Positions 1 to 64,000 of a DNA stretch of 64,000 bases are shown here, piece after piece. The notes beneath the pieces are model-generated. The model did no database searches, was not told where the DNA came from, and was given only the letters and a program-made list of their open reading frames with translations. Origin of the DNA: Chitinophagales bacterium (lineage in GTDB: Bacteria; Bacteroidota; Bacteroidia; Chitinophagales; UBA10324); assembly GCA_025056305.1 (NCBI GenBank), contig JANWWJ010000002.1, positions 1 through 64,000 of the forward strand. Reading direction: 5' to 3'. The translations under genes and the position numbers were made by a program. Each line of letters begins with the position of its first letter. Within the stretch, counting starts at the first letter, position 1.

Positions 1-205
1 CACCGGGTCTTTTTTAATTTCCCACCGTGTTTTTTTGGGGTGTTTTTTTTTTACCAACCGTTTTTTGTTTTTTTTTGGGGGGGGGGGCCACGGGCCCCCC
101 CCCCGCCCCCTTATGTTTTTTCCTAAATCTTCCCAAACTTCTATCGCATAACTGACCTGCTCAGAACATATCAGGCAAAACCCAATTAATAGAAGCAATT
201 TTAAA
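1..205. other. Low-complexity contig edge without genes
   Basis: No gene is visible here. Roughly the first 140 bases are homopolymer runs: several stretches of T, eleven G at 77-87 and ten C at 95-104 followed by five more C. Nothing else in the window resembles this. It looks like a low-quality read end or assembly edge rather than genuine sequence. The bases from about 140 to 205 look normal and form the 3' flank of the esterase gene. Confidence 0.7.
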
Positions 206-937
206 TCAAAAACGGGTCTCTAAGTAATATGGCAACATCCTCCTCCAGGAAGGCCAGTCATGCGGAATATCAGGACCCCAAATGTCCAGTTCATGGGGAA
301 TGGCTTTGCGGTGCAGAACTTCCGAAAAACGGCGACTGAAATCGGGATTTTCGTAGCTGCCGCTGCCCGTAACAATGTGTAAATGTGGTTTGCTCCGTAT
401 GGTTTGTAATATCGTATGATCAGTTAGATTAGGAATATAATGCATCGGACTATTGAAATACACTTCCATGTCGAAATAGCCTTTGGTATATTCCGTTAAA
501 TCATAAACGCCACTCATGGCAATGAATCCATCGAGCAGATCAGGACGTTTCAGGAATAAGTTGGCAGCGTGCAACGCACCAAATGAGGCACCGCTCACAT
601 ATATGGGTGTTTCCTGGCTGGTTTTATATTTAATAAAAGGCAATACTTCGTGATAGATGTATTCATTCCAACGGTTGTGTCGAAAGCCTTTTAAGGCAGG
701 ATCCACACCATCGTTGAGCCAGCTTTCTTTGTTGATGCTATCGACCGAAAACACTTTTACTTTTCCCGAATTGATAAGAGGAGCCAGCGCATCAATAAGC
801 TGAAACCGCTCGTACTCTAAATAATCGGCAGCCGCAGTGGGAACCAGCAGTAAAGCAAAACCATAATGACCATAGACGGCTATGGGCATCTCTCGGTGCA
901 AAGCCGGACTGAACCACGAGTGGATTTCCCTTCGCAT
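206..937 (-). CDS. Putative alpha/beta-hydrolase esterase
   Basis: A 243-residue serine hydrolase of the putative esterase (esterase D-like) group. The nucleophile elbow GASFG lies at residues 116-120 with Ser118 as predicted nucleophile. A C-terminal PHDWPSWR motif supplies the likely catalytic His226. No signal peptide is seen, so it is probably cytoplasmic. I chose the ATG at 937 because the in-frame upstream extension is cysteine-rich, unlike the family, and would begin only 9 bases after the glmS stop. It is the last gene of the minus-strand run GT5-DUF4270-glmS-esterase, 56 bases after glmS. The substrate cannot be inferred. Confidence 0.75.
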   Translation of the reverse strand: MRREIHSWFSPALHREMPIAVYGHYGFALLLVPTAAADYLEYERFQLIDALAPLINSGKVKVFSVDSINKESWLNDGVDPALKGFRHNRWNEYIYHEVLPFIKYKTSQETPIYVSGASFGALHAANLFLKRPDLLDGFIAMSGVYDLTEYTKGYFDMEVYFNSPMHYIPNLTDHTILQTIRSKPHLHIVTGSGSYENPDFSRRFSEVLHRKAIPHELDIWGPDIPHDWPSWRRMLPYYLETRF

Positions 938-993
938 AACAAAACAGTTAAGGGCGCAAAGATAGCAGTGTTCCCGAGGCCTCAACTGTCGGT

Positions 994-2832
994 CTATTCA
1001 ACCGTCACGCTTTTGGCCAGATTTCGAGGCTGATCAACGTTACAACCTCGTAACACGGCAATATGATAGGCCAACAGTTGCAAAGGAATGACGCTTAACA
1101 TCGGTGTTAGCGGCTCTTCCGTTTCCGGAATTTCAATGACAAATTCGGCCAGATTACGAATGCGATCGTCCCCCTTGGTCACTACAGCGATAATACGCCC
1201 TTTGCGGGCCTTGACTTCTTCAATGTTGCTGATGATCTTATCATAAGCCCCGCCTTTTGTAGCTAAGACTACTACCGGCATTTCTTCATCGATAAGGGCA
1301 ATAGGGCCATGCTTCATTTCAGCAGCCGGATAACCTTCTGCGTGTATATAGGAAATTTCCTTAAGTTTTAATGCTCCTTCAAGAGCCACAGGGAAATTAT
1401 AGCCACGACCCAAGTATAAAAAGTTGCGAGCCTCCTTAAAAAAATCAGCGATATAACGAATTTGATCGTTGGTTTTAAGTACCTCCTTGACCTTATCGGG
1501 GATGGCATCCAGTTCGTGGATAAGCTGATAGTACCGCGATTGCTTCAGCGTTCCTTTTTTGTTGGCAATCATCAAGGCCAACATACTGAGCACCGCTACC
1601 TGTGCGGTGAAGGCCTTTGTGGAGGCCACGCCTATTTCAGGTCCGGCATGGGTATAGCTACCCGCATCGGTGGCCCGTGCAATCGAAGAACCCACGACGT
1701 TACAGATTCCAAATACAATGGCTCCGTGACTTTTTCCTAAATGCACCGCGGCCAAAGTGTCGGCTGTTTCTCCGGATTGAGAAATGGCAATCATCAGATC
1801 GCCCCGATTGATGATGGGATTGCGATAGCGAAACTCACTGGCATATTCTACTTCAACCGGTATGCGGGCCAGATCTTCAATTAGGTATTCACCTACCACG
1901 CCGGCATGCCAGGAAGTACCACAACCCAAGATGGTGAGCTTATCGGCCTGGATGAGTCGTTGCTCGTATTCAGCAAACCCTCCCAGCTTAATCGTGCCGG
2001 TTTGCACATTAAGACGGCCCCGCATGCTGTCGCGGATCGAGTTGGGTTGCTCATAAATCTCTTTGAGCATGAAATGATCGAATCCCCCTTTTTCGATCAT
2101 CTCCAGCTTTAGCTCCAGCTCCTCGATGTAAGGGGTTCGCAACACATTGCCTATGGTGCGTACCTGAAGCTGACCATCGCGGTGCATGACAGCAATTTCC
2201 TCATCGTTGAGGTAAACCACATTGCGGGTGTGCTCTACGATTGGCGTAGCATCTGAAGCCACAAAGAATTCGCCATCACCCACTCCGATCACAAGAGGAC
2301 TACCTTTACGGGCAGCGATAAGACTATTGGCCTCGTGCCGCGACAAAATGACTATGGCATAAGCTCCTACTACCTCATGCAATGCAATCCGGACGGCTTC
2401 GGGTAAATCCACCCCTTCGTTTTGCTGAATATCTTCGATGAGGTGCACCAAAACTTCGGTGTCGGTTTCAGATTCAAAGCGATGCCCACGATGCCGGAGC
2501 TCTTCCTTAAGCGCTGCATAGTTTTCAATAATTCCATTATGGATGATGGCCAGCCCTTTGCTCGGGGAAAAATGGGGATGCGCATTGCGGTCGGTAGGAG
2601 CACCGTGTGTGGCCCAGCGGGTATGTCCTATGCCCACGGTTCCAGACGTGTCTTTGCCGGCACACATTTCCTCCAGGGAACTGACTTTACCAGCCTTTTT
2701 ATAAATCTTGATGTCGCCGTCCAATAAAGCAATACCGGTGCTGTCGTAACCCCGGTATTCTAAACGATGTAATCCTTTAATTAAAATAGGATATGCCTGC
2801 CGATGTCCAATATAGCCAATGATGCCACACAT
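994..2832 (-). CDS. glmS: Glucosamine-6-phosphate synthase (isomerizing)
   Basis: This 612-residue enzyme makes glucosamine-6-phosphate from fructose-6-phosphate and glutamine, the first step toward UDP-GlcNAc for peptidoglycan and lipopolysaccharide. The N-terminal class II glutamine amidotransferase domain starts MCGIIGY, so Cys2 becomes the nucleophile after Met removal. Two SIS sugar-isomerase domains follow, and the protein ends with the family hallmark PRNLAKSVTVE. The start is set by Cys2 and by a GGAGGGG Shine-Dalgarno-like stretch at 2837-2843. A longer frame to 2880 would destroy the amidotransferase active site. It lies 25 bases downstream of the DUF4270 gene, an order I recognise from many Bacteroidota. 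Confidence 0.97.
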   Translation of the reverse strand: MCGIIGYIGHRQAYPILIKGLHRLEYRGYDSTGIALLDGDIKIYKKAGKVSSLEEMCAGKDTSGTVGIGHTRWATHGAPTDRNAHPHFSPSKGLAIIHNGIIENYAALKEELRHRGHRFESETDTEVLVHLIEDIQQNEGVDLPEAVRIALHEVVGAYAIVILSRHEANSLIAARKGSPLVIGVGDGEFFVASDATPIVEHTRNVVYLNDEEIAVMHRDGQLQVRTIGNVLRTPYIEELELKLEMIEKGGFDHFMLKEIYEQPNSIRDSMRGRLNVQTGTIKLGGFAEYEQRLIQADKLTILGCGTSWHAGVVGEYLIEDLARIPVEVEYASEFRYRNPIINRGDLMIAISQSGETADTLAAVHLGKSHGAIVFGICNVVGSSIARATDAGSYTHAGPEIGVASTKAFTAQVAVLSMLALMIANKKGTLKQSRYYQLIHELDAIPDKVKEVLKTNDQIRYIADFFKEARNFLYLGRGYNFPVALEGALKLKEISYIHAEGYPAAEMKHGPIALIDEEMPVVVLATKGGAYDKIISNIEEVKARKGRIIAVVTKGDDRIRNLAEFVIEIPETEEPLTPMLSVIPLQLLAYHIAVLRGCNVDQPRNLAKSVTVE

Positions 2833-2857
2833 GAATCCCCTCCGCTTTAAGGTAAAG

Positions 2858-4180
2858 TTATTTGATTGGTGTGTAAACAAGAATAAGTTTCATGCGCGCT
2901 TGGTCGTTGCGACGCCCTCCGCCGGCTACCAATCGGCTGGCTACTTCAGCTCGGCGAAAAGGAATTAAAAACAACCCTCGATCCGGCGTTTTACCATCGA
3001 TGAGTTGCTGAATTTGTTGAGCTATGCTGAAGCGGTACTGAACATAAGAGCGACGGTCAATCGTAACCTTACGGATGGAAGTGCCGCCGAACTGCAAAGG
3101 ACCGGTAACATCTGGAAGGGAAATATCTTTTCCACTGCTGTCTACTGTAATGCAAACCAGTTGATCCGGAGGTGTAAAAATGCTGTCGGTCCGGTTTTCA
3201 TCTAACACACTGGTGATCACCAATTCTGCTTTGTTGATGACTACTTGTTTTAATTGACTCAGGGACGGAATCAAAAGTCGCGCCTTAACCCCAGCCGCCC
3301 CCTGCACAAATACCACACTATCACCCATGGGATTAGCATTAACTAAAAAGCTCTGCACCTGACTTTGCATGTAATTATGCCGGAAGTAGTTGGTCCTCAC
3401 TTCATTGGAGGTGATTGGGAAGGTGAAACGGAGCGAGTCTCGAGTCGGCGTGTGCCAATAGAGCCTTAAGCCACTTAGGCCCGATTGCAAGTTTACGTAG
3501 ATGATGCTGGCCCCATAAGGAGTAGCAAGGGTATCGGGCGCAACGCAGATTCCTTTGAAAAAATTTTTAAAGTTGCTGTCGGTCTTAAAATGCTCACTCC
3601 CTGACTGCTGCAACAGCCGTTGCCCCAACCGATCGCTAAGCCGTATGCGCAAATGTGGGGGCAATTTCCCTTCTGCCAACTGCAATGAATCTTTCCGGTT
3701 GGGAACATACAGAGTTTTTCGTCCTAAGGGCAAGTCCTCCACAGTAAACGAACGGGTAGAGAAGTAGCCTTCGGTTGGCTTAGGACGCATGGGCTCGGTG
3801 ACTTCGTAAACATGTAACGTTTGGGGGACCTGCGAATAGCCATAGACATTAACCACGTCCAACATCAACACCACCGAGTCCACAAAAAGGGTGTCCGGCA
3901 TACCAAAGTCCACATCGTTGGTTGGCAGGTTTAGTTCGGTGAAAAAAGCGGCATAGGATCGACCAAAGTACGGATCGAACATAACGCCGCACAAGTTGTT
4001 CACTGTGGAACTGGAAAGGATGGAATCTTCCGCCAGCGTATGCGTAATCAGGGTGAACGTATCGGTGTAAATGGCTCCAATGTCGTCGCTGCCTGGCAAT
4101 AGCTCTACCCCTAATTCCCCGAGCTTATTACAGGAAACGAAAAAAGCAGCCCCGATAGTGATAAAAAAGAATTTTTTCAA
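2858..4180 (-). CDS. DUF4270 family lipoprotein
   Basis: A protein of about 440 residues matching the Bacteroidota DUF4270 family, whose function is unknown. From the TTG at 4180 the N-terminus is a textbook lipoprotein signal, with a Lys-Lys start, a hydrophobic core and a lipobox ending FVSC. Cys17 is the predicted lipidated residue. The in-frame upstream TTG at 4246 would add 22 residues before the signal peptide and is less likely. The rest is beta-rich, with no catalytic motif I recognise. It sits between the glycogen-synthase-like gene and glmS. That neighbourhood suggests an envelope role, but nothing specific is shown. Confidence 0.8.
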   Translation of the reverse strand: MKKFFFITIGAAFFVSCNKLGELGVELLPGSDDIGAIYTDTFTLITHTLAEDSILSSSTVNNLCGVMFDPYFGRSYAAFFTELNLPTNDVDFGMPDTLFVDSVVLMLDVVNVYGYSQVPQTLHVYEVTEPMRPKPTEGYFSTRSFTVEDLPLGRKTLYVPNRKDSLQLAEGKLPPHLRIRLSDRLGQRLLQQSGSEHFKTDSNFKNFFKGICVAPDTLATPYGASIIYVNLQSGLSGLRLYWHTPTRDSLRFTFPITSNEVRTNYFRHNYMQSQVQSFLVNANPMGDSVVFVQGAAGVKARLLIPSLSQLKQVVINKAELVITSVLDENRTDSIFTPPDQLVCITVDSSGKDISLPDVTGPLQFGGTSIRKVTIDRRSYVQYRFSIAQQIQQLIDGKTPDRGLFLIPFRRAEVASRLVAGGGRRNDQARMKLILVYTPIK

Positions 4181-4254
4181 CCGTTGATGGACGATGTCAG
4201 GAAGATGATACCGCTGTAACGATTCGCAAAACAGAATCTTGTGCAAACGGTTGC

Positions 4255-5085
4255 TCAGCGTTTTAAGAGGGAACGATAAAACTCATGGTAAACCTTAGGA
4301 TATTCTTCACCGTTAACGTATTCCAAAACCGGTTTACCAGCCCCTTTAATAAAGGTCTTCAGCGAACGATCCAATTCTTTATCTGCCAAGATGGTGGCAT
4401 CAGCATGGGCTATGGCACCTTTGTTTAGGCCACTGAAATCGGCTTTGCGATAATGAGCAAAGTCTTGTTCACTGATGTTGCTGTGGATGATGGCTTTTTT
4501 CTGGAAAGAGGGCGCCAACGTACCTTCAAAGCCATGGTTGTAAACGGAATAAACCACCTTAGCGTTCTGAAACACCGGCTCACGCTTGTAAACGGTCTTC
4601 AGATACATAGGAATCAGGCTGGTCATCCATCCATGACAATGAATGATATCTGGTGGCCAGCCCCACTTTTTCACCGTTTCCAAGGCCCCTTTGCAGAAAA
4701 AGATCATACGCTCGGCATTATCGGCAAAGGGCTTTTTCTTTTCGTCGGTAAACTCAAATTTTCTTTTAAAAAATTCCTCGTTATCCAGAAAATAAACCTG
4801 TAAACGGGCTCCGGGCAAGCTGGCTACCTTAATAATGAGCGGATAATCATCATCGTCAATTATTATGTTCATGCCTGAAAGCCGGACAACTTCATGCAAA
4901 CGGTGTCGCCGCTCATTGATCGTGCCGAATCGGGGCATCAATACGCGGATTTCATTACCGGCATTCATGAGATGAATAGGTAACTGATGCGCAATACTGG
5001 CCATTTCACTGTGCATCAGGTAAGGCTTCATCTCCTGCGTGATGATCAGGATGCGCAGTTTTTTTTGATTTGCTATGTTAGGCAT
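4255..5085 (-). CDS. Glycogen/starch synthase catalytic-domain protein (GT5 N-terminal domain only)
   Basis: A 276-residue protein that aligns by eye with the N-terminal Rossmann domain of GT5 glycogen/starch synthases. It has a LRILIITQEMKPY opening, an HCHGW motif near the middle and the YSVYNHGFEG segment. The C-terminal GT-B domain that binds the nucleotide sugar is missing, so it is about half the length of a real glycogen synthase. This half-size form is common in Bacteroidota upstream of DUF4270 and glmS. Activity as a synthase is doubtful. I chose the ATG at 5085, because the upstream extension lacks family similarity. A promoter match lies at 5119-5152. Confidence 0.8.
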   Translation of the reverse strand: MPNIANQKKLRILIITQEMKPYLMHSEMASIAHQLPIHLMNAGNEIRVLMPRFGTINERRHRLHEVVRLSGMNIIIDDDDYPLIIKVASLPGARLQVYFLDNEEFFKRKFEFTDEKKKPFADNAERMIFFCKGALETVKKWGWPPDIIHCHGWMTSLIPMYLKTVYKREPVFQNAKVVYSVYNHGFEGTLAPSFQKKAIIHSNISEQDFAHYRKADFSGLNKGAIAHADATILADKELDRSLKTFIKGAGKPVLEYVNGEEYPKVYHEFYRSLLKR

Positions 5086-5118
5086 GAGGCAAAGAGCGTG
5101 GATAACTAAATGTGGCTG

Positions 5119-5152
5119 CAAAGATAATACAAAGAAACCGGTATCCATGCAA
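5119..5152 (-). promoter_or_regulatory. Bacteroidota-type promoter for the GT5-DUF4270-glmS operon
   Basis: On the minus strand a perfect TAnnTTTG element (TATCTTTG, 5119-5126) follows a TTG (5150-5152) with a 23-base gap, at the upper limit of the spacing reported for this phylum. Transcription would start about 30 bases before the GT5 start codon. Confidence 0.5.
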
Positions 5153-5258
5153 TATAAGCCATTTTAGCAGCGAAAATGTGTCCATCAAAGAGTAAATTCG
5201 CATTGAATTTCAATGTATTATATAAAAGCCTACCCCCACAATAAGGCAGATACAGGTC

Positions 5259-5292
5259 TTTGGCTTTTAACTTCGCTTATTTGCTGACTTTG
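5259..5292 (+). promoter_or_regulatory. Bacteroidota-type promoter for panC
   Basis: A TTTG at 5259-5262 and a near-consensus TGACTTTG at 5285-5292 (one mismatch to TAnnTTTG) are 22 bases apart. The element ends 13 bases before the panC ATG. It is divergent from the GT5 promoter. Confidence 0.45.
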
Positions 5293-5305
5293 CACCCTAC
5301 ATTAA

Positions 5306-6160
5306 ATGATCTTATTGAAAAAAGCTTCAGACCTCCAAAAATGGCTTTCAGAGTACCGCCGCGGCTGGCAAAAGTCAGTTGGATTTGTGCCCACAATGGG
5401 AGCCTTACACCAAGGTCACCTGGCCCTGGTTCAAAGATCCATGCAGGAAAATGAGTTGACCTGCTGCAGTATTTATGTAAACCCAACCCAATTCAACGAT
5501 GCTGATGATTTGGCAAATTATCCACGGCCTTTAGAAAGCGACATACGCTTGCTTGCTGAGGTGGGGTGTCAACTGTTGTTTCTTCCCGATGATGAAGAAA
5601 TTTACCCAACAGGCAAACAGCATCTTCATCAATATCCACTTTACCCGCTGGATCAAGTGCTGGAAGGTGCTTGCCGGCCTGGTCACTTTCAGGGAGTTGC
5701 TAATGTGGTTGATCGGCTTTTACACTTGGTACAGCCCGACGTGCTGTACTTAGGCCAAAAAGACTTTCAGCAAGTAAAGGTGATTGAGCGCCTTTTGACT
5801 TATCGAAACTATCAGGTACGATTAGTCATGTGTCCTACCGTGAGAGATTTGGGCGGTCTTGCCCTCAGTTCACGTAACGTGCGCCTATCAGCCGAACAAC
5901 GGCAGTTAGCCACGCAAATTTGGAAAGAGCTTACATGGATTGAAAACTACGGATTGAATTATCCTCTTCAAGAAGTGCGCAGCCAGGTAATCCGTCGCCT
6001 TAATGCCTTACCCGAAACTAAGGTCGATTACTTGGAGTGCTGCTTGGCGGACCGTTTCATTCCCATCGACCAATGGCCGAAAGGCGAAAAAGTTGTTTGG
6101 GTTACCGCCGTGACGATAGGAGGCGTGCGTTTGTTGGACAATGTGCTCATGGCCACCTGA
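5306..6160 (+). CDS. panC: Pantothenate synthetase (pantoate-beta-alanine ligase)
   Basis: This 284-residue cytoplasmic enzyme condenses pantoate with beta-alanine using ATP, the last step of pantothenate (coenzyme A precursor) synthesis. The nucleotide-binding HIGH-type motif is in MGALHQGH at residues 31-38, and the KMSKS-like loop reads LSSRNVRLS. YLGQKDFQQ is the conserved pantoate-site segment. Length is normal. The panD gene, which makes beta-alanine, follows after 39 bases, so two consecutive steps are encoded together. Confidence 0.97.
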   Translation: MILLKKASDLQKWLSEYRRGWQKSVGFVPTMGALHQGHLALVQRSMQENELTCCSIYVNPTQFNDADDLANYPRPLESDIRLLAEVGCQLLFLPDDEEIYPTGKQHLHQYPLYPLDQVLEGACRPGHFQGVANVVDRLLHLVQPDVLYLGQKDFQQVKVIERLLTYRNYQVRLVMCPTVRDLGGLALSSRNVRLSAEQRQLATQIWKELTWIENYGLNYPLQEVRSQVIRRLNALPETKVDYLECCLADRFIPIDQWPKGEKVVWVTAVTIGGVRLLDNVLMAT

Positions 6161-6185
6161 ACCGTTTTGCTGTGGCTGTAACCTT

Positions 6186-6193
6186 TACTTTTG
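6186..6193 (+). promoter_or_regulatory. -7 element (TACTTTTG) abutting panD
   Basis: A perfect match to TAnnTTTG ending 6 bases before the panD ATG at 6200. A TTTG lies 16 bases upstream (6166-6169), slightly tighter than usual. If used, the transcript would begin at or next to the start codon. Confidence 0.45.
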
Positions 6194-6199
6194 CACGCT

Positions 6200-6556
6200 A
6201 TGTTGATTGAGGTCGTCAAGTCTAAAATCCACCGCGTACGCGTCACCGATGCCAATATCGATTACATCGGGAGTATTACCATTGACGAAGAGCTCATGGA
6301 GGCGGCCAACCTCATCGAAAACGAAAAAGTTCAGGTCGTCAACATCAACAACGGCGAACGAATGGAGACCTACGTTATTAAGGGTGAGCGAGGCAGCGGC
6401 ACGGTATGCCTTAACGGTGCAGCCGCCCGCAAGGCGGTGGTAGGCGACTTGCTCATCATTATCTCCTATGCCATGATGAATTGGGAAGAGGCTCGTCGTT
6501 TCACTCCTGCCATCATATTTCCAGACCAGAATAACCGCCTGAGAGCGCAGCGGTGA
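6200..6556 (+). CDS. panD: Aspartate 1-decarboxylase proenzyme
   Basis: An 118-residue pyruvoyl-dependent enzyme that decarboxylates aspartate to beta-alanine, the PanC substrate. Counting from the ATG at 6200, the self-cleavage pair falls exactly at Gly24-Ser25 (YIGSITID), as in the well-studied enzyme. This both identifies the protein and fixes the start, whereas the TTG three codons upstream would shift the numbering. It overlaps the next gene by GTGA at 6553-6556, indicating translational coupling. Confidence 0.96.
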
Positions 6557-7560
6557 GGCAGAAGCTTATTTCCCTACTGCGCATAGCCACTTTTTTGGGC
6601 ATTGGTATCGTGCTTTTGTGGCTGGTTGTACGTAATCAAGACCTTGGCGTCATCAAAAACAACCTGGCTTCAGCACATTGGGGTTGGGCGGTCTTGGCTT
6701 TGCTTTTTGGTTTCTTGAGCAATGTTTTCCGTGCCCTGCGGTGGAACATGCTCATCGCACCCCTGGGTTACAAACCGCGCCTGCTCAATACCTTCGGTTC
6801 GGTAATGGTGGGCTACATGGCCAATTTGGCTATCCCAAGGCTGGGAGAGCTAATGCGTTGTGCTTTGCTGAACCGTTACGACAAAATACCGGTAAACAAA
6901 CTTTTGGGTACCGTTGTAGCAGAACGAGCCATCGATGTGGCTACGATCCTGGTGCTGTTGGCCGTCGTAGTGGTGGTTGAATTTGATCGCATGAGTTCTT
7001 TTTCTTATCAGTTTGTTATTGAACCAATAACCCAACGCATGCAAAATGCCGCAAACCACCCGCTGCCCTTTTTTCTGTTTTGGCTTACGGCTTTAGCAAT
7101 CGTGCTTGTGGTGGGTTTACAGCTTTACAAGCGGGTGCGCCATTCCCGATTTTTTATCCGCATTCGTTACCTGATCCGAGGTTTTATGGCGGGCTTGCAA
7201 ACCTTTGGTCAACTTCGTAGGCGACATCTGTTCTTACTCTATACGGCATTGATCTGGTTTTTGTATATGATGATGTCGTATGTCTGCTTTTTCTGTTTTC
7301 CCCAAACCAGTCATTTAAACATGTGGGTGGCCCTGGCCGTTATGGTCTTCGGGGGTTTGGGCTGGGCTGCCCCGGTGCAAGGAGGTATCGGTACGTTTCA
7401 CATCATCGTAACACAGACGCTGGTGCTGTATGGCATTGCAGAAGCCAACGGCTTGGCTTACGCCATTCTTTCGCATGGCACTCAAGTAGCCGGCATGTTG
7501 CTTTTTGGGTTGCTTACTTTGGCCTTATTGCCTGTGCTGAACCGAAAAACAACCGCCTGA
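6553..7560 (+). CDS. YbhN/UPF0104-type multispanning membrane protein (lysylphosphatidylglycerol synthase transmembrane region)
   Basis: A 335-residue integral membrane protein with about eight hydrophobic segments, of the family annotated as the flippase-like transmembrane region of lysylphosphatidylglycerol synthases. The cytoplasmic synthase domain is absent, so it is not itself an aminoacyl-lipid synthase. Conserved features include the PRLGEL segment near residue 95 and the glycine-rich [10 protein letters not shown] near residue 275. It starts at a GTG overlapping the panD stop. This panC-panD-UPF0104 order recurs in Bacteroidota. The transported lipid, if any, is unknown. Confidence 0.85.
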
Positions 7561-7566
7561 GGTGCT

Positions 7567-8061
7567 ATGAGCCCCTTCTGCAGCATGCGGCTTCAGGATA
7601 AGATTTGCAACCTAAACCAGCTCGAGCAGAAAGTGCATCAGTGGCGGCAACACGGAAAAAAAATCGTTTTTACCAATGGCTGTTTCGACTTGTTGCATGC
7701 AGGCCATTTACATCTGTTGCACCAGGCGCGCAGCTATGGCGACGTGCTCATTGTGGGTTTGAACGCCGATGCCTCAGTGCGACGGCTCAAGCCCGGCCGG
7801 CCTCTGGTAGCTGAGAACGATCGCCTGCAGCATTTAGCTGCCCTGGAAGCCGTGGATGCCGTCATCTTATTCCACGAAGACACACCGCTTGCCCTTATTG
7901 AGCGCATCCGACCCGATGTGCTGGTCAAAGGCGCCGATTACCGACCCGAAGAGGTGATAGGTAGAGATCTGGTGCATGCCTACGGTGGAACCGTTGCCCT
8001 GGTCCCCTTGTTGCCCGGCTACAGCACCACGGCGCTTATTGAACGCATAAAAAAAACCTAA
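7567..8061 (+). CDS. rfaE2: D-glycero-beta-D-manno-heptose 1-phosphate adenylyltransferase
   Basis: A 164-residue stand-alone version of the C-terminal (RfaE2) domain of HldE. It activates heptose-1-phosphate with ATP to ADP-heptose for lipopolysaccharide core synthesis. The nucleotidyltransferase motif TNGCFDLLHAGH (HxGH at residues 44-47) is followed by the LVKGADY and GYSTTALI segments typical of this enzyme. It begins six bases after the membrane protein gene and is probably co-transcribed. A glycerol-3-phosphate cytidylyltransferase is the main alternative, but the C-terminal GYSTT signature favours RfaE2. Confidence 0.92.
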   Translation: MSPFCSMRLQDKICNLNQLEQKVHQWRQHGKKIVFTNGCFDLLHAGHLHLLHQARSYGDVLIVGLNADASVRRLKPGRPLVAENDRLQHLAALEAVDAVILFHEDTPLALIERIRPDVLVKGADYRPEEVIGRDLVHAYGGTVALVPLLPGYSTTALIERIKKT

Positions 8062-8113
8062 ATATATAGTTTAGCGAAGACCCGTTTTGCAATCTTAAAT
8101 CCAATAATTCTGA

Positions 8114-8995
8114 ATGAGGATGAAATCGCGCAAAAACTGGTGGACAAAACTTACCACTCCCTACCGGCTGGTCCTGCTCAACGATGAAACCTTTGAGGAA
8201 GTTACCAGCTTTCAGCTTACGCGCATGAATGTGTATGTACTGGTCAGCACCGTTTTGGTCGTTATGGTGCTGATAACCGTATCGGCAATTGTATTCACAC
8301 CATTGAAAGAATACATTCCAGGATATGCTGATGTTGACACGCGCCAAACCGTCATGGAACTTAAGCTTCGTGCCGACAGCATGCAACGAGCCCTGGAATT
8401 GAGGGAACGATACCTCGAAAACATCCGCCGCATCATCAGTGGCGAGCTAAAACCATCCACGATTTACGACACTACCCTTAAAGTTCCCTTACGATCCGAT
8501 GTAGGGGAACCTGCTCGAGTATCGGAATCAGAAGTACAGCTGCGTAAAGAAGTAGAAAAGTTGGAACGCTTTACCATCTTACAGCAGCAAACCGTAGCGC
8601 TCAGGCAGCCAGCACGCCACTTAGTACATTTCTTTTTGCCGGTGCGGGGCGGTTATATCACGCAACCATTTGATGCTGCACGCAAGCATTTTGGTGTGGA
8701 TCTGGTTGCCGTAGAAAACGAGCCGATCAAGGCGGTTCTGGACGGAACGGTAATCTTTAGCGGATTTACTTCAGAAACGGGTTACACCATCATTGTGCAG
8801 CATGCACAAAACCTGCTATCGGTCTACAAGCACAACAGCTCCCTGCTGCGCGAGGCTGGAGACCATGTCAGAGCTGGCGACATCATCGCTATAATTGGAA
8901 ACACCGGTGAATACAGCACAGGACCGCACCTCCACTTTGAATTGTGGTACAACGGTATGCCCTTAGATCCTGCCCAATATCTGCCTCTTTCCTAA
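8114..8995 (+). CDS. M23 family metallopeptidase, membrane-anchored
   Basis: A 293-residue inner-membrane-anchored peptidoglycan endopeptidase of the LytM type. A basic N-terminus leads into a membrane helix at about residues 39-61, then a helical coiled-coil stalk (about 75-160), then the M23 domain. Zinc ligands are visible as His192 and Asp196 (HFGVD) and the HLHFE motif (His272 and His274), so it is predicted to be catalytically intact. The bactofilin gene follows directly. M23 peptidase-bactofilin pairs are known to shape cell walls in other bacteria, and the same partnership is plausible here. Confidence 0.92.
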   Translation: MRMKSRKNWWTKLTTPYRLVLLNDETFEEVTSFQLTRMNVYVLVSTVLVVMVLITVSAIVFTPLKEYIPGYADVDTRQTVMELKLRADSMQRALELRERYLENIRRIISGELKPSTIYDTTLKVPLRSDVGEPARVSESEVQLRKEVEKLERFTILQQQTVALRQPARHLVHFFLPVRGGYITQPFDAARKHFGVDLVAVENEPIKAVLDGTVIFSGFTSETGYTIIVQHAQNLLSVYKHNSSLLREAGDHVRAGDIIAIIGNTGEYSTGPHLHFELWYNGMPLDPAQYLPLS

Positions 8996-9043
8996 AGGCA
9001 CAATTTTTTCTTGTGGCCGTGTGGAAAACTCTGGCCCCCTGGC

Positions 9044-9051
9044 TAACTTTG
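9044..9051 (+). promoter_or_regulatory. -7 element (TAACTTTG) upstream of bactofilin
   Basis: A perfect TAnnTTTG match between the M23 peptidase and bactofilin genes. No TTG is seen 17-23 bases upstream. It would allow bactofilin to be transcribed apart from the peptidase. Confidence 0.35.
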
Positions 9052-9103
9052 CCAGCCTTGATTGAAAAATAATCTTACCTTAACAAGTCCAAAATACCGC
9101 CCC

Positions 9104-9535
9104 ATGTTTAACACGAGTAACGACAAAAGTGCTGGCCGTGCCTCAGGACCTGCAGTGGGAAATCAGCCCGCCATCAACATCATCGGTTCTGGTACTCAGA
9201 TCGAAGGTGAAATCAAGTCGGAAAGTGATATCCGAATAGATGGCAAGGTGAAGGGAACCGTTACCTCCAAAGCCAAGATTGTTGTAGGAAGTACCGGCAT
9301 GATTGATGGTGATTTAAACTGCGAGAATGCCGACATCTCCGGTAAGGTATTTGGAAAAGTCGAGGTTACTGACCTGCTTTTTCTGAAGAGCACCGGTTAT
9401 TTGGAAGGCGACATCATTACCGGCAAGCTGGTGGTTGAAGCCGGAGCTCGCTTTACCGGCTCATGCAAGATGGGCGTCAAGGAAATGAAGCCCAGTGAAA
9501 AAGCGCCATCAGCCCTTCAGAAAGAAGCCATCTGA
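9104..9535 (+). CDS. Bactofilin (polymer-forming cytoskeletal protein)
   Basis: A 143-residue protein with the bactofilin beta-helix, recognisable from the repeating short strands and glycines in about residues 25-120 (IGSGTQIEGEI, IDGKVKGTV, GMIDGDLNC). Both termini are disordered. Bactofilins assemble without nucleotides into filaments under the membrane and recruit cell-wall enzymes. The preferred start is the ATG at 9104. A TTG at 9062 would add 14 residues. Its end overlaps the AtpZ gene by 41 bases. The peptidase partner lies immediately upstream. Confidence 0.9.
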   Translation: MFNTSNDKSAGRASGPAVGNQPAINIIGSGTQIEGEIKSESDIRIDGKVKGTVTSKAKIVVGSTGMIDGDLNCENADISGKVFGKVEVTDLLFLKSTGYLEGDIITGKLVVEAGARFTGSCKMGVKEMKPSEKAPSALQKEAI

Positions 9536-9767
9536 ACGGAAACCAATCCCAAGCAGTCAGAAATCGTGGCCGCAGTTGAGCGGCTATGCGCGTTATTTCC
9601 ATCTGATTTACCTGATGGCCGGCAGTATCGCCGTGTTTTTTGGCTGTGGCTATTTGCTAGATAAGTTGTTGCGGCTTTCTGTTCCTGTATTTAAGGTAAT
9701 CCTCTCTTTTGCCGGCGTAGTGGTTGCGCTTTACTTGGTGTATCGAGAACTAAACCGTAAGAATTAA
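9495..9767 (+). CDS. AtpZ/AtpI family protein
   Basis: A 90-residue protein with a basic N-terminus and two membrane helices (about 36-54 and 64-83) separated by a short loop with GYLLDKLL, matching the small AtpZ/AtpI family that normally precedes F-type ATP synthase genes. It starts at a GTG inside the bactofilin gene. The stop overlaps the next start (TAATG), so it is coupled to that gene. The usual companions atpB, atpE and atpF do not follow. Confidence 0.75.
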   Translation: MKKRHQPFRKKPSERKPIPSSQKSWPQLSGYARYFHLIYLMAGSIAVFFGCGYLLDKLLRLSVPVFKVILSFAGVVVALYLVYRELNRKN

Positions 9768-10165
9768 TGAGGCGGTTTTTTCTTAGGCTCTTCGGCTTAT
9801 TTGTATTACTGAGCGGGATTGCTGCGTTGGCCGCTCTTGCTTTGGGATGGGCACACCCCGCTATTCGCCTTTGTTGGTGGGCCTTGATATTTTTTCTATT
9901 CATCACTGCACTTACGGGCTGGATGGGATTGCGTGCCTTGCACCAATCGGCCCGGGGGTTCGTGACTTCGGTCAGCCTGATGGTAACGGCAAAATTGCTG
10001 GGTTCAGCACTGTTTGTGGCGTTGTATGCCTGGCTGACCAAGCCGCAGTCGCCTATGTTCATAATTCCGTTTTTTATCTTATATATTTTCTTCACTGTAT
10101 TTGAAATTCGCGAGCTGATTATTGCACAAAAGCGTGTTGACTCCGCTGCAGCCCATAAGTCATGA
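9767..10165 (+). CDS. AtpI-like four-helix membrane protein
   Basis: A 132-residue hydrophobic protein with four predicted helices (roughly 5-27, 32-52, 68-88 and 95-115) and a short charged tail. It resembles the ATP synthase subunit I-like protein that Bacteroidota place between atpZ and atpB. The family call rests on topology and position more than on a motif. The start overlaps the AtpZ stop by one base. Confidence 0.6.
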   Translation: MRRFFLRLFGLFVLLSGIAALAALALGWAHPAIRLCWWALIFFLFITALTGWMGLRALHQSARGFVTSVSLMVTAKLLGSALFVALYAWLTKPQSPMFIIPFFILYIFFTVFEIRELIIAQKRVDSAAAHKS

Positions 10166-10781
10166 ATGCCACCCTCTTGCCCGTTATCTGCCTCAAGAAG
10201 CCGTTGAAGTAATTGCGCGCTGGCAACAACAGTATCGCGTGCGCATTTTGGTTAGCCGACCCCTGAAACACGCCTGGGGCATGTACTATCCGCCCCAGGG
10301 CAAACGCGGCCATTGCATTCGCATCAACAACAATCTGAACCGATATGCTTTTCTGATCACATTGGTACATGAAATGGCTCATTTGACTGCCGGCCTGCGC
10401 TACGGACCCCATATTGCACCGCACGGCCGCGAGTGGAAACAAGAGTTGCGAAGGTTAATGGAAGAATTCCGTGGCCGAAGACTGTTTCCCCGCGCCATTA
10501 CTGAAGCTTTTCGTCGGCATTTGGAACGGCCGCTTTATTCGCATTGTTGCGATCCGGTGCTGATGCAGGCGCTAAGCCGTTACGATACCCATAAAGGTGT
10601 TTTTTTGAACGACCTACCGCCGCAGGCAAGATTTCGTTATGAAGAAAGTAGCTTTCAAGTGCTGCGACGCCTCAAGCGACGGATTCTGTGCTTGAGCCTT
10701 ACCGATCGCCGGCATTACGTTTTTGAACCATATGTGGTGGTTTGCCCACTGGGTATCAGCGCCGACAATTGTTCCACATAA
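10134..10781 (+). CDS. SprT-like zinc metallopeptidase
   Basis: A protein of about 215 residues with a zinc-binding HEMAH motif (residues 79-83 from the GTG start) and a third ligand candidate in HGREW (His97), the SprT/WSS1-like pattern. SprT-like proteins in other organisms include DNA-protein crosslink proteases, but bacterial members are little studied. No ATG is in frame. Candidate starts are TTG 10122, GTG 10134 and TTG 10137, all inside the AtpI-like gene. The 3' end overlaps the convergent DNA glycosylase gene by 67 bases. Confidence 0.75.
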   Translation: MLTPLQPISHECHPLARYLPQEAVEVIARWQQQYRVRILVSRPLKHAWGMYYPPQGKRGHCIRINNNLNRYAFLITLVHEMAHLTAGLRYGPHIAPHGREWKQELRRLMEEFRGRRLFPRAITEAFRRHLERPLYSHCCDPVLMQALSRYDTHKGVFLNDLPPQARFRYEESSFQVLRRLKRRILCLSLTDRRHYVFEPYVVVCPLGISADNCST

Positions 10782-11434
10782 CGATTTACGAAGTGCGACA
10801 GGTGTCGGCGCCGGTATTGCATGATAAACCTCGGATGTTCCAAAGCCAGCAGCCGCTCGAACCACCGGTACTTGTCGTTAAGCCGTTGAGCCATTCTAAA
10901 ATTTTTATCTCCACCCAACACCACGAAAACATCGCGCCGCACGCCTAACTGAACTTGTTTCATAAACGTTTTTTCTATAAATTCGGACACGGCCTGCAAC
11001 AACCGCGGATCATCGTAGTAATTGTAGTTGCGGCCGTTGCGCAAGAAACCCAGCGGACAAAGGGCTGTAAGGAAAAATGTTTGAAAAAACCGAGAAGCTC
11101 CGCCCATATGCTCGATAACTCGATAGATGAATGAACTGGACAGTTCCTGCCGCTTTTTAAGTCGGTGATCGATATCGCAATGATGTCTCAATGCAACAGG
11201 GTCGGTGAACGAAATGCCGGTAAGTCCACCTCCGTAGCGGCCCGGATTAATTCCTGCAATCAGCACACGGGGATTATCATCATCATAGTAACGAAACAAA
11301 AATGCCTGAACGGCTTCCATTACGGCAGCATCGCAGTACGGATTAATAATTTTTATATGAAGAGAGGCCGGTATGATGGGCTGGTCCTGCGCCAGAGTTT
11401 GAAAAAAATGGAAGGCTCGTTGCGCAAAACTCAT
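10715..11434 (-). CDS. SMUG2-type uracil-DNA glycosylase family protein
   Basis: A 239-residue protein of the uracil-DNA glycosylase superfamily, closest by eye to the SMUG2 group. The active-site loop reads AGINPGRYGGG, followed by FTDP, and the second catalytic loop has the EHPRF segment near the end. Such enzymes excise uracil or related damaged bases to start base excision repair. I chose the ATG at 11434, because the extension to 11527 has no family similarity. It converges on the SprT-like gene with overlapping 3' ends. Confidence 0.85.
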   Translation of the reverse strand: MSFAQRAFHFFQTLAQDQPIIPASLHIKIINPYCDAAVMEAVQAFLFRYYDDDNPRVLIAGINPGRYGGGLTGISFTDPVALRHHCDIDHRLKKRQELSSSFIYRVIEHMGGASRFFQTFFLTALCPLGFLRNGRNYNYYDDPRLLQAVSEFIEKTFMKQVQLGVRRDVFVVLGGDKNFRMAQRLNDKYRWFERLLALEHPRFIMQYRRRHLSHFVNRYVEQLSALIPSGQTTTYGSKT

Positions 11435-11560
11435 GCTCTTTGGGCTATGTTCATCGTACCTAAAGCACCGAAACCTTGGGCAGGGTAAACCACATGGAAA
11501 AATTTTAAGGTAGAAGGTTCCATTCAAAGGGCCAGGACAAATCCTTTGAATCGACGTTTG

Positions 11561-13345
11561 TCATAAACGATAACCCATATCGGCAATAAGGCGCGCAGCG
11601 ATCCTTCGGCGTGCTGCTTTACGATTGAATCCTTCGGCCCGCGTGAAGCGGCGTAAACCCAGTTGCAACAGTTTCTGTTCATCTCCTTCGGCGAAGGCTT
11701 CTATGGCATTACGTCCCCAGATGGCGATCTGATCTAATGCATCGTTGAGAAAGACGCGTACAATATCTTCCTGAACAGCAACGGGTAAAGCGCTTTGCTG
11801 CAGCTTTTGAAGCCGCAACAGAGCAGATTCGGCCAAATAAATTGTGGCCAATATATCGGCACAACACATCACGATTTCCTGCTCCTGCTCGAGCTGTTCG
11901 CGAAGCCGCAAGGCAGCACTACCGGCTACAAGCAGAAAAGCTTTTTTCATGTTTTGCACTTGCTGCAGCTCCAGGCCATAAGGATGATCCGATTCTGATG
12001 CAGAGAGGGCAGGCAATTCCATTAATTCCTTCTGTATGGCCATAGCTGGTGTCATCAAGTCAATGCGGCCTTTCAGCGCACGTTTGAGCAACATGTCTAT
12101 CGAGAGCAGTCGGTTGATTTCATTCGTTCCTTCGAAGATGCGGTTGATACGCGCATCGCGGTAGGCCCGTGCAGGCACGGCCTCTTCGCTAAAGCCCATG
12201 CCGCCGTGGATCTGTACACATTCATCAACCACATAGTCCAACATTTCTGAAGCGGTCACTTTGAGCAAGGCACATTCGATGGCATATTCTTCAGCTGCAC
12301 CCATGAGGGCCTCAGGGTATGGTCGTTGCTCCGCCAGCAACTGTTGCTTTTTTCGCTCTATGTCAAAAGCGGCTCGATAAACAGCGCTTTCGTTCACCCA
12401 AGTCAGAATAGCTTGTTGGGCCAACTTATGCTGGATGGCACCGAAGTTGCAAATGGGTTGCTGAAACTGATGGCGCTGACAAGCGTACTGGACCGAAAGT
12501 TCGGTAAGCCACTTTGCAGACGAAACCGCTGCAGCAGCCAGCCTGTGCCGGCCCATGTTGAGCACGTTGAAAGCAATCAGATGACCTTTACCTATAGGGC
12601 CCAAAACATTCTTGGCAGGTACTTTTACGTCTTGAAAAAAAATCTGACGGGTGGAAGAGCCCTTAATGCCCATCTTTTTTTCTTCCGCCCCTCTGACCAC
12701 ACCTTCAGTGTTTGCCTCTACGATAAAGGCAGTAAAGTCTTTTCCATCTACTTTAGCAAAGACGATGAACACATCTGCAAAACCACCATTTGTAATCCAC
12801 ATTTTCTGACCGTTGAGCAAAAAATAGCTGCCGTCAAGAGAGCGCGTGGCAGTGCTTCGAGCACCGAGGGCATCGCTTCCGCTGCCGGGCTCGGTGAGGC
12901 AATAGGCCGCTTTGAGTTCACCGGTAACCATGCGAGGCAAGTACTTGCGTTTCTGCTGCTCGGTGCCGTAGTACAATATGGGCAGCATGCCAATGCCATT
13001 GTGTGCCAGGATCGTTACAGCCATGGAACCCACAAAACCAAAAGCTTCGGTCATAAACGTGGTGGTGACGAAATCTTTTCCGAAGCCCCCGTATTGTTCC
13101 GGCACGGATGCTCCGAGCAGGCCCAGGGCACCAGCTTGTTCCAACAACCGCTCACTGAGTCCCGATTCTTGCTGCTCGATGCGGGCATGGAGTGGCATGA
13201 TTTCGTTCAGCGCAAAGGCACGCGCCATGTCGTAAATCATCTGCTGCTCCTCGCTTTTCTCTTCCGGTATGAAGATTTCGTCAGCACTACAGCTGCGCAA
13301 CAGAAATTCACCACCCTGAAGGGCAGCAGGTTTATTGACACTCAT
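11561..13345 (-). CDS. fadE: Acyl-CoA dehydrogenase (FadE type)
   Basis: A 594-residue FAD enzyme catalysing the first oxidation of fatty acyl-CoA. The core acyl-CoA dehydrogenase fold spans about residues 35-420, with the LTEPGSGSDA signature, WITNGG and the QIHGGMGFSEE motif. A helical C-terminal extension of about 150 residues makes it the long VLCAD/FadE form, the same length as the Bacillus subtilis FadE that I recall. It is the last gene of the operon fadN-fadA-DinB-fadE, starting 8 bases after the DinB gene. Electrons probably pass to an electron-transfer flavoprotein encoded elsewhere. Confidence 0.94.
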   Translation of the reverse strand: MSVNKPAALQGGEFLLRSCSADEIFIPEEKSEEQQMIYDMARAFALNEIMPLHARIEQQESGLSERLLEQAGALGLLGASVPEQYGGFGKDFVTTTFMTEAFGFVGSMAVTILAHNGIGMLPILYYGTEQQKRKYLPRMVTGELKAAYCLTEPGSGSDALGARSTATRSLDGSYFLLNGQKMWITNGGFADVFIVFAKVDGKDFTAFIVEANTEGVVRGAEEKKMGIKGSSTRQIFFQDVKVPAKNVLGPIGKGHLIAFNVLNMGRHRLAAAAVSSAKWLTELSVQYACQRHQFQQPICNFGAIQHKLAQQAILTWVNESAVYRAAFDIERKKQQLLAEQRPYPEALMGAAEEYAIECALLKVTASEMLDYVVDECVQIHGGMGFSEEAVPARAYRDARINRIFEGTNEINRLLSIDMLLKRALKGRIDLMTPAMAIQKELMELPALSASESDHPYGLELQQVQNMKKAFLLVAGSAALRLREQLEQEQEIVMCCADILATIYLAESALLRLQKLQQSALPVAVQEDIVRVFLNDALDQIAIWGRNAIEAFAEGDEQKLLQLGLRRFTRAEGFNRKAARRRIAARLIADMGYRL

Positions 13346-13353
13346 GCATTAAC

Positions 13354-13983
13354 TTATTTTTTATGCTTTTTTCTCTCTGAACGAGGAACATTTCGTTCGG
13401 GCGTGGCTCTGCTCCTCAAAGATTTTGCTGCCTCGATCTCTTTCTGTTCTTGGGGTACCACCCGCTCAATATGGGCGTAATGATGCTGGCAATGCCAGGC
13501 GTACATGGCCAATAATTCATATAAGGTATGCATCTTCATGTGATGAGGGTGAAAAAAGGTGCGGCGAAACATTTGCTCATCCATGGCTTTGAGCAAAACC
13601 ACCCAACGATGATGCAGTGCCTCTAATAAACTCAAGGATATGTTGACGGGCAAGGTTTTGGCGTCGAGCAATTCTGCCCACGCCATTTCATTGTATGGTT
13701 TTATCGTAGGAAGCTGTTCGGTAAGAGTCATCTTGAAACGGATGTATGCATTCATGTGGGCATCGGCCAGGTGATGTACCACCTGGCGCACAGTCCATCC
13801 GCCGGGGCGGTACCGCAGATCCATCTGATCTTCCCGAAATCGACTCAGCAACTGAGCCAAACGCATGGGAAATTTTTCTATGGTTTCTATCATCGCTGCT
13901 ACCTCTTCGTTGCTCAAAGGGTCGCGGTAAACGAAACGACCAATGGGATATTGATCCTGTTCGGATGCGGATGGCTCACTCAT
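13354..13983 (-). CDS. DinB/YfiT family putative metal-dependent hydrolase
   Basis: A 209-residue four-helix-bundle protein of the DinB superfamily, closest to Bacillus YfiT. It opens with YPIGRF and carries VVHHLADAHMN and a WHCQHHYAHI motif that together provide the histidine metal site. YfiT-like proteins include bacillithiol S-transferases and metal hydrolases, but the substrate here is unknown. The last 30 residues are basic and probably disordered. It sits inside the beta-oxidation operon between fadA and fadE, where B. subtilis has no gene. Confidence 0.82.
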   Translation of the reverse strand: MSEPSASEQDQYPIGRFVYRDPLSNEEVAAMIETIEKFPMRLAQLLSRFREDQMDLRYRPGGWTVRQVVHHLADAHMNAYIRFKMTLTEQLPTIKPYNEMAWAELLDAKTLPVNISLSLLEALHHRWVVLLKAMDEQMFRRTFFHPHHMKMHTLYELLAMYAWHCQHHYAHIERVVPQEQKEIEAAKSLRSRATPERNVPRSERKKHKK

Positions 13984-14047
13984 TGTCGGGAATCAATCAA
14001 ACAAATTTAACCAAACCAGCCATCCAAGCCTGAACCAGATTGTTGCT

Positions 14048-15223
14048 TTAAGAAAAAACTTCAAAAACAGCCGCGATTCCCTGCCCCCCGCCAATACAGG
14101 CTGTAACCAAAGCATACTTCTGATTTTGACGTTGTGCTTGGCGAACCGCCTTAATCGTGAGCACTGCTCCAGTGCAGCCCAAAGGATGCCCTAGGGCAAT
14201 GGCTCCACCGTTTGGATTGACCCGTTCCGGATCGAGGTCCAAAGCCTTCATCACGGCCAATGCCTGGCATGCAAAAGCTTCGTTGAGCTCGATAACCCCG
14301 ACGTCCTGCAGTCGGATGCCGCTACGTTTCAGGGCTCGTGGCACTGCTTCTACCGGTCCCATGCCCATTAAACGCGGATGAACTCCTGCACTGACGCACG
14401 TCACCAGGCGCGCCCACGGCTTTACATTCAGCTTTTTAACCATCGCTTCACTGAGCACAACAACAAAAGCTGCTCCATCTGATGTTTGCGAAGCGTTGCC
14501 GGCAGTGACCTGACCGTCTTGCCGAAAAACCGGGGGCAGTTTGCTCAGCGCTTCTAAACTGGTATCTGGCCGCGGGCCTTCGTCTTCACACACTACTGTA
14601 CGATGAATTGTTCTGTGGTTTTTTTCTACCGTGATTTCCTCAACGGTTACCGGCACAATCTCTTGTTGAAAATAGCCGGCCGATCGAGCAGCCAAAGCGC
14701 GCCGATGCGAGGCAAGGGCAAAGGCATCCGACTCTTCCCTCGTTATGCGGTGTTCTTGTGCTACTTCCTCAGCCGTCAAACCCATGCTGAGAAAATATTC
14801 TGCGTGATCGTCGGCCAAGGTAAAGTTGGGCGCTGTTTTCCATCCCATGGTTGGCACCAACGACATGCTTTCGGCGCCACCGGCAATGATGCAGTCGGCC
14901 ATACCGCATTTGATTTTTGCAGTGGCCAACGCTATGGCTTCAAGACCTGAGCCGCAATAGCGGTTGATGGTTACGCCTGGGACTTCGATTGCTAAACTGC
15001 GCAGAGCGATCCAGCGAGCCATCTGCAGGCCTTGCTCTGCTTCCGGCACTGCCGTGCCTACGATGACGTCGTCCACTGCAGTGGGGGTTAGGCCTGAAAC
15101 CTGTTTCACCAACGATTCAATAACGACCACGGCCAAATCGTCGGGCCGAACATGGCGAAAAGCTCCTTTTTTGGCCTTTCCTATCGCCGTCCGCAGGCCC
15201 GCAACCACATATGCTTCTTGCAT
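14048..15223 (-). CDS. fadA: Acetyl-CoA acyltransferase (3-ketoacyl-CoA thiolase)
   Basis: A 391-residue thiolase that cleaves 3-ketoacyl-CoA with CoA to acetyl-CoA plus a shortened acyl-CoA. The nucleophile is Cys90 in INRYCGSG. NPNGGAIALGHPLG gives the catalytic His, and the second cysteine is in the ACIGGGQG segment near the C-terminus. It lies 59 bases downstream of the fadN-type gene and is the second gene of the operon. Length and motifs are normal for a degradative thiolase. Confidence 0.95.
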   Translation of the reverse strand: MQEAYVVAGLRTAIGKAKKGAFRHVRPDDLAVVVIESLVKQVSGLTPTAVDDVIVGTAVPEAEQGLQMARWIALRSLAIEVPGVTINRYCGSGLEAIALATAKIKCGMADCIIAGGAESMSLVPTMGWKTAPNFTLADDHAEYFLSMGLTAEEVAQEHRITREESDAFALASHRRALAARSAGYFQQEIVPVTVEEITVEKNHRTIHRTVVCEDEGPRPDTSLEALSKLPPVFRQDGQVTAGNASQTSDGAAFVVVLSEAMVKKLNVKPWARLVTCVSAGVHPRLMGMGPVEAVPRALKRSGIRLQDVGVIELNEAFACQALAVMKALDLDPERVNPNGGAIALGHPLGCTGAVLTIKAVRQAQRQNQKYALVTACIGGGQGIAAVFEVFS

Positions 15224-15282
15224 AGTTTTTTTTATTATTCGTTTTATTTGAAATCTGTTTTGAACATTCGCTACATTGCTTT

Positions 15283-17661
15283 TTAATTACGCAAGGGCTT
15301 GCCCGTGTTCAAGATGCTCTGCATACGTTCCATCGACTTGCGCGTTGTCACTAAACTCAGGAACGCTTCCCGTTCCAAATCGAGCAAGTATTGCTCGCTG
15401 ACCGATGTTGTGGCTGTGAGGTCACCTCCACACAGGACATAGGCGAGCTTGCGGGCGATGAGGCGATCGTGCTCGGAGGCATATTTGCCATAAACCATGG
15501 TTTCAATGCCGGCATATAGGGCTGCCAAAACAGTGCGCCCTGCAACGCGTATATCTTGACGCGGTTGCGCACGCACGTAACCCCGCCGCACCAGCTCCAG
15601 TACTCGCTGTTTTGCTTCAAAAAGCTGGCGTTTCCGATTCATGCAATAAAGGTCAATGCCTACACGAAGCAAGCCCATTTCAAAGGCTTCCTCAGCACTG
15701 CCCGATACCTTGCCCATGGCGGTGTTGGTAAAAAAACGTTGAACGATGGGCAGTTCGGGAATGCCATCGGTAAAAGCATCTGATGCACGAACGGCCAACT
15801 CTTTGGTGCCCCCTCCTGCCGGAATGATTCCTACGCCCACTTCCACCAAACCCATGTAGGTTTCCGCAGCGGCCACTACGGAGTCGGCATGCAGCGCCAA
15901 TTCACATCCACCACCCAAGGTGAGCTGGTGTGGAGCTACCACGACCGGCACCGCGGAATACCGAAGGCGCATCGAGGTTTGCTGAAAAAGCCGACACGCC
16001 CGCTCCAGTTCATCGTAATCTTGTTCCATTGCCAACATGAGGATGAGGGCCAGATTGGCTCCGGCACTAAAATTTTCTCCCTGATTGCTGATGACCAATC
16101 CCTCGAAGTTCTGCTCTGCAAGCTCAATGGCTTTGTTCACGCCTTCCAGTACCTCGCTGCCGATGGTGTTCATCTTGGTGTTCCACTCCAGATTGACCAC
16201 CCCATCGCCCAAGTCTACAAGTCGGCAGGCACTATTACGCCACACCTCATGATCGGAACGATGTTCCAAAACGATCAGGTGCTCTGATCCCGTCACCGGC
16301 CGGTAATCCTGTGTGCTGACGTCGTAGCAATAGCGTTTCGATTGCTCGAAGCGGTAAAACGATTCATGCCCACGACGCAACAGCTCGTCCACCCATTCAG
16401 CGGGCGTGAAGTGGAAGGCCTCCATAGCTGCCCGGACCTGCCGGATTCCAAGGGCTTCCCACGCGGCAAAGGGGCCGTGCTGCCAGCCAAAACCCGCTTG
16501 CATGGCTGCGTCAACCCAATACAACTCATCGCTGATTTCCGGAATGCGCCGACTAACATATGCAAATAACCCATAAAAAAATTTTCTATAAAAATCAGCT
16601 GCTTTATCTGTGCCGGCTGTTGCCTGCTGCAATACCTGCTGCCAAGAAGCTGCCCGTTTCATCGCCTCCACCGTCGCAAACGAGGGTTTAGGCTTTAGGC
16701 TATACTGAAGGGTGTTCAAATCAACGGATGGATAGACGGTCAGGCCGTTTTGTTTTTCCTTGCGGTAAAAGCCCTGCCCCGTCTTGTCGCCCAGCCAGTT
16801 GTTGCGCACCATGTGTTCCAGCCATTGGGGAACTCGAAAGCGGTCGCGCGCCTCGTCGTGCGGGCAGCGCTCATATACCAAACGTGCGACCTGCACCAGC
16901 GTGTCCAGACCGATGATATCGGCTGTCCGAAAGGTGGCCGACTTTGGGCGACCAATCAAAGGTCCGGTAAGCAGATCGACTTCATCAACGGTAAGCCCTA
17001 ACTCTTCTGTGAGGTGAAAGATGTGCATGACGCTAAACACCCCAATGCGATTGGCAATAAAGGCCGGCGTGTCTTTGCATCGGACCGTTTCTTTACCCAA
17101 AAACAGCTCTCCGAAGTGCATCAATGTTTCGACCACATCAGGGCGCGTCTGAGGCGTAGGAATGATTTCCAACAACCGTAAATAGCGTGGAGGGTTGAAA
17201 AAGTGTGTACCACAGAAATGCTGCTGGAAATCGTGACTACGACCCTCCGCCAATAAATGGATGGGTATGGACGAAGTATTAGAAGAAACAATGGTTCCTT
17301 GCCTTCGGTACCGATCTACCTGATCGAAAAGTTGTCGCTTGATGTCGAGGTTTTCGACGATAGCTTCGATTACCCAGTCACACTCGGCAATGCGCGGCAT
17401 GTCATCGGAAAAATTGCCTGTAGTGATCAGGCGAAGCCTATGGTTGCTGAACAACGGGGCGGGCTTAGAACGAACCGAAGCCTGAAGGGCGTCGTTAACC
17501 AAACGGTTGCGCTGCTCTGAGGCAGATAAGGATTCCGCTGGTGCATCAGGCAGGCGGTCCAGAAGCAGGACGGCGAAGCCTGCATTTGCTAAATGACAGG
17601 CGATACGGCTGCCCATGATGCCCGCGCCCAGCACAGCTACTTTCTGTATTCTGCGTTTCAT
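15283..17661 (-). CDS. fadN: 3-hydroxyacyl-CoA dehydrogenase / enoyl-CoA hydratase (FadN type)
   Basis: A 792-residue bifunctional beta-oxidation enzyme. The 3-hydroxyacyl-CoA dehydrogenase part comes first, with the NAD-binding VLGAGIMGSRIA and SSNTSSIP motifs. The enoyl-CoA hydratase/crotonase part comes second, with GENFSAGANL and LTLGGGCELALHAD forming the oxyanion hole. This order is the reverse of E. coli FadB and matches B. subtilis FadN. Together with fadA and fadE downstream it carries out a full beta-oxidation round. A near-consensus promoter element, TACCTTTA, lies at 17680-17687, 18 bases before the ATG. Confidence 0.93.
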   Translation of the reverse strand: MKRRIQKVAVLGAGIMGSRIACHLANAGFAVLLLDRLPDAPAESLSASEQRNRLVNDALQASVRSKPAPLFSNHRLRLITTGNFSDDMPRIAECDWVIEAIVENLDIKRQLFDQVDRYRRQGTIVSSNTSSIPIHLLAEGRSHDFQQHFCGTHFFNPPRYLRLLEIIPTPQTRPDVVETLMHFGELFLGKETVRCKDTPAFIANRIGVFSVMHIFHLTEELGLTVDEVDLLTGPLIGRPKSATFRTADIIGLDTLVQVARLVYERCPHDEARDRFRVPQWLEHMVRNNWLGDKTGQGFYRKEKQNGLTVYPSVDLNTLQYSLKPKPSFATVEAMKRAASWQQVLQQATAGTDKAADFYRKFFYGLFAYVSRRIPEISDELYWVDAAMQAGFGWQHGPFAAWEALGIRQVRAAMEAFHFTPAEWVDELLRRGHESFYRFEQSKRYCYDVSTQDYRPVTGSEHLIVLEHRSDHEVWRNSACRLVDLGDGVVNLEWNTKMNTIGSEVLEGVNKAIELAEQNFEGLVISNQGENFSAGANLALILMLAMEQDYDELERACRLFQQTSMRLRYSAVPVVVAPHQLTLGGGCELALHADSVVAAAETYMGLVEVGVGIIPAGGGTKELAVRASDAFTDGIPELPIVQRFFTNTAMGKVSGSAEEAFEMGLLRVGIDLYCMNRKRQLFEAKQRVLELVRRGYVRAQPRQDIRVAGRTVLAALYAGIETMVYGKYASEHDRLIARKLAYVLCGGDLTATTSVSEQYLLDLEREAFLSLVTTRKSMERMQSILNTGKPLRN

Positions 17662-17679
17662 CTGTTTTGCTACAGCGCG

Positions 17680-17687
17680 TAAAGGTA
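17680..17687 (-). promoter_or_regulatory. Near-consensus -7 element (TACCTTTA) upstream of fadN
   Basis: One mismatch to TAnnTTTG on the minus strand, ending 18 bases before the fadN ATG. No clear -33 TTG or operator dyad was found next to it. Confidence 0.3.
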
Positions 17688-17821
17688 GTCAGCCTGCAAT
17701 GTTCACAATGGTTGTGGGGAATTGTCCTTTAGGCCAACCGAAAAGACCGCTTCTGTGTGTAACGTCGGCATTCTAGTCAAAACAAGCTGTCGTTAGGGTA
17801 TAGTTTGGCTTTCATACCTCG

Positions 17822-18751
17822 ATGGGTATGAATCAACAAGCAACGCGACGAAACCTGGTGCCTGTTGTGCTTTTAAGTACAGGCCTTTTGGGTGCAGCAG
17901 CTCTGGCAGCCTATTTTGGCTATGAGCGGCACACCCTGCAAGAACACCAACGAGCCATGGAAGCCAAAATTGTCGCTGACAGCGCACGGATCATGGATCT
18001 GGATGCTCGTTTCCAGGCCGCTCATGCTGAATTGCTGTCTTACAAAGGCCTGAACCGCGAACTGGATAGCATCATTGCCCTCAAAGAAGAGGAACTAAAC
18101 CGGTGCCGCTCCCAGTTCCTGACGCTGGTGCGCCGCAACAAGATTACCGAAGCAGAATGTGCCAAACATCTGGCCGCCCTACGTCACATCGATTCCACCT
18201 TTCGGCAGCAAATTCTGGCATTGCAAGCAGCCAATAAACTTGCCGACATCGAACGGGACTCTTTAGGGCGGCTGGTCCTGGCTCAACGCGACTCATTAAC
18301 CATCCTAAAAGCCACCAACAAAAAGCTGAGCAAGAAGGTAGAGTTGGCATCGCTGCTCAAACCCACAGCCATCGAGGTTACCGGCCTACGTACCAAAAGC
18401 AGCGGCAAGGATGCCAAAACAGGTAAGGCCAAAAAAATTGACCAGCTCAAGATTTGTTTTACCCTTCCCAAAAACGAAATTGCTGAAGCCGACACCCAAA
18501 TCTTTCTGATCCGTATCATAAACCCAGAAGGAACAACCTTTACCTCGGCTACCGGCACCAGAACCTTTATTCATGCCGAAACCGGAAATCCATTGCCCTA
18601 CTCCATCAGTGCTGTTATTCATTACAAAAATGTAGAGGTGACGCCTTGCGTCTATTTCCGTCAGGATGTGACCTACATAAACGGTACCTATACCATTGAG
18701 ATTTACCAAAACGGCTATTTGGTCGGCACGCAGCGCTTTGACCTCAAATAA
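17822..18751 (+). CDS. Hypothetical membrane-anchored coiled-coil protein
   Basis: A 309-residue protein I cannot assign to a named family. A basic N-terminus precedes one membrane helix (about residues 11-31). A long charged helical region follows (about 35-180), with heptad-like spacing consistent with a coiled coil. After a Lys-rich linker (about 195-210) comes a beta-rich C-terminal domain of about 100 residues, with conserved-looking YFRQDVTYINGTYTIEIYQNG. The layout suggests an inner-membrane protein with the coiled coil and beta domain outside the membrane. It stands alone between fadN and an acyl-CoA ligase gene on the opposite strand. Confidence 0.7.
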   Translation: MGMNQQATRRNLVPVVLLSTGLLGAAALAAYFGYERHTLQEHQRAMEAKIVADSARIMDLDARFQAAHAELLSYKGLNRELDSIIALKEEELNRCRSQFLTLVRRNKITEAECAKHLAALRHIDSTFRQQILALQAANKLADIERDSLGRLVLAQRDSLTILKATNKKLSKKVELASLLKPTAIEVTGLRTKSSGKDAKTGKAKKIDQLKICFTLPKNEIAEADTQIFLIRIINPEGTTFTSATGTRTFIHAETGNPLPYSISAVIHYKNVEVTPCVYFRQDVTYINGTYTIEIYQNGYLVGTQRFDLK

Positions 18752-18765
18752 GGGGGGCTGGCCTT

Positions 18766-20532
18766 TTATTCCGCGTACATCTGCTCTACTTCAGCGGCAA
18801 AACGTGCCAGAATTTCCTTACGACGCGGCTTGAGGGTGGGCGTCATCAGCCCTTCCAGAACCGTCCACTCCCGAGGCAGAAGGGTAAATTTCTTTACCTG
18901 CTCCACATGGCCCAACGAACGGTTCAGTTCATTAACGATTTCCTCATATTTTCGGAGAACAAGCGGATGCTTTACCATCTCTTCTGCTGTGGTCCATTCC
19001 ACTTGATTTTGTTCACACCATTTTTTCAAATTGGCAAAAGAAGGAACGATCAAAGCAGAAATGAACTTTCGGTTGTCGCCCACCAGCAAAAACTGCTCTA
19101 TAAACGGAGATTGCTTGAAGTGATTTTCAATGGGTAACGGAGCTATAAGTTTTCCGCCTGAGGTTTTGAATAATTCTTTTTTACGATCGGTGATCTTGAG
19201 GAACTCGCCTCTGACCCATTCGCCAATATCACCGGTGCGGAACCACCCGTCAGGCGTCATGACCTCGGCAGTTTCTTGCGGCATCTTATAATATCCCAAC
19301 ATGATGTTCGGCCCCCGAGCCAGAATTTCTCCATCAGCATCCAGTTTGATTTCTACCCCCGGAATGGGTTTTCCTACGGTGCCCAGAACATTTTCATCCA
19401 GATTTACCCGGTTTACCGTAAGTACCGGTGCTGTTTCGGTAAGGCCGTAGCCTTCAATGATGGTAATGCCTGCTGCAGTAAACACTGCTCCGATTTTCGG
19501 ATTTAGTGGTGCAGCACCTGAACAGATCAAAAACACACGGCCCCCCAACGCTTGTAACCATTTGCTGAAAATGAGCTTACGGGCCACCTTAAGCTGGAGC
19601 ATGTACCACCAGCCCATTTTTTTGCCGTTTTCCCATCGTTCGCCCAACCTGACCGCCCAGAAAAACAGTTTGCGTTTTAAGCCTTTGAGCTCATGGCCTT
19701 TGCTCATGATGCGTTCGTAAACCTTTTCAAGCAAGCGCGGTACGGCAGTGAAGAAGTGGGGGCGTACCTCACGCATGTTGTCGCCAATAGTGTCCATACT
19801 TTCGGCATAGTAGCAAGAAACTCCTTTCATCAAATAGAAATAAACGACCAACTTTTCAAACACGTGGTTGAGCGGCAGAAAGCTCAGCGCAACATGCGTG
19901 TTGTTTATGGGTAGAATCTTGCCAACAGATTTAAGATTTTCTACTACGTTTCGATGGGATAGCATGACACCTTTGGGAAAGCCTGTAGTACCGCTGGTGT
20001 AAATGATGCAGGCCAGATCGGTGGGCTGAACCGCTTCGCGCAGTTGTTGCAACTGTTGCTCTGAAACCGTGTTGCCTCTTTGCAAAAACTCATCCCAACT
20101 GACGGCGCCCGGGACGGGACGAAAGGTGATCAGCTCCTGTAGTTGCGGCATCCGGCTGCGCAACGCATACAACCTGTGGTACAGCTCCGCTGAGGAAACG
20201 AACAGCAACCGAGCTTCGGAATGATTTAAGATATAGACATAATCGTCGTCGCTGATGGTGGGATAAAGAGGTACTGTTACTGCACCTATTTGCATTATGC
20301 CAAGGTCGGCAAAGTTCCATTGAGGGCAATTGTTTCCCACAATAGCCACTTTGTCGCCGGGCCTGATGCCTGACGCCAACAAGGCCTTCGATACTTTATC
20401 CATCGCATCGATGACCTGCTGCGTGCTGTACGAAATCCATTTGCCTTCGCGTTTTTCATTTAAGCTGTCCGGCTTGGGATATTGAGCCAACTGGTATCGC
20501 GGCAAGTCGAAAAGGCGGCTAAACTCATGCAT
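18766..20532 (-). CDS. Long-chain acyl-CoA synthetase (AMP-binding)
   Basis: A 588-residue adenylate-forming enzyme that activates fatty acids to acyl-CoA at the membrane. Motifs in order: the P-loop-like YTSGTTGFPKGVMLSHRN (about residue 180), the A5 motif EGYGLTET, and GWFRTGDIGEW with the ITDRKKELFKTSGGK hinge and C-terminal domain. It belongs to the FAA1/ACSL-like group, so FadD-like in role. It converges on the coiled-coil protein gene and lies close to the fad operon that would use its product. Confidence 0.93.
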   Translation of the reverse strand: MHEFSRLFDLPRYQLAQYPKPDSLNEKREGKWISYSTQQVIDAMDKVSKALLASGIRPGDKVAIVGNNCPQWNFADLGIMQIGAVTVPLYPTISDDDYVYILNHSEARLLFVSSAELYHRLYALRSRMPQLQELITFRPVPGAVSWDEFLQRGNTVSEQQLQQLREAVQPTDLACIIYTSGTTGFPKGVMLSHRNVVENLKSVGKILPINNTHVALSFLPLNHVFEKLVVYFYLMKGVSCYYAESMDTIGDNMREVRPHFFTAVPRLLEKVYERIMSKGHELKGLKRKLFFWAVRLGERWENGKKMGWWYMLQLKVARKLIFSKWLQALGGRVFLICSGAAPLNPKIGAVFTAAGITIIEGYGLTETAPVLTVNRVNLDENVLGTVGKPIPGVEIKLDADGEILARGPNIMLGYYKMPQETAEVMTPDGWFRTGDIGEWVRGEFLKITDRKKELFKTSGGKLIAPLPIENHFKQSPFIEQFLLVGDNRKFISALIVPSFANLKKWCEQNQVEWTTAEEMVKHPLVLRKYEEIVNELNRSLGHVEQVKKFTLLPREWTVLEGLMTPTLKPRRKEILARFAAEVEQMYAE

Positions 20533-20603
20533 AGCAGAGCGGGTTTTATCAACGAATCTAAAGGGACGGTGCTATTTGTCCAACAATAGCCTGGGCTTGT
20601 CGC

Positions 20604-21140
20604 TCAAAGTCCCAAGCCCAAACCCAACCTAATCACTGGCTGGCGGTAGTAGGGCGAATTAGGATCTTGCAATAAGTCGTATAAGATGGAAAAATAAAAT
20701 CCGGCTCCCTGACCGAAAGAAGAGCTGAAGCCGGCCCCCACCAGCCAGGAAGGTACCCAAATACGGGAAAGCTGCTGGTCTAAAGGATCAAAAGCTTGCA
20801 AATTGTTTAGCTCTAAACTGGTTTCGACAAAAATGCCCTTGATCAGATAGTAACGCCCGAACAACGAGCCTCCATAAATGCTGGAAGTATAGTTGTAATA
20901 TTTGTTTTGGTAATAAATATAGCGCAAACCAATACCGGCAATCAATTCGGACGTAAGCCGATAACCAACCAAAGGCTCTGCAGCTATATAGGTGATGTCG
21001 CCAAAGCTGAGGCCTATGTTACCTCCAAAAACCAAACGGTCCTTGAAAGGTAAGCCTTCGAGCTTTTTTTCATGTCCTTGGCTTTGTCCGAAAAGCGGAA
21101 GCGAAAAAGCCCACAGAAGAATGACGACACGCAATCGCAC
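20604..21140 (-). CDS. Predicted outer-membrane beta-barrel protein
   Basis: A 178-residue exported protein. A signal peptide ends near GQSQG at about residue 20. The remainder shows alternating aromatic/hydrophobic strands (GIGLRYIYYQ, GGSLFGRYY, GAGFYFSILYD) ending in a strand with glycine/leucine repeats, typical of a small outer-membrane barrel. No function is recognisable. The start is a GTG at 21140, with a perfect TAnnTTTG element 14 bases upstream. It lies between the acyl-CoA ligase and the GlcD-type oxidase genes on the same strand but has its own promoter. Confidence 0.7.
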   Translation of the reverse strand: MRLRVVILLWAFSLPLFGQSQGHEKKLEGLPFKDRLVFGGNIGLSFGDITYIAAEPLVGYRLTSELIAGIGLRYIYYQNKYYNYTSSIYGGSLFGRYYLIKGIFVETSLELNNLQAFDPLDQQLSRIWVPSWLVGAGFSSSFGQGAGFYFSILYDLLQDPNSPYYRQPVIRLGLGLGL

Positions 21141-21154
21141 GGCAGGTGTTTAAA

Positions 21155-21162
21155 CAAAGGTA
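21155..21162 (-). promoter_or_regulatory. -7 element (TACCTTTG) upstream of the small outer-membrane protein
   Basis: Perfect TAnnTTTG on the minus strand, 14 bases before the GTG start at 21140. It supports that start and a separate transcript. Confidence 0.45.
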
Positions 21163-21170
21163 GAACTCGG

Positions 21171-22568
21171 TCAGTCAAAAATTTTACCCGGATTGAGAAT
21201 ACCGGCCGGGTCAAATGCTTTCTTGATTTTTTTCATAATTGTCATCTGGGCATCGTTGAAAGCTACCATCAGATACGGTTTCTGTACCCACCCGATGCCG
21301 TGTTCACCGCTCAGTGTGCCTCCCAGCTGCACACATAGCTCAAATAAGGAACGAATGGCTTGAGGCAATATGTTCTCCCATTGCTCTTGACTAAGGTCTT
21401 CCTTCAAAATGTTGACGTGTAAGTTACCGTCGCCGGCATGGCCATAGCAAACAGTTCTAAATCCATATTGTTTTCCAAGCTGTTTAACTCCTCGAAATAA
21501 AGCAGGTAGTTCAGCGCGCGGTACTACGGTATCTTCTTCTTTGTAAACGGAATACCGACGAACTGCCTCTCCAATACTGCGTCGAAGCTTCCATAAGGTT
21601 GCTTTTTGATCGGCAGTTTCAGCCAGAAGCATTTGTCCTGCTTCAAAACGCTCCACAATAGCGCTGATGCGCTCCATTTCTGCAAAAAGCAAATCCGGGT
21701 GATTGCCATCCACTTCAAAGAGCAGAAAAGCCTCGCATTGACTATCCAGTTGCAGCGACGACTGCACGTAGCGCTGGGAAAGCTGCAGGGCTTCTTGCTC
21801 CATAAACTCTGCTGCTGAAGGAATAATTCCTTCTAAAAAAATGGCATTTACTGCTTGGCAGGCCTGCTCGGCCGTGCGAAACGCCACCAACATCAGCAAG
21901 TCATGTTGCGGGTGGGGTAGCAACCGCAGCACGATCTTGGTCACCACCCCCAGGGTGCCTTCGCTGCCCACCAGCAATTGAGTCAGGTTGTAGCCCGTGG
22001 CGTTTTTCAGCACATTGGCTCCAGTCCAGATTATCTCACCTGTAGGCAAAACCACCTCCAGATTCAACACATAATCTTTCACTACTCCGTACTTGACCGC
22101 TCGTGGTCCGCCACTGTTTTCGGCCACATTGCCTCCGATAAAACAAGATCCGCGACTGGCCGGATCGGGAGGATAAAAAAGCCCTTTTTGCTTGACGGTT
22201 TCCTGCAACACTTCGGTAATAACACCCGGTTCTGTAATAACCTGGTGATTACGCTCATCTATGAGCAAAATACGGTTGAGCCGTTCGGTAGCCAACACCA
22301 CCCCGCCGAAAACCGGAAGGGCACCCCCGCTCAACCCGGTGCCCGCTCCTCGCGGCGTAACAGCAATCCGATGGGTCGTGCAATACTTCAAAATTTCACT
22401 GATTTGCTGCGCCTTTTCAGGTTTCAAGACCACCTGCGGTAAGAACAGCAAATCTTCGGTTTCATCATGCCCGTAACGCTGCAAAGCCTCCTGATCGGTC
22501 AACACATGAGCGCCACCCACTACTTGATAAAAAAACTGCAGATCCCGATCATCAACACATTTGTACAT
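21171..22568 (-). CDS. FAD-linked oxidase, GlcD / D-lactate dehydrogenase type
   Basis: A 465-residue flavoprotein of the VAO/GlcD family oxidising a 2-hydroxy acid such as glycolate or D-lactate. The FAD-binding PCMH domain is seen in VTPRGAGTGLSGGALP, GGNVAENSGGPRAVKYG and NATGYNLTQLLVGSEGTLG (about residues 65-210). The C-terminal cap has YGHAGDGNLHVNI and GTLSGEHGIGWVQK, which hold the histidine-rich active site. The substrate cannot be settled from sequence, and no GlcE or GlcF gene is adjacent. The start is the ATG at 22568. Confidence 0.9.
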   Translation of the reverse strand: MYKCVDDRDLQFFYQVVGGAHVLTDQEALQRYGHDETEDLLFLPQVVLKPEKAQQISEILKYCTTHRIAVTPRGAGTGLSGGALPVFGGVVLATERLNRILLIDERNHQVITEPGVITEVLQETVKQKGLFYPPDPASRGSCFIGGNVAENSGGPRAVKYGVVKDYVLNLEVVLPTGEIIWTGANVLKNATGYNLTQLLVGSEGTLGVVTKIVLRLLPHPQHDLLMLVAFRTAEQACQAVNAIFLEGIIPSAAEFMEQEALQLSQRYVQSSLQLDSQCEAFLLFEVDGNHPDLLFAEMERISAIVERFEAGQMLLAETADQKATLWKLRRSIGEAVRRYSVYKEEDTVVPRAELPALFRGVKQLGKQYGFRTVCYGHAGDGNLHVNILKEDLSQEQWENILPQAIRSLFELCVQLGGTLSGEHGIGWVQKPYLMVAFNDAQMTIMKKIKKAFDPAGILNPGKIFD

Positions 22569-22573
22569 CAATT

Positions 22574-22581
22574 CAAATTTA
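22574..22581 (-). promoter_or_regulatory. -7 element (TAAATTTG) abutting the GlcD-type gene
   Basis: Perfect TAnnTTTG on the minus strand ending 5 bases before the ATG at 22568, so the predicted transcript start falls on the start codon. A TTG on the same strand lies 27 bases further upstream, outside the usual 17-23. Confidence 0.45.
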
Positions 22582-22624
22582 GGTCAATAGCGATTTAACC
22601 CTTTTCTGCAATTTTTGATTCCCG

Positions 22625-22631
22625 TAACTTG
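22625..22631 (+). promoter_or_regulatory. Short -7-like element (TAACTTG) abutting the following gene
   Basis: A one-base-short version of TAnnTTTG ending 5 bases before the ATG at 22637. It is divergent from the element at 22574-22581, with only about 43 bases between them. Confidence 0.3.
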
Positions 22632-22636
22632 CGCCA

Positions 22637-23428
22637 ATGAATAAGCATCTTCGGCTTATCCTGCGCTTTGCCGTCTTCCTCTGCGGCTGGAGTCTTGGTT
22701 TAAGCAACATTGATTCCGTGGCACAACCGCGCATGTATAGGACGGTAGATTCTGAAGCCATTTTTTCCTTAGGCACAGTTGAAGCCGGAGCCGATGAGCT
22801 TCGTGCAGTGGTGCGCTATGCGCCGTTTTTCAACTTGACGCAGCACTTTAACATAGACTTTTCCGATATCGTCGGTATGTACACAGGCTTAGGTGTGCGT
22901 AACGTAGGCTTGATCAGTCATTACAAGGACAATGAAAATAATCTGATAAAAATCAAAGAACGCTCGTATGCTTTAGGTATGCCGTTGGCCTTTCGTATCG
23001 GCGACCTACCCGATGGGGCCAGCTTTGCCCTCGGGGCACTGGGCGAGTTGATGTTTGCTTATAAGCGCAAGATCTTTACTGCCGACGGGGAAAAAAGAAA
23101 AATCTATTCTTTCTTCGACGATCGCGTCAATCTGCTCAATGCCTCATTGTTGGCCGAGTTGCGTTTCCCCAAAGGCAGCTATTTGCGATTTAATTACTAC
23201 CTGCGCGATTTTCTCAACTACCGCGGCATTGCTCTTTCAGAAGGAGTCAACCTGCCCGACTACGGTGTTTCCAGTACTTTGTTCTCTCTGTCGTTTGGCC
23301 TCATTGATGACTGGAAATTTGAGCTGGATGATAAGGTTCCGGCTAAGCCGCGCCGTACGGTTCAGGCACGCAAGACGGCTTACCCGACATCTTCTTTTCC
23401 CAGCACTCCAGCAGTGTCGGGCCGCTAA
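22637..23428 (+). CDS. Predicted exported/outer-membrane protein, function unknown
   Basis: A 263-residue protein with a signal peptide ending near SVAQ (residue 30). The body has alternating strands with many aromatic residues (YTGLGVRNVGLIS, YLRFNYYLRDFLNYRG, STLFSLSFGLIDD), consistent with an outer-membrane barrel of about eight to ten strands. The last 35 residues are Pro/Ser/Arg-rich and probably disordered. It precedes the PorW/SprE-like gene by 85 bases on the same strand. I do not recognise a family. Confidence 0.7.
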   Translation: MNKHLRLILRFAVFLCGWSLGLSNIDSVAQPRMYRTVDSEAIFSLGTVEAGADELRAVVRYAPFFNLTQHFNIDFSDIVGMYTGLGVRNVGLISHYKDNENNLIKIKERSYALGMPLAFRIGDLPDGASFALGALGELMFAYKRKIFTADGEKRKIYSFFDDRVNLLNASLLAELRFPKGSYLRFNYYLRDFLNYRGIALSEGVNLPDYGVSSTLFSLSFGLIDDWKFELDDKVPAKPRRTVQARKTAYPTSSFPSTPAVSGR

Positions 23429-23513
23429 AAGCTCTCCCTGCCCTACAGTGAACCTATATTTGCCTATACAATAACCGGCCCAGTTTTAGGTTATTACATT
23501 TAGCGTTGATGGC

Positions 23514-26240
23514 ATGAAGCCCAGTCCACCACGGTGTTTGCTTCTGGTGTCGGCAGCCCTGTTTGCCGCCACAGTGGGCTGGGCACAGAAAAAAGGTGAT
23601 TCCTGGATTGTCGATGCATACAAAAACACCAATGCTCGGTATAATGGCTACTACTACGCCAAACTGAAAATGACCGAAGCCGAAAAGCAAGTGCTGGACA
23701 GCCGTAAGGATGACTACGAACAACTGGTACCCCTGTATCTGACCGGAAACCCCGATGATGCTTTTTCGGCTACGGATATGGACTCCATCATCCGACGACT
23801 GACGTTGGTCATCAAGCTCCGTAACAGCAAGAAATGGAACGATGATGCCTATTTTAACATAGGTAAAGCCTATTATTACAAAAAAGACTATACTTCAGCT
23901 CTCGCCGCTTTTCAGCATGTCAGTGCCCGCATCGGTAAACCAACACCGGCTTCCAATAGCGATACTGAAAAGAAGAAACAAAAAAAAGTAAACCCGTACA
24001 CCGGCACCGTAAGCGAATCGGGAACGACTCCTTCGTTGCTCAAAAAAATCAGCCATCAGCCGGTTTATTACACAAACCTTTTATGGCTTATCCGCACCCA
24101 TGCCGTATTGGGCAACTACGGAGAGGCCCTGGCTCTTATTGCCCTTTTAGAGGAAGACCAGCAATTCCCCTCTGAGTTACGTGCCGACTTAAGGGTTGTG
24201 CATGCCTTCGTACATATTCAGCAAAAGCATTATCCTTTGGCCATCGATCAACTTAAAAAAGCCATTGAGCTGACGCGATCCGAACGTACGGCCACTCGCT
24301 ACACCTATATCATGGCGCAACTCTACGAGCGCACCGGCGATTACGGTACCGCTGCTCAATACTTTCAGCGGGTCAGCGCCATGAAGCCTTCACCTGAAAT
24401 GGACTTTCATGCCCGCATTGCTGTGGTCAAAAGTTTTCTTGTCAGCGGAACCGGATCTCCTACCCAAACCGTAGCAGCTTTGCAGGAAATGGCACAAAAC
24501 CCAAACTTTTACACCTTTCGCGATCAGATCTATTATTACATTGGGTTAGTGCACCTGTTGCAAGGGCAAAAACAACAAGCACAAGAAAGTTTCCTACAAT
24601 CCGTCAAGTACAGCATGGACAACCAGCACCAAAAAGGGCTGAGCTTTCTACAATTAGGCAATATGGCTCTCAAGGAAAAGGATTATCCCACTGCTTCTGC
24701 ATATCACGATAGTGCAGTGGTTTACCTGACTCCTAAGCTGGACACTTTGGCCCGCGTTCAGGAACGCAAAACAGTGTTGGCTCAAATCGTAGCCTACCTG
24801 AATACCATAAAACAAGAAGACAGTCTTCAACAGCTGGCGGCACTTAGCCCTCAGGAATTAGAAAAATTGCTCGCTCGTGAAGCAGCCCGCCAGCGTAAAG
24901 AGCAAATGAAACAAGAAGAAAGCAGCTCCCCATTGCCTGCCGATGCCTCTTCTGCTCAGGCCACAGCCATTGCGGGCAACTGGTATTTCTACAATCCATC
25001 GTTGAAAAGCACAGGCTACAATGAGTTTCTGCTCAGATGGGGAAACCGCCGTAATGAAGACAACTGGCGACGCAGCACGACTACCGCTGACGGGCAACCT
25101 ACTACCGACCAAGAAAAAAGCACGCAGGACAAAGATCTTGGCGGCGATGATGCCTTAATCAAAGCCATGCGAGAAGCTCTTCCGCTCACCGAAGAAAAAC
25201 GCTCCGCCTCTAACCAGCGCATTTTCGAGGCCTACATGGGCTTGGGGTACCTCTTGCACACAGGGTTGCATGACCTTCCGGAAGCCATTAGTGTCTACCA
25301 AAAAGCTTGGCAACGTTTTCCCGACCATCCCGGAATTGATCGATGCCTTTATAGTTTATACCTCCTGCATGAGCAAACCAATAACAACAGTCAGGCATCA
25401 TATTTCCGGGAATTGTTGCTCAGTCGGTATCCCAACAGTGTCTTTGCCGGCGTGCTCAGCGATCCCATGTACTTTCAACGGCAGCAACAACAGCAGCAAC
25501 AGTTAGCACAACTTTATGCAGCAGCATTTAATGCCTTTACTTCCGGCAACTATCGACAAGTCATCAGGCATGCTTCATTGGCCGACAGCCTCTTTCGACC
25601 CAATCCGCTGAAACCTAAGTTTGACTTGTTGCAGGCCCTTGCCGTGGGAGGCCTCACCGAGCGCAATGGCTATATCGCCGCCTTAGACAGCGTCACCCGT
25701 CGCTACCCCAGCGGTGAAGAGCGAGAAAAAGCTGTAGAAATACTCACTTTGCTGGGTGCCAATACTGCTGTAACGAACCCCCGCAGCCCGGATCCTTTGG
25801 TAACCCAGCAGAAAACACGGCGTGGCCCTTCTCCCTACACTTTCAAACCTAAGGAAGTGCATTTTGCTGTGGTTGCTTTCAAAGCGGTGGACCCGCGCAT
25901 CAAGTCGGTGAGCGATTCATTGCAGCGCTTCAACAGCCGCCTGGGTTTGGGCGGATCGCTAAAAGTCTCTACGCAACTGCTGGATAAAAACTCCCAGCTC
26001 GTTGTTGTCAAGCAATTTGCCAATGCTTCGGCCGCCATCGAATATTACGATGAACTTACCGACAGCGAAACCTTGTTCGACGTTGCCGAGACTATTGGTT
26101 ATCGGCTCTTCCTTATTGACGAAAAGAACTTCGCAACCTTCTATCAACGTAAAGACATTGACGAATACGTAGAGTTCTTTGAGCGTCATTATGAGAATTA
26201 CGACGACGAAGAAGAGGATGAAGAATCTGAGGGTGATTAG
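23514..26240 (+). CDS. TPR protein resembling the type IX secretion component PorW/SprE
   Basis: A 908-residue exported protein rich in tetratricopeptide repeats (about residues 95-410 and 570-720). The N-terminal segment NARYNGYYYAKLKMTEAE and the size match the PorW/SprE group, which in other Bacteroidota links the periplasmic and outer-membrane parts of type IX secretion. In several genomes the gene lies next to a PBP1A gene, as here. Unlike the usual lipoprotein form, the signal peptide ends GWAQ with no lipobox cysteine. Other features are a seven-glutamine run (residues 657-663) and a very acidic C-terminus. A generic TPR protein is the alternative call. Confidence 0.7.
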   Translation: MKPSPPRCLLLVSAALFAATVGWAQKKGDSWIVDAYKNTNARYNGYYYAKLKMTEAEKQVLDSRKDDYEQLVPLYLTGNPDDAFSATDMDSIIRRLTLVIKLRNSKKWNDDAYFNIGKAYYYKKDYTSALAAFQHVSARIGKPTPASNSDTEKKKQKKVNPYTGTVSESGTTPSLLKKISHQPVYYTNLLWLIRTHAVLGNYGEALALIALLEEDQQFPSELRADLRVVHAFVHIQQKHYPLAIDQLKKAIELTRSERTATRYTYIMAQLYERTGDYGTAAQYFQRVSAMKPSPEMDFHARIAVVKSFLVSGTGSPTQTVAALQEMAQNPNFYTFRDQIYYYIGLVHLLQGQKQQAQESFLQSVKYSMDNQHQKGLSFLQLGNMALKEKDYPTASAYHDSAVVYLTPKLDTLARVQERKTVLAQIVAYLNTIKQEDSLQQLAALSPQELEKLLAREAARQRKEQMKQEESSSPLPADASSAQATAIAGNWYFYNPSLKSTGYNEFLLRWGNRRNEDNWRRSTTTADGQPTTDQEKSTQDKDLGGDDALIKAMREALPLTEEKRSASNQRIFEAYMGLGYLLHTGLHDLPEAISVYQKAWQRFPDHPGIDRCLYSLYLLHEQTNNNSQASYFRELLLSRYPNSVFAGVLSDPMYFQRQQQQQQQLAQLYAAAFNAFTSGNYRQVIRHASLADSLFRPNPLKPKFDLLQALAVGGLTERNGYIAALDSVTRRYPSGEEREKAVEILTLLGANTAVTNPRSPDPLVTQQKTRRGPSPYTFKPKEVHFAVVAFKAVDPRIKSVSDSLQRFNSRLGLGGSLKVSTQLLDKNSQLVVVKQFANASAAIEYYDELTDSETLFDVAETIGYRLFLIDEKNFATFYQRKDIDEYVEFFERHYENYDDEEEDEESEGD
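25482..25502 (+). repeat. Polyglutamine microsatellite within the PorW/SprE-like gene
   Basis: Seven consecutive CAG/CAA codons encode a Gln run in a charged linker between TPR blocks. Mixed codons argue against recent slippage. Confidence 0.7.
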
Positions 26241-26300
26241 CTTGGAAACACTTAGAAGCCAGAAGCGAACTTTGTTCCAGCCAGTTCATTTGGTTCCATC

Positions 26301-28493
26301 ATGCCGCACGAGGTAACGCGTCGTTTCATCCGCACCTTGTGGCTGATCGTTTTTGGTTCGGTTGCCGTGTTTTTGCTCATGCTGGTACTGGCTGCTTTGG
26401 GTGCCTTCGGCAAAATGCCTTCTTTTGAAGAACTGGAAAATCCCCACAGCGCTCTCGCTACCGAAGTATATTCTGCCGACGGCGTGCTGTTGGGAACGTA
26501 CTTCATCGAAAACCGTTCACCCTCGACATTGGAAGAAATACCATTGATGGTGCGCCAATGTCTGATTGCTACGGAAGACATTCGTTTTTACCGGCATTCC
26601 GGCATCGACTACCGCGGCCAGTTTGCAGCCCTGGTGTCCACGCTGCTGGGCGACGTGCGCGGCGGAAGCACAATCACCCAGCAATTGGCCAAAAACCTGT
26701 TTCCGCGTCCCGGAAACAATTTAGTAGCCACCATCCTATCCAAATTCAAAGAATGGGTCATCGCCATCAAACTGGAACGCCGCTACACCAAAGATGAAAT
26801 TCTCAATCTTTATTTGCAGACGGTTCAGTTTAGCGAAAACTCTTATGGAATCAAAATGGCCGCCCGAACGTTCTTCAACCGTTCGCTGGATTCTCTTCGC
26901 GTCGAAGAAGCTGCCGTGCTCATCGGCATGCTTAAAGGCAGCACGTATTACAATCCCCGCCGCAATCCCGATCATGCCCTGGCCCGGCGCAACGTGGTAT
27001 TGGCCCAAATGGCTAAGTATGGCTTCTTGCCGAAAGAAAAATTAGATAGCCTTACCCGTTTACCTATTCAACTCAACTTCGTAAGTCCCGATCACAACAA
27101 AGGACTGGCCACTTACTTTCGTGAATACCTGAGGCAGGAGTTGCTGAAGTGGTGTAAAGACAACAAAAAACCCGACGGCACTCCATGGAACCTTTATAAA
27201 GACGGCCTTAAGGTTTACACCACCATCAACAGCCGGATGCAGTTCTATGCCGAAGAGGCCGTGCAAAAGCACATGCGGGAGTTGCAAAAGCAGTTTTTCG
27301 CCAGCTACCGGAACAGCGTTCCCTGGGCCAACACACCCGGTTTTATTGATGAAGCCATGCGCAAAAGCTACCGATGGCAAAGCATGAAGCGGGCCGGCAT
27401 CCGCGAAGATTCCATCCTACGTGCTTTCCATGCCCCGATACCCATGACCGTATTTTCCTACGACGGGGAAAAAGACACGGTGCTTTCCCCCTACGATTCT
27501 ATTAAATATTACAAAATGTATTTGCATTGCGGCTTTTTGGTCACCCAGCCTCAAACCGGTCATGTACTGGCGTGGGTAGGGGGCATCAATCACCGTTATT
27601 TCAAATATGATCACGTCAACCCCGGTGCCAAACGTCAGGTGGGCTCTACCATAAAACCCATTCTCTATGCTGTGGCCGTAGACAATGGCTATAGCCCCTG
27701 CTACGAATTTCCCAATGAGCGAATTGTCTTTGAAGACTACCAGAACTGGTCGCCGGAAAATGCCGATGGCCGTTATGGCGGCAACCTGACGCTGTATCAA
27801 GGTTTAGCGCACTCTGTCAATACCATAAGCGCACATCTGATCCGGCAGATTGGACCCCAACCTATGATTGAATTGGCCCGACGCATGGGCATAGAAAGCC
27901 ACATGGATCCTTATCCAGCCATCAGCTTGGGCGTTACCGATATTTCTGTTTATGAAATGGCCGGCGTATACGGAACTTTTGCAAATGAGGGGACCTACAT
28001 CAAGCCTCAGTACCTGTTACGCATCACCGACAACCGAGGCAATGTGCTGCAGGAATTTGTTCCGCGACAGACAGAAGTCCTTTCCCCTCAGGTTAACTAC
28101 GTCATGGTCAAGATGCTGGAAACGGTCGTTAACCAGGGTACGGGGCAGCGGCTACGTAGTCGCTACGGCATTCAGGGTGCCGTTGCCGGCAAAACGGGTA
28201 CTACGCAGAACAATACCGACGGCTGGTTCGTCGGTTTTACTCCTCAAGTCGTAGGTAGTTGCTGGGTTGGTGGCGAAGATCGCATCATCCGCTTTCGCTC
28301 CACGTTCTACGGCCAAGGTGCCAACATGGCTTTACCGATCTTTGCTTACTTCCTCAAGAGCTGTTATGCCGACAAGACGTTAGGCATTTCCCCTCACGCA
28401 ACGTTTCAGGTACCTGAGGGCCCCTCGGTTATTGAAACCGACTGTGAGAAATATCGTCAATACATGAACCGACCCGACATCCACTATTTTTAA
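26301..28493 (+). CDS. Penicillin-binding protein 1A (bifunctional transglycosylase/transpeptidase)
   Basis: A 730-residue class A PBP that polymerises and crosslinks peptidoglycan. One N-terminal membrane anchor (about residues 10-32) is followed by the GT51 domain, with the catalytic Glu in ATEDIRFYRHSG and the GGSTITQQLAKNLF motif. The transpeptidase domain has SxxK in VGSTIKP, SxN in HSVNTIS and KTG in AGKTGTTQNN, so both activities look intact. It lies 60 bases after the PorW/SprE-like gene. Its 3' end faces mtgA, with 11 bases between the stops. Confidence 0.95.
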   Translation: MPHEVTRRFIRTLWLIVFGSVAVFLLMLVLAALGAFGKMPSFEELENPHSALATEVYSADGVLLGTYFIENRSPSTLEEIPLMVRQCLIATEDIRFYRHSGIDYRGQFAALVSTLLGDVRGGSTITQQLAKNLFPRPGNNLVATILSKFKEWVIAIKLERRYTKDEILNLYLQTVQFSENSYGIKMAARTFFNRSLDSLRVEEAAVLIGMLKGSTYYNPRRNPDHALARRNVVLAQMAKYGFLPKEKLDSLTRLPIQLNFVSPDHNKGLATYFREYLRQELLKWCKDNKKPDGTPWNLYKDGLKVYTTINSRMQFYAEEAVQKHMRELQKQFFASYRNSVPWANTPGFIDEAMRKSYRWQSMKRAGIREDSILRAFHAPIPMTVFSYDGEKDTVLSPYDSIKYYKMYLHCGFLVTQPQTGHVLAWVGGINHRYFKYDHVNPGAKRQVGSTIKPILYAVAVDNGYSPCYEFPNERIVFEDYQNWSPENADGRYGGNLTLYQGLAHSVNTISAHLIRQIGPQPMIELARRMGIESHMDPYPAISLGVTDISVYEMAGVYGTFANEGTYIKPQYLLRITDNRGNVLQEFVPRQTEVLSPQVNYVMVKMLETVVNQGTGQRLRSRYGIQGAVAGKTGTTQNNTDGWFVGFTPQVVGSCWVGGEDRIIRFRSTFYGQGANMALPIFAYFLKSCYADKTLGISPHATFQVPEGPSVIETDCEKYRQYMNRPDIHYF

Positions 28494-28504
28494 TGCTGTA
28501 TTGG

Positions 28505-29185
28505 CTATTTGAGCAATTCTTCCAACTCCGGATTTCCCCGAAGCTGTTGCATTTGCCGCATCACCCATACATGCCGCCGTTCCACCCACCGGCTGGTTGG
28601 CCGTACGGTATAACGCTTGGGATTAGGCAGGCTTGCAGCTATCATGGCCGCTTCCTTTTCGGTGAGCCGACTGGCCGGCTTGTCAAAAAAGTGTTGGGCA
28701 GCGCATTCAATACCGTATATGCCTTTACCCATTTCAATGACATTTAGATAGAGTTCTAATATGCGTTTTTTACTATATAACAATTCAATGCAAGCAGTGA
28801 AGTAGGCCTCCAGTGCTTTGCGCAGCCAGCTCCTTCCCTGCCATAAAAACACATTTTTTGCAACTTGTTGCGTGATGGTACTGGCGCCCCGTACCGTTTT
28901 TCCTTTTCGTTGGTTTATGGCCCATGCTTTTCGAATGCTTTCCCAGTCAAAGCCGACATGCGAGGCAAAAGTCTGATCTTCGGCAGCAATGATGGCCAGC
29001 CGGGCCGCAGGGCTGATGTCCCCGATGCGCACGTAGTCGCGACACAGCCCCTCCCCTGCCAATAAACTGTTCAGTTGGGTGATCGTTATGGGGGGAAAAA
29101 ACCATTTACAATAAAGCAGATAGGCCAAATGCAACCCTAAAACCACAAGCACCAACCGCAGCAGCAATCGCCACAACCGCTTCAT
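28505..29185 (-). CDS. mtgA: Monofunctional biosynthetic peptidoglycan transglycosylase
   Basis: A 226-residue GT51 enzyme with one N-terminal membrane helix (about residues 7-27). The catalytic Glu is in AAEDQTFASHVGFD, followed by RGASTITQQVAKNVF. There is no transpeptidase domain, which distinguishes it from PBP1A next door. It elongates glycan strands at the inner membrane. It is divergent from uvrC and convergent with the PBP1A gene. Confidence 0.94.
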   Translation of the reverse strand: MKRLWRLLLRLVLVVLGLHLAYLLYCKWFFPPITITQLNSLLAGEGLCRDYVRIGDISPAARLAIIAAEDQTFASHVGFDWESIRKAWAINQRKGKTVRGASTITQQVAKNVFLWQGRSWLRKALEAYFTACIELLYSKKRILELYLNVIEMGKGIYGIECAAQHFFDKPASRLTEKEAAMIAASLPNPKRYTVRPTSRWVERRHVWVMRQMQQLRGNPELEELLK

Positions 29186-29240
29186 GAATAGTTCCTACAA
29201 AACAACAGCTTTGAGTACAATTTACACTGAATGCCATCTT

Positions 29241-29248
29241 TAGTTTTG
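29241..29248 (+). promoter_or_regulatory. -7 element (TAGTTTTG) abutting uvrC
   Basis: Perfect TAnnTTTG ending 4 bases before the uvrC ATG at 29253. A TTTG at 29210-29213 is 27 bases upstream, longer than usual spacing. Confidence 0.45.
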
Positions 29249-29252
29249 CTTT

Positions 29253-31079
29253 ATGACCCCTGAGGTCTTTCAAATGCTTGCCCCTACGTTGCCCGAAGAA
29301 GCTGGGGTGTATCGTTTCGTTGCTGCCGACCAAACCGTCCTTTACGTAGGCAAAGCCAAAAACCTACGCAAGCGGCTGGCTTCGTATTTCACAAAAAGCG
29401 ACTTACCACCGCGCACTCAGGTCATGGTGCGGCGTGCCGCTTCAATTGAATACACGGTGGTGACTTCAGAGCAGGATGCTTTGTTGCTGGAAAACGAACT
29501 CATCAAGCGATACCAGCCCCGCTACAATGTAAACCTGCGCGACGACAAAACCTATCCGTGGATCGCCATTCTGAACGAGCCTTTCCCCCGCGTCATACTT
29601 ACGCGTCGCCCTGACCGACGCCGCATGAGCCTGTTCGGCCCTTATACTTCTGTACATACAGTGCGTGAGATTCTGGATTTCATCCGCAAAATGTATCCCT
29701 TACGTACGTGCAGTTTGGCCCTGACAGAAAAAAACATTGCTTCCGGTCGTTTTCGTGTATGCCTGGAATATCACATCGGCAACTGCAAAGGGCCCTGTGA
29801 GGGACGCCAATCGGCCGAAGACTATCAGGAAAACATCCGACAAATACGCAAAATTTTGCGGGGCGACATCGGCGAAGTACAACAAGCCTTACATCAGCGC
29901 ATGATGCGGTTGGCTGCTGAATATCGGTTCGAAGAAGCCGAACAGGTTAAACGTCAGCTGCAACATCTGGAGCATTACCAAAGCCATTCGCTGGTCGTTC
30001 ATCCATCCATCAACGATGTGGATGTTTTTGCCTATTTCCAAAATCAACAGCACGTCTTTTTGCACGGCATGCACCTGATCAACGGCGTGGCTGTGCAATC
30101 GCACACCTTACAGGCCAGCCGGCGCATGGAAGAACCTCCGGAGGAGGTGATGGCATTTTTAATTCATGAGTGGCGCCGCAAGCTCAACAGTCAAGCCAAA
30201 GAAATCATCGTTCCCTTTGCCATCTCCTTTGCCGAGGAAGTTACGGTTACCGTTCCGCAACGCGGCGACAAGAAAAAGTTGCTGGATCTGGCCACCCGCA
30301 ACCTGCATTATTACGTGTTGGCACGGCAGCGCCCAAGCAACCGCACTACGTCTGCATCAACCAGCACGGTATTGCTGCAGCTGCAACAAGATTTTGGCCT
30401 TTCCGAATTGCCTACACATATTGAATGTTTTGATAACTCCAACTTTCAGGGCAGTGAGCCCGTGGCGGCTTTGGTTGTTTTCCGAAACGCCAAACCCAGC
30501 AAAAAAGATTATCGCCATTACAACATCCGCACCGTACGTGGTCCCGATGATTTTGCCTCTATGGCTGAAATCGTCTATCGCCGTTATCGCCGTTTGCTTG
30601 AGGAACATCAGCCCCTGCCGCAACTCATCATCATTGACGGGGGAAAAGGACAGCTGTCAGCAGCCTTGAGTAGTTTGCAAAAACTGAATTTGAATACCCG
30701 CATCAAGGTCTGTGCAATTGCCAAGCGGCTCGAAGAAATCTATTTTCCGGAGGATCCGCTGCCGTTGTATTTGGATAAAAAATCTCCCTCGCTACGGCTC
30801 ATTCAGCAAATCCGCAATGAAGCCCATCGCTTTGCCTTGAGCCACCACCGCAACCGTCGCAGCCGCGCGGTTGTGAAAACGGAACTTACCGACATTGCGG
30901 GCATTGGCCCGAAAACAGCCGAAGCGTTGTTGCGCCACTTCCGTTCCGTGGCGGCAATCCGTCAGGCCGACGAAAATACCTTGGCTCAGATCGTTGGATC
31001 CCATCGTGCTAAACGGGTTTATGCCTATTTCCACCCTGAGCCTTCGAACTCAAGTAATGCAGAAGAGCATTCAACTTGA
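29253..31079 (+). CDS. uvrC: Excinuclease ABC subunit C
   Basis: A 608-residue nucleotide-excision-repair nuclease that makes both incisions around a lesion. Domains in order: the GIY-YIG nuclease (AGVYRF to LYVGKAKNLRKRL, about residues 16-40), a Cys pair in the NCKGPCEG segment, the UVR/UvrB-binding motif near residue 225 (YRFEEAEQVKRQL), the RNase H-like endonuclease (ECFDNSNFQGSEP and IIDGGKGQL), and the C-terminal helix-hairpin-helix (IAGIGPKTAEALL). Length is normal. No operon partner is evident. Confidence 0.97.
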   Translation: MTPEVFQMLAPTLPEEAGVYRFVAADQTVLYVGKAKNLRKRLASYFTKSDLPPRTQVMVRRAASIEYTVVTSEQDALLLENELIKRYQPRYNVNLRDDKTYPWIAILNEPFPRVILTRRPDRRRMSLFGPYTSVHTVREILDFIRKMYPLRTCSLALTEKNIASGRFRVCLEYHIGNCKGPCEGRQSAEDYQENIRQIRKILRGDIGEVQQALHQRMMRLAAEYRFEEAEQVKRQLQHLEHYQSHSLVVHPSINDVDVFAYFQNQQHVFLHGMHLINGVAVQSHTLQASRRMEEPPEEVMAFLIHEWRRKLNSQAKEIIVPFAISFAEEVTVTVPQRGDKKKLLDLATRNLHYYVLARQRPSNRTTSASTSTVLLQLQQDFGLSELPTHIECFDNSNFQGSEPVAALVVFRNAKPSKKDYRHYNIRTVRGPDDFASMAEIVYRRYRRLLEEHQPLPQLIIIDGGKGQLSAALSSLQKLNLNTRIKVCAIAKRLEEIYFPEDPLPLYLDKKSPSLRLIQQIRNEAHRFALSHHRNRRSRAVVKTELTDIAGIGPKTAEALLRHFRSVAAIRQADENTLAQIVGSHRAKRVYAYFHPEPSNSSNAEEHST

Positions 31080-31231
31080 CAAGAAAACATTAAGGGAAGC
31101 TGCTCAACAGTAAAAAAAATTTAATCTGTCACGGCTTTTTGCGATGAGGCATGCCGTTCAACCGTAGTTGTTGTGCTGCTTTGACCATCTTATTAAGATT
31201 TTTCAAATACAAATTGATGGCCCTTCGTTTT

Positions 31232-34200
31232 TCAGCGGCACAGCCATTTCAGCACTCTCTTTTCCCGACCTGATTGTACATGAATGAAATAAATTCCCGA
31301 TGCCGCATGATCGGGAAGGCTCAGGTCAATACTTCCTGAAAGCTCAGCCGCTTCGCGCTGCTGCATGAGAAGGCGACCCCCTGCGTCGTAAAGCAGCACG
31401 TGAACATGTGCTTCGGGCGGATAACGATAGGTCATGGTAATGTGCTTCTCGCCCACGGTGCTTACCAAACCTACCTCAAAAGGCTGTGTTTGCCGGCTCG
31501 TCACGTAAATCACTGGCGAATACGAAAACGTTCCGTCATAATCAATTTGTCGAAGTCGGTAGTAATAGGCGGTTTCCTGCAGCCGGCGGTCTATAAAATT
31601 GTAATCATTGCGTTGAGCGGCCGTGCCTTTTCCCGCCACAAAACCGATCACCTCCCATTGATCTGCTGCGACAGACCGTTCAACCTCAAAACCCTGATTG
31701 TTGTACTCAGAGGCCGTTGCCCAATGCAGCACGTTAGCATTTCCCATATTGGTGCCCTCAAAGCTGATGAGTTCAACAGGCAAGGTCGTGTTGGTGGGTC
31801 CCAGTATTTCGAAGTTGTCAATAGCTATTCCGGGAGCAGTGATGGCGAAATCACTGCGAAATACAATGCGAAAGGCAACATTAGCATTTCCTTGCAGGGC
31901 TGACGTTGAATATTGCCGCAGACTAAAGGTGGAAGCCGTGCCGGTAAAGAAAGGTTCGCCATACGGAAATGCCGTACCGTAATAGGTGGTGTTGGCATAG
32001 TTGTACCATGACCCGCCCACCGTGCCTAATAGGTGCCAGGTATTTCCTTTATCCAATGAGTATTCCACCCGAAATCCATCCCAATCAGTTTCAACATTAT
32101 ATTTTGCATAAAAAGAAATGGTATATGTTCCCGCCGCGCTGAAATTGAAATTAGGGGTGTACAAATAGCTCACTGAATAGTTGACGTAATTACCGGACAG
32201 GCCGGTTACCCAGGCAAATGACCCGCTGTAGGTGCCGTTTTTTCCACTGGTCGAAGAATTTCCTCGCACCCATCCTGTGCCGTAAGGCGTTTCGGCACCA
32301 AAATCGTTGGGATTAACATCAAAATTGCCACCATTGGTTGCCAGATACGGCGTGCCTCGGTTTGGGAGGATAAGGATATAGTTGTTTTTGGTAACTGTAG
32401 CTGCCCCGTTGTTGATGGTCAGCGAAACCGTCTTGTACCCCGGCGTTGTGTAAGTTTTGATGGGGTTCTTGACAGTAGAGGTCGTGGCATCTCCAAAGTT
32501 CCAGCTCCAAGAGGAAGCTTTGTAAGAACCATCAAAAAACTGAATCGGGACACCCACGTAGCTTACCGTCTTTTGGGCATAAAAATCTGCTGTTGGAGCC
32601 GAAAAAACATCGGTAGAGAACAAGCCGCGCCCGTGGGTAGCAGCTATGACCAGGCGATCGCTGCTCCGCATCTGCAACATGCGCGTGCTGGCATTGGGCA
32701 TGCCCGTGCTCGCCGGCGACCAGTTGGTGGATGAGCCATTTAAATCGTCGGTTGTCCACACACCGGTTTCGGTAGCCAGCATAGCCTGATCGCTGTTGTT
32801 GGGATTGAACAATACCCACCAGATGGGCATATCGGGCAAGTTACCTTCAACGGCCGTCCAGGTAGTACCACCATTCGTGGTTTGCCATACACTGGTGATG
32901 CCATAGTTTGAATAAGTCACCAACAGGTGATTGTCATTACCGTTTTGTACGGCGATGCAACTCACGTTGTTGTTGGAGACCGGAGTTCCGATTAAGGTAG
33001 CCGTGGCAGTGCCGTTGGCATTATCGACCCGGACGATGCGGCCGTTGCTGGTGCCCACAAAGATGCGGTTGCTGGTGTTAGGCGAGACCGCAATATGCGT
33101 TATGTAGCTGGTACCGGTAGCACTGCTGATATTGACCGTTGTTACCGTATTGGAGGTGGTGGCATTCAGAATGCGACCGTAAACTCCATAATTTGATCCG
33201 CTATAAGGATTTCCATAATTGAAATATAAAACGTTATTAATATGATCGTAAGCCGATGGGTTGATGAAGTTGCCGACACTGCTGTTGGAAAAGATCGACG
33301 AAAAAGAGTTTCCTCCATCGCTGGAACGATAAATGTTGGCAAATACATAGGAAGCGAACTGATAAGAAGGCTGATCCTGGTCAATGTGGCAATAGCCGCC
33401 ATCGCCGCCCAGAATTTCAAAGGTGGTGTTCATGCCCGGGCTGTAATAAAGCTGAGTGCCATTGTCTTGCGAGCCGGCTAAAAACTGATGGTTACCGGCA
33501 TGAGGGTGCATGGCGCATGAGTAATAAGTAGTCACATTATAATTCCAACCCTTAAAGGAGAATGTATTGCCCCCATCGGTGCTTCGGTACACACCTCCAT
33601 CGTTTGCAAATAAAATCACGTTGGGATTGCCTGGCTGGAAAACAATATTATGCTGGTCGGCATGGACGTAGGGGCGCCCACAGCCACCCCACCAGCTCGT
33701 TTTCTGCGACCAAGTATTGCCTCCGTCGGTGGAAAGGAACAAGTCAATGCCGCCGATTAAAATCCGGTTAGCATTGGTGGGATCTACAGCCGCAATTAGG
33801 TTATACCAGCCTTGACCACGGGTAAAATCATTAGAAGTGCTGCTGCAGCTTTGATCATTCCATTGAGGCTTTGGCAGCGTCGTCCATGTGCTGCCGCTAT
33901 TGGTTGACTTGTAAATGTTATATAGTCCTCCGGTAGAAGCTTGTTCGGTTAGCACATAAACCACACTTGCGTTGGAGGGAGCGCAGGCAATTTCACATCG
34001 GTAAAAGGAGGACGTCGGAAAGCCATTAGAGCCTGTATTGAGCTTGGTCCAGCTTCCTGCATCACCGGTGGTTGAGCGATAAACCCCGTCGGTTTGCAGA
34101 ATGCCCATAGCGGCATAGATGGAATTGTCGGCAGCAATTTCGAGATCGGCAGCGCGGTCGGAGGAAGCGCCCAGCCCACTTCCCAAAACCTTAACCCAGG

Positions 34201-34933
34201 TGTTGCCCCCGTCGGTGGAACGGAAAACGCCACCAAATCCCGGGGAGGCGGATCTGGTTGCGGCATAGACATGACCTGTGACGGGATGAACCACAATTTT
34301 CTGGACGTAATGAAAATTGGGGTTTCCAACAGTGGAAGTTAATGCCGACCAAGTAGCGCCGCCGTTGGTGGATTTGTAAATGCCGTCGCCCCGAATCGCA
34401 TCGAAATTATACCAGCCCTCCCCCGTACCGGCATAAAGTACTTGAGGGTTCTGAGGATCGGCCGCTAAGGTGGAGATGGCCAGATTTGCCATTAAATCAT
34501 TGATGGGGACCCAGACCGGCGTACTTGCCGTAATGTCGTTGGTTTTCCAGATTCCACCGCCCACTCCGCCGGCAAAAACTGCTTTGCCGGTTGGGTCGTT
34601 GGGATCAAATAAAATGGCCCGTGTTCTTCCGGAAACGTTATTAGGCCCCCTTTCAGTCCAAACGATATCTGGAATAGCCCCACGCACGGCATTTTCTTGA
34701 AGCTTACGCGTGTACTCTAGGGCGGCAGCTAAGCGCTCCCTCGGAACATACCCCAAGGCTACGTCTTTAGTCATCTCGAATTCATAGCGGGCATAGTAAG
34801 CCGCTCCGTTGTAACGCAACAACTGAAACTTCTCCTCCTCAGGTGGGATGCTTTTTTCTGTGGGCCGTTGCTGGTTGCACGATACACCCACCAGCGCCAC
34901 ATTGATTACCCATATGGTGAGCCACCGGCGCAT
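31232..34933 (-). CDS. Large exported lipoprotein-like protein with BNR/sialidase-type repeats, PKD domain and type IX sorting domain
   Basis: A 1233-residue surface or secreted protein. From the ATG at 34933 the N-terminus is a signal peptide ending in a lipobox (VGVSC, Cys19). Residues about 85-800 contain many BNR/Asp-box motifs (STDGGNTW, STNGGATW, STNSGSTW), indicating one or two beta-propellers of the sortilin/Ycf48-like class. A PKD domain follows (WNFGDATT), then a jelly-roll-like module, and the last ~90 residues form a type A T9SS C-terminal sorting domain (GIYFIHVQSG). No catalytic site is seen, so adhesion or glycan binding is possible. A perfect promoter element lies 21 bases upstream. 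Confidence 0.85.
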   Translation of the reverse strand: MRRWLTIWVINVALVGVSCNQQRPTEKSIPPEEEKFQLLRYNGAAYYARYEFEMTKDVALGYVPRERLAAALEYTRKLQENAVRGAIPDIVWTERGPNNVSGRTRAILFDPNDPTGKAVFAGGVGGGIWKTNDITASTPVWVPINDLMANLAISTLAADPQNPQVLYAGTGEGWYNFDAIRGDGIYKSTNGGATWSALTSTVGNPNFHYVQKIVVHPVTGHVYAATRSASPGFGGVFRSTDGGNTWVKVLGSGLGASSDRAADLEIAADNSIYAAMGILQTDGVYRSTTGDAGSWTKLNTGSNGFPTSSFYRCEIACAPSNASVVYVLTEQASTGGLYNIYKSTNSGSTWTTLPKPQWNDQSCSSTSNDFTRGQGWYNLIAAVDPTNANRILIGGIDLFLSTDGGNTWSQKTSWWGGCGRPYVHADQHNIVFQPGNPNVILFANDGGVYRSTDGGNTFSFKGWNYNVTTYYSCAMHPHAGNHQFLAGSQDNGTQLYYSPGMNTTFEILGGDGGYCHIDQDQPSYQFASYVFANIYRSSDGGNSFSSIFSNSSVGNFINPSAYDHINNVLYFNYGNPYSGSNYGVYGRILNATTSNTVTTVNISSATGTSYITHIAVSPNTSNRIFVGTSNGRIVRVDNANGTATATLIGTPVSNNNVSCIAVQNGNDNHLLVTYSNYGITSVWQTTNGGTTWTAVEGNLPDMPIWWVLFNPNNSDQAMLATETGVWTTDDLNGSSTNWSPASTGMPNASTRMLQMRSSDRLVIAATHGRGLFSTDVFSAPTADFYAQKTVSYVGVPIQFFDGSYKASSWSWNFGDATTSTVKNPIKTYTTPGYKTVSLTINNGAATVTKNNYILILPNRGTPYLATNGGNFDVNPNDFGAETPYGTGWVRGNSSTSGKNGTYSGSFAWVTGLSGNYVNYSVSYLYTPNFNFSAAGTYTISFYAKYNVETDWDGFRVEYSLDKGNTWHLLGTVGGSWYNYANTTYYGTAFPYGEPFFTGTASTFSLRQYSTSALQGNANVAFRIVFRSDFAITAPGIAIDNFEILGPTNTTLPVELISFEGTNMGNANVLHWATASEYNNQGFEVERSVAADQWEVIGFVAGKGTAAQRNDYNFIDRRLQETAYYYRLRQIDYDGTFSYSPVIYVTSRQTQPFEVGLVSTVGEKHITMTYRYPPEAHVHVLLYDAGGRLLMQQREAAELSGSIDLSLPDHAASGIYFIHVQSGREKRVLKWLCR

Positions 34934-34954
34934 TTTTACACTCACTCTCTTGAA

Positions 34955-34962
34955 CAAAATTA
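34955..34962 (-). promoter_or_regulatory. -7 element (TAATTTTG) upstream of the BNR/PKD protein
   Basis: Perfect TAnnTTTG on the minus strand, 21 bases before the ATG at 34933. It lies inside the longer open frame to 35008 and so also supports the shorter start. Confidence 0.5.
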
Positions 34963-35540
34963 CGCCTTGGCCCCGGAACAGATGTTCTCTATTACGAAGG
35001 ACAACCACCTTTGGTTACGTATTAGCCCGTGGTTCCGAATTAAATCCATGGGATACCCTGCACTTTGACAAAAAGGCTGTTAAGGCTATCGGGTTGTTCG
35101 TCATCTTTTCGATAGAAAAACACGTTTAGTGGCTTTTAATCGTTTTTTTATCGTTCTGGTGCTATGTAGATCGAGTCGGCATGCGCTTCCATTCCTAACC
35201 AAACACACGCCAAGTTTTCAGAACAAGGGTTGCTCAAGGCTTAGGAAAAAAGCAAATTCCCCGTTTTATCATTGACGTAAATACATAAATCAGATCCGTT
35301 ACCAGGGCCTTTTCATCGTCCACTTTTGTTTGCGAGAAATGAAATTCATTTTGCAGTAGTCAACACTTTGTTTCCATGAAAATCCATAAAATTCAGTGTA
35401 CGTGTGCTCATGCTTTCGATCCAGGTTTTCAGCCATGAAACACTTATTAAGATAATTTCTCATATTGCCTTTTGCATTCGGTGTATGAGACACCTCCCGA
35501 GATGCCTAACCGGAAGTTTGTGGCTATGGCATCAGGTAGC

Positions 35541-35557
35541 TTGTCGCGAAGCGACAA
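35541..35557. repeat. Perfect 7-bp inverted repeat with GAA loop
   Basis: TTGTCGC and GCGACAA flank a three-base loop. No T-run follows on either strand, so it is not a standard terminator. It is downstream of gldN, 268 bases past the stop, in the gene-poor region. Confidence 0.5.
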
Positions 35558-35824
35558 TGCATCTGCCCTAGCTTGGCTTTTTGCTTTTAGCGTTTGCTGC
35601 GCCAATGGATGAGCGCACTAAACTCGGTACGCGGCCCTCAAATTTCCCTGGAATTACGAACACCTTTTGTTTCTGCCCCTTAAGATTAAGATCCGGAATT
35701 CAGGCGTCGAAACGTCAAGGCCCGTTTTCCTTTTGAAAAAGCTGAAGTAAAACCATCACAGCACATGTCGATGGGTTGAGTAACGGATTACCTCTTAAAA
35801 AGGCTAACTATATACCGCCCTGCA

Positions 35825-36649
35825 TCAGTACGACCAAAGGTCGTGTTCGAAATTAAAAATGTCGGCTTTTATGCGATCCGATTCCCGCAAAGCGTCAATG
35901 CCGGTAGCATAATCCTGAATACGCCGATCAAAAACATTGCTTTCCTTGATAATAATGCTGCTGAACAGTCGCATTTCCAGTACATCTTCCCACGACCACC
36001 GTTGGCTGTCGTTGCGCGGATTGAATGCCTCAGCACGGGCCAGTAAAGGACGAGCCGCCGGATAATAAACCCAAAAGATGGGGTAGGAAATCTGCGCACC
36101 TTCGTCAAAATAGAGCGGAGCAATGCCCATGATGCGCACCATCATTTGCGAAGATTTCTTGTTGAAAAACCAATCTTCTTTTATACGATAAGCACGCACC
36201 AGGTTGGGATTAAACAAACGCTCCACGACCGTGTCTTTAATGTAGTTGCCTTCAAGGTCAGAGATGGGGATGGTATCGAAGCCTGCACCCCGTTGGCGCA
36301 CCTGTTCGGGTGTGAGAGGGGTACGAAATTGGTCGTCGTCGTAAACCTGCAGTTCACCGGCCAAAGCTGCATCCCGCAACACTGATACCAAAGGCTTGAG
36401 TTTGGACCAATCGAGCCCTTCGTACCGAAATGGTAAATTCATTTTTTCATTGACGTCAACAAGGCGCCAGATGCGCTTGTGCCAATACACATCATTCTCG
36501 CTCACATAATCATAAGGCAAAGGTTCGCGCTCGGCTACAGCCACTTGCGTGTAAAACAAATCGCGCGGTTGCGTTTCAGTGGTCTGAGCCACCAACAGCT
36601 TAGCAGGGCCGATGAAACCGAGCACAAGGGCAATGCGACGCAACATCAT
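35825..36649 (-). CDS. gldN: Gliding motility/type IX secretion protein GldN (PorN)
   Basis: A 274-residue periplasmic protein with a signal peptide ending near LVAQ (about residue 22). GldN forms the periplasmic ring of the type IX secretion system with the lipoprotein GldK. Family-typical segments include RRIWRLVDVNEKMN near residue 58 and the KEDWFFNKKSSQM stretch near residue 157. It is the last gene of porP-gldK-gldL-gldM-gldN, 11 bases after gldM. Confidence 0.93.
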   Translation of the reverse strand: MMLRRIALVLGFIGPAKLLVAQTTETQPRDLFYTQVAVAEREPLPYDYVSENDVYWHKRIWRLVDVNEKMNLPFRYEGLDWSKLKPLVSVLRDAALAGELQVYDDDQFRTPLTPEQVRQRGAGFDTIPISDLEGNYIKDTVVERLFNPNLVRAYRIKEDWFFNKKSSQMMVRIMGIAPLYFDEGAQISYPIFWVYYPAARPLLARAEAFNPRNDSQRWSWEDVLEMRLFSSIIIKESNVFDRRIQDYATGIDALRESDRIKADIFNFEHDLWSY

Positions 36650-36660
36650 GGCACAGGCTA

Positions 36661-38337
36661 TTAAGTGATTTCTATGGGGATGGAATTCAGACTACGCGTA
36701 GTGCCATCAGGACCTTTAGCTTTTATGCTTCGGAAAATGAACGTATCGCCCGGCTTGCAGTTGCTGATAAATTCAGCCACCTTGCCTGTGAACCTGGCAC
36801 CTACCGCCTTTTCAATTTTAGGATCTTGCCGACGCGGTATATATACCACTTCATACGAAGTCACTTCAAACTTGACACCCTGGAAATAGAAGTCTTTTAA
36901 TACTGCCCCAATACCTTGAGCCACCTTTAAGGTAGATGCAGGCATCTTTCCTTCCGATACGCCATTGATCTGCGCCTGAGGATCGGGAATTCTTTTTATC
37001 ACGAACTCTTGTGATCCGATCTGTCTTATTCCGCTTTCAGTTTGCACTGAAACATTAATGTTCACTTTTTTGCCCACCAGTGAAGCATCCATGACCGCAT
37101 CATATTTTCCCGGCGATTTGCGCACAAACTGACCGGCCGAAACAGAGGCTTGCACTTTATCAGCCGGAAAGCCGGGCACTGAAACCGAAAATGGGTTAGG
37201 GATCCCTGCATAAATGATGTTGAGATTTTCCGAGGCAATTACGGCAGCCCCCTTGGCTGTCTGAAATTCGGCTTCAAAAGGATAGAAGCGCGGGTTTCCA
37301 TCAGGGCCTTGCACCTCGACCGCTCCACTGTATTTCTGAATACCTTCGCCCGTGGCCACCATTTCCAACTTACCCATGCCGTAAGAAACGGGTATCGGCG
37401 TACCCCCTCCTATGACGGGGTTGACGGTAAGCTCGATGAAATTGCCGTCGGCATCTTTTTTGGCTATGTTATAGTCCAAGGGGCCTTTCCAAACCTTTGG
37501 GTTGACGGTACTGCTGTAGGCAGCAACGAAGATGTCCGCTTTATAAGTCTGTCCCGCCATAACGTAGTTGGAGGCAGCAATCACCTTGGCCTGAATCTTA
37601 TCGACAACGACAATATCGGCTTTGATTTTTTGATATAGATAATCGATGATGAGGCTTTCGGAATTACGAATATCGTTTTGAAATTTATTCAACAGGGTAA
37701 TGGCCGCAATGGTGGGCACTAATTCGAAATTCATTTCAGCCCAATTCTTTAAGACACCATCTTTTTTCTCGGTGGGGTCTTCAGCGATGAGCGGCATTTG
37801 GCTCTCCAATTCCTTCTTTGCGGCAGGATCTTCGACAAGGGCCAACAGGTCTTGACGCAATTTGTTGATATCAGCCTGCAATTGATGCCCTTTTCGATTA
37901 AGCACCATGATGTTGGTGGCAATGTCCAAGTTTCGGTCGTCAAAAAGATTGGCTTTCTTCAATTGCTCCGACAGCGGCGCATCGGTCACCGGCACTTTTT
38001 TGCCTGTTTGCTTATCCACTAAGCCTCCTGATTTAACCACGATCTCTTTTTTGAGCGCCTCGATCTTGTTGAACAGCTCGTCGGAGAGTTTTTTGGCAAT
38101 CATCGCCTTTTCCATGAACGGCCGGGTGCGTTCCGGATCGTTCTGCATTTGCTTTTCAAAGGCAGCAAAAGTCTTGTCGTTTTTACTGTTGATTGCCTCT
38201 ACCGAGTCGCTGATACCGGAGTTGACCACATGAAAGGCATGCAGAATTTCTGCAGATACATTTAAGGCAAGCAGGGCTGTCAACACCAGATACATGAGGT
38301 TGATCATGATCTGTCGGGGCTCCTTAGGGATTGACAT
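36661..38337 (-). CDS. gldM: Gliding motility/type IX secretion motor protein GldM (PorM)
   Basis: A 558-residue protein with one N-terminal membrane helix (about residues 11-30, after KEPRQIMINLMYLVLTALLA) and a large periplasmic part of an alpha-helical domain followed by beta domains. With GldL it forms the proton-driven motor that energises type IX secretion and gliding, reaching across the periplasm to the GldK/GldN ring. The membrane segment carries the conserved family sequence. It is 51 bases downstream of gldL. Confidence 0.96.
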   Translation of the reverse strand: MSIPKEPRQIMINLMYLVLTALLALNVSAEILHAFHVVNSGISDSVEAINSKNDKTFAAFEKQMQNDPERTRPFMEKAMIAKKLSDELFNKIEALKKEIVVKSGGLVDKQTGKKVPVTDAPLSEQLKKANLFDDRNLDIATNIMVLNRKGHQLQADINKLRQDLLALVEDPAAKKELESQMPLIAEDPTEKKDGVLKNWAEMNFELVPTIAAITLLNKFQNDIRNSESLIIDYLYQKIKADIVVVDKIQAKVIAASNYVMAGQTYKADIFVAAYSSTVNPKVWKGPLDYNIAKKDADGNFIELTVNPVIGGGTPIPVSYGMGKLEMVATGEGIQKYSGAVEVQGPDGNPRFYPFEAEFQTAKGAAVIASENLNIIYAGIPNPFSVSVPGFPADKVQASVSAGQFVRKSPGKYDAVMDASLVGKKVNINVSVQTESGIRQIGSQEFVIKRIPDPQAQINGVSEGKMPASTLKVAQGIGAVLKDFYFQGVKFEVTSYEVVYIPRRQDPKIEKAVGARFTGKVAEFISNCKPGDTFIFRSIKAKGPDGTTRSLNSIPIEIT

Positions 38338-38388
38338 GGCTTGCTGGTTGTGTTAATTTCAAATTTTCAAAAAACTAATTTGAAATTC

Positions 38389-39207
38389 TTAACTGGTCCG
38401 AGTCATGGTCATGGCAGACAGCATGTTACCATAAATTTGGTTCAGACTGGCTAAGTTTTTGGCCAGTTCTGCAATCTCAGCCCGGTAGCGCTTGGTATCG
38501 TCGATTGATTCATTAAGGTTGACAATGGCCTGCGACAGGGAACCGTAAAATCTATTCATGGCCTTGAGGTGATTGTTTGTATCCTGGAGCTCCAGCTCGT
38601 AAATCGCGTTGAGCTGGGCCAGGTTCTTTGACACCTGTTGTACTTGCTCATGATAATTGCGGGTTTCGTGCGTGGCCTCTCCCAACAACTTTGCAGCTTC
38701 GGTGGCATTGGTATAGGCCACCTTCATTTCTGCTAATGCAGCAGCTGCCTGACGGGCTTTGTCGGAAAAATCATTGGTGGCAAACTGCGCGTCAGACAAG
38801 TCACGCAGTTGGTTAATGCTTTCGCCCAGCCTTTTGAGATTATCTCCCAGCCGGCGAATGAGTTCAGGCTCAACGTTGTGCTCGGCCATGGCACGGTCTA
38901 ATTGCTGGGTCAATGTACCATGGGCGTGTGTTTCCTTTAGCATCTTGAGCTCTTCCTCGTCGGGAGCAATGTCCAGCTCAGGATAAAGTTTTTCCCAGTA
39001 GTAATCCTTATGCGGCGGCAAGATGCCCAGCAAGGCAAAGATGAAGGCCTCTGTACACATGCCAATAATCAGCATGGTGCCTGCTCCTTCCCAGTGCTGT
39101 AACTTAAACAAAGCACCCAACAATACGATGGAAGCTCCTAGGCCGATAATCAGGTTTTTAACCCGTTTGCCACGCTCAGTCTCGAAAAAACGAATGATTT
39201 TTTTCAT
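38389..39207 (-). CDS. gldL: Gliding motility/type IX secretion motor protein GldL (PorL)
   Basis: A 272-residue inner-membrane protein with two helices near the N-terminus (about residues 16-36 and 44-64), including the LFKLQHWEGAGTML segment and a conserved Glu in MCTEAFIFALLG that is implicated in proton use in this family. The remaining 190 residues are a charged cytoplasmic coiled coil. It partners GldM. Co-transcribed with gldK, 44 bases upstream, and gldM. Confidence 0.95.
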   Translation of the reverse strand: MKKIIRFFETERGKRVKNLIIGLGASIVLLGALFKLQHWEGAGTMLIIGMCTEAFIFALLGILPPHKDYYWEKLYPELDIAPDEEELKMLKETHAHGTLTQQLDRAMAEHNVEPELIRRLGDNLKRLGESINQLRDLSDAQFATNDFSDKARQAAAALAEMKVAYTNATEAAKLLGEATHETRNYHEQVQQVSKNLAQLNAIYELELQDTNNHLKAMNRFYGSLSQAIVNLNESIDDTKRYRAEIAELAKNLASLNQIYGNMLSAMTMTRTS

Positions 39208-39251
39208 GGCTTATGTTAAGCTTGTATGTAAGAAGCGACAATTCTTCATCG

Positions 39252-40535
39252 CTATTTATCGTCAATCGATCTACCCAAAAACGTGAGGACGTTTCGGAAA
39301 CCGATCCAACTTTTGGCTGAATCCTGATATTCCCACGTGCGCGTGCCGGTTTGGCAGAAGTAGGCAACATCTTTCCACGACCCGCCCCGAACGACCTTTC
39401 GCTTCATGGTGATGGGATCATCCGGTTTGGCATCGTAACGGATATCTGGGTTCAAGTCGTGATAGAATGAGTACGCGTTTTCAAAAAATGCCGTAGAAGT
39501 CCATTCCGCCACATTACCGGCCATGCAGTAAATACCGTAATCGTTCGGAAAGTAAGCATCTACTTTAACCGTATACATGCCACCATCATCCGGGTAATTA
39601 CCCCGTCCGGGTTTGAAATTGGCCAGGATACATCCTTTTTTGTTACGCATATATGGCCCTCCCCATGGATACGGAGCGATTTCCCGGTCACCACGGGCCG
39701 CATATTCCCACTCGCTTTCTGTAGGCAGACGAAATTCATCTTCCATCACCAGTCCATTGGCCACGCGCCAATCGTTGTAGAAGCGTGAACGCCACTTACT
39801 GAATGCCATGGCCTGCTTCCACGTAACCCCCACAACCGGGTAATTGTCAAAAGCTGGATGCCAGAAATAATTGCGGGTAAAAGGCTCGTTGTAGGAATAC
39901 AGAAAATCGTGTACCCAGCACAGTGTATCTGGATAAACGTTTATGACTTCAGACTTGATCACTAAAGTCCGATCAAAATCATTTCCTTCGGCCTGGGCAT
40001 ATTTGTTGTTTACATCTCGAGCAGCTTCTTTGAAGTCCACCCAGTAGTACACATAATTAAGCTGGCGTACATCAATTTCTTTCCTTCCTAAAATGCGCTG
40101 GTCTTCCGGATAGTACATGGAAGACAACTGCTCTTGGATTTCGGGATCCGACCAATCAATGCGCTGACGCCAATTTACAATCGGCTCACCGGTTTCTGCC
40201 TTTTCCGTCATGTAGTCGCCACCTAAGATGGTGTGCGCAATAGAGTCGCGCACCCATTCGACAAATTGACGATATTCATTGTTGGTGATCTCGGTTTCGT
40301 CAATGAAAAAACCTTGAATAGAAACCTGCTTTGCCCGTTGGATAAGTGTGTTGCTGATGTCCTCATCGCTTTGACCGATGTGCAGCGTACCACTTTTTAC
40401 ATATACCATACCATAGGGAATGGTCACAGACCAATAAGGCCGGTTCAGTGAACCCAGCAACTGACCTTCGTATCCCCCACGGCAGGCCGTTAGCAGCAAT
40501 GCTGCAATGACTACCCCAAGACGATGCGACCTCAT
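39252..40535 (-). CDS. gldK: Gliding motility/type IX secretion lipoprotein GldK (PorK)
   Basis: A 427-residue outer-membrane lipoprotein of the type IX secretion ring. From the ATG at 40535 the signal peptide ends LLTAC, giving Cys18 as the lipid-modified residue. Upstream in-frame codons to 40685 do not extend the signal sensibly. The rest is the formylglycine-generating-enzyme-like (FGE-sulfatase) fold typical of GldK, with the IDETEITNNEYRQF, PTESEWEYAARG, MAGNVAEWTS and RGGSWKD motifs. It starts the gldKLMN core, 146 bases after porP. Confidence 0.95.
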   Translation of the reverse strand: MRSHRLGVVIAALLLTACRGGYEGQLLGSLNRPYWSVTIPYGMVYVKSGTLHIGQSDEDISNTLIQRAKQVSIQGFFIDETEITNNEYRQFVEWVRDSIAHTILGGDYMTEKAETGEPIVNWRQRIDWSDPEIQEQLSSMYYPEDQRILGRKEIDVRQLNYVYYWVDFKEAARDVNNKYAQAEGNDFDRTLVIKSEVINVYPDTLCWVHDFLYSYNEPFTRNYFWHPAFDNYPVVGVTWKQAMAFSKWRSRFYNDWRVANGLVMEDEFRLPTESEWEYAARGDREIAPYPWGGPYMRNKKGCILANFKPGRGNYPDDGGMYTVKVDAYFPNDYGIYCMAGNVAEWTSTAFFENAYSFYHDLNPDIRYDAKPDDPITMKRKVVRGGSWKDVAYFCQTGTRTWEYQDSAKSWIGFRNVLTFLGRSIDDK

Positions 40536-40681
40536 AGAGGGCGGTAACGAAACTGAGCCCGTAAAGGTAAAAAACTTCCTCGTTGTTGCCGACGCCATAA
40601 AAATTTTACGCGCTGGTGTTTTTGCGGCTTGCTGACTTAACCCTTTTGACGAAAAGAGTTGGCCCATTGTTTCAACGGCGT

Positions 40682-41671
40682 TCAAAAGCGCGTATTGTAG
40701 ATTGTTTTTCCTTTTGTGGCCGCCCGCAACAGCGACAGACTGTAACTGACCAACACCTCGTGTGTGCCTTGCGATACTTCACGCAGTGCTGTCATAGTGT
40801 AATCGTAGGAATAGCCGACACGCAATCTAGGCGTGGTCTGAAGCCCAATCCATGCCATTACGGCATCCGCAGTGAACTCATTAAAGCCACGCATACCTAT
40901 TCCTGCCCACAGCAAGTTGCGGTGTTTAAATGTGAGCCCGCCTTCAAACTGCGGCTTCGAAGCGCTCATCCGCGCCACAACAAATGGTTCCATAGCAAGG
41001 CTATTGCTCAACCTCACGTTAACGTCTAAAAAGGCAACGTATTGCACCAACGGGCGATACTGTGCTACTTGCTCTGCTTGCAGCTTGAGCGGGGCTTGAA
41101 GAAGGTTGGTGGCACTTAGTCCGGCTCTCATTCTGGGATGCACCCAGCTAAGGCCGGCGGTAAGGTCAAAGGCAGTGCCGCCGACAACGTTAACAGGAAG
41201 GATAGGATCTTGATGATCAATGCCTGCGCTGTAGTTTCCCTGAGGAGCCCGAAGATTTTGGCCTTGCAGGCTGGCTTGCGTGAGTCCGGCCGCCAGTCCT
41301 GCTGCAAACAAGGAAGCACCCAAGCGAAGTTGATGCGCATAGCTAAACGATGCAGAGGTGAGTCGGAAAGCTCCGGTCAATGAGTGGTGCACCAAAAGAC
41401 CAGTACCGGCTTTTCCGAAGGCCAGCGGCGTGTGTGCCGACAGATATTGGATAAGGGGGCTGCCCGAAATACCTAACCATTGAACACGAGCGTGAGCCGT
41501 GAGCTCAAGTTGCTTGTTGATCCCCGCAAAAGCAGGATTTGCAACGTAGGGATGGAATGCCAACTGGGTCAACGGTGCCGACTGCTGAGCATGCGTGCGT
41601 AGGCCGGCAAGCAATAGTGCGAAACTCGCTAATGCGCTGATGCGCTGACGAAAAAGTCGCAGCCGCTTCAC
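40682..41671 (-). CDS. PorP/SprF family type IX secretion outer-membrane protein
   Basis: A protein of about 329 residues with a signal peptide ending THAQ, then the family opening FHPYVANPAFAGI and many beta strands. PorP/SprF proteins are outer-membrane barrels that anchor the secretion machine or specific cargo. No ATG is in frame near the start. A GTG at 41671 gives a clean basic signal peptide, and a TTG at 41707 is the alternative. It is the first secretion gene of the run, 61 bases after hemD, as in many Bacteroidota. Confidence 0.88.
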   Translation of the reverse strand: MKRLRLFRQRISALASFALLLAGLRTHAQQSAPLTQLAFHPYVANPAFAGINKQLELTAHARVQWLGISGSPLIQYLSAHTPLAFGKAGTGLLVHHSLTGAFRLTSASFSYAHQLRLGASLFAAGLAAGLTQASLQGQNLRAPQGNYSAGIDHQDPILPVNVVGGTAFDLTAGLSWVHPRMRAGLSATNLLQAPLKLQAEQVAQYRPLVQYVAFLDVNVRLSNSLAMEPFVVARMSASKPQFEGGLTFKHRNLLWAGIGMRGFNEFTADAVMAWIGLQTTPRLRVGYSYDYTMTALREVSQGTHEVLVSYSLSLLRAATKGKTIYNTRF

Positions 41672-41732
41672 TTGTGTAAAACAAACACATGTTGCTGAAA
41701 GCGGCAAATAATGGGTGTTGGGCTAGACAGTG

Positions 41733-42563
41733 CTAGCCCTGCTGGCTGAGGAAATGATCCAGCGCCATCGCCATAGACGGCAGCTCAGGCGTAGGTGCCA
41801 TAACGGTCACTTTCAGACCTGCTTTTTGCGCTGCCTGGATCGTGGGTTCTCCGTAAGCGCCAATCAACAAATTCCGCTGTTTGAAGCCGGGAATTTTTTG
41901 CTGCAATGCTTCAATACTGATCGGAGCAAAAAAGACCAGCATCTGATGGCGTCGCAATTCTTTCTCCCCAATGTCGGCCGGAACCGTATGAAAAAGGATT
42001 ACCTCTTTGAACTCATAGTTTTTGCTACGGAAATGATCCGCAATGTCTGTGCGGTGGTGGTCAGCGCACGTGATGAGGTAACGGTCGTTGTTGTGGTGTT
42101 TGTCTATGATTTGAAGCAGCGTTTCCAATCGGCCGTCACCAAAGAACACCTTGCGCTTACGGAACAAAATGTATTTCTGTAAATACAGGGCTATAGCTTC
42201 GGTCATGCAATAATACCTGCATTCGGACGACAGCTTGACCCGCATGTCGTCACAAATCTTGAAGTACTGATCCACCAGACTGCGGCTGGTAAAAATGACC
42301 GCCGTATGTTGTTCGGGGTAAATGCGCTGGCGACGCACGTCGCGGCAACTGAGCGGTTCCAGCCGGATGAAAGGCTTAAATTCGATAGCAATGTTGTGCT
42401 TGCGCGCCAATTCAGAATAAGGGTTCCGCTCATTTTCCGGCCGCGCCTGAGCGATCAAGATCGAGCTGATCTTTTCTCTACCCTTACCGTTGAGCGCTCT
42501 TCGAGGGTTAGCACCGTTGGCAGGTGATCTTTTGCCGGCAACAGGTTCCGAAGTTGCTTTCAT
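41733..42563 (-). CDS. hemD: Uroporphyrinogen-III synthase family protein
   Basis: A protein of about 276 residues of the HemD fold. It closes and inverts ring D of hydroxymethylbilane in tetrapyrrole synthesis. Similarity is clearest in ILIAQARPENERNPY near residue 35, VIFTSRSLVDQYF, and LVFFAPISIEALQQKIPG late in the protein, with IGAYGEPTIQAAQKAGL near the end. HemD sequences are poorly conserved, so activity is an inference. The N-terminal 30 residues look disordered. ATG 42563 is preferred; 42575 would overlap the DUF4271 gene. It sits between that gene and porP, a conserved Bacteroidota arrangement. Confidence 0.82.
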   Translation of the reverse strand: MKATSEPVAGKRSPANGANPRRALNGKGREKISSILIAQARPENERNPYSELARKHNIAIEFKPFIRLEPLSCRDVRRQRIYPEQHTAVIFTSRSLVDQYFKICDDMRVKLSSECRYYCMTEAIALYLQKYILFRKRKVFFGDGRLETLLQIIDKHHNNDRYLITCADHHRTDIADHFRSKNYEFKEVILFHTVPADIGEKELRRHQMLVFFAPISIEALQQKIPGFKQRNLLIGAYGEPTIQAAQKAGLKVTVMAPTPELPSMAMALDHFLSQQG

Positions 42564-42568
42564 TGTTT

Positions 42569-43402
42569 TTACCATGCCATACTGAGTTGCCCCACATTCT
42601 GCGCCCACCGCACCAGGATGACGATTGGGGCAATTTCAAGGCTGCAAAGGTATAGGAAAAAATGAACTGGGCGTTGATACAGCAGGGATGTGGTCACAGA
42701 AAACCCTTTGGCGAAGCGAATCGCCACCAGCAGCATCAACAGACCAAAGGAAGCATACAGGGCCCCATCAGCCACCGGTGGGCGGGCAAAGGCAATCAGA
42801 ATGACCAGCGGAAATAACACGACACCGGTTACTCGTAACAATTGAAATTCATAATATAAAAAGTAACGTAAGGGTCCGGCGTTTGGAAGAAGCACTGAGG
42901 CGGCACGCATGTACAGATAACGGACCAAAAACAACAAGACCATGATGCCTGACCACCACAGCGGAGCCAACCAAGGGGGATTGATCCTGACCCACTGATA
43001 ACGCGTTGCAACCAAGGACATATACACTGACAAAACCATTACTGCAAAGCCATTCATGAGCACCCAGGCTAACGGAATGCCTACGCTTAGCTCACGCTGC
43101 AGTTGCGGGTGATACCCCCAGCGCCGCAGCACCCACCCAAATTCCTGAAACTCCGCCCGATAAATCATCCGTAAGGCGGTCAGCAAGGCGGCTAAGGCCA
43201 GCAACGTCCAGAAGAGCCAATCCTGACTCACGGTGCCTGCCGGCAAACCATGCTGCGGGCTGTACATGTCTGCGGACAGAAAAAAAGCTACACCAACTTG
43301 GGTGGCAGCATAACCGAAACTCCATGCAGCGCCCTTGCCAAATAAGACATAAAGCTTAGAAAAATATGATAAAAGACTTATATAAAAAAGATTTAGGCTC
43401 AT
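42569..43402 (-). CDS. DUF4271 family membrane protein
   Basis: A 277-residue inner-membrane protein with about seven hydrophobic segments, matching the Bacteroidota DUF4271 family of unknown function. I chose the ATG at 43402, which is 4 bases from the preceding stop; upstream residues are non-hydrophobic and shared with the previous gene's end. It lies between an Omp85-like gene and hemD, in the conserved block leading into porP-gldKLMN. A role in secretion or envelope assembly is suggested only by position. Confidence 0.82.
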   Translation of the reverse strand: MSLNLFYISLLSYFSKLYVLFGKGAAWSFGYAATQVGVAFFLSADMYSPQHGLPAGTVSQDWLFWTLLALAALLTALRMIYRAEFQEFGWVLRRWGYHPQLQRELSVGIPLAWVLMNGFAVMVLSVYMSLVATRYQWVRINPPWLAPLWWSGIMVLLFLVRYLYMRAASVLLPNAGPLRYFLYYEFQLLRVTGVVLFPLVILIAFARPPVADGALYASFGLLMLLVAIRFAKGFSVTTSLLYQRPVHFFLYLCSLEIAPIVILVRWAQNVGQLSMAW

Positions 43403-43406
43403 GCCG

Positions 43407-45200
43407 TTAAAAGTAGTTGATGTATCCAAAATGAATTTTTGCCGATCGGAACTGAATGGGATTGCCGCGCTGGCGTCCCACCGCATAGTTGACTCCAAAC
43501 AGGCCACTTTTGGTTTCGAAGCTGATGCCGGCGCCAAAGCCTAAGGGCCAGTCGCGCACTGGCGGCTGCTCCAATCGATTCTCGACATATGCGCCATCAA
43601 GGAACCCATACAAGTAAGAGCGACCCAACAGCACCACCCGGTATTCAGCCGTCACCAGATGATAATGCGACGCAAATATGGATAGCTCATCGAAGCCGCG
43701 GAGGCGCTGAAAGCCTCCAAGCCGGAACAGGTCGCTCAACAGCAAGGTGGGCGCATCCTGATACGCCCCGGCATAAACGAGGCGCAAACTCTGCCGCGGA
43801 AATACCGGTAAAATGCCCTCTACCTGGCCTTGTACCAAAAGCCTTGGCTGTTGTTGGGGAAAGGAGTCATACAATGAAGCAAAGCTAAACTGCGGATGCT
43901 CCGGATCGTGCAACTGCGTGATGGTCGCATTAGGTACAATACGGCGATTCCCCACCTGTCCGCCCAGTTGAACCATCCAGCCTTTGCTGATCCCATCAGC
44001 AGCGCCTTGCCGATAAAACAACTCGGCTCCCAGCAGACTTTCCCGACTGTCCAAATAAGGCGGCAATTTCAGGGTTTGAATGATTTGCATCGTATCCAGC
44101 GAGATAATGCTCACGGTGTTGCGGCCGGCATAGAAGCGCACAAAGCGGTTGGCATCAAAAAAATACTTGACACCGCCGCGAAGCCGAACGTCAACGTATT
44201 GGGAATCGTTGCGCAGCAGATAGAAAGACCCTTCGGCACCAAAAGGCAGGCGAAAAGGATAAGGATATTCACCCTGTAACAGAGTTTGAGCTGAGCGGGT
44301 ATTTAAACGGCTAAAAGAAAACCTTAATTGTTCGCCGCGGCCAAAACTGTTCCTAAGGTCCAGATCTGCTTCACCGGTAAGCAAGAGGCGGCCTCCGGGT
44401 AAGCTGTTTGGCAAAAGCCCCAAGACCACATTAACGCGAGAAGCATTTTTTCGCTGGAGCGCCAACACCAGCCTGGCACGATCCTGAACAAAAAGTACCT
44501 GCGGTGCTGCAGTCAGAGTCAGATAAGGCAATTGCTGAAGGCGTTGTCCGGCCTGAAGGATTAGCGACTCCTTGTAAGGCTGCGGGAGGTTTAAACCTAA
44601 ATATCCCTCAAGAAACGAGGTAGAAATTCGCACGTTTCCATTTAAATCAATACCCTCTAACTGGATGCGTTGCCGAAGGTTCAGGGACAGGGCTGCATGC
44701 AAGCCGCTGCTGTCTGCCCTGAGACTGTCAAGGGTGGCTACGGCAAACGGATATCCATGATTTTCGCAGTGGGCTACCAGCCCTTCCAACAGTTCGAATA
44801 CAGCAGAGGGCGACACTGGCTTGCCCGTAAAATCAGAAAGGCGGAAGCCCGCACGCCGCAACACCAGGGGATCAACATTGCCCGGACGCAGTGTGACCCA
44901 CTTCCATTGGGATCCTATGTGTAAATGCACGATGAGCTGAAGCGAATCAACATGCAGGGATAGAGGCGCCGCTTCAAGGTAGCCGGCATCATAAAGTCGG
45001 CGCATGAGTTGCTCTACTTCCTTTCGCCGGCTGAGCGTGTCGGGAAAATCTTTTCGGTAAGAAAATTGACGGGCCAACAGCAAGCTATCTTTACCATTTG
45101 CCTTGATGTGTAAGGTATAGGGACGCTGGGCATGGGCAGTAAATGCAAAAAGACAAAAAAGCACACCTGCAAGTACTTTGGATTGATGACACCCGGTCAT
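43407..45200 (-). CDS. Omp85/BamA-like outer-membrane protein
   Basis: A 597-residue exported protein with a signal peptide ending AHAQ (residue 25). Residues about 27-235 look like POTRA-type repeats (LYDAGYL, LEGIDLNGNVRIS). The C-terminal part is a 16-strand-like barrel with the Omp85 signature LRGFDE near residue 505 and a final aromatic strand ending in Phe. It is shorter than BamA (about 800 residues), so it is probably another Omp85 family member rather than the main assembly factor. It starts the minus-strand block to gldN and is divergent from hemW. Confidence 0.83.
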   Translation of the reverse strand: MTGCHQSKVLAGVLFCLFAFTAHAQRPYTLHIKANGKDSLLLARQFSYRKDFPDTLSRRKEVEQLMRRLYDAGYLEAAPLSLHVDSLQLIVHLHIGSQWKWVTLRPGNVDPLVLRRAGFRLSDFTGKPVSPSAVFELLEGLVAHCENHGYPFAVATLDSLRADSSGLHAALSLNLRQRIQLEGIDLNGNVRISTSFLEGYLGLNLPQPYKESLILQAGQRLQQLPYLTLTAAPQVLFVQDRARLVLALQRKNASRVNVVLGLLPNSLPGGRLLLTGEADLDLRNSFGRGEQLRFSFSRLNTRSAQTLLQGEYPYPFRLPFGAEGSFYLLRNDSQYVDVRLRGGVKYFFDANRFVRFYAGRNTVSIISLDTMQIIQTLKLPPYLDSRESLLGAELFYRQGAADGISKGWMVQLGGQVGNRRIVPNATITQLHDPEHPQFSFASLYDSFPQQQPRLLVQGQVEGILPVFPRQSLRLVYAGAYQDAPTLLLSDLFRLGGFQRLRGFDELSIFASHYHLVTAEYRVVLLGRSYLYGFLDGAYVENRLEQPPVRDWPLGFGAGISFETKSGLFGVNYAVGRQRGNPIQFRSAKIHFGYINYF

Positions 45201-45238
45201 TCCCTGTCAGTCCAAAGCCAAAATTCCAGATAATTTCC

Positions 45239-46369
45239 ATGGCGGGTATTTATGTACACATTCCCTACTGCAAGCAGGCTTGTCATTACTGTAACTTTTT
45301 TTTCAGCACCAACCCCAAAAGCCGGGACGAGCTGATTGCAGCCTTATGTCGCGAAGCGGCCTTGCAAAAAGATTTTTTACCTTCTGCCATTGTCGAAACG
45401 ATTTATGTGGGTGGTGGAACACCTTCGCTGCTTTCATACGAGCAGCTTGCCCGGTTATTTGATGCCTTGGCCCGAAATTTCTCTATAGCTGCCAATGCAG
45501 AAATAACCTTAGAGGCTAATCCCGACGACTTGAATGAAGCATATCTAAAACAGCTTAGGAACTTATTCATCAATCGGCTCAGCATCGGAATTCAGTCATT
45601 CGACGATGCCACTTTAAGAATGTTGAACCGGCCGCACGACAGCCAACATGCCATCCGGGCGGTGTGGGCAGCCCTGGATGCTGGCTTTGACAACATAAAT
45701 GCAGATTTTTTATATGGATTGCCGCATTTATCTCTTCAAGGGTGGAAAAGCACTTTAGAACAAGCATTAAGCCTGCCGGTTACACATCTGAGCTGTTATG
45801 CCTTGACCATAGAGCCGCGCACTGTCTTTGCTCATTGGCAAAAAAGCGGCCGGTGGCAGCCCGCCGACGAGGAAACGGTGGCCTGCCAAATGGAACTCAT
45901 GATGTCCTTTATGGAACAAGCCGGTTGGCTGCATTACGAAATTTCCAACTTTGCCAAAAGTGCTCAATGCATCAGCCGCCACAACAGTGCCTACTGGCTT
46001 GGGAAACCTTACCTGGGCCTCGGTCCATCTGCTCATTCATTTATTGGCACCTCACGCCAATGGAATGTGAGCAATATTCATAAATACATTTCTGCTATTT
46101 CCGAGGGCTATATCCCCTGTACCCGAGAAGAGCTCACCCCCGTCCAGCGCGTGAATGAACGGTTGTTGACTGAATTGCGCACATGTTGGGGTGTAGATCT
46201 GAGTTCTTTTTCCAATGAAATCCAAAAACACCTCATGGAACGAGGCAAGCCCTTTCTCGAGGGGGGATGGCTTCGTCTCCATGAAGACCGACTTCAGCTT
46301 ACCAAGGCAGGAAAACTCATTGCAGATAAAATTGTACTTGACCTAATGTTAGACTACGTTGAGGCCTAA
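45239..46369 (+). CDS. hemW: Radical SAM heme chaperone HemW
   Basis: A 376-residue radical SAM protein. The iron-sulfur motif is CX3CX2C at Cys11, Cys15 and Cys18 (PYCKQACHYCNF), followed by YVGGGTPS, LEANPDD and the GIQSFDD segments. It was long annotated as oxygen-independent coproporphyrinogen oxidase, but this short form with the HemW-type C-terminal domain is now linked to heme delivery. It begins at the ATG at 45239; an upstream frame to 45143 overlaps the divergent Omp85-like gene. It is physically near hemD. Confidence 0.9.
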   Translation: MAGIYVHIPYCKQACHYCNFFFSTNPKSRDELIAALCREAALQKDFLPSAIVETIYVGGGTPSLLSYEQLARLFDALARNFSIAANAEITLEANPDDLNEAYLKQLRNLFINRLSIGIQSFDDATLRMLNRPHDSQHAIRAVWAALDAGFDNINADFLYGLPHLSLQGWKSTLEQALSLPVTHLSCYALTIEPRTVFAHWQKSGRWQPADEETVACQMELMMSFMEQAGWLHYEISNFAKSAQCISRHNSAYWLGKPYLGLGPSAHSFIGTSRQWNVSNIHKYISAISEGYIPCTREELTPVQRVNERLLTELRTCWGVDLSSFSNEIQKHLMERGKPFLEGGWLRLHEDRLQLTKAGKLIADKIVLDLMLDYVEA

Positions 46370-46378
46370 AGCCTGCAC

Positions 46379-48517
46379 CTAAGGCAAGAGCAGAATGTTT
46401 TGCGTTAAGGTTTCATGTTCTGCGGTAACCTTAATCAAATACAAACCTGAAGCCAATGGCTTGCCTGAGGCGTCACATCCATCCCATCGAAACTGATGCA
46501 TTCCTTGGTCGAGCGTCCCTTGAAAAAGAAGGTTTACCAAAGCTCCATCTGTCCGATGTACGGCCAGGCGTACTGCCTTAGACGTCGGGACAAACAGACT
46601 TATCTCTGACGTGCTCGTTGTTGGGTTGGGCGCAACAGTTAGCTGTAAAGACCTGGAATCTTTGGATTCGGAGGTAGTTTTTGAATTGCACGGACCAAGG
46701 TTCTGGGTAACGATGTTAACGACAATAGTTGAACCGGATTTGAAAAACTTAACCTTCGGTATAGTGACCGGTCCTCCAGTGTACACAAAGCTGCCGGACT
46801 CGAGTATAGTTCCGTCGTCATCGATGTTAAACCAGTTAAGGGTTTGGCCCGATAATGGCTTAAATTGTTGCGTGCGGCGCAGGATCAGGTCGGCACGGCA
46901 GGTGTCGAATTGACGGCTGTCGGCAACACCTCCTTTGTAAAAGGTGCGCAGAAAACAGTAAATGCTGTACGAGCACGGATTATCAACGATGCTGGTGTGG
47001 TCCCAATCCATGTAAGCATTATAGGCACCGTAGGGATCACCGTTTGAGGCGCTGCCGTTGCCGGGGTTATGGTTGCTAGTACTAAAGCAGAAAGCCGGGT
47101 ATGATTTGTTGTTGGCAAACCGAAGAAAGTCAGGAAAGGTTTCGGCATCGGTGAAATCTGCCTGGTTGCCATTGTGTTTTCTCCGGTCCCAATACCAAAG
47201 GCCCCCATGCGGATAACGGTTCAGCGTATCGTACCAAAAAATAGATCCAACCCACCCGATTTTCGTGTCGTTTCGGCCATGTATGCCTTGCCCAAAAGGT
47301 ATGTGCGCATTTTTATGCATATTGTAATAGGTGCGAGCATCGGTAAAATCCCATATCAAAATTGAATCGTTGGTGCCGGGATAGGTTACGTCTGTAGGGA
47401 GGTTACTGCTGGCCTTGCAAAAAGTATGTTCGCGTCGGTCGCCATTCACCGTTTTGTAAAAAACAGGAGCGACGATCACGTAAAAGGCGGAGACGATGTC
47501 TGGGTTGTTCAGAGCGGTGATTAAAGCGCCAAAGCCATTATGCGATTTTCCTCTAAAATACACACGATTACTGTCCACCCCAGGTTGACGACGGGCCCAC
47601 AGCAAAATTTCCCGCAGCCGCTTTTGTGTAAACGTATGCACCACCCCACTGGTCACTATCGGATTTAAGTAATTGGGCACATACATATTGTAACTGTTGT
47701 TATAGCCTATCCAATACGTGTTGCTGCCATTGGGCAGCCAATCGTCGGGTTGCAACATGTTGCAGTTGCTGCACAAATCACTACTTATCTTTTTCAAAGG
47801 GCTCTGATCGGCAAACTGAACGAACAAGGGTTGTCCTTCGGCGTTTCCGCGTTTTTGTAAGGTAAACAAGTAGCCAAAACTGCCCACGTTGTTAAAAGCT
47901 GGCCACAGCGGACTACTGTGGTTGTCACCCCAGATTACATATTCATAGCTGATGTCGCCATTGCTTTGATTGGTAATGGTCTGCAGCACCGGCTGCGGCT
48001 TAGCCACCTGTTCCTGGATGCCGTACAATAAAGAATTGCCGCCCAAGATGAGGGTTTTGTCTTCAATACCGGTGGTCAAATCGGTTACGGTAACGGCATA
48101 ATAAAAGGTGCCGTTGTGCGTGGAGGTAGCAACGTACAAGCCACGGTCGGAGGCCAAGGCACTTTGACCTTCTGTGATGACATAGTAAAAATCTTTATTC
48201 TTTAATGTGCTTTTACGTACGTTTTTTCCAGAATAGTCACGTACAAAACCACGGTAGGTGCTGCTGTTTAAATGGGCAGGATCCACTATGGGTTCAGTGG
48301 AGCGGTAGAGGTTGTATTGAAGATTTAAAGCACCCGGGTTTTTCCAGGTCAGAAATACTTGTCCGCTGCGGTAAAAGCCAGTGAGTTCAGTCACTACATA
48401 TGCTCCAGTATCTTGCCACGGCCAAAGCACCCCCAAAAGGGCAAGTTCAAAAACACGTTTACTTCTTTGTAAAAATGTTTCCAGACGATTTTTGAGCAAG
48501 CTGGAGTGGGTAGGCAT
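46379..48517 (-). CDS. Secreted putative alpha/beta-hydrolase with type IX sorting domain
   Basis: A 712-residue exported protein. A fibronectin-like segment (about residues 40-130) precedes a central region that resembles serine esterases or peptidases: an NRVYFRGKSHNGFGALITAL stretch near residue 320 has the position of a nucleophile elbow, but reads GKSHNG instead of GxSxG. The last ~80 residues form a T9SS type A/FlgD-like sorting domain (DASGKPLASGLYLIKV). The signal peptide is weak and long. The substrate is unknown. It is the second type IX cargo in the window and lies next to the secretion locus. Confidence 0.7.
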   Translation of the reverse strand: MPTHSSLLKNRLETFLQRSKRVFELALLGVLWPWQDTGAYVVTELTGFYRSGQVFLTWKNPGALNLQYNLYRSTEPIVDPAHLNSSTYRGFVRDYSGKNVRKSTLKNKDFYYVITEGQSALASDRGLYVATSTHNGTFYYAVTVTDLTTGIEDKTLILGGNSLLYGIQEQVAKPQPVLQTITNQSNGDISYEYVIWGDNHSSPLWPAFNNVGSFGYLFTLQKRGNAEGQPLFVQFADQSPLKKISSDLCSNCNMLQPDDWLPNGSNTYWIGYNNSYNMYVPNYLNPIVTSGVVHTFTQKRLREILLWARRQPGVDSNRVYFRGKSHNGFGALITALNNPDIVSAFYVIVAPVFYKTVNGDRREHTFCKASSNLPTDVTYPGTNDSILIWDFTDARTYYNMHKNAHIPFGQGIHGRNDTKIGWVGSIFWYDTLNRYPHGGLWYWDRRKHNGNQADFTDAETFPDFLRFANNKSYPAFCFSTSNHNPGNGSASNGDPYGAYNAYMDWDHTSIVDNPCSYSIYCFLRTFYKGGVADSRQFDTCRADLILRRTQQFKPLSGQTLNWFNIDDDGTILESGSFVYTGGPVTIPKVKFFKSGSTIVVNIVTQNLGPCNSKTTSESKDSRSLQLTVAPNPTTSTSEISLFVPTSKAVRLAVHRTDGALVNLLFQGTLDQGMHQFRWDGCDASGKPLASGLYLIKVTAEHETLTQNILLLP

Positions 48518-48830
48518 GGGCTTTAAGGGATTAAAATGAAGAGTTCTCGAAAATTTAATTTTTTATCTGTAGCAATTTATTTGCGCTGGGTCGGCTCTGA
48601 GACCTCTAAATTTTTTTTCCTGCTTCGTCTTTGAAAACGACTCATAAATTCCTTACAATTTAATGTTGTAAGCATTCATGCGTGCTCAACAGCCTCAAAA
48701 CTGATTTTTTGAAAAAAGGAAACTAAAGCCACTGCTGCACTTACGAGCCAATGGCTTGCCTTAATACGATGCGAACCCGCTCAGAGTTTCACTTTACCCA
48801 AGGAAATGTAGGCGCTCCACCTCTTGTTAT
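48518..48830. other. 313-base intergenic region with an A+T-rich dyad
   Basis: No gene. It is A+T-rich and contains the inverted repeat at 48652-48672. It is the 5' region of the secreted hydrolase gene and the 3' region of the Crp/Fnr gene, both on the minus strand. No terminator with a T-run was identified with confidence. Confidence 0.55.
48652..48672. promoter_or_regulatory. Inverted repeat, possible regulator-binding site
   Basis: CTTACAA and TTGTAAG are perfect inverted repeats separated by seven bases. The 21-base dyad has the size of a Crp/Fnr-family operator and lies between the Crp/Fnr gene and the secreted hydrolase gene. It does not match the classic Crp or Fnr half sites. Confidence 0.3.
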
Positions 48831-49490
48831 TCACGTAACAGCAGCATCGTCTGAAAAAAATGGACGAAGCAACTTGATCTCGTTCCGATATAAAATAAGT
48901 TGATTAAGGTTTTCAAATTGTTTCAAAATTCGTGAAACCACAACACGCGTAGTGCCCAGATCCGAGGCGATTTGCTGATGCGAAACCTTGACCACACTAC
49001 TTTGCGCATGACGGCTTTTGTCAATCAAGTAATTTTTTACCCGCTGATCCAGATTGCCAAAAGCAATTAGATCGATGGAATGCAACAGCTCATTGAACCT
49101 ATGTATGAAACTGTCGAAAATGTAAGAACGCCACGACGCATACTTGCAGAGCCATTCATCCAGCTTTTGGTGAGGAATGGCCAACAACTGGCCATCTTCT
49201 TCTGCAATGGCTTTTACCTCGCTTTTGCGCGAATGCATGCAACAACTGTACGCCATGCTGCAACTATCGGCTGCTGAGAGGTAATACAACAAAATCTCTT
49301 TCCCCGATTTTTCCATGCGGTAAACCTTAACTGTACCCCTCAGAATGATGGGCATGGCACGGATGTATTTGCCGTAATCGATAATTAGATCGCCTTCATG
49401 AAAGTCTTTGAACTCCCCATGCTGCAGCATCTCTTGCAACAACGGTTCTTCAAAAAGATTTTTCAGCGATGAGAGGGATGCTGACTGCAT
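48831..49490 (-). CDS. Crp/Fnr family transcriptional regulator
   Basis: A 219-residue regulator with an N-terminal cyclic-nucleotide-binding-like beta roll (about residues 20-125), a dimer helix, and a C-terminal helix-turn-helix (QIASDLGTTRVVVSRIL, about 167-183). Three cysteines (77, 83 and 84) cluster in a loop of the sensor domain where cyclic-nucleotide contacts usually lie. This argues for a thiol- or metal-based signal over cAMP, as inference. It closes the sulfur cluster, 123 bases after the DsrE gene, with its own TAnnTTTG element. Confidence 0.88.
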   Translation of the reverse strand: MQSASLSSLKNLFEEPLLQEMLQHGEFKDFHEGDLIIDYGKYIRAMPIILRGTVKVYRMEKSGKEILLYYLSAADSCSMAYSCCMHSRKSEVKAIAEEDGQLLAIPHQKLDEWLCKYASWRSYIFDSFIHRFNELLHSIDLIAFGNLDQRVKNYLIDKSRHAQSSVVKVSHQQIASDLGTTRVVVSRILKQFENLNQLILYRNEIKLLRPFFSDDAAVT

Positions 49491-49508
49491 GTGTAATTGC
49501 TAGCTGTT

Positions 49509-49516
49509 CAAAAATA
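49509..49516 (-). promoter_or_regulatory. -7 element (TATTTTTG) upstream of the Crp/Fnr gene
   Basis: Perfect TAnnTTTG on the minus strand, 18 bases before the ATG at 49490. It allows the regulator to be expressed independently of the sulfur genes upstream. Confidence 0.45.
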
Positions 49517-49613
49517 GCAGATCAGGGCCAAAAGCCCTTGCATGAACTCGAAAATCCGGCTTCAGGCTTACACGGCAGGAGGATAGAGCTCCGCTTCTAA
49601 CGAGATCAGGCAA

Positions 49614-50030
49614 TCAAAATCCTGATTTGATGTAACTCCATCCTTCGGCCTGACGGCGGGCAATGTGTAGGATCGCCGACGGTATATAATCCACTCCTTC
49701 TAATATCTGTTCTTTGCTGACTTTGCGTTCTTTCATGGAAAACTCACACGCACTGAACCGTACGCCCTTTGCAACGTACTGGCCAATGCGATCGGCCACT
49801 TGTGACCGGTCTTTTTGCACCATCTCCAAACCGGGTCCGTGGCAAATGACTTCAATCTGCAAATCGGGCTGCAGGCTGGTGATGTTTCCCAACTGCCGCA
49901 TCAGTGCCTTATGAGCTAAGGTGTCACCACTTACCATTTGAAAAACAATTCGCGGAGGGCCCGAAGCTGGTTGCGCTTGAAGCTGAAGATAAAGCAGCGG
50001 AATTAAAAGCAAAAAGAAAACCTTTTTCAT
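49614..50030 (-). CDS. Exported DsrE-family protein
   Basis: A 138-residue protein with a signal peptide (hydrophobic residues 4-18, ending LQAQ), then a DsrE/DsrF-like fold. Cys95 in GVRFSACEFSM is at the position of the conserved sulfur-carrying cysteine of the family, and Cys63 lies in VICHGPGL. Cytoplasmic DsrE/TusD proteins pass persulfide sulfur; this copy is predicted to be periplasmic. It follows the SoxB-like gene by 12 bases and is likely co-transcribed. Persulfide carriage is an inference from family and location. Confidence 0.82.
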   Translation of the reverse strand: MKKVFFLLLIPLLYLQLQAQPASGPPRIVFQMVSGDTLAHKALMRQLGNITSLQPDLQIEVICHGPGLEMVQKDRSQVADRIGQYVAKGVRFSACEFSMKERKVSKEQILEGVDYIPSAILHIARRQAEGWSYIKSGF

Positions 50031-50042
50031 TATTAATTGTTT

Positions 50043-51737
50043 TTATCTGAATTCATAAGGGACGCCAGTAACCTGGGTGAGTAAGGTAGGAGGAGCATCC
50101 AGTGCTACGGCTTGTTGTCGGGGCCGAGGACTTACTGGAACATGAAGCTTAAGGTAGTTGCGCAACGTTTCGTGTAGGGTATAAGGAAGCAACTGAGGCT
50201 CCTGTACATTGCTGATTCGACAAAGGACGTGATCGGGATCACCGTCGCGTTCACAAGCGGCAATACGATAGCGACGCTCGTCGCTTAAGGGCTCCCCCCC
50301 GACAAGAACTTCTTGAACCCTATGACCTTTGGGGCCGAAAGCAAGAAACTTTACGTGCATGCCATCAAATTTGATGAGCCACCCACCAAAACGTTCCGAT
50401 GCGTTTTTTGCAAATACGTTATTCAGTTCTTTTTCCAGCCACTCGCGCAATTGCTTGCCTGTAACAACGCCGGTTTTGATCGGACTATCTACGGGTAACA
50501 TATCGTAGAGGTATCCGTTGGTAATAGGTATGTTTCCCGTATGGTCAGGAGTCACACGCGGCGGACAAAAACGAAAGCCGTTTGACAATACAATGTCTAC
50601 GTCAGGCAGACGCCACCGCAACGCATCCAGAATCAATGTATCTATGGGATTTTCGATAACAAAGTAGCGGTATAAGGGAACAGTACTGTAACCGACTATC
50701 TGGTAAATGCGATCGCGATAAGGCGCTTCTACCTGCTCTATTAAAGAAACCATCTGGCGATCGGCAGCATGCGTGTGTGGCCCTATTTCCATCAACTGAT
50801 AATCGTCGCGTACAATTTTGCCGTCTTCGACCGTCAAGCGCAGCTCCCCGACAAAAGACCCGAATGCTCCGGGCTCTACTACTTTTGCAAACCTACATTG
50901 AATCGGCTGCCGGACACGTTCGTGCGTATCGCCGCCAAGAATGTAATCAACACCTTTACATACTTCCTGATTCGCCAGATGAATCTGTTGGGAAAGTCCC
51001 AAGTGTGCCAAAATGATGACGAAAGAGCACTGCTCCTGTTCGCGCAAAACCGAAACATAATACGGCAGGTTATCCTCGGGCTTCGTGTATACAATGCCTT
51101 TACTATAATTGGGCGACTGCCGAAGCGGTACTAAAGGATCGGTGTAGCCGAGGAATCCTATTTTGATTCCATTTATGCTCCATACATAGTAGGGAGGAAA
51201 AATCAACTCTCCTTTTTGGCCCTCTCCCAGATCATGGTACATATTGGCACAAACCTTTGGAGCCCATAGAGAGCCCAACAGCCGCTGCATGTTTTTCTTA
51301 TAATATATCACCTCCCAGTTCCCGGGCAGATAGAGGTCATAGCCAAGAGCATTGAGGATGGGTACCAAGGCTGCACCTTGGGTTTCAACACTCAGCAGGC
51401 TGCCTTGGAACATGTCTCCGGTATCTACAATGAAGGTATATGGGTTGTTTTTTCGGTATTTACGGAAGAAGGTAGCCAAGTGTGCGTAGCCGCCCGTCTT
51501 GCGAAAAACGGCACGACCATTTTCCCAGAACAATTCATCGTGAGGATGAATCTGGCAGTGCACATCAGTGGTGTGCAAGATGGAAATGGTGAAGCGCCCC
51601 TTGGTTGGTGAAGTGGGTAGAGATACCGGCGCTTCACTGGTCCATGCTCCGGCAGCTCTTCGGGAGCCCGCAAAAAGCAGGCCGGCAGCCCCAGTCAACG
51701 CAAGCGTTTTCAAAAATCCTCTCCGACTGTTGCTCAT
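50043..51737 (-). CDS. SoxB-like metallophosphatase-fold thiosulfohydrolase, Tat-exported
   Basis: A 564-residue member of the 5'-nucleotidase/SoxB superfamily. The twin-arginine signal SRRGFLK (residues 4-10) sends it folded across the inner membrane. The metal site is visible as TTDVH (Asp58, His60), DTGD (105-108), HLG (His245) and GGDTH (268-272). The 5'-nucleotidase GNH[DE] is GNWE here (139-142), the His-to-Trp change I associate with SoxB, and SNGFRF and the late FGG segment also fit SoxB better than nucleotidases. SoxB normally releases sulfate from sulfur bound to SoxYZ. No soxYZ is present. A nucleotidase remains possible. Confidence 0.78.
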   Translation of the reverse strand: MSNSRRGFLKTLALTGAAGLLFAGSRRAAGAWTSEAPVSLPTSPTKGRFTISILHTTDVHCQIHPHDELFWENGRAVFRKTGGYAHLATFFRKYRKNNPYTFIVDTGDMFQGSLLSVETQGAALVPILNALGYDLYLPGNWEVIYYKKNMQRLLGSLWAPKVCANMYHDLGEGQKGELIFPPYYVWSINGIKIGFLGYTDPLVPLRQSPNYSKGIVYTKPEDNLPYYVSVLREQEQCSFVIILAHLGLSQQIHLANQEVCKGVDYILGGDTHERVRQPIQCRFAKVVEPGAFGSFVGELRLTVEDGKIVRDDYQLMEIGPHTHAADRQMVSLIEQVEAPYRDRIYQIVGYSTVPLYRYFVIENPIDTLILDALRWRLPDVDIVLSNGFRFCPPRVTPDHTGNIPITNGYLYDMLPVDSPIKTGVVTGKQLREWLEKELNNVFAKNASERFGGWLIKFDGMHVKFLAFGPKGHRVQEVLVGGEPLSDERRYRIAACERDGDPDHVLCRISNVQEPQLLPYTLHETLRNYLKLHVPVSPRPRQQAVALDAPPTLLTQVTGVPYEFR

Positions 51738-51746
51738 TTGCTCAAG

Positions 51747-52838
51747 CTACTTAACAGAACGTGCATCAGCGGCTGAAGCCATGGCCTCAAGCTTCTTCCG
51801 TTCTTCTTCAATGGGTTTCCATGGGCCGTATTTGTGTTGCCGCTCGCTGAACGTGTCGGCATAAGGTCCAAATGGATGATCTATGGGCTTTTTTGAAATA
51901 TCAGGCCAGTCGTGAGGGACTGGAAGATGAGGCCTGGGTTGAGAATTCACGTACGCTGCAACATCATACGCTTCTTCATCGGTGAGCAACGGATTTTTAT
52001 AGGTAGCTCCCAAGGGCATGTTGTTTTTAACAAACTTGGCAAAATGAGTGATCCGATAAAGGCCGGCAGCATCATTGTAACTATTCGGACCCCACAACGG
52101 TGGATAGATGTATTCCGTACCGTCAGCATTGAGCAGCCCGCTGCCATCGGGTTGATGACAGCTTTGGCATTTTTGTTCATATACGAGTTTCCCTCGTTCG
52201 GGATCAGCAGCACGATCCAAAAAAGGCATATCCTTTAGGCCGGAGCCTTCGGCCCGTTTGCCTTTTTCAACGTTGCTGCCTAAAAATTCCAGATAAGCTT
52301 TAATGGCTTGCATCTCACGGCTCAATGTATCGAGGGGCCTGCCGTTTAAACTTCGTTGCAAGCAATCATTTACCCGCTTGTAAATGTTTTCAATGGTCCC
52401 ACTACGAGCTCGCCATTTAGGGTACGTACTGGCCACCGATCCGTAGTTATTTCCCCAGGGCCGCGTACCGGCATCGAGGTGACAATTCTGACAGTTCATG
52501 CCATTGCTGATCTGCATGACCGAGCCTTTAGGACCCAGGTACTTGGCGGTGTGTGCAATAAGCTCGCGGCCGTACAAAACCAACTCTTTGTGCTGCGGAT
52601 CGGTGATGGTGGAAATATCGGGGGGCCGCCACAAGGTCGGGTCATCCGTTACCTCAGTGGTCATTACTGCGGCTCCTAATACCGGCTCTTCACCTTCATC
52701 TGCTATGCCCGACAGATAATTTTTATTCCAACTTAAAATCAAAGCCGCAAAGCCTACAATAAAAGTGACCAAAAGCAGATGTAGGCTGCCTTGCAAGCTA
52801 CGCAACATTTGTTCATCAAAAGGACGCTTTGGGTCCAT
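51747..52838 (-). CDS. TsdA-like diheme c-type cytochrome (putative thiosulfate dehydrogenase)
   Basis: A 363-residue membrane-anchored cytochrome. A helix at about residues 16-36 is followed by a SoxA-like heme domain with CQNCH (116-120) and a second heme domain with CQSCH (224-228). Cys159 in VNDCLQRSLNG matches the distal heme ligand of TsdA, and Met274 in NNMPLG the second-heme ligand. TsdA oxidises thiosulfate to tetrathionate or runs the reverse reaction. I chose the ATG at 52838, because the frame to 52925 overlaps the previous gene. The SoxB-like gene starts nine bases downstream. Some TsdA-type cytochromes act on other substrates. Confidence 0.82.
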   Translation of the reverse strand: MDPKRPFDEQMLRSLQGSLHLLLVTFIVGFAALILSWNKNYLSGIADEGEEPVLGAAVMTTEVTDDPTLWRPPDISTITDPQHKELVLYGRELIAHTAKYLGPKGSVMQISNGMNCQNCHLDAGTRPWGNNYGSVASTYPKWRARSGTIENIYKRVNDCLQRSLNGRPLDTLSREMQAIKAYLEFLGSNVEKGKRAEGSGLKDMPFLDRAADPERGKLVYEQKCQSCHQPDGSGLLNADGTEYIYPPLWGPNSYNDAAGLYRITHFAKFVKNNMPLGATYKNPLLTDEEAYDVAAYVNSQPRPHLPVPHDWPDISKKPIDHPFGPYADTFSERQHKYGPWKPIEEERKKLEAMASAADARSVK

Positions 52839-52857
52839 AACCAAGATTTTTGGAGTT

Positions 52858-53271
52858 TCAATGCGGTAAATGGTCCTTGATGAGGCCGTAAGCAAGCGTG
52901 CCCAATAGAGCAAAGACAAATACAATCAGGAAAGAATAATACCCATATCCAATATTTACCACAATGGGACCGGGACATGCACCACTTAATGCCCACCCCA
53001 AGCCAAATAACGATCCCCCAATCAAATAGCGGTAAAAAGACCTCTCTTTAGGGTAAAAAACGATGGGATTGCCTCGGTAATCGCGAAGCTGCAACCGCTT
53101 GATCAAGTAAACACCCAATACGCCCAGTGTGACAGCTGTACCTATAATGCCATACATGTGAAATGAATGAAAGCGAAACATTTCTTGAATGCGATACCAC
53201 GACATAGCTTCCGACTTGACCATGACTATACCGAACATTATGCCCAACAATAAAAATGGTAGATTCTTCAT
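52858..53271 (-). CDS. YeeE/YedE family transporter, second half (DUF6691-like)
   Basis: A 137-residue membrane protein with four helices and the cysteine motif LSGACPGPIVVNIGYG near residue 95. YeeE/YedE proteins import thiosulfate or related sulfur compounds through cysteine-lined sites. This half-size protein pairs with the 183-residue gene just upstream, together making one full-length transporter equivalent. An AAAGGATC stretch before the ATG at 53271 supports that start. Confidence 0.86.
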   Translation of the reverse strand: MKNLPFLLLGIMFGIVMVKSEAMSWYRIQEMFRFHSFHMYGIIGTAVTLGVLGVYLIKRLQLRDYRGNPIVFYPKERSFYRYLIGGSLFGLGWALSGACPGPIVVNIGYGYYSFLIVFVFALLGTLAYGLIKDHLPH

Positions 53272-53287
53272 AGACGATCCTTTTTTT

Positions 53288-53839
53288 TTAATGGAAAATC
53301 CAACCAAAGAACACATGCGTCATCAGCAGCCCCCCTAGGAAAAAGCCTATGACGGCCAGCAAAGATGGCCATTGCAGATTAGACAAGCCACTGATGGCAT
53401 GGCCCGAGGTGCAGCCGCCGGCGTAGCGCGCACCAAAACCTATGAGGAAGCCTCCCAGAGCTAACCACCAAAAGGTGCCTGAGGTTACAGCCTGCCAACC
53501 AAACAACTCAGCAGGTTGCAAAGCTGTGGGAGCGGAAAATCCATATCGGCGCAAGGTTTCAAGCGTCGCTTCAGAGAGTTCGACGTGCTGAGCAGGGAAC
53601 AGTTGGGCCGCAAAAAAGCCACCCAAAAGAGCCCCCAACATGAACATCAAATTCCAGCTTTGGCTGCGCCAATCAAAATCAAAAAATTTTACATGTCTGC
53701 CTGCTCCAGCTATGGCGCAAATTGTACGCAAGTTGCTGGAAAAACCAAACGTTCGGCCTAAGTACAACAATGCCAACATGATGGCAGCTATGGCAGCGCC
53801 ACTGAGCCACCACGGCCATGGTTCATAAAGCCATTTCAT
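53288..53839 (-). CDS. YeeE/YedE family transporter, first half
   Basis: A 183-residue membrane protein with about five helices and the motif AGGCTSGHAISG near residue 145, the signature cysteine of this sulfur-transporter family. It is followed after 16 bases by its smaller partner. Split YeeE/YedE pairs occur in many Bacteroidota and Proteobacteria. Thiosulfate uptake is the likely role, given the neighbouring sulfur genes. Confidence 0.87.
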   Translation of the reverse strand: MKWLYEPWPWWLSGAAIAAIMLALLYLGRTFGFSSNLRTICAIAGAGRHVKFFDFDWRSQSWNLMFMLGALLGGFFAAQLFPAQHVELSEATLETLRRYGFSAPTALQPAELFGWQAVTSGTFWWLALGGFLIGFGARYAGGCTSGHAISGLSNLQWPSLLAVIGFFLGGLLMTHVFFGWIFH

Positions 53840-53851
53840 GGGATAATGGGT

Positions 53852-54700
53852 TTAGGATTCGTTTAATTGAAATGAAACGATGGGTTTGTACAGGTGATTT
53901 ATCAACCGCTCGGTCACACTGTGATGCAGCAGCCCTCCCTTTCCGTGAGTTCCGATAAAGATCAAATCCATGTTGTGCATTTGGTTGAAATGCACAATAC
54001 CCTCCTCAACGGTTCGGTCGTGAATCAGGTGAGCTGTAAAAGGAGGCAATCCGTTCAGGTTGGCGAAATGCTGCACATTCTGTTCAAAAGCGGGTCTTTC
54101 GCGCTCTACATCTCCAGTGGTGATTTGCAACAAATGCAGGTTGGCTGAAAAAGCCTTAACCATCTTTTGCAAGAGCTTTAAGTTCAGTTGCTCGCATTTG
54201 CTGAAATCGTGGATAAGCAAAATGTTGCGGATGAGCAAAGCCGAACGGTCACACCTCAACGACAATACCGGTACCCGACTTCGCCGCGCTACAATTTGCG
54301 TTTCAGAGCCGGAAAGTTTTTCGCGAACACCCCAGGAACCTTTTGTTCCCATGACAATAAGATCCATACCCTCAGCCTCGGCAAAGGCAACGATTTCGTC
54401 CGTCAACTTGCCTGCCTTTAGGTGCGTTTGGATGTCCTGGCCGTAGCGTTGCTGCAAGTCGCTCAGTTTGGCCAAAGCAAGATCACGTTGCTGAGAAACA
54501 AATTCAGCATCAATTTCCCCACAGGTTTCGATACTGCCATCTGCATTAAGGGTGACCGTGTCGGGCACATGAAGCACATGTAGAAAATGTATGCGCAGAG
54601 GTAAACGTTCGCCCAATTTACGTGTCATTAAATAGGCATATTCCGCCTGAACCGTAAAATCGGTGGGAATGAGCACTTGCAATTCACCAGCAGCCGTCAT
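53852..54700 (-). CDS. Universal stress protein with two Usp domains
   Basis: A 282-residue cytoplasmic protein with tandem Usp domains (about residues 4-145 and 153-278). The first ends with the ATP-loop-like GTKGSWGVREKLSGS and the second with GTHGKGGLLHHSVTE, so both may bind ATP. I chose the ATG at 54700, because the upstream extension to 54865 overlaps the rhodanese gene. It sits within the sulfur cluster, 12 bases after the transporter gene's start side. Its role there is unclear. Confidence 0.87.
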   Translation of the reverse strand: MTAAGELQVLIPTDFTVQAEYAYLMTRKLGERLPLRIHFLHVLHVPDTVTLNADGSIETCGEIDAEFVSQQRDLALAKLSDLQQRYGQDIQTHLKAGKLTDEIVAFAEAEGMDLIVMGTKGSWGVREKLSGSETQIVARRSRVPVLSLRCDRSALLIRNILLIHDFSKCEQLNLKLLQKMVKAFSANLHLLQITTGDVERERPAFEQNVQHFANLNGLPPFTAHLIHDRTVEEGIVHFNQMHNMDLIFIGTHGKGGLLHHSVTERLINHLYKPIVSFQLNES

Positions 54701-54773
54701 AACTCCGTTTTTTCCTCTGCTTGCTTCCAGAAACATGAACGTGAGTTTTGCGTGGCCAAGTGGCTTTATGGGG

Positions 54774-55091
54774 TTACTGAAGTAAGGCCATGACATCTTC
54801 CCAAGCGCCGCCGTTGTGGACGTTTTGGATGCCGTTCTGTTCGAGGATTGCCTTCGCCTGACCACTGCGATTACCGCTGCGACAAAACACTACAATGGGA
54901 CCCTTATTTTGAAACTCACTGATGCGGGCCGGCACCGTGTCTAACGGAATGTTGACCGCACCCGGCACACTGCCTGCAGCAAATTCCTCAGGGGAACGCA
55001 CATCTACCAAAAAAGCACCGTCGCGCACAATCTGCCTCAGTTGGTCGGTACCTACAGAACTACCGCCAAACAAACTTTGGAAAAAGTTCAT
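54774..55091 (-). CDS. Single-domain rhodanese
   Basis: A 105-residue rhodanese with the active-site loop CRSGNRS (Cys near residue 70) and the CH1-like DVRSPEEF motif. No signal peptide is visible, so it probably transfers sulfane sulfur in the cytoplasm. Single-domain rhodaneses of this type feed persulfide to partners. It lies between the TauE/SafE exporter and the Usp gene. Confidence 0.92.
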   Translation of the reverse strand: MNFFQSLFGGSSVGTDQLRQIVRDGAFLVDVRSPEEFAAGSVPGAVNIPLDTVPARISEFQNKGPIVVFCRSGNRSGQAKAILEQNGIQNVHNGGAWEDVMALLQ

Positions 55092-55184
55092 ACGTGTCAG
55101 TTGATTTAAATGTTTTAGTTACACCTTCAAATTTTAGCTTTTATTACAATTTGTTCTGCTACCTATGTTACAAAACATAGTTGC

Positions 55185-55985
55185 TTAGTCCCACCACAAT
55201 TCCTTCACTATGATGTAAACGCCGATGATCAACACAAACCAACCAAATGCCGGCTTGAGCTTTTCACCAGAGATGTGCCGAGATAATGCTGCACCTATGA
55301 AGGTACCCGCTATGGCGAAGGCCGACACTTGCAACAAGAACAGCCAGTCGATCTCCTGATGACCGATTTCACCGATAAAGCCCAACAACGACTTGGCGGC
55401 TATGATCACCAACGATGTCCCCACGGCTTCTTTCATAGGCAACTTACCCAGCACCACTAATGCCGGTATGATCAAAAATCCTCCTCCAGCACCAACCATG
55501 CCCGTCAATACGCCCACGACCGTTCCTTCCAGCACCACCAGTCCGTAACGAAACGACTTGGGGTCTGCCGACTGTTTTGCGGTATCTGCGGTTCCTTTGC
55601 GAATCATACTGACCGAAGCCGCAATCATCAACACCGCAAACAACACCATGAGCAGAATGCGTTTGGTAAGTGCAAATGCACCAACCGTCAGCACCACGTC
55701 AGGAATGGCGGGAACAATCCAGGCCCGAGCAGCAAAGACGGCGATGATGCTGGGTATCCCAAAAACAATAGCCGTACGTACATTGACCAGATGTTTGAAG
55801 AAATAGGTCCCCGAACCAATCGCACTGGTTAAGCCCACTATGAATAAAGAATAGCCGGTGGCTGGTACAGCTTCGATCCCAAACAAGTACACCAACACCG
55901 GAACTGTGAGAATGCTGCCCCCCCCACCGATGAGGCCTAACGATACCCCAATGAGCACCGATGCTAAATAACCCATCAGCTCCAT
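55185..55985 (-). CDS. TauE/SafE (TSUP) family anion exporter
   Basis: A 266-residue integral membrane protein with about eight helices and the twin glycine-rich repeats GVSLGLIGGGGSILTVP and GMVGAGGGFLIIPALV, diagnostic of TSUP permeases. Members export sulfite or sulfoacetate, or import related anions. Sulfite export fits the persulfide dioxygenase-like gene just upstream (36 bases), but the direction cannot be read from sequence. Confidence 0.9.
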   Translation of the reverse strand: MELMGYLASVLIGVSLGLIGGGGSILTVPVLVYLFGIEAVPATGYSLFIVGLTSAIGSGTYFFKHLVNVRTAIVFGIPSIIAVFAARAWIVPAIPDVVLTVGAFALTKRILLMVLFAVLMIAASVSMIRKGTADTAKQSADPKSFRYGLVVLEGTVVGVLTGMVGAGGGFLIIPALVVLGKLPMKEAVGTSLVIIAAKSLLGFIGEIGHQEIDWLFLLQVSAFAIAGTFIGAALSRHISGEKLKPAFGWFVLIIGVYIIVKELWWD

Positions 55986-56021
55986 GTGAGCGGACTTGAG
56001 ACTCTCTTGAGATCTTAGTTT

Positions 56022-57428
56022 CTACGATGCTGACGAGACTAACGGCAAACCTTTCGTCGTCCATTCTTGAATGCCGCCGGAAAAGTTGCGCACATTGGTA
56101 AATCCGTGTGCGGCCAACAACGAATAGCCGATGGTAGCCCGGTCACCTGCCTGACAATGTATGATCACCGGTCGGTTGCGACTTACCTGATTGAACCGCA
56201 AGGGCAGATCCCCTACAAAAAGATGCTCGGCTCCTGCTATGTGCCCTGACTTGTATTCTACCGCACTGCGCAAGTCAATGATCTGGATATGGTTGGCTTG
56301 CTGCAGGTGATGTAGCTCTTCGGCAGTAATGAGTGAAACCTGCTGCAGCTTACCTCCTGCCTGAGTGTATGGGTGTGTGGAGGGCACGTACCCCAATACA
56401 TTATCCAGACCGATGCGCATCAGCTTGCGCACTAAATCATCGTGCCGGTCTTCGGGGGCCAACAGGATGAAGGGCTTGTCATAGCTCAAAAACCATCCTG
56501 CCCAGGTATTGAATGAGTTGTTTCCCTGGATGTTAATACTTCCCGGAATAAATCCTTTGGCAAATTCGGTCTTATCGCGCGTATCTACCAGGGTTATGCC
56601 CTGGCGCAGCAGATCCATGAGCTGATCGCTTACGTCTTTAAGTTTGGGCACTTCAGTCAATAAAGGTCTGTTGATCTTATTAAGCTTTTTCATCATAGCA
56701 AAATACCGGGGAGGCTCAGGCTGATCTGCCAGCAAAAAGTTTATAAAACCTTCTTTATCATGGGCAAAGCGAAAAGCCCAGTTGGTGATTTTTTCATAGC
56801 CCACGGTGGAGCTGGGTACCGCTCCTAAGGCTTTCCCGCAGGCGGAACCGGCTCCATGCCCCGGCCATACTTGTATGTAATCGGGCAATGCCGCAAATTT
56901 TTTCAACGACTCAAACATTTGTTCTGCGCCTTTGCGCTGCGTGCCTTGATAGCCAGCAGCCTTTTCCAACAAATCGGGACGGCCAATGTCTCCGACAAAG
57001 ACAAAGTCGCCCGTAAAGAGCATCACCGGCTTGTCGCTGGCTGGTGTGTCGGTAAGTAAGAAACTAATGCTTTCGGGCGTATGTCCCGGCGTGTGCATCA
57101 CCTGTATTTTGAGATTTCCCACCAGCACCACATCTCCATCACGCAAGGGGTGATGCGGAAACTCGTACGACCACTCGGGGCCTCCCTCGGCCGATAAATA
57201 CAATTCTGCTCCCGTCAGAGCCGCCAGCTCACGAGAGCCGGTCAAAAAGTCGGCATGAATATGCGTTTCAAATATATGGGTGATCCTTAATTTATTGGCC
57301 TTGGCGATCTCTAAATACGTGTCCACATCTCGCTTCGGATCAATGACCGCAGCGACGCCGGCTTTCTGACATCCGATGACGTAGCTGGCCTGAGCGAGTG
57401 ACTTGTCGTAAACGTGCTGGAAAAACAT
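56022..57428 (-). CDS. MBL-fold hydrolase/rhodanese fusion (persulfide dioxygenase-like)
   Basis: A 468-residue cytoplasmic protein. The N-terminal metallo-beta-lactamase domain (about 1-250) has THIHADF (His56, His58, Asp60), HTPGHT and FTGDFVFVGDIGR, the ETHE1/persulfide dioxygenase pattern. Two rhodanese domains follow. The first (about 270-355) has LLAPEDR where the catalytic cysteine loop should be, so it is inactive. The second (about 375-465) has HCQAGDR with the cysteine. Such enzymes oxidise glutathione or protein persulfide to sulfite. It is the first gene of the sulfur cluster, with a near-consensus promoter element 37 bases upstream. Confidence 0.9.
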   Translation of the reverse strand: MFFQHVYDKSLAQASYVIGCQKAGVAAVIDPKRDVDTYLEIAKANKLRITHIFETHIHADFLTGSRELAALTGAELYLSAEGGPEWSYEFPHHPLRDGDVVLVGNLKIQVMHTPGHTPESISFLLTDTPASDKPVMLFTGDFVFVGDIGRPDLLEKAAGYQGTQRKGAEQMFESLKKFAALPDYIQVWPGHGAGSACGKALGAVPSSTVGYEKITNWAFRFAHDKEGFINFLLADQPEPPRYFAMMKKLNKINRPLLTEVPKLKDVSDQLMDLLRQGITLVDTRDKTEFAKGFIPGSINIQGNNSFNTWAGWFLSYDKPFILLAPEDRHDDLVRKLMRIGLDNVLGYVPSTHPYTQAGGKLQQVSLITAEELHHLQQANHIQIIDLRSAVEYKSGHIAGAEHLFVGDLPLRFNQVSRNRPVIIHCQAGDRATIGYSLLAAHGFTNVRNFSGGIQEWTTKGLPLVSSAS

Positions 57429-57465
57429 GTTTTTAGGTTTTGGTTAAACACTTGCGCAGTCGGTG

Positions 57466-57473
57466 CAAAGGTC
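57466..57473 (-). promoter_or_regulatory. Near-consensus -7 element (GACCTTTG) at the head of the sulfur cluster
   Basis: One mismatch to TAnnTTTG on the minus strand, 37 bases before the MBL/rhodanese ATG. No -33 TTG at 17-23 bases was found, which would fit activator-dependent transcription, though this is weak evidence. Confidence 0.3.
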
Positions 57474-57523
57474 TTTATATTTTCACTGGTTAGACAGCTA
57501 CTTTTGTTACGATGCGCAACTGA

Positions 57524-57541
57524 GGAAGCGAAAATGCTTCC
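57524..57541. repeat. Inverted repeat between lysS and the sulfur cluster
   Basis: GGAAGC and GCTTCC flank a six-base A-rich loop. It may be a hairpin downstream of lysS or an operator upstream of the sulfur cluster; no T-run follows to mark it as a terminator. Confidence 0.3.
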
Positions 57542-57604
57542 ACGGCCGTGCAAAGGAATTGCGTCAGGCCAACAACAAGTGTTATTGTTTTATTGAAGCA
57601 TTCT

Positions 57605-59128
57605 CTAATGCCTCTCCGGACGCAAATGGGGAAACAAAATAACGTCCTGTATTGAAGGGGCATTGGTCAACAGCATGACCAACCGGTCAATTCCGATACC
57701 CACGCCGGCAGTGGGAGGCATGCCGTATTCCAGCGCCCTTAGGTAATCTTCATCCAGTTGCATGGCTTCGGGGTCGCCTCTTCGGCCGAGTTCCAGCTGT
57801 TCTTCGAAACGCTTTCGCTGATCCAACGGATCGTTGAGTTCGCTAAACGCATTACACAGTTCCTTGCCGTTGCAAATGACTTCAAAGCGCTCCACCAGCT
57901 CGGGATGGTGCCGGTGTCGCCGCGCCAGCGGAGACATTTCTACCGGGTAGTCAACGATGAATGTGGGATGGATCAAATGTGGTTCGCAAAACATGCTAAA
58001 TAGTTCGTCGATGATTTTACCACGACCGGCTGAAGGATCTACAGCTACACCACGTTCTTTAGCCACCTGCCGCAATTGTGCGTCACTCATCGTAGCTACT
58101 TGTAAACCCGTATGCTGCGCAATGGCCTCAAGCAGGGAGATGCGTGGCCACGGCCGTCGAAAATCTATTTGTCGCCCGCCTACAGTAATACAGGTAGTTC
58201 CGTGAAGCTCTCTGACCACCTGCTCCAGCATTTCTTCGACCAAATCCATCATCCAGAAATAATCCTTGTACGCCACATATAGTTCAAGCATGGTAAACTC
58301 CGGATTGTGGTACCGGTCGATGCCTTCATTGCGGAAGTCTTTGGCAAACTCAAAGACCCCGTCGAGGCCGCCTACGATCAGGCGCTTGAGGTAGAGTTCA
58401 TCAGCAATGCGCAGATACAGCTTCATGTCCAGCGCATTATGGTGGGTTACAAACGGTCGGGCCAGTGCTCCCCCATAAACCGGTTGCAGTACCGGTGTTT
58501 CCACCTCCAAATAGCCACGCTGCAACAAAAACGAACGGATGCTCTGTATGATTTGAGCGCGTTGGATGAACACGCGCCGGCTATCGGCATTTATGATTAA
58601 ATCAACATAACGCTGCCGATAGCGGAATTCCGGATCGGTGACGGCATCATAGACGTGGCCTTCTTTTTCCTTAACTACGGGTAAGGGTCGTAAAGCCTTA
58701 CACAGCAAGCGTATCGAAAGGGCGTGAATGCTTATTTCCCCCGTACGTGTGCGAAACACATAGCCCTGCACGCCAATGATGTCACCAAGGTCCAACAACT
58801 TTTTCCACACCACCTCATAAAGTGAGCTATCGCCGTCGTGGCTTAGGTCATCACGTTTGAGGTATATCTGAATACGGCCTTTGGCATCCTGCAAGGTGCA
58901 AAAAGAAGCACCGCCCATAATGCGGCGCGCCATAATGCGGCCGGCCACCGACACGCGAACTCCTGAAAAGGCGTGTTCGTCTTGGGTAAGAGCCGAAATG
59001 ATGTCGGCCGAATGATGGGTGACTTCAAAATCACCGGGCGGATAAGGGTCAATGCCCATAGCCTCGAGCTGACGGCGCGCCTCGCGGCGCATGCGCTCAT
59101 GTTCACTCAGTACTCCTGGCACTTGCAT
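57605..59128 (-). CDS. lysS: Lysyl-tRNA synthetase, class II
   Basis: A 507-residue enzyme that charges tRNA-Lys. The N-terminal OB-fold ([12 protein letters not shown], about residues 58-140) binds the anticodon. Class II motifs follow: YRQRYVDLI (motif 1 region), [15 protein letters not shown] (motif 2) and [11 protein letters not shown] (motif 3). The start is taken at the ATG at 59128, four bases after a near-consensus promoter element. It is followed by the sulfur cluster on the same strand after 176 bases and is probably a separate unit. Confidence 0.97.
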
Positions 59129-59132
59129 GGCA

Positions 59133-59140
59133 CGAAGATA
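59133..59140 (-). promoter_or_regulatory. Near-consensus -7 element (TATCTTCG) abutting lysS
   Basis: One mismatch to TAnnTTTG on the minus strand ending four bases before the lysS ATG. A TTG lies 24 bases upstream, at the edge of the normal spacing. Confidence 0.35.
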
Positions 59141-59256
59141 ACACCCCACCAAGGGCTGTCACTGCAATGGGGCTTGGCAGCTGAGCGCTAAGACTTCAAA
59201 TAATTTTAATGTTTGATCGGGCACTTGCCGTCAAAGCGAGTAACGCTATAGTTTTC

Positions 59257-59264
59257 CAACTTTG
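59257..59264 (+). promoter_or_regulatory. Near-consensus -7 element (CAACTTTG) abutting the CDF gene
   Basis: One mismatch to TAnnTTTG, ending five bases before the GTG start at 59270. Confidence 0.35.
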
Positions 59265-59269
59265 AACCG

Positions 59270-60247
59270 GTGAATAAAAACCTTTCACTGCAGCGCATCA
59301 TTACCTTGGCCAGTGTATTGCTGCTCGGTGCAAAAACTCTCGCATACGTGCTTACCCACAGCAATGCAGTGTTATCGGACGCATTAGAAAGTTTGGTCAA
59401 TCTGGCCGCTGCATTTATGGGCCTGTATAGCTTGCAGCTTTCAGCCAAGCCAAGAGACAGCAACCATCCGTACGGCCATGGCAAAGTGGAATTTTTGTCT
59501 GCCGGTATTGAAGGCAGTCTCATCCTTTTTGCCGGGGTGCTCATTATCGCAAAAGCTATTTACAACTTCTTTCGTCCTCAGCAGTTGGGTGCCCTTGATG
59601 CCGGCCTGATAATTCTTGCCTCAACCGGCATAATCAACTTCGTATTGGGCCGTATGGCCGTACGTCAAGCAAAGCGTGGCCACTCCCCTGCTTTGCTCGG
59701 CAGTGGCCGGCATCTGGAATCCGACGCCTATTCCACGTTTGGGGTCTTGGCTGCTGTGGTGCTGCTGTATTTCTTCCCTTATTCCTGGCTGGACAACGGC
59801 GTGGCCTTACTGTTTGGTGCGGTCGTATCGGTGATGGGTTTTCGTGTCATTCGGTCGGCGGTGGCCGGCATCATGGATGAGGCCGATATGCATCTGCTCA
59901 ATCAAATCATCAGGTTCGTCAACGATCGGCGCCGGCCCGCCTGGGTTGACCTTCATAACATGCGGGTCATAAAATACGGTGCCGTTTTACATGTCGATTG
60001 CCACCTGACCCTTCCCTGGTACTATAGTGTGGCTCAGGCACATGAAGAAGTCCATGAATTGCGACAGGTCATGATGCAGTCCGTACAAAATCCCGTTGAG
60101 TTTTTCATTCATACCGACGCTTGTGTGCCGCAACATCAATGCCGTTTGTGCTTGTTGGATTCTTGCCCTCACCGGCAACATGCTTTTCAAATGAGTCAGC
60201 AATGGACCTTAGAGACAACGCTGGCCGACCGAAAGCATGGCATGTAG
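59270..60247 (+). CDS. Cation diffusion facilitator (CDF) metal exporter
   Basis: A 325-residue inner-membrane exporter, probably for Zn2+ or a similar divalent cation driven by proton exchange. Five or six helices fill residues about 8-205. Metal-site residues are visible in SNAVLSDALES (second helix) and HLESDAYST (fifth helix, HxxxD). A cytoplasmic domain follows, and the C-terminus carries a cysteine cluster (C-x5-C-x2-C-x4-CPH) that could form an extra metal or sensor site. The start is a GTG. It is divergent from lysS and convergent with the flavin reductase-like gene. Confidence 0.9.
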   Translation: MNKNLSLQRIITLASVLLLGAKTLAYVLTHSNAVLSDALESLVNLAAAFMGLYSLQLSAKPRDSNHPYGHGKVEFLSAGIEGSLILFAGVLIIAKAIYNFFRPQQLGALDAGLIILASTGIINFVLGRMAVRQAKRGHSPALLGSGRHLESDAYSTFGVLAAVVLLYFFPYSWLDNGVALLFGAVVSVMGFRVIRSAVAGIMDEADMHLLNQIIRFVNDRRRPAWVDLHNMRVIKYGAVLHVDCHLTLPWYYSVAQAHEEVHELRQVMMQSVQNPVEFFIHTDACVPQHQCRLCLLDSCPHRQHAFQMSQQWTLETTLADRKHGM

Positions 60248-60260
60248 CCGCTTGTACATG

Positions 60261-61160
60261 TTATCTGGTGGGAAATGTCAACAACAATTTCCACGCTTCA
60301 CGGACACGGTTCTCCGCCAACAGGTGTTTGGCCATCAGATGAAGATGATAATGCAGCGATTCAGTATCGTTGCCAAAACGCATTTGCAATTCATGGATCA
60401 GTTCATCCACATGTACATCCTGCAGGTTCTCAAGGCCAGGTATTTTATCTACATTGGCCAACAAGCCTAAATCATTACCGGTGAGAACGGAAGAGTTACG
60501 AATGGCCTCAGGCAGGCCATCGAGGCCGATAGCTGGCCGTTCCAACGGCTTGGGCACCTGAAAGAGGGCGGCACCAGAAGCACGGCAATAGTAGTCCTGA
60601 CCCATACGTGCCACCAAATCAATTTTATTCGGATCAATACGCCCCTGATTGTCCAGAACCTTTTCGGAAACATGCATGAGCAAAACTTCACATATAACCA
60701 GATTGGCGGCTCCCCCTTGCTCACCCATAGACTTCACTTCCACCACCTTGCATTCCATCTGGACAGGCGACTCGGCCACGCGCCACGGTCGCACCCGCTC
60801 GGAGCGCAGTTTGGTGAATCCGGCCTTTACAAATTCGTCCACCCCTTTTGGGTATTCGCTGCTGGCTACATTGGCCTGTTGCACCATGTTGTAAGTGACT
60901 ACGTTGATGACCACCTCTGGAACTTCCAACACGTTTTCCAACGTGTTTTTGACGGCCTGATCGCGTACCCTTCGGGCTGGAGAAAAAATCAGCGTTGCCG
61001 GCCGGCTGCCAAAGGCATTGAAAAAACTGAAAGGCGATAAGTTGGCATTGCCGTCCCGGTCAACAGTGCTAGCAAAGGCAATCGGACGTGGTGCAACGGC
61101 ACTCAGCAGAAAGCTGTGCATGCGCGGCACCGGAGTTTCGGCAGGATCGATCGTAAGCAT
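60261..61160 (-). CDS. Flavin reductase-like (FMN-binding split-barrel) protein
   Basis: A 299-residue protein with an N-terminal flavin-binding split barrel of the flavin reductase/DIM6 class, seen in VAPRPIAFASTVDRDGNANLSPFSFFNAFG (about residues 21-50) and ASSEYPKGVDEF (about 108). A helical extension of about 90 residues follows. It probably binds FMN, but whether it is a reductase or an oxidoreductase on another substrate is open. It is followed after 20 bases upstream side by the Ycf48-like gene on the same strand. Confidence 0.85.
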   Translation of the reverse strand: MLTIDPAETPVPRMHSFLLSAVAPRPIAFASTVDRDGNANLSPFSFFNAFGSRPATLIFSPARRVRDQAVKNTLENVLEVPEVVINVVTYNMVQQANVASSEYPKGVDEFVKAGFTKLRSERVRPWRVAESPVQMECKVVEVKSMGEQGGAANLVICEVLLMHVSEKVLDNQGRIDPNKIDLVARMGQDYYCRASGAALFQVPKPLERPAIGLDGLPEAIRNSSVLTGNDLGLLANVDKIPGLENLQDVHVDELIHELQMRFGNDTESLHYHLHLMAKHLLAENRVREAWKLLLTFPTR

Positions 61161-61180
61161 AGCTTGGGAAGGCTGCGAAG

Positions 61181-62134
61181 TTAGGGATCATAAAAGCGGT
61201 AAAGGCGTCCGCTGCTGCCACATAAGAATCCTCCATCAGCCGTAAGCGCTATGCCGTAAAGGTCAACCGTATTGGGAAAGGCGATGCGCTGCCAGCTGTA
61301 GCCGCCGTCGGTGGTTTTCATAAAGCAGCCGCGGGGACCAATCACGTAACCGTTTTGCCGATCGCGAAAAGCAATGCGTGTGAAATGGAGTTGAGGCACA
61401 ACCAGACTGTTGCCATTGCGCAGGCGTTGCCAGCTGTGGCCGCCGTCTTGCGTCTTCCAAATTGAACCCTGATAACCTGCAACGAAGCCTACACGATCAT
61501 CAGCAAAGGCGAGCGAAACAAAAAAATCACCCTTTGCATTGCTGTACTGCCACGTTCGGCCCGAATCAACGGTGTACATCACCAACCCATAACCGGCTAC
61601 CACTCCTCGTTCGGGAGAAAAAAAATGTACATCGCGCAACTCAGCAACGAAGGTGTCCACAATCCAATTAGCGCCACCATCGGTGGAAAAATGGAGTACG
61701 CCGACACGAAAGGCTTCTCCCCCACATGCCCACCCATGGCGGGCATCATAGAAATGAAAATCATGAACCGGATCCCATAAACGCGGCTGATTGGTCACCC
61801 AGGTGTTGCCGCCATCCGTGCTTCGGTAAATGAGGCCGTCATAATTAGCCATCACCAACGTGTCTTTCGAAAACAACCAGAGACCGTACAACTCTTTACG
61901 CAAATCGATGGTGGACACGGGTTGCCAGCTCATTCCTGCATCACGACTGCGCAAAAGAATGCCCAGGTCATAACGTAGGCCACCGCACGCATAAACCACC
62001 GAATCGCCGGCTGCAGCGATGTTGTTAAGCGTAAGGGTAGTGGGACTTTCTAGTTCCTGAAAAAACAACTCCACTTCCGCCTCCTGACAGCCCAATCCCC
62101 AAAAAAGCGATAAGAAAATGATAAAATTTCTCAT
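61181..62134 (-). CDS. Ycf48-like beta-propeller lipoprotein
   Basis: A 317-residue protein with a signal peptide and lipobox (FWGLGC, Cys16), so a predicted lipoprotein. The mature part is a seven-bladed Ycf48/BNR-type propeller with repeated Asp-box motifs (STDGGNTW, STDGGANW, TQDGGHSW, TTDGGYSW). In phototrophs Ycf48 helps assemble photosystem II; heterotrophic homologues have no known function. ATG 62134 is preferred over 62149, which would overlap the aminotransferase gene by eight bases. Confidence 0.82.
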   Translation of the reverse strand: MRNFIIFLSLFWGLGCQEAEVELFFQELESPTTLTLNNIAAAGDSVVYACGGLRYDLGILLRSRDAGMSWQPVSTIDLRKELYGLWLFSKDTLVMANYDGLIYRSTDGGNTWVTNQPRLWDPVHDFHFYDARHGWACGGEAFRVGVLHFSTDGGANWIVDTFVAELRDVHFFSPERGVVAGYGLVMYTVDSGRTWQYSNAKGDFFVSLAFADDRVGFVAGYQGSIWKTQDGGHSWQRLRNGNSLVVPQLHFTRIAFRDRQNGYVIGPRGCFMKTTDGGYSWQRIAFPNTVDLYGIALTADGGFLCGSSGRLYRFYDP

Positions 62135-62141
62135 AAAAAAT

Positions 62142-63335
62142 TTATGCATAATATACAACGTCCATGGCCTTCCATAACCGACGACACACTTCATCGACTT
62201 CGTCTTTCGTGATGGTGAGGGGCGGTGCCAATCGGAGACAATGCGGGGCAAACAGGAAACAATCGGTCGCCAACTGTTGTTCGCGACACGCGGCCACGAG
62301 CTGGCGACATCGCTGGTCATCGCCCACATCCAAAGCCATCAGCAAGCCGGCACTACGCAACTCCCGGACCATCGGATGTTGCAGCTTGGCTACAAAAGCA
62401 TTTTGTTTTTCTGCCACCTGCTCTATCAAGTGGCTTTCCAGCAGAAAGTTCAGCGCAGCTAATCCGGCCGCACAGCTAAGGGGATGACCTCCAAAAGTGG
62501 TGATGTGCCCCAAAGCAGGCTCCGTACTCAGCGCCTGCATGCGCTCATAACTGGAAATGAAAGCGCCCAAGGGCAGACCTCCACCTAGGGCCTTCGCCAA
62601 AATGAGAATATCCGGTATCACGTCGTATTGCTGAAAGCAGAATAGACGGCCGGTCCGTCCGAAGCCAGTCTGGCATTCATCAAAAACCAGCAGGGCACCC
62701 ATCTCCGAGCAACGCTGCCTGAGCGCCTTCAAAAACTCCGGGCTGGCCCGCACCACGCCCGCCTCTGCCTGTACCGGCTCTACAAATACCGCGGCCGTTT
62801 GCTGCGTGATGAATTGCAGGGCTTGAACATCATTGTAAGGCAGGAGGCGATGACCGGGAATGAGAGGACGAAAAGCATTTCGCAATGACTCATCACCAAT
62901 GATGCTGAGCGCACCTTGGGTGCTGCCGTGGTAACAATGACGAAAGGAAACTATCTCGAAGCGGCCCGTTAGCCGCTTAGCTAATTTCATGGCTCCCTCT
63001 GTGGCTTCACTGCCTGAATTGGTGAAGTAAACGGTCTGCAGGTTTGGAGGGAGCAAGGCAGCTAGGCGGGCAGCATAAGCAACCTGAGGCCATTGAATGT
63101 ATTCCCCATAGACCATTACATGAAGATGGCGTGACAGTTGCGCTTCAATGGCTTGAACCACGGCTTTATTTCCATGTCCTACATGACTTACAGATATGCC
63201 GCTGATCAGGTCTATGTAAGCGGTGCCGGAAGTATCGTATAAATAAATGCCTTGCGCAGAGGTAATATCTAAAAGCAGGGGCTGCTGCGACGTAGGTGCC
63301 AGATGACGGAAAAACTGCGTGCGTAACGCATTCAT
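62142..63335 (-). CDS. Class III pyridoxal-phosphate aminotransferase (ornithine/acetylornithine type)
   Basis: A 397-residue PLP enzyme. The PLP-binding motifs are NSGSEATEGAMKLA (about residues 105-118), FDECQTGFGRTG (about 225) and the Schiff-base lysine in LAKALGGGLPLG (about 250). It matches the acetylornithine/succinylornithine/4-aminobutyrate group, but the substrate cannot be fixed, and no arginine genes are nearby. The ATG at 63335 is chosen over a TTG at 63344 and lies six bases after a perfect -7 element. The Ycf48-like gene starts within eight bases of its stop. Confidence 0.9.
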   Translation of the reverse strand: MNALRTQFFRHLAPTSQQPLLLDITSAQGIYLYDTSGTAYIDLISGISVSHVGHGNKAVVQAIEAQLSRHLHVMVYGEYIQWPQVAYAARLAALLPPNLQTVYFTNSGSEATEGAMKLAKRLTGRFEIVSFRHCYHGSTQGALSIIGDESLRNAFRPLIPGHRLLPYNDVQALQFITQQTAAVFVEPVQAEAGVVRASPEFLKALRQRCSEMGALLVFDECQTGFGRTGRLFCFQQYDVIPDILILAKALGGGLPLGAFISSYERMQALSTEPALGHITTFGGHPLSCAAGLAALNFLLESHLIEQVAEKQNAFVAKLQHPMVRELRSAGLLMALDVGDDQRCRQLVAACREQQLATDCFLFAPHCLRLAPPLTITKDEVDEVCRRLWKAMDVVYYA

Positions 63336-63341
63336 CGATGG

Positions 63342-63349
63342 CAAATTTA
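63342..63349 (-). promoter_or_regulatory. -7 element (TAAATTTG) abutting the aminotransferase gene
   Basis: Perfect TAnnTTTG on the minus strand ending six bases before the ATG at 63335. No clear -33 TTG was seen at 17-23 bases. Confidence 0.45.
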
Positions 63350-63375
63350 GCCGCAGAGCAATGCGCCTTTCGGCG

Positions 63376-63383
63376 TAATCTTG
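63376..63383 (+). promoter_or_regulatory. Near-consensus -7 element (TAATCTTG) abutting the following gene
   Basis: One mismatch to TAnnTTTG, ending four bases before the ATG at 63388. It is divergent from the element at 63342-63349. Confidence 0.35.
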
Positions 63384-63387
63384 CCCT

Positions 63388-63909
63388 ATGAACCGGCTGA
63401 TTTATGCAATCAAATATGTGCCGGCAGTTCGCATTCAATCCGAGGACGAACAACGGCTGGTATTGGAAAGCATCCGCAACCGGGTCTGGAATCCCGTTTT
63501 TACCATAGGGACCATCAGCTTTGTATTGTCGATGACGTTGCGTGGCTTTTTTGACCAACACTATGCCACGCCTGTACTGGGCATTTCCGCTTTTGTGCTG
63601 TTTTGGGGCGTATGGATCCTTTCAGCCACAGCTCTGGTGGTCATTGATCGGCCTTCCTCAACCATATATTTTATTTATCGTCATTTAGGCTATCTGCAAA
63701 AAGTATATACGGTTCCGATTTCTTCCATTGATGCAGTGCTTTTGCAAAAACGCGATGGCCGTCTGAAAATGTCATTGCTGCGCGACACTGGCGCAAACAT
63801 GGCCGTAGGTCATTCACGCGATGATCAACTGCTCAGCACTACTGCTCAACGCACTGCCGCCTATTTGGGAGTGCCGCTGCAGGAAAGTTCCACAGCTCAT
63901 TCTTCATGA
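63388..63909 (+). CDS. Small two-helix membrane protein, function unknown
   Basis: A 173-residue protein with two hydrophobic helices (about residues 36-54 and 63-86) and a C-terminal cytoplasmic-looking domain with basic and polar residues (VPISSIDAVLLQKRDGRLKMSLLRD). The helix pair followed by a PH-like strand pattern resembles Ycf4/YcxB-type proteins, but no family can be named safely. It precedes tRNA-Phe and is divergent from the aminotransferase. Confidence 0.65.
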   Translation: MNRLIYAIKYVPAVRIQSEDEQRLVLESIRNRVWNPVFTIGTISFVLSMTLRGFFDQHYATPVLGISAFVLFWGVWILSATALVVIDRPSSTIYFIYRHLGYLQKVYTVPISSIDAVLLQKRDGRLKMSLLRDTGANMAVGHSRDDQLLSTTAQRTAAYLGVPLQESSTAHSS

Positions 63910-63923
63910 CCATGCAGGATACT

Positions 63924-63931
63924 ACCTTTGC
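63924..63931 (+). promoter_or_regulatory. -7 element (TACCTTTG) for tRNA-Phe
   Basis: Perfect TAnnTTTG, eight bases before the first base of the mature tRNA, matching a transcript start just 5' of the tRNA. Confidence 0.5.
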
Positions 63932-63939
63932 CGCTGGCG

Positions 63940-64000
63940 GTGGGGTAGCTCAGTTGGTAGAGCAGCGGACTGAAAATCCGTGTGTCGCCAGTTCGATTCT
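63940..64000 (+). tRNA. tRNA-Phe (GAA), truncated by the window end
   Basis: The 5' acceptor strand (63940-63946), T8-A9, a D arm with GCTC/GAGC pairing and AGTTGGTA loop, and the anticodon stem GCGGA/TCCGT with loop CTGAAAA are all present. The anticodon GAA at 63973-63975 specifies phenylalanine. The T arm begins with the TTCGATT loop. The sequence ends inside the T arm, so the 3' acceptor strand and CCA end are outside the window. Confidence 0.92.

Follow-up and report, generated by a model that had tools for sequence, protein, structure and literature searches.

SoxB serves as a marker gene for thiosulfate oxidation. How SoxB-type enzymes work in genomes without SoxYZ is a question raised directly by a 64,000-nucleotide stretch of a Chitinophagales genome (the window), in which a SoxB-like gene (50043-51737) is separated by 12 bases from a gene for a secreted DsrE-family protein (49614-50030). 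The initial annotation suggested from this pair that the exported DsrE substitutes for the SoxYZ sulfur carrier. The pair is real, with both ORFs on the minus strand; however, the annotation overlooked an adjacent gene for a TsdA-type cytochrome, nine bases upstream of the SoxB-like gene, which changes the reading of the locus.

A nine-gene cluster with a TsdA-type cytochrome

The SoxB-like and DsrE genes belong to a minus-strand cluster of nine genes in the order persulfide dioxygenase-rhodanese, TauE, rhodanese, Usp, two YeeE halves, TsdA-type cytochrome, SoxB-like and DsrE. All the genes upstream of the cytochrome, from the two YeeE-type membrane proteins back to the metallo-beta-lactamase (MBL)-rhodanese dioxygenase, run in the same direction. 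The features, with an adjoining regulator, are as follows:

48831..49490, minus strand: Crp/Fnr-family regulator, adjoining the cluster (PF00027, PF13545)
49614..50030, minus strand: secreted DsrE-family protein, 138 aa, with a Sec-type leader and an invariant Cys95 (PF02635, 34.8 bits; MTH1491/ST0148 homologue; predicted fold)
50043..51737, minus strand: SoxB-like protein of the thiosulfohydrolase/5'-nucleotidase superfamily, 564 aa, with a Tat-type N-terminus and PGNWEV and LSNGFRFC motifs (TIGR04486, 234 bits, cut-off 550; SoxB fold match)
51747..~52841, minus strand: TsdA-type dihaem cytochrome c (thiosulfate dehydrogenase homologue) with an N-terminal anchor and the Cys-ligand motif RVNDCLQRS (SoxA-TsdA domain; A. 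vinosum TsdA match)
52858..53316, minus strand: YeeE/YedE-like membrane protein, DUF6691 half (PF04143, PF20398)
53288..53839, minus strand: YeeE/YedE-like membrane protein, other half (PF04143, 61.9 bits; weak TsuA match)
53852..54865, minus strand: universal stress protein with two Usp domains (PF00582)
54774..55091, minus strand: single-domain rhodanese (PF00581)
55185..55985, minus strand: TauE/SafE exporter (PF01925, 144.5 bits)
56022..57428, minus strand: metallo-beta-lactamase and rhodanese protein of the persulfide/sulfur dioxygenase type (PF00753 and PF00581)

Judged from its sequence, the whole cluster, end to end, looks like one for thiosulfate and persulfide chemistry. A Crp-family gene near the cluster recurs among relatives.

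The dihaem cytochrome was matched by the A. vinosum TsdA chains at E values of 2e-40 to 3e-41, and the cysteine haem ligand was aligned between the two (RVNDCLQRS in the window, RIGDCFERS in A. vinosum TsdA). Besides this ligand, the protein has the two CXXCH haem sites of TsdA. Both sites were found in 47 of 47 relatives, all of which also kept the cysteine of the ligand motif (RITDCIQRS in one of them, pattern matches in the other 46).

The SoxB-like and DsrE proteins in a genome without SoxYZ

The SoxB-like protein combines a Metallophos (calcineurin-type phosphoesterase) domain with a C-terminal 5_nucleotid_C domain and begins with a Tat-like N-terminus (SRRGFLK). Its best sequence matches are SoxB, and its structure model (mean pLDDT 89) was most similar to SoxB 2wdc (Z 40.4, rmsd 2.2 over 482 residues), followed by 5'-nucleotidases (Z 37.9). 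The name SoxB-like in the initial annotation was thus borne out by fold and domains, but the protein is not a bona fide SoxB: it scored 234.1 bits against the curated cut-off of 550 of the SoxB equivalog model TIGR04486, and it carries PGNWEV where most true SoxB proteins have GHWE. All 80 named relatives share PGNWEV and LSNGFRFC. We regard the family as a sister family of SoxB, and "SoxB-like" is the right name for it. Orthologues were found in 19 of the 395 surveyed genomes of the phylum (its own included), the others at 44-68% identity.

The motif of 5'-nucleotidases is GNHE. Because the Metallophos and 5_nucleotid_C architecture is common to both groups, the score lies below the SoxB equivalog cut-off, the metal-binding Asn of GNHE is retained and nucleotidases come close behind SoxB in fold rank, the protein might be taken for an ordinary periplasmic 5'-nucleotidase lying beside DsrE incidentally. 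We consider this very improbable, since the catalytic His is replaced by Trp in all 80 relatives, as in SoxB, and SoxB is the best match by both sequence and fold. Moreover, TsdA is present at 33 of the 49 loci, among the 80 named relatives, that have 5 kb of flank on both sides.

The DsrE-family protein passed the profile PF02635 (34.8 bits, cut-off 22.7) and starts with a Sec-type leader that can be read directly from the sequence, MKKVFFLLLIPLLYLQLQAQ. Its structure model (mean pLDDT 95) matched MTH1491 (Z 20.5), ST0148, YchN, TusBCD and DsrEFH (Z 13-15), with a clear drop in score to the following entries, and places Cys95 at the end of the strand 91-95, directly before a helix. In an alignment of 40 relatives (25-72% identity), Cys95 was the sole invariant column; Cys63 is frequent yet replaceable. 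The signal peptide and the cysteine at the sulfur-binding position, both pointed out at the outset, were thereby confirmed. The protein did not match the SoxY domain PF13501 and lacks the C-terminal GGCGG swinging arm, ending instead in SYIKSGF.

That no SoxYZ was visible in the window holds for the whole genome (2.41 Mb, 99.5% complete), in which neither the SoxY nor the SoxZ model found a match. Both models matched six of six control genomes from a sister group with bona fide SoxB, which makes the absence meaningful. SoxYZ hidden elsewhere in the genome is thus ruled out, and the SoxB-like protein lacks the usual SoxYZ partner. SoxY and SoxZ were likewise absent from all 18 other surveyed genomes of the phylum with a SoxB-like orthologue, and SoxY, searched alone, was not found in 18 named SoxB-like genomes, a few of which may be the same species. 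TusA was ruled out as the carrier as well, with no match in the genome, while the control gave matches in 11 genomes.

Linkage of DsrE, TsdA and SoxB-like genes across genomes

The survey of 395 genomes yielded 30 DsrE loci in 28 genomes. The steadiest neighbour of DsrE was TsdA, which often abutted it: 19 of the 30 loci had TsdA within 2 kb, and the seven with a SoxB-like gene within 2 kb were all among those 19, leaving 12 TsdA-proximal loci without SoxB-like alongside. TsdA was absent nearby at the remaining 11, one of which (G068) lies in a partly masked region. Additionally, DsrE and TsdA co-occurred in 22 genomes (3.1 expected), DsrE and SoxB-like in 11 (1.35 expected) and TsdA and SoxB-like in 14 (2.1 expected); these hypergeometric values are descriptive, as the relatedness of species was not removed. 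With co-occurrence and adjacency so far above expectation, the pairing of the exported DsrE with these genes is not due to chance.

The named relatives gave a similar picture, with DsrE at 26 of the 49 well-flanked loci, every one of them also with TsdA. DsrE was not present within the 5 kb flanks at seven of the 33 loci with TsdA and SoxB-like. Of seven such genomes checked (L129, L153, L157, L162, L165, L167 and L188), four had no DsrE match at all, two had weak distant matches only, and L188 had a strong copy elsewhere in the genome. No SoxY was found in the seven genomes, several of which are metagenome bins of unseen completeness, and across nine SoxB-like loci without DsrE its place was not taken with any consistency by another small secreted protein with a Cys. 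A complementary distribution, with SoxYZ where SoxB-like genomes lack DsrE, was thus ruled out. Most of the other well-flanked loci come from Algoriphagus and its kin, where the SoxB-like neighbourhood is a different one with no TsdA, DsrE or YeeE nearby (L113, L117, L124, L127, L131 and others). At L032-L034, in three genomes, the gene ahead of SoxB-like encodes another kind of dihaem cytochrome, and TsdA is located elsewhere. Four SoxB-like genomes without the first DsrE carry a divergent secreted DsrE (type 2) directly before SoxB-like; there, DoxX precedes DsrE and no TsdA match was found in the genome.

Genes for YeeE, TlpA and rhodanese recur around DsrE, and at L088 DsrE stands with TsdA and YeeE while SoxB-like is elsewhere. 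The neighbours are mostly sulfur genes, and ones unrelated to sulfur were seen at L086, L091, L092, L103 and on an Azospirillum plasmid. A cultured example is Runella slithyformis DSM 19594, whose plasmid pRUNSL04 carries TauE, two MBL proteins and tsdA-dsrE-soxB-like-oprD-yeeE, with a 4-base overlap of tsdA and dsrE (RUNSL_RS28940, TsdA; RS28935, DsrE; RS28930, SoxB-like). In Indioceanicola profundi, two secreted DsrEs were found beside SoxAX, SoxY (ending in GGCGG), SoxZ, SoxB and SoxCD-like genes, assigned by sequence reading. The dsrE genes of this plasmid Sox cluster (L194, two secreted DsrE ORFs; L201:9721-13818) are in tandem, with genes for a CcdA/DsbD-type protein and thioredoxin-like proteins nearby.

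Several further genes were observed in these neighbourhoods. At L101:5452-6138, L093:4551-5249 and L094:5719-6426, the Sec-exported DsrE and TsdA are adjoined by a further DsrE-like protein, which is Tat-exported, 228-235 aa long and marked by an FCVC motif; it matched the DsrE alignment in a profile comparison (Prob 94, E 1.8e-7), although the one copy scanned had no Pfam match. Annotations as "transcriptional initiation protein Tat" occur near SoxB-like on Bradyrhizobium and Bosea plasmids (L193:9887-10681, L198:8348-9139 and the end of L199). The two Bradyrhizobium proteins resemble the Tat-exported DsrE-like proteins, and these names are probably wrong; both Bradyrhizobium plasmids have TsdA-type cytochromes alongside their SoxB-like genes. 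A solute-binding protein adjoins TsdA, DsrE or SoxB-like genes at L102 and L193 (SBP_bac_11 when scanned) and at L049 and L100 (by similar sequence); its ligand could be tetrathionate, molybdate or another oxyanion. In many relatives, though not in the window, SoxB-like is followed by an OprD-type outer-membrane porin (L036:10743-12173, L190:14666-16066), perhaps an entry route for thiosulfate or tetrathionate.

Possible roles of the exported DsrE and comparison with known systems

SoxB acting without SoxYZ had already been published. In the TsdA-SoxB pathway of Erythrobacter flavus 21-3, SoxB is proposed to act on TsdA-made tetrathionate without SoxYZ (Zhang et al. 2020; PMC7608252). That order is supported by tsdA and soxB mutants, with no Sox complex and with the involvement of an MBL-rhodanese dioxygenase (Sdo), and the authors give Bacteroidetes among the organisms with tsdA and soxB homologues (PMC7608252). 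DsrE is unmentioned in that paper and in its 2022 follow-up (PMC9426585), and no paper linking an exported DsrE with TsdA or SoxB was found in the open-access literature. Relative to this literature, what is new here is the exported DsrE in the operon.

In the best-supported account, DsrE would follow TsdA directly and serve as a periplasmic thiol accepting thiosulfonate or sulfane sulfur. We give about an even chance to the fuller reading, which places the pair in an exported module for thiosulfate oxidation, a version of the TsdA-SoxB pathway in which a secreted DsrE replaces or supplements free tetrathionate. Beside the observed gene content, homologies, invariant cysteine, export signals, linkage and absence of SoxYZ, every chemical step of this scheme is one that we infer. 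The persulfide dioxygenase-rhodanese and TauE would deliver thiosulfate or sulfite outside the cytoplasm, or thiosulfate would arrive from the environment, to be oxidised by TsdA at its Cys-ligated haem. Cys95 of DsrE may then take up the thiosulfonate, from a TsdA intermediate or from tetrathionate, giving Cys95-S-S-SO3-. The di-metal SoxB-like enzyme would remove sulfate, with either this conjugate or tetrathionate as its substrate. For the sulfane sulfur left on Cys95, the recipients would be the YeeE-type pair or thiol reductants. Thermus SoxB, according to the literature, binds the SoxY-thiosulfonate conjugate with its metals; together with the thiosulfonate of DsrE3A from M. cuprina, this makes such DsrE/SoxB-like chemistry compatible. 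The aligned Cys ligand of TsdA, the invariant Cys95, the DsrE-TsdA linkage, the co-occurrence of the three genes, the type 2 DsrE directly before SoxB-like in four genomes, the lack of SoxYZ and TusA, and the precedents from M. cuprina, E. flavus and SoxT1 count for the DsrE-equipped pathway. The DsrE loci without TsdA nearby, the TsdA and SoxB-like loci without DsrE, the Algoriphagus-type loci with neither TsdA nor DsrE, the Indioceanicola DsrEs beside SoxYZ and the lack of TusA, the partner of M. cuprina DsrE3A, count against it.

A stricter form of the idea makes DsrE a true functional replacement of SoxYZ, as initially put forward; here TsdA would load Cys95 with thiosulfonate and the GNWE-type SoxB-like enzyme would hydrolyse sulfate from Cys95-S-S-SO3-. 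If true, a carrier-bound pathway for thiosulfate would have evolved independently a second time. The absence of SoxYZ from this genome and from the SoxB-like genomes tested agrees with it, as does the recurrence of a secreted invariant-Cys DsrE, type 2 included, beside SoxB-like. We nevertheless regard it as unlikely: DsrE pairs mainly with TsdA, often with no adjacent SoxB-like, it has no GGCGG arm, and two secreted DsrEs reside in a canonical Sox cluster that contains SoxYZ. In addition, some genomes with TsdA and SoxB-like have neither DsrE nor SoxY, so that both carriers are apparently dispensable for SoxB-like. This last observation also favours a carrier-free pathway, in which SoxB-like would hydrolyse free TsdA-made tetrathionate and the part of DsrE would be limited to gathering the sulfane sulfur set free, for YeeE import or reduction; DsrE would then be no substitute for SoxYZ. 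The E. flavus mutants, obtained with the same parts as in the window (PMC7608252), and the company of DsrE with TsdA and YeeE at L088 fit that course of events. It is still rather doubtful, because the support from E. flavus comes from genetics rather than enzymology, and because type 2 DsrE directly adjoins SoxB-like in four genomes without TsdA. DsrE might, alternatively, be an accessory of TsdA with no carrier role (a chaperone, a thiosulfate/tetrathionate sensor or a repair factor for the TsdA thiol), as its most constant neighbour is TsdA even at the 12 loci without adjacent SoxB-like. We hold this to be improbable, given that invariance is confined to the Cys in the sulfur-binding position of the DsrE fold and that sulfur genes (YeeE, TlpA and rhodanese) recur around it. 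Taken together, a periplasmic sulfur carrier in the pathway is a plausible role for DsrE, which probably carries sulfur outside the cell membrane.

If it does, DsrE would offer a testable answer to the SoxYZ question for a wide group of Bacteroidota and a second way of binding sulfur intermediates outside the cytoplasm; Runella slithyformis, as a cultured strain with tsdA-dsrE-soxB-like, makes the carrier idea testable. Even if DsrE is no carrier, its gene and that of TsdA form a strongly conserved pair, which we did not find in the open-access literature searched.

Among known systems, the E. flavus pathway is matched at the level of genes, since the window encodes a SoxB-type protein along with TsdA and an MBL-rhodanese dioxygenase but no SoxYZ; the window operon differs in adding a secreted DsrE and a YeeE pair and in its SoxB-type family, GNWE. 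A truncated Sox system (SoxAX, SoxYZ and SoxB) likewise sets a SoxB-fold hydrolase next to a periplasmic Cys protein and a Cys-ligated cytochrome, whereas the window has a TsdA-type cytochrome for SoxAX, a DsrE fold without the GGCGG arm for SoxY, no SoxZ and a SoxB-like protein below the family cut-off. The nearest solved structures to DsrE, MTH1491 and ST0148 (PDB 1l1s and 2pd2), have a Cys at the same position but, unlike the window protein, show no leader peptide in the chains that were solved. The authors of the SoxT1 work consider it conceivable that sulfur on the Cys of SoxY passes through this YeeE-like protein (PMC11582611), and transfer from DsrE to YeeE would parallel that idea. In Metallosphaera cuprina, DsrE3A forms a Cys-S-thiosulfonate from tetrathionate, so that a DsrE-fold Cys is able to hold this group (PMC4175335); DsrE3A has a Cys-X7-Cys arrangement, belongs to an hdr cluster and donates to TusA, whereas the DsrE of the window is exported and is encoded in a TsdA/SoxB-like cluster of a TusA-less genome.
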